Origin: an uncultured Paracoccaceae bacterium
GTDB taxonomy: Bacteria; Pseudomonadota; Alphaproteobacteria; Rhodobacterales; Rhodobacteraceae
Direction: 5' to 3'
Length of the DNA stretch: 12,187 nucleotides
Assembly (NCBI GenBank): GCA_913054485.1
Contig: CAJXHQ010000036.1
Coordinates: 1-12,187 of the forward strand
Shown: in pieces, positions 1-12,187 of the stretch
Layout: every line of letters starts with the position of its first letter
How positions within the stretch are numbered: the stretch's first letter is position 1
Position numbers and translations under genes: made by a program
The notes under the pieces: model-generated
Databases searched by the model: none
Told to the model about the DNA's origin: nothing
Seen by the model: the letters and a program-made list of their open reading frames with translations, nothing else

Positions 1-1625
1 GCACCCAGAAGATCGGCAAAGTCACGGGCGGTCATCTCGCCGCCGTGGCTGGCCTCGGCTTCCAGCGCTTCTATCACGGCAAGCGCTTTCTGGCCTGCGT
101 TCTTCTCCCACAGCTCACCGGGGCCGGGCAGCTGGCTGCCGCCTGCGATGGCTTCGGCGAGGCCGCGCAGGCGGGTGACCCAATCTGACAGAGGCAATTC
201 TCCGGTCACGACCTGATAGGCGAAATGTGCCGACAGCCAATCGGTCCAGCCGGGCAGCACCTCGCGGCCCGCGGCGAAGGATGCAAAGCTGTCGGCATCG
301 GGGAAGGGCGGCCCATACTGGCGCAGTTGCAGCTCCAGCTCGCGGGTGTGGCGCAGGTGTTCGCCGCGCGCCTCTGACGTGTGGGTCAGCGGGTGTTTCA
401 GCAGGGTCAGCAGGCTGTCGCCGGCAAGCGGCTTCAGGAACAGCCCGGCCACATGGCGCAGGAAACGGCCCGGCGGTGACAGTTGCAGCGGCTGGCCGGC
501 GGAATCATCGGGCAGGATGTCCCAGCGGTCCAGTGCCGCTGTGACTTGCCGGGTCAGCATCCGATCGGGGGTGATAAGCGCCGCCGTCTGGCCGTCTTCG
601 GCCGCCTTGCGCAGGCGCAGCGCAATCGCCAGCGCTTCGGCGCGGGGGCTGGCGGCCTCGACCAGCGTGACATCAGAGGTGGCGCCGGCAAGATCCTCCA
701 GCTGCGGGCCTTCGCGCATCCAGGCGTCGGTCACTGGGGCCGGGCGCAGGGCCAGCGATATCAGGCGGTTACGGGCAGGGGAGGGGGGCTGCGACGGGCT
801 CCATGGCTGGATGTCGGCAGGGTCAAGATCCAGATCGCCCATCAGCTTGGCAAAGCGGTACTGCGGGTGGTTCTCAAACGTCAGCGCGTCGCCCATGCGC
901 TGCCAGACGGCTTCCGGCTGGTCGAAATCGAAACCGGGCAGCACCACGGCGCCCTGTGGCAGCCGCGCGATGGCCTGCATCAGCATCAGCGTGGTCCCGC
1001 GGGACCCGGTGGAGCCTGCGAGGATCACGGCGTGTTGCGGCGGGTTGGTCTCCCAGCGGGCAATCAAGGCTTCAACCATGGCGCGCTGGCGGGCCTGCGC
1101 GTCCAGCCCGCCGGATTTGTCCATGAACTGTTCAGCGATGGAGATGAATTTCTGCGCCCGTTCCCAATGGCCGGACTGGTCCGAGACATCCAGACCGCGG
1201 ATCACCTCCGGGTCCACACCTTCACCCTGCATCTCGTCGATCAGCCCGGCGAGGCTGTCGGACAGATCATAGAGAGAGGCGCGCGCCGCCAGATCCGGCT
1301 GCGCATCCAGCAGCCGCGCGATCAGCTGCGACAGCTCAAGCCGGCGGCGCAAGGGGGGCAGGGCGGGGGGCAGCGGGGCAGTGCCGGGGCGCGAGGCCAC
1401 GTCGCTCAGCAGCGAGACGCGGGGTAAAAGCCGGGCGGGGCCTTCATCGAACAGGGCTTGCAGCCGGCGCGCCATGCGGGTGGTGTTCACGATCAGCTCG
1501 ACCCGCGCCAGGGCTTCGGGCGGCTGCTGTTCGTGGCGGTCCAGCAGGCCTTCGATCAGGGCGCGGGGAAAATCCGTGCCGCAGGGAACGGCAAACAATC
1601 GCGGGGCAGGGGCGGGGTCAAACAT
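1..1625 (-). CDS. addB: AddB, double-strand break repair helicase/nuclease subunit (5' part of gene, 3' end outside window)
   Basis: This is the first 541 codons of an AddB protein of the alphaproteobacterial type; the gene runs off the left edge. AddB works with AddA (AddAB, the RecBCD counterpart) to resect double-strand breaks and load RecA. The N-terminus contains a typical opening (FAVPCGTDFP, residues 11-20), a segment reading ELIVNTTRMARRLQ, and a Walker A-like loop LAGSTGSRGTT at about residues 202-212. Alphaproteobacterial AddB proteins are close to 1,000 residues, so a little over half is visible. The C-terminal nuclease region with its Fe-S cysteines cannot be judged. The ATG at 1625 shares one base with the murU stop codon (TGATG), which indicates translational coupling. 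addA would be expected next, beyond position 1. The family call rests on recalled sequence features, not on a search. Confidence 0.9.
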   Translation of the reverse strand, partial: MFDPAPAPRLFAVPCGTDFPRALIEGLLDRHEQQPPEALARVELIVNTTRMARRLQALFDEGPARLLPRVSLLSDVASRPGTAPLPPALPPLRRRLELSQLIARLLDAQPDLAARASLYDLSDSLAGLIDEMQGEGVDPEVIRGLDVSDQSGHWERAQKFISIAEQFMDKSGGLDAQARQRAMVEALIARWETNPPQHAVILAGSTGSRGTTLMLMQAIARLPQGAVVLPGFDFDQPEAVWQRMGDALTFENHPQYRFAKLMGDLDLDPADIQPWSPSQPPSPARNRLISLALRPAPVTDAWMREGPQLEDLAGATSDVTLVEAASPRAEALAIALRLRKAAEDGQTAALITPDRMLTRQVTAALDRWDILPDDSAGQPLQLSPPGRFLRHVAGLFLKPLAGDSLLTLLKHPLTHTSEARGEHLRHTRELELQLRQYGPPFPDADSFASFAAGREVLPGWTDWLSAHFAYQVVTGELPLSDWVTRLRGLAEAIAGGSQLPGPGELWEKNAGQKALAVIEALEAEASHGGEMTARDFADLLG

Positions 1626-2308
1626 CAGCGCCTTTCGAGCAGGTTTTCGGCCAGGTCTATGCCTTCGGGGCGGCCGACATCGCACCAGTATCCGGGATGT
1701 TCAACCGCAAAAAGGCGGCCCTGTTCCTGCATCCGGTTCCACAGCACGTTGAGTGAAAATGACTGTTCTTCAATATCTTGCAGACCTTTGGGGTTAAGGA
1801 TCTGCACCCCGCCATAGACCATGTCGCCGCCGCGGGTGATGCGGCCTGCGCGATCCACGGTGAAATCACCGCCGCCCTGCCGCCCGACAGCGCTCGCCAT
1901 AGGCACACAGACCAGAAGTGCGTCCATTTCGGCCGGATCCCAGGCCGAAAGCGCGGTTTCAAACGGGTTGCCGCCGGTCCAGATCGCATCGGTGTTGGAG
2001 GTCCAGACCGGGCCGTCCCCCAGCAGCGGCAGCGCCTGGCGCAGCCCGCCGCCAGTGTCGAGGATTTCCGGCTCTTCGCGGCTGATGGCGATACCTTCGC
2101 CGCGCAGCCAGTCTTCCAGCATCTGCGCCTTGTAATGGGTGTTGGCGGCAATCCGTGAAGGGGAGACAGCACGGGCCAGGTCCAGCGTGTGGCCGATAAG
2201 GGGCTTGCCGGCGACCTCGATCAGCGGCTTGGGGCGGTCCCGGGTGAGCGCTTGCATCCGGGTGCCAAAGCCGGCGGCAAACAGCATTACGGCAGACGGC
2301 ATGCCCAT
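1625..2308 (-). CDS. murU: MurU-like nucleotidyltransferase (N-acetylmuramate-1-phosphate uridylyltransferase)
   Basis: This 227-residue sugar-phosphate nucleotidyltransferase carries the signature loop LFAAGFGTRM (residues 9-18), DRPKPLIEV with the expected Lys27, the substrate-loop motif ILDTGGGLR (82-90), a metal-binding Asp in NTD (105-107), and the C-terminal CDVGRPEG (209-216). Pairing with an adjacent AmgK-like kinase fits MurU, which turns MurNAc-1-phosphate and UTP into UDP-MurNAc in the cytoplasm. This recycling route bypasses MurA, the fosfomycin target. I chose the ATG at 2308 because it forms a TGATG overlap with the upstream stop and has GAGG five bases before it. A GTG one codon upstream (2311) and an ATG two codons downstream (2302) are alternatives. 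Exact substrate specificity is inferred from gene pairing; another hexose-1-phosphate substrate is possible. Confidence 0.85.
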   Translation of the reverse strand: MGMPSAVMLFAAGFGTRMQALTRDRPKPLIEVAGKPLIGHTLDLARAVSPSRIAANTHYKAQMLEDWLRGEGIAISREEPEILDTGGGLRQALPLLGDGPVWTSNTDAIWTGGNPFETALSAWDPAEMDALLVCVPMASAVGRQGGGDFTVDRAGRITRGGDMVYGGVQILNPKGLQDIEEQSFSLNVLWNRMQEQGRLFAVEHPGYWCDVGRPEGIDLAENLLERR

Positions 2309-3309
2309 CACGGCCTCAGCTTGGCGAGGTTTTCAGGCACCGGCGCAGGCAGTGCGTCGCGCAGCATGTTGGAAACCGGGGCCAGCGCCGGGTGGTCCAG
2401 CCCGCGGATCATGTGATCCCAGACGCGGGGGATCAGGTCGACGTAATGCGGCTTGCCATAGTCCAGCGACAGCCGGGCAAAGACGCCAAGGATGCGCAGG
2501 TTCCGCTGCACGCCCAGGACGGTATAGGCAGTGCGGAAACCAGACTCATCGACGCCGGTTTTCGCGATGAACCGCGCCAGCATCTGCATCTCGACCCCTG
2601 CCGGCACATCGCGGCGCGCGTCCTGCAGCATCGAGACCAGATCATAGGCCGGATGGCCTGAGCGCGCGTCCTGAAAATCCAGCAGGCCAACGCGGGCGGT
2701 ACCGTCCCGTTCGGGCAGCCAGAGCAGGTTTTCGGCGTGGTAGTCGCGCTGCACAATCACGTAGTCGCCTTTCACGGTGCCGCGCAGAATATCCTCGAAA
2801 GCGTTTTCAAACCGGACCTGAAGGTCTTCGTCGTGGCTGCCCAGGATGCCCGCACGGTATTTGCGGATCGCCAGCCCGGCCATTTCCGCCATCAGCCGGG
2901 GCCCGTAGGGGTCCAGATCGGGCATCGGTGCAGAGAAAAGCTGCACCAGGACATCGGTTGCGGCCTCATAAAGCGGGCGCTCCAGCTCCGGTGCGTGCGG
3001 GATCACGCGGGCAAAGAGGTCATCGCCCAGATCCTCGATCAGAAGAAAACCGTTTTCCGCGTCTTCGGCTAGGATTTCCGGTGCGCTGAGGTTCTGGCTG
3101 CAGAGGTATTTGGCGATCTTCACAAAGGGGCGCACATCCTCGCCCTTCTCAGGACTGGCATCCATCAGAACGGCGGTTTTGCCAGTATTAGGGTCTGTCA
3201 GACGCTCGTAGCGGCGGTTCGAGGCATCACCGGCCAGAAGCGCACGGTCCGCCAGCCCCCAAGGGGTTGCGGCCAGAAAAATATCAGCAAGTTCGGCGCG
3301 GTCAGTCAT
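2308..3309 (-). CDS. amgK: AmgK-like anomeric sugar kinase (aminoglycoside phosphotransferase family)
   Basis: This 333-residue APH-fold kinase has a nucleotide-binding loop GDASNRRYERL (residues 28-38), a hinge-like LIEDLGDDLF (90-99), the catalytic loop QRDYHAENLLW (187-197, with Asp189 and Asn194), and a metal-binding LLDFQDARSGHPAYDL (209-224, Asp211). This pattern is typical of the cell-wall recycling kinase AmgK, which phosphorylates MurNAc (and GlcNAc) at the anomeric position to feed MurU. Such proteins are often annotated simply as aminoglycoside phosphotransferase; nothing here suggests drug resistance. The ATG at 3309 overlaps the end of tsaE by eight bases (ATGACTGA), and the stop overlaps the murU start. 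A TTG two codons upstream (3315) is a less likely start. No clear Shine-Dalgarno sequence is visible, so translation probably depends on coupling to tsaE. Confidence 0.85.
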   Translation of the reverse strand: MTDRAELADIFLAATPWGLADRALLAGDASNRRYERLTDPNTGKTAVLMDASPEKGEDVRPFVKIAKYLCSQNLSAPEILAEDAENGFLLIEDLGDDLFARVIPHAPELERPLYEAATDVLVQLFSAPMPDLDPYGPRLMAEMAGLAIRKYRAGILGSHDEDLQVRFENAFEDILRGTVKGDYVIVQRDYHAENLLWLPERDGTARVGLLDFQDARSGHPAYDLVSMLQDARRDVPAGVEMQMLARFIAKTGVDESGFRTAYTVLGVQRNLRILGVFARLSLDYGKPHYVDLIPRVWDHMIRGLDHPALAPVSNMLRDALPAPVPENLAKLRP

Positions 3310-3775
3310 TCGCAAGGTCCGTGATCAATGGGGTCCAGCGCGGGGAGGACCAGGACATTTCCAGGTGCCGCGTGCCTTCGGTTGCCCTGTCGGGCGTCAG
3401 CGACAGGGTCAGCGCATCTGACGGCGCCAGGTCACCCAGCCGGTCGGGCCATTCAACCAGGCAGATGGCCTCCTCAAACGCTTCGGTCAGGCCCAGTTCC
3501 TCGATCTCGTCCAGCATGGTCAGCCGGTAGAGATCGGAATGCCAGACCTCGCCTGCGGGCGTGTCGTAGGTCTGCACCAAGGTGAAGGTGGGCGAGGGGA
3601 CATCCTCAGCATAGCCCAGCAGCGACTGGATCAGCGCGCGGGCGAAATGCGACTTTCCGGCCCCGATCGGACCTTCCAGCAATAAACAATCGCCGGGGCC
3701 GAGGGCTCCGGCGATATGTGCGGCGAGGCGGGATGTCTCGTCCGGGGATGTGAGCGTCAGGCGGCGGGTCGTCAT
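3302..3775 (-). CDS. tsaE: TsaE, tRNA threonylcarbamoyladenosine (t6A) biosynthesis ATPase
   Basis: This 157-residue protein has all the usual TsaE hallmarks: a Walker A loop GPIGAGKS (residues 35-42), SPTFTLVQTY (61-70), HSDLYRL (79-85) and VEWPDRL (107-113). TsaE is the small ATPase that drives turnover of the TsaB-TsaD complex in making t6A37 on tRNAs that read ANN codons. The length is normal for the family. The ATG at 3775 starts the conserved fold. No good Shine-Dalgarno sequence precedes it; instead a small stem (CGCCA, loop TTG, TGGCG) lies just ahead of the start. The gene follows the PAS protein after a 52-base gap and overlaps the amgK-like gene by eight bases, so it is probably the first gene of the coupled tsaE-amgK-murU-addB group. 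Confidence 0.95.
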   Translation of the reverse strand: MTTRRLTLTSPDETSRLAAHIAGALGPGDCLLLEGPIGAGKSHFARALIQSLLGYAEDVPSPTFTLVQTYDTPAGEVWHSDLYRLTMLDEIEELGLTEAFEEAICLVEWPDRLGDLAPSDALTLSLTPDRATEGTRHLEMSWSSPRWTPLITDLAND

Positions 3776-3827
3776 GGCGCCACAATGGCGTCAGGGGCGG
3801 CGCGCTGCAAGGCGGTTTGGCGGCCTG

Positions 3828-5372
3828 TCAGGCTGAAGGCAGGGCAAATTTCTTCTGCGCCTCGGGCATGATGGTCGGGGCCAGGGGGCGGAAGGAAACC
3901 ATGGTGGATCCATTCGGCACCGGAGTCACCTTGCAGGAAAGTTCAGTGCCGTCGCGCAGGCGCACCTCGGCCCACCAGGGATCGCGGTTCTCGCGGCCCG
4001 CGACAAATTCCTGCACGTCGCCCCAGGCCGGGGTCGGGTCGCACATGTCCTGCCAGACCTTGGCAGTGTCGGAGATGGCAACCTTGGCAAAGCTCGCATC
4101 AGGATCCATGCGCCACATCGCGTGGTAGGCAGAGTTGGAGACGGTCAGAGTCCCGTCGTTGGAGAAGACGGCAACCGCCTCGTCCATCTGATCCAGCACC
4201 GACTGGCCCATCTCGATTTCCGAGCGGAACTGGCGGGTCAGGGTGATCTCGGCGGTGATATCCTCGAAGAGGAAAGCAACGGCCCCGTCGGGGTGCGGCC
4301 GGCCCGAGACCGAGTAGACCGAGCCCGAGGGCAGCGTCCAGGTTTCCTGGTAGCGGCCTTCCGAGGCGGCCTCGACCAGCTCGGCCATCTGGTGGCGCCA
4401 ACTGGAGTAGTTCTTCGGCTCCGGCATCATCCGCTGGTCGCGCAGCCGGTCGAAGAAGCTCAGCAGGTTGGGGCGCGAGGACAGGAAGTTTGCCGGCAGG
4501 GCGGTGAGGTCGATCAGCACCGGGTTGAACAGAACCAGCTGCCGGTTGCGGTCGAAGATCGCCAGACCGATAGAGAGCTGGGCAAAGGTTTTTGCCAATG
4601 TCTGCACGAAGTTGCGCTGGGCGATCTCGGCGTCAACCACGGCGTTTACATCCACTGCGCGGCACAGCCAGCCGGCCTCGGTTTCAGTGGCGGAGAGATT
4701 GTACCACAGTTTCTTGCCGGTCTCGGGCTGCTGCAACGGGATCCGTTCCGCCCGGCCGCTGGTCATCGGCTCTTCGAGATTATCGAACATAGGCTCGCCC
4801 AGGTCGGCATTGCGGCCGCGCAGCTTCAGGCTGAGGTCGTCATAGGCGAGGTTGGTCCAGGTCACTTGTCCATCGTCGGACTGCAGCCAGACCGGGTAGG
4901 GGGCCTGATGCACGGCGGCGCGCAGGGTGGTCAGTTCCTGGCCGTCTGCGCTGTCCTTGCCAACGGCATTGCGGCGGCGCAGCTGGACGCGGGTGATGCC
5001 GTCGATCCATTCGCAATGGGCCTCGTCGCTTTCCGCGGCCGCAGTGCCTGAAAGGGTGAGCGGACCGAGGTCCTTCAGCATCGCCGGGGATTGCGGCAGG
5101 CCGGGGTAGCTGCGCGCCAGCTGGTCGCGCAGGGCAGACCAGTTGAATTTGTCGGCCTTGCTGCCGATCAGCTTGCCGGCCCCGGAGGACCAGCCGATCA
5201 GCCGGGTATCGTCAAAGAGAAAGACGGCTTCAGTATTGGTGTCGCCGGAAAGAAGCTCCCGCTCCATTCCCGATGCCGTAGGGGCCGGGCTGAGCCACCA
5301 GACCGCCGCCGCAGCAGTCGCCGCGCAGAGCGCCGCAAGGGCCAACCATTCAGGTGTAATGAAGTTTTGCAT
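3828..5372 (-). CDS. Membrane-anchored multi-PAS-domain protein without a kinase domain
   Basis: This 514-residue protein begins with one membrane-spanning segment (about residues 9-28), followed by a cytoplasmic region with about three PAS-like domains. One lies around 150-245 (APYPVWLQSDDGQVTWTNLAY), one around 258-380 (LSIGLAIFDRNRQLVLFNP to FLFEDITAE), and one around 385-500 (MDEAVAVFSNDGTLTVSNSAY). The middle stretches resemble the PAS parts of hybrid histidine kinases. However, no His box, HATPase, GGDEF, EAL or other output domain follows, and the gene ends normally with LPSA. The function is unknown; it may be a sensory partner or adaptor of another signalling protein. The start at 5372 has AGG five bases upstream. 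The gene lies 100 bases downstream of regB on the same strand, and that gap holds a CtrA-type site, so it may have its own promoter. Confidence 0.8.
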   Translation of the reverse strand: MQNFITPEWLALAALCAATAAAAVWWLSPAPTASGMERELLSGDTNTEAVFLFDDTRLIGWSSGAGKLIGSKADKFNWSALRDQLARSYPGLPQSPAMLKDLGPLTLSGTAAAESDEAHCEWIDGITRVQLRRRNAVGKDSADGQELTTLRAAVHQAPYPVWLQSDDGQVTWTNLAYDDLSLKLRGRNADLGEPMFDNLEEPMTSGRAERIPLQQPETGKKLWYNLSATETEAGWLCRAVDVNAVVDAEIAQRNFVQTLAKTFAQLSIGLAIFDRNRQLVLFNPVLIDLTALPANFLSSRPNLLSFFDRLRDQRMMPEPKNYSSWRHQMAELVEAASEGRYQETWTLPSGSVYSVSGRPHPDGAVAFLFEDITAEITLTRQFRSEIEMGQSVLDQMDEAVAVFSNDGTLTVSNSAYHAMWRMDPDASFAKVAISDTAKVWQDMCDPTPAWGDVQEFVAGRENRDPWWAEVRLRDGTELSCKVTPVPNGSTMVSFRPLAPTIMPEAQKKFALPSA

Positions 5373-5433
5373 GCTGACCTGCCTAAGATCTCTGACTTTG
5401 ATATTTTGGTTAACGCTACCCTGCCTCAGGAAT

Positions 5434-5450
5434 GGTTAAATCTAGTTTAA
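5434..5450 (-). promoter_or_regulatory. Candidate CtrA-binding site upstream of the PAS gene
   Basis: Read on the minus strand, the 100-base spacer between regB and the PAS gene contains TTAA, then seven bases, then TTAACC, a full match to the CtrA consensus TTAA-N7-TTAAC. It sits 62-78 bases before the PAS gene start, a suitable distance for an activator site overlapping a -35 region. A further half-site (GTTAACC on the minus strand) lies at about 5409-5415. The spacer is AT-rich compared with its surroundings, so a chance match is possible. That CtrA acts here is inference. Confidence 0.5.
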
Positions 5451-5472
5451 TAGGTTTCCAGATCGTGAATAG

Positions 5473-6870
5473 TTAAATTTTTATCGGCTGGTTGCTGCCC
5501 AGTGACCCTGTTTGCCCCGCCGCTGCGGCGTCGATCTTGCTGCGCGGCCAAGAGACTTCGACGATCGCGCCCAAACGCTCAGAATCGGGGCGGATCTTCT
5601 GGTAAGGGTCAGTGCCATTGGCAAAGCGCAGCTGCGCGCCGCTGCGTTCCAGCAGGGTTTTGGCGATAAACAGACCCAGCCCCATGCCCTCGTATTCGGG
5701 GCGCCGGCTGCGCTCGCGCTCGCTGCGGCGGCGGCGCATGAAGGGATCGCCGATCCGGCCGATGATATGCGGCGGGTAACCGTGGCCGTCGTCGGTGATC
5801 CGGATCCGGATCCAGCTGGCGCTCCAGGCGGTTTCCACCCAGACATTGCCCTTGGCGAAATCCACTGCGTTCTGCACCAGGTTGCGCAGCCCGTGGATTA
5901 CCTCGGGCTTGCGCAGGATGGTGGGCTGCTGCCGGCTGCCGTCCTCCTCCGGGCCTTCGCTGATGTGGATGAATTTGCCGCGGTGCATATGCGGCTCGGC
6001 AGCTTCCTCGATCACCGCCGAGACCGGTGCCTGGCGCAGGTGCAGGTCATCTTTGCCGGCCCGGCCCATACTGCGCAGGATGTCTCGGCAGCGGTCGGCC
6101 TACTCGCGGATCAGTGCGGCATCTTCGCGCAGCTCGGGGTCATCCTCCAGCTCTTCGATCAGCTCGGCGCTGGCCAGTTTGATGGTCGCCAGCGGCGTGC
6201 CCATTTCATGTGCGGCCGCCGCGATCACGCCCCCAAGGTCGGTCAGCTTCTGCTCGCGCGCCAGCGCCATTTGTGTTGCCGCCAGCGCATCCGACATCGA
6301 CCGCATCTCGGCCGCGATTTTGTAGGAATAGGCGCCGAGGAACATCACCGCGATGACAATGGCGACCCAGTTTCCGAATACAAAAATCTCCGGGATGCGC
6401 AGAATGAAGCCCTGGCCGGTGCGCAGCGGCAGATGAAACTCGGCCAGCAGCGTCACCAGGATGATTGCGGCAGCGCCGATAATCAGGGTCGAGCGCAGAC
6501 GCATCATATTGGCCGATATGGTCACTGGCCCCAATACCAGCAGCGCGAAAGGATTGTGCAGCCCGCCCGTAAGATAGAGCAGGAAGGAGAGCTGCAGGAG
6601 GTCGAAAAGGATGGTCAGGAAGTTTTCAAACTCCGACAGGCGCTTGTTTTCCGGAAACAGCACCATCGCCGAGAGGTTGCCGGCCACCGAGATGCCAATG
6701 GCCACGTAGCACAGCAGCAACTGCAACTGCAGATCGAACATCCGCTGCGCCACGGTGATTGCTGTGACCTGGCCGGCAATAGCCACCCAGCGCAGCAGGA
6801 TCAGCGTGCGCAGCCGGATCCAATGGCTGCGTTCCTGGCCGCTCAACAGGCCGATCTGGGGATCACTCAT
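5473..6870 (-). pseudogene. regB: RegB/PrrB redox sensor histidine kinase, interrupted by an in-frame amber stop
   Basis: RegB is the membrane sensor kinase that phosphorylates RegA according to redox state and the quinone pool. The start at 6870 has GGAG seven bases upstream. Residues 20-185 hold about six membrane segments, and the quinone-binding motif GGLHNPF is at 102-108. The His box AAAAHEMGTPLATIK has the phospho-acceptor His221. Codon 257 is TAG (6100-6102). The same frame then continues without damage for 208 more codons: ADRC with the redox-active Cys261, N box around 327-339, DDGHG at 360-364, GDPF at 374-377, and GMGLGL at 395-400, ending at TAA (5473). The whole frame is 465 codons, normal for RegB, and the expected residue at 257 is Gln (CAG), so one C-to-T change explains it. 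The visible products would be a 256-residue membrane/His-box fragment and, if translation restarted at the ATG at 6069, a 198-residue ATPase fragment. I saw no good ribosome-binding site for that restart. Confidence 0.9.
6100..6102 (-). other. Premature TAG codon inside regB
   Basis: The minus-strand codons here read GAG TAG GCC GAC CGC TGC (Glu, stop, Ala, Asp, Arg, Cys). Both sides are in the same frame and both match RegB. RegB proteins normally read IREQADRC at this point, so the stop replaces Gln. It lies 36 codons after His221 and four codons before Cys261. Confidence 0.9.
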
Positions 6871-6901
6871 CCGTGCACTCCGGTTGCAAAGCCTCTGGAA
6901 A

Positions 6902-6930
6902 TTGATAGGTCTCGCATCACAAACGATCAA
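6902..6930 (-). promoter_or_regulatory. Candidate sigma70-type promoter for regB
   Basis: On the minus strand, TTGATC (6930-6925) is followed after 17 bases by TATCAA (6907-6902). These fit -35 and -10 boxes with four of six matches each. Transcription would start near 6895 and give a leader of about 25 bases containing the GGAG ribosome-binding site of regB. The two boxes share the inverted sequence TTGAT/ATCAA, so the same segment could also be a dyad operator for this divergent regB/senC region (6871-6955). No comparably good promoter for senC was seen. Confidence 0.4.
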
Positions 6931-6955
6931 CATCTCTATCTGCAAGGCCCCTGCC

Positions 6956-7582
6956 ATGACCCGTCTCACTGCACTTCTTGCCTCTGCCGCCGCCGTTGCC
7001 CTGGTCGGCGGTGTCTGGGTTGCCACAAATGGCGGCAACACCGGCGGCGACCGGTTTGCCCAGTGCCGCAGCAGCCAGATTGCCGGCGGCGCTGACACCA
7101 TCGGCGGGCCGTTTGAACTGGTGAACGCCAAGGGTGAGACGGTGACCGACGCCGATGTGATCACCGAGCCGTCGATTGTCTACTTTGGCTATACCTTCTG
7201 CCCCGACATCTGCCCGATGGACACGGCCCGCAATGCGGATGCGGTGGATGTGCTGGCGGCGAAGGGCCACAGCGCAACACCGGTTTTCATCACCATCGAC
7301 CCCAAGCGCGACACGCCCGAGGCGGTGGGGGATTATGCCTTCAACCTGCATGAAAAGATGATCGGCCTCACCGGTTCTTCCGAGCAGGTGAAAGCGGCCA
7401 GCCGTGCCTACAAGACCTATTACAAGGCGCATGATGACGGTGAAGACGAGTATTACCTGGTCGATCACTCCACCTTCTCCTACCTGGTGCTGCCGGAGCA
7501 TGGTTTCGTGGAGTTTTTCCGCCGCGAGGACACTCCTGAGCAGATGGCAGAGAAAGCCGCCTGCTTCATTGATAAAATGTGA
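6956..7582 (+). CDS. senC: SenC/PrrC, Sco1-family copper protein
   Basis: This 208-residue Sco/SenC protein has an N-terminal hydrophobic segment (about residues 4-24) that anchors it to the membrane or exports it. A thioredoxin-like domain follows with the copper-binding pair Cys82 and Cys86 in GYTFCPDICP and the distal ligand His171 in VDHSTFSYLV. Family members deliver copper to, or reduce, the copper site of cytochrome oxidases (notably cbb3) in the periplasm. They also influence RegB/RegA signalling in Rhodobacter. The ATG at 6956 has AAGG about eight bases upstream and places the hydrophobic segment at the extreme N-terminus; the frame is open further upstream but overlaps regB. The gene diverges from regB and precedes regA by 90 bases, the standard reg/prr cluster order. 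Confidence 0.95.
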   Translation: MTRLTALLASAAAVALVGGVWVATNGGNTGGDRFAQCRSSQIAGGADTIGGPFELVNAKGETVTDADVITEPSIVYFGYTFCPDICPMDTARNADAVDVLAAKGHSATPVFITIDPKRDTPEAVGDYAFNLHEKMIGLTGSSEQVKAASRAYKTYYKAHDDGEDEYYLVDHSTFSYLVLPEHGFVEFFRREDTPEQMAEKAACFIDKM

Positions 7583-7602
7583 CACCCCGCCGGGGGCAAA
7601 AA

Positions 7603-7631
7603 TTGACCTTTCGCAACGCCGCGGCCATAGT
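7603..7631 (+). promoter_or_regulatory. Candidate sigma70-type promoter for regA
   Basis: TTGACC (7603-7608) is followed after 17 bases by CATAGT (7626-7631), matching the -35 box in five of six positions and the -10 box in four of six. It lies in the 90-base senC-regA gap, about 42 bases before the regA start. It would let regA be transcribed separately from senC. A short stem (CCCC, loop GCC, GGGG at 7585-7595) just after senC has no T-run and does not look like a terminator. Confidence 0.45.
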
Positions 7632-7672
7632 CGTTTCTGCGCGTGAACACGAGTTACTGCGGAGAAGCATAT

Positions 7673-8227
7673 ATGGCTGAAGCTGCCTTTCAGGACATTG
7701 GCCCCGACAATTCCCTGCTCCTGGTCGATGATGACGAGCCCTTTCTGCGGCGTCTCGGCAAAGCGATGGAGAAGCGCGGCTTTTCTATCGAGACGGCGGG
7801 GTCGGTTGCGGCAGGATCCGCCATCGCCACTGCCCGCCCGCCGGCCTATGCGGTGGTCGACCTGCGGCTGGAGGACGGCAACGGGCTGGATGTGGTGGAA
7901 ATCCTGCGGGAAAAACGCCCGGACTGCCGGGTGGTGGTGCTGACCGGCTATGGCGCCATTGCCACGGCCGTTGCGGCGGTGAAGATCGGCGCAACGGATT
8001 ACCTGTCCAAACCGGCCGATGCCACCGACATCACCAATGCGCTGCTGGCCGGCGATGATGAGCTGCCGCCGCCGCCCGAGAACCCAATGAGCGCCGACCG
8101 GGTGCGCTGGGAGCATATCCAGCGGGTTTATGAGCTCTGCGACCGCAATGTCTCGGAAACTGCGCGGCGGCTGAACATGCACCGCCGCACCCTGCAGCGC
8201 ATCCTGGCCAAGCGCAGCCCCAAGTAA
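7673..8227 (+). CDS. regA: RegA/PrrA redox response regulator
   Basis: This 184-residue protein is the cognate DNA-binding regulator of RegB. The receiver domain has the acidic pocket VDDDE (residues 18-22), the phosphorylation site Asp63 in VVDLRLEDGNG, Thr91 in LTGYG, and Lys113 in LSKPAD. A PPPP linker (132-135) follows. A Fis-type helix-turn-helix then occupies about 158-179 (RNVSETARRLNMHRRTLQRILA). This is the canonical RegA length and layout, and Asp63 matches the numbering of R. capsulatus RegA. RegA controls respiratory oxidases and other redox-dependent genes; no photosynthesis genes are present in this window. The ATG at 7673 has GGAG eight bases upstream; a GTG at 7643 is in frame but adds residues not typical of the family. 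The gene appears fully intact even though its partner kinase gene is interrupted. Confidence 0.97.
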   Translation: MAEAAFQDIGPDNSLLLVDDDEPFLRRLGKAMEKRGFSIETAGSVAAGSAIATARPPAYAVVDLRLEDGNGLDVVEILREKRPDCRVVVLTGYGAIATAVAAVKIGATDYLSKPADATDITNALLAGDDELPPPPENPMSADRVRWEHIQRVYELCDRNVSETARRLNMHRRTLQRILAKRSPK

Positions 8228-8272
8228 AGGCGCGCGCGCTTCCGCCTGTTCAGCCGCCCCTCGGGCGTTATC

Positions 8273-8368
8273 ACAGTTGGGCCGGGCGCCGCGCCTGCGC
8301 GCGGCGCGGGGGCGCCGCCCCTCTGCCCCTGCGGGGCATTCACCCCGGAGTATTTTTAGAAAGGTGAA
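8273..8368. repeat. Multi-hairpin intergenic element, possibly a dispersed repeat
   Basis: The 172-base gap between regA and radC contains no plausible gene. It holds three successive inverted repeats: the 9-bp GC stem at 8286-8307, GCCCC-TGC-GGGGC at 8325-8337, and TTCACC (8339-8344) facing GGTGAA (8363-8368) around the AT-rich tract GGAGTATTTTTAG. The last part resembles a sequence that, from memory, recurs between genes in Roseobacter-group genomes. Only one copy is visible here, so repeat status is inferred. A weaker stem, TCCCG/CGGGA, lies at 8374-8389 nearer radC. Confidence 0.4.
8286..8307. terminator. GC-rich hairpin in the regA-radC convergent spacer
   Basis: A perfect 9-bp stem (GCGCCGCGC paired with GCGCGGCGC) with a four-base loop CTGC starts about 60 bases after the regA stop. 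It has no following T-run, so it is not a classical rho-independent terminator. Between two convergent genes it could still slow RNA polymerase or protect the regA mRNA 3' end. It forms part of the larger hairpin-rich element listed separately. Confidence 0.45.
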
Positions 8369-8399
8369 CGGGGTCCCGCGGTTTCGGGAGTTGCATTGT

Positions 8400-9164
8400 C
8401 TAGAGAAACCCTTCGGAGCGGAAGCTGAGCTCGTTTGATTTGCCGATGATCAGGTGGTCATGCAGCACCAGCCCGAGTGCCTCCAGCGCGGTCAGGATCT
8501 GGCGGGTCATGATGATATCGCTGTCCGAGGGTGTGGGATCGCCGGACGGGTGATTGTGGACTAGAATCAGGGCGCTGGCGTTGAGCTCCAAGGCACGTTT
8601 GGCGACTTCGCGTGGATAGACTGGCACGTGGTCCACGGTGCCGCGGGCCTGTTCCTCGTCGGCGATGAGCACGTTCTTGCGGTCCAGATACAGCACCCGG
8701 AACTGTTCGGTTTCGCGGTGCGCCATGGCCGTGTGGCAATAATCCAGCAGCGCCTCCCAGCCCGAGAGCACCGGCTGCTGCATAACCTTTGCGCGGGCCA
8801 TGCGCCGGGCGGCGGCCTCGACGATTTTCAGCTCGGTTATCACGGCGGGGCCTGCCCCTTTCACCTCTGCCAGCCGTTCCGGCGGGGCGGTGATGACCCG
8901 GTTGAAATCACGGAATTTTTCCATCAAACGCCGGGCCAGAGGTTTCACATCCTGGCGCGGGATGGCGCGGAAGAGAACGAGCTCCAAGAGCTCGTAATCG
9001 GGCATGGCAGCCGCGCCGCCGTCCATGAAACGGTCGCGCAGGCGGCTGCGGTGGTCGCGGATATAGGAGGGCAGGCGGGAGCCGGAGCCGGGCGCGGGAA
9101 GCGGCTCTGCGCTGTCCTCGAACAGCGGCAGCGTGCCGTCGTTGAATGCGCGCCTGGATGCCAT
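8400..9164 (-). CDS. radC: RadC family protein (JAB/MPN domain)
   Basis: This 254-residue RadC protein has an N-terminal helix-hairpin-helix region (LAEVKGAGPAVITEL, about residues 98-112) followed by a JAMM/MPN metalloprotein domain. The domain shows the metal-site residues: Glu153 in ETEQFRVLYLD, His203 and His205 in LVHNHPSGDP, and Asp216 in PTPSDSD. The protein ends in the usual SNELSFRSEGFL. Despite its name, RadC has no firmly established role in repair, and its biochemical activity is uncertain. I chose the ATG at 9164, giving a family-typical length. The frame stays open 44 codons further upstream, but that extension has no RadC resemblance and runs into the divergent promoter region. 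The Shine-Dalgarno sequence is weak. The gene converges on regA and diverges from the deacetylase gene. Confidence 0.92.
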   Translation of the reverse strand: MASRRAFNDGTLPLFEDSAEPLPAPGSGSRLPSYIRDHRSRLRDRFMDGGAAAMPDYELLELVLFRAIPRQDVKPLARRLMEKFRDFNRVITAPPERLAEVKGAGPAVITELKIVEAAARRMARAKVMQQPVLSGWEALLDYCHTAMAHRETEQFRVLYLDRKNVLIADEEQARGTVDHVPVYPREVAKRALELNASALILVHNHPSGDPTPSDSDIIMTRQILTALEALGLVLHDHLIIGKSNELSFRSEGFL

Positions 9165-9247
9165 GGGGACAGCCTGCAGAGGTGATGGTTGACGAAAGGT
9201 TAAAGTACGCTGCGCTGCGGCGGAAACGGGCGGCGGACAGAGGGTGT

Positions 9248-9269
9248 TTTGCGTGCACTTTGCGTGCAC
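9248..9269. repeat. Perfect 11-bp tandem repeat (two copies) in the radC/deacetylase divergent region
   Basis: TTTGCGTGCAC occurs twice back to back at 9248-9258 and 9259-9269, one helical turn apart; each copy contains the palindrome GTGCAC. A looser third match (CGTACAC) follows at about 9274. It lies 84-105 bases upstream of the radC start and about 100 bases upstream of the deacetylase start. This phasing is what a two-site operator would look like. No known regulator consensus was recognised. Confidence 0.5.
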
Positions 9270-9306
9270 CCCCCGTACACCGCCGCGGCGCAGCAAGCCG
9301 CGAGGG

Positions 9307-9318
9307 TGGCTATAGCCA
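9307..9318. promoter_or_regulatory. 12-bp perfect palindrome upstream of the deacetylase gene
   Basis: TGGCTATAGCCA is a perfect palindrome about 50 bases before the deacetylase start and sits near where its promoter should be. It could be an operator or part of a -10 region (CTATAG). A chance occurrence is possible; no matching regulator is known to me. Confidence 0.3.
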
Positions 9319-9369
9319 AATTTCTAGCATAAGTTGTTTTTTGGGGTGATTGGAGAGAGTGCGGCGGTA

Positions 9370-10230
9370 ATGATGAGAGCCCTGGTTTTAGCACTGGTTC
9401 TTGCCGCGGGTTCTTCCGGTCCGGCAGGCGCAGGAGAAATCGCCATCACGCTGGATGACCTGCCCTATGTGATGCCCTCGCGCACCGCGGCGGCGGAGGG
9501 GCTGGCGCAGGTTGAGGCGGTCAGCCGGGCGCTTGCCAAGCATGGCGTCACCGCCACTGGGTTTGCCGTCGGCAGCCAGATAAGCGAGGACAGCCTGCCG
9601 GCGCTGCGGGCCTTTGCGGAGGCAGGGCACAGCATCGGCAATCACAGCTGGTCGCATCCGGACTACGGAACCCTGACCACCCGGCAGTTCCGGCGGGAGT
9701 TGCGGCGCACGGATGCAGTGATCCGCGATCTGCCGGGTGCGGCGCGGCTGTTCCGCTTCCCCTACCTGCGGGAGGGGGAGACGGAACGCGCCAAGGCGGC
9801 AGCGGAGCGGGTGCTGGTGAAGGCCGGTTATGTGAATGTGCCGGTCACCATCGACACCAGAGACTGGCGGTTCAACGCGGAATACCTGGACGCGCTGGAG
9901 GTTGGTGATGCAGCCGGGGCAGCGGCGGTGGCCGGGCGTTATCTGGCGCATATGAAAGCGCAGACGCGTCACTACCAGGCGCTGGCGCGGGCGGGGCTGG
10001 GGCGCGACGTGGCGCATATCCTGCTCTTGCACATGAACCGGATCAATGCGGATCACCTGGGCGCGCTGCTGGACTGGTACGCGGCGGAAAGCTGGGGGTT
10101 TATCCCTGTGGAGGAGGCGTTGCGCGACCCGCTCTATTCTGCGCCGGATCTTTACGCCGGGCCGCGGGGGATTTCGCAGATCGAGCGGGTGATGGGCGAT
10201 GCTGGAGAGCAGGCTGGCTTGCCGGGATAG
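9370..10230 (+). CDS. Secreted polysaccharide deacetylase (NodB domain, carbohydrate esterase 4 type)
   Basis: This 286-residue protein starts with a signal peptide (hydrophobic stretch about residues 4-13, likely cleavage after AGA at 19-21). The NodB fold that follows has the metal-site residues Asp29/Asp30 in ITLDDLP and His92 and His96 in NHSWSHP, the arginine motif RFPY (129-132), and a late LLLHMN motif. Such enzymes remove acetyl groups from N-acetylglucosamine polymers (peptidoglycan, chitin oligomers or exopolysaccharide) outside the cytoplasm. The actual substrate cannot be read from the sequence. Of the adjacent start codons at 9370 and 9373, I took the first. GTG at 9346 and TTG at 9334 are alternatives that would extend the signal peptide awkwardly. 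A GGAGAGAG tract lies about ten bases upstream, a rather long spacing. The gene stands alone and converges on dnaJ. Confidence 0.85.
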   Translation: MMRALVLALVLAAGSSGPAGAGEIAITLDDLPYVMPSRTAAAEGLAQVEAVSRALAKHGVTATGFAVGSQISEDSLPALRAFAEAGHSIGNHSWSHPDYGTLTTRQFRRELRRTDAVIRDLPGAARLFRFPYLREGETERAKAAAERVLVKAGYVNVPVTIDTRDWRFNAEYLDALEVGDAAGAAAVAGRYLAHMKAQTRHYQALARAGLGRDVAHILLLHMNRINADHLGALLDWYAAESWGFIPVEEALRDPLYSAPDLYAGPRGISQIERVMGDAGEQAGLPG

Positions 10231-10302
10231 TGTGGTCATGGTTGAGCGGTGAGAGGCTGCCCGGGCAGGAGCCGCAAGTGTGCTGAGGTGCCGGATCTCC
10301 GC

Positions 10303-10330
10303 AAAAAAAACGCCCCTCAAAGGGGGCGTT
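10303..10330 (-). terminator. Rho-independent terminator of dnaJ
   Basis: On the minus strand an 8-bp stem AACGCCCC paired with GGGGCGTT, with a six-base loop, leads directly into a T-run. The run is eight T residues, two of which also belong to the stem. It begins about 30 bases after the dnaJ stop codon. This is the clearest intrinsic terminator in the window. On the plus strand the same hairpin could weakly end the deacetylase transcript, but no proper T-run follows in that direction. Confidence 0.9.
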
Positions 10331-10361
10331 CTTAAAGTTCACAGGCCTTTGACAGGCTGGC

Positions 10362-11537
10362 TCAGTTCTTCATGCCGTCCCAGAAGCCCTTCACCGAGGA
10401 GAAGAAGCTGCGGCTTTCGGGGTTGGTGGTGTCCTCGGAGAGATCCTCGAATTCGCGCAGGATCTCTTTCTGGCGCGCGGTGAGGTTCATCGGGGTCTCC
10501 ACCGCCAGTTCGATGAACATGTCACCCTGCTGACCGCCGCGGAGCGCTGGCATGCCCTTGCTGCGCAGGCGCATCTGGCGGCCCGATTGGCTGCCTTCGG
10601 GGATCTGCACGCGGCCGCGACCGCCGTCGATCGTCGGCACTTCGATGGAGCCGCCGAGGGCGGCCTTGGCCATGGAGACCGGCACGCGGCAGTAAAGATT
10701 GCCGCCGTCGCGTTCAAAGAGATCGTGCTGCGCCACTTCGATAAAGATATAGAGGTCGCCCGGAGGACCGCCGCGCATACCGGCTTCGCCTTCGCCGGCA
10801 AGGCGGATGCGGGTGCCGGTTTCCACGCCTGCGGGGATGTTCACCGATAGCGACCGGTCGCGTTCGACCCGGCCATGGCCGTGGCATTTCTTACAGGGGT
10901 TCTTGATCACCTGACCGAGGCCCGAACAGGTCGGGCAGGCGCGTTCAACGGTGAAGAAACCCTGCTGCGCGCGCACCTTGCCCATGCCCGAACAGGTCGG
11001 GCAGGTGGTCGGTTCGACGCCGCCTTCGGCACCGGTGCCGTCACAGGAGGCACAGGAGACCGCGGTGGGCACCTTGATGGTTTTCTGAAGGCCGGCGAAA
11101 GCATCTTCCAGGGATACACGCAGGTTGTAGCGCAGGTCGGAGCCGCGGGCTGCACGCTGGCGTCCGCCGCCCTGTCCGCCGCCGCCGCGCTGGCCGCCCA
11201 TGAAATCGCCGAAGAGGTCATCGAACACATCGGAGAAGGCAGAGGAGAAGTCCTGACCGCCGCCAAAACCCTGGCCGCCGCGCTGACCGCCACCGCCGCC
11301 GCCCATGCCGTTTTCAAAAGCGGCATGGCCAAAGCGGTCGTAGGCGGCTTTTTTCTCGCCGTCCTTCAGGACGTCGTAGGCCTCGTTTGCCTCTTTAAAC
11401 TGCGATTCCGCATCCGGATTGTCGGAATTGCGGTCGGGGTGCAGTTCCTTGGCCTTCTTGCGAAAGCCCTTTTTGATCTCGTCGGCGGAAGCTCCTTTGG
11501 AGACGCCGAGCACATCGTAGTAATCACGCTTGGACAT
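10362..11537 (-). CDS. dnaJ: DnaJ, Hsp40 co-chaperone
   Basis: This complete 391-residue type I DnaJ stimulates DnaK's ATPase and hands it unfolded proteins. It has a J domain (residues 1-70) with the HPD triad at 33-35 and a long glycine-rich region (about 78-128, slightly extended by GQRGG-type repeats). The zinc domain has four CxxCxGxG motifs, at 162-169, 179-186, 201-208 and 215-222. The C-terminal substrate-binding domains follow. All key residues are present. The ATG at 11537 has GAAGGA eight bases upstream. It lies 77 bases after dnaK in the usual dnaK-dnaJ order, with a strong hairpin in the gap and a terminator after the stop codon. Confidence 0.98.
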
Positions 11538-11566
11538 CGGTATATTCCTTCTGCCTCAAAGTAAGC

Positions 11567-11592
11567 GGGCCGGTCCTGTTGCGGACCGGCCC
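11567..11592 (-). promoter_or_regulatory. Strong hairpin in the dnaK-dnaJ gap
   Basis: A perfect 10-bp stem (GGGCCGGTCC paired with GGACCGGCCC) with a six-base loop lies between dnaK and dnaJ. After the stem the minus strand reads GCTTACTTTGAGG, so there is no true T-run. It is more likely an attenuator, a processing site or an mRNA-stabilising structure that lowers dnaJ output relative to dnaK than a full terminator. The dnaJ ribosome-binding site follows about 20 bases later. Confidence 0.65.
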
Positions 11593-11614
11593 AGCCGTGG
11601 CCCTTTGTCAGGCC

Positions 11615-12187
11615 TTAACGCTTGTCGCCGTCCAGGTCTTCGAACTCGGCGTCGACGATATCATCGTCTGCCGGGCCGGAGGACGCTTCATCCGCGGCTG
11701 CGGGGGCGGCTTCTTCACCTTCTTCAGCGGCCGCCTTGTAGATGGCTTCGCCCAGCTTCATCGCAGCTTCGGTGACGTTCTGGATGCCGGACTTGATCTT
11801 CTCGGCGGTCGATTTCTCGTTCTCCAGATCGTCTTTCAGGGCGACGATTGCCAGTTCGATGGCTTCGATGGTGGTCGGGTCGACCTTGTCGGCATGCTCT
11901 TCCATCGACTTCTCGGTCGAATGGATGAGGCTTTCCGCCTGGTTCTTCGCCTCGATCAGCTCGCGGCGTTCTTTGTCCGCCTCGGCGTTTTCTTCAGCGT
12001 CCTTGACCATCTGTTCGATGTCGGAGTCGGACAGGCCGCCCGATGCCTGGATGGTGATCTGCTGCTCTTTGCCGGTGCCCTTGTCTTTGGCGCCGACCGA
12101 CACGATGCCGTTGGCGTCGATGTCGAAGGTCACTTCGATCTGGGGCATGCCGCGCGGGGCAGGCGGGATGTTTTCGAGGTTGAGCTG
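11615..12187 (-). CDS. dnaK: DnaK, Hsp70 chaperone (3' part of gene, 5' end outside window)
   Basis: The last 190 residues of DnaK are present; the ATPase domain and most of the peptide-binding beta domain lie beyond the right edge. Visible are the end of the substrate-binding beta sandwich ([23 protein letters not shown]), the segment [23 protein letters not shown] that begins the helical lid, the lid helices, and an acidic Ala/Glu-rich tail. The tail ends [15 protein letters not shown], close to the DAEFEE type of ending common in proteobacterial DnaK. It works with DnaJ and GrpE in protein folding and heat-shock control. The gene is in the normal position upstream of dnaJ. Regulation cannot be judged because the promoter is outside the window. 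Confidence 0.98.

Follow-up and report, generated by a model that had tools for sequence, protein, structure and literature searches.

The window, which is the whole 12,187-nucleotide stretch of DNA analysed here, is one complete contig of a draft genome (G000) that comprises 692 contigs and 3.84 Mb, is 75% complete, and has a longest contig of 29.8 kb. It carries an interrupted regB gene in the gene order with senC and regA expected of RegB, with the following features:

5473..6099, minus strand: regB codons 258-465 and the normal TAA stop, with Cys261 and the ATPase domain (NF045988 258-462; HATPase_c)
5473..6069, minus strand: open reading frame starting at the ATG of codon 268, without Cys261; the only listed restart usable by a two-piece kinase (mechanical ORF listing; translation hypothetical)
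6088..6090, minus strand: Cys261, counterpart of the redox-active Cys265 (Cys in 73/73 distinct relatives)
6100..6102, minus strand: in-frame TAG at regB codon 257 (sequence)
6103..6870, minus strand: regB codons 1-256, with the membrane domain, quinone motif and His221 (NF045988 1-256 of 462; 6TM_PilS and HisKA)
6208..6210, minus strand: His221, phospho-acceptor by position (His in 73/73 distinct relatives)
6547..6567, minus strand: GGLHNPF, which fits the quinone-binding motif GGXXNPF (sequence; motif as given in PMC8191878)
6956..7582, plus strand: senC, intact, with a putative start (SCO1-SenC 1-132 of 134)
7673..8227, plus strand: regA, intact (NF033791 1-173 of 173, 319 bits against a cut-off of 250)

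Read directly from the sequence, codon 257 of regB is TAG (window 6102-6100, minus strand), and when X is placed at the stop, 6870-5473 of the minus strand forms a 465-codon frame in which codon 257 is the sole interruption. The two pieces were searched apart against NF045988 (NCBIfam, sensor histidine kinase RegB) and match positions 1-256 and 258-462 of its 462, so that exactly one model position is missing. The upstream piece scores 423 bits and the downstream piece 346 bits, each alone being below the whole-protein cut-off of 570. The HisKA match ends within the upstream piece (profile positions 4-44 of 66, slightly below the curated cut-off), and the Pfam domain HATPase_c falls in the downstream piece. 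An earlier note on this DNA had described a TAG in an otherwise intact RegB frame, with RegB sequence on both sides, that cuts off the redox cysteine and the ATPase domain next to intact RegA and SenC, and all of this was borne out. His221 and Cys261 also lie where the note had placed them, 40 residues apart; the phospho-acceptor of R. capsulatus RegB is His225. PMC8191878 gives Cys-265 for this protein, and also GGXXNPF as the quinone-binding motif.

The locus resembles the RegB/PrrB/ActS redox-responsive sensor kinases (NF045988, NF033792) in that its two pieces cover the equivalog model end to end and encode the quinone motif, the phospho-acceptor histidine, the downstream redox cysteine, and the ATPase domain. 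It differs in the TAG at codon 257 of this draft, where those kinases have a single open frame joining the sensor and ATPase domains. A second regB copy in the genome was rejected, the sole other DNA match being 34 bp long (E 7e-4). Plasmid relatives were also dismissed (all 30 records below 60% identity), as was a link to photosynthesis (reaction-centre families are absent from both genomes of the genus, n=2).

Alignment of regB with relatives, a check that the earlier note had proposed, covered 76 loci, 2 of which are duplicates of the sister gene, leaving 73 distinct relatives besides the window's own copy. Codon 257 encodes Gln in 70/73 of these (57 CAG and 13 CAA), the remaining three being TCT, AGC, and GAG, and none of the 73 has a stop there. 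Similarly, residue 257 is Gln in 120/120 database proteins (best 120 of 7994), one of which, a RegB-like protein, carries Pro where the phospho-acceptor His would be. These counts agree with the claim that RegB normally has Gln at this position. The further claim that one C-to-T change suffices also holds: the sister genome of the same genus (G001) and most relatives have CAG, and the change is a simple transition. Among the matches listed, the closest database proteins are 89% identical to the RegB here, so other records of the same species were not seen. Across 129 columns conserved at 95% or more, regB here departs at only 2, one of them codon 257, and on this alignment the departure at codon 257 exceeds chance.

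One explanation is a real and recent nonsense allele, reflecting either strain-level loss of RegB or early gene decay in the lineage. The truncated protein would keep the sensor and the histidine and lack the ATPase domain, and RegA would rely on other kinases or small phosphodonors. This is possible but doubtful. The remaining regB frame is intact, as expected of a recent allele, and loss of RegB is tolerated, the protein being dispensable within the family. Of 36 same-family genomes, 32 have a close RegB (E of at most 2e-98); it is missing from G015, G029, G030, and G034 (best match at E 1e-8 or worse, or none at all), two of which are 97-98% complete. Additionally, regB lies in two overlapping frames in 2 of the 32 (G014:C1:1156585-1157939 and G023:C168:8697-10021); these are possibly real frameshifts, and G014 is 99% complete in 2 contigs. 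However, this branch shows no elevated nonsynonymous change. Raw nonsynonymous differences from the sister (36/206 codons downstream of the stop, 20/256 upstream) looked suggestive of relaxed selection past the stop, but an outgroup puts the excess on no special branch. Downstream of the stop, polarised amino-acid changes number 1 on this branch versus 4 on the sister branch, and differences from the outgroup number 57 here versus 60 in the sister. The relaxed constraint expected after a break in a pseudogene was thus not seen in this comparison, although it would be invisible if the break were very recent.

The frequency of comparable stops was examined in 870 kb of G000 (61 contigs, among them the window) and 1.56 Mb of G001 (80 stretches). 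Alignments of G001 genes with G000 at an identity of at least 70% covered 126 genes and 48,932 codons. Eight stop positions were met, of which two, in regB and panC, are in well-aligned coding frames. The other six were set aside: four lie at poorly aligned edges (three of them in L159, the fourth in L160), and two in L095 show an antisense-frame codon-position pattern. In the reverse comparison, 0/14 stop positions were judged clean, with a possible exception in an in-frame stop of the sister locus L208, opposite L141. In both genomes of the genus panC is single-copy, with an internal stop in G000 and none in G001:

L093 3236 (G000 contig C2): lone in-frame TAA in panC; sister copy without the stop

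Only one frame slip relative to the sister, itself self-compensated, was found in the 126 genes; it consists of two compensating slips within about 40 codons (L093 18153-18279).

A codon-usage score, which needs no reference, was also used to flag stops flanked by coding sequence on both sides. A stricter filter, which excluded stops with an ATG among the 15 codons that follow, left 21 candidates in G000 and 12 in G001, and the pieces of 14/21 and 12/12, respectively, were scanned with Pfam. The same Pfam family continues across the stop in 6/14 scanned candidates of G000 (0.87 Mb) versus 1/12 of G001 (1.56 Mb), and with G000 making up 36% of the sequence, the binomial probability of 6 versus 1 is 0.010. 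The families split in G000 are DAO, TMP-TENI (thiE), 3HCDH_N (3-hydroxyacyl-CoA dehydrogenase), DctM, and ACR_tran (AcrB-family) twice, the upstream match of one ACR_tran split being weak and under the curated cut-off. The only split in G001 is an IS91-type transposase with an in-frame TAG (L119 18996). Supported by other evidence or lying outside the filter are the stops in regB and panC and two in a single further gene:

L146 11991 and 11529 (G000 contig C35): two in-frame stops in a class-III aminotransferase, near a contig end

An 834-base alignment pairs the aminotransferase DNA with a stretch of G001 of the same length, and the two stops lie 199 and 661 bases from the contig end; low coverage is presumably common at such ends. 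Besides regB, the 870 kb of G000 therefore hold nine supported lone stops in eight other genes. Four further lone stops are likely, in a lytic transglycosylase, a GntR-type regulator, an AMP-binding enzyme, and a sulfatase.

The ten supported stops, regB included, comprise 5 TAA, 4 TAG, and 1 TGA. Judged by codon usage, a random base change within a gene creates a stop in 2.6% of cases. As a rough estimate, ten stops in 870 kb would correspond to about 380 changed bases, or about 4 in 10,000 and about half a wrong base per regB-sized gene; the figure of 380 is a minimum, since many stops escape the scan. The share of TAA (5/10) exceeds the 27% expected from random changes.

This mixture of stop codons bears on whether readthrough or suppression of the regB stop yields a low level of full-length RegB, which is very unlikely. 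Both the frame and its constraint do persist beyond the stop. However, the other interruptions include TAA and TGA as well as TAG, all three codons also terminate genes here (TGA 268, TAA 79, TAG 65), and the sister has a sense codon at the position. No suppressor tRNA with a CUA anticodon is among the 13 tRNAs found, an absence that proves little, since most tRNAs of this 75% complete genome escaped the search. Amber decoding, which would restrict internal stops to TAG, is thus not indicated. Less probable still, and hardly credible, is a RegB of two polypeptides: a sensor and histidine part that stops after codon 256, and an ATPase part of 198 residues whose translation begins anew at codon 268. 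An in-frame ATG does lie 11 codons past the stop, its open reading frame contains HATPase_c, and separate histidine and ATPase domains of EnvZ can complement each other in vitro. Against this, the break falls inside the dimerisation helices, Cys261 would be in neither piece, and such an arrangement at codon 257 occurs in 0/73 relatives. More generally, the stops could all be real, with lone nonsense codons scattered through conserved genes whose proteins stay under constraint because some readthrough occurs at a low level or translation restarts to give fragments; RegB, as a sensor lacking its redox cysteine, would then work with a separate ATPase piece. We give this very little credence.

The explanation that we favour, with a probability of roughly two-thirds, is that the regB TAG is a wrong consensus base of a fragmented draft assembly, and that the stop is in the file and not in the cell. 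The same draft has similar lone stops in unrelated genes, and they are rare in the sister; we infer from this that the lone stops are errors rather than real mutations. The TAG would then be one of a number of scattered substitution errors, and would share with lone nonsense changes in draft assemblies the single substitution, the otherwise intact frame, and the presence of several unrelated cases in one assembly. Real gene decay would also scatter stops, and the panC and thiE stops would be compatible with a host-dependent bacterium undergoing decay. However, decay should bring frame-shifting indels, of which the 126 genes show only the one compensated case, and regB is not set apart from the other stops. 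The three kinds of stop, the hits in single-copy biosynthetic genes, and the scarcity of frame slips fit substitution errors better than decay, though not decisively. Some observations count against a wrong base: the change in regB from the codon of its relatives is a simple transition, which is frequent among real mutations; TAA is over-represented; the comparison with the sister yields small counts, with 2 clean stops in 126 genes; and the sister itself has the possible in-frame stop in L208. The earlier note had listed a loss-of-function allele, a sequencing error, and amber readthrough without singling one out; of these, sequencing error is now favoured, the allele is the weaker candidate, and readthrough is very unlikely. 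The position of the stop between the histidine and the cysteine, which the note had found striking, is most simply a coincidence, one hit among many that fell in a well-known gene.

No report of a regB stop of this kind was found in the literature searched. The finding serves as a caution that a lone stop in a draft genome needs to be judged by how often the assembly in question contains such stops, and at best the regB here is one unverified broken copy in a draft marine bacterial genome. If the base is wrong, the organism would carry an ordinary full-length RegB, with its membrane quinone sensor, redox cysteine, and ATPase domain, that would phosphorylate RegA. If the allele is real, it would offer a naturally occurring case in which to test RegA in the absence of its kinase.
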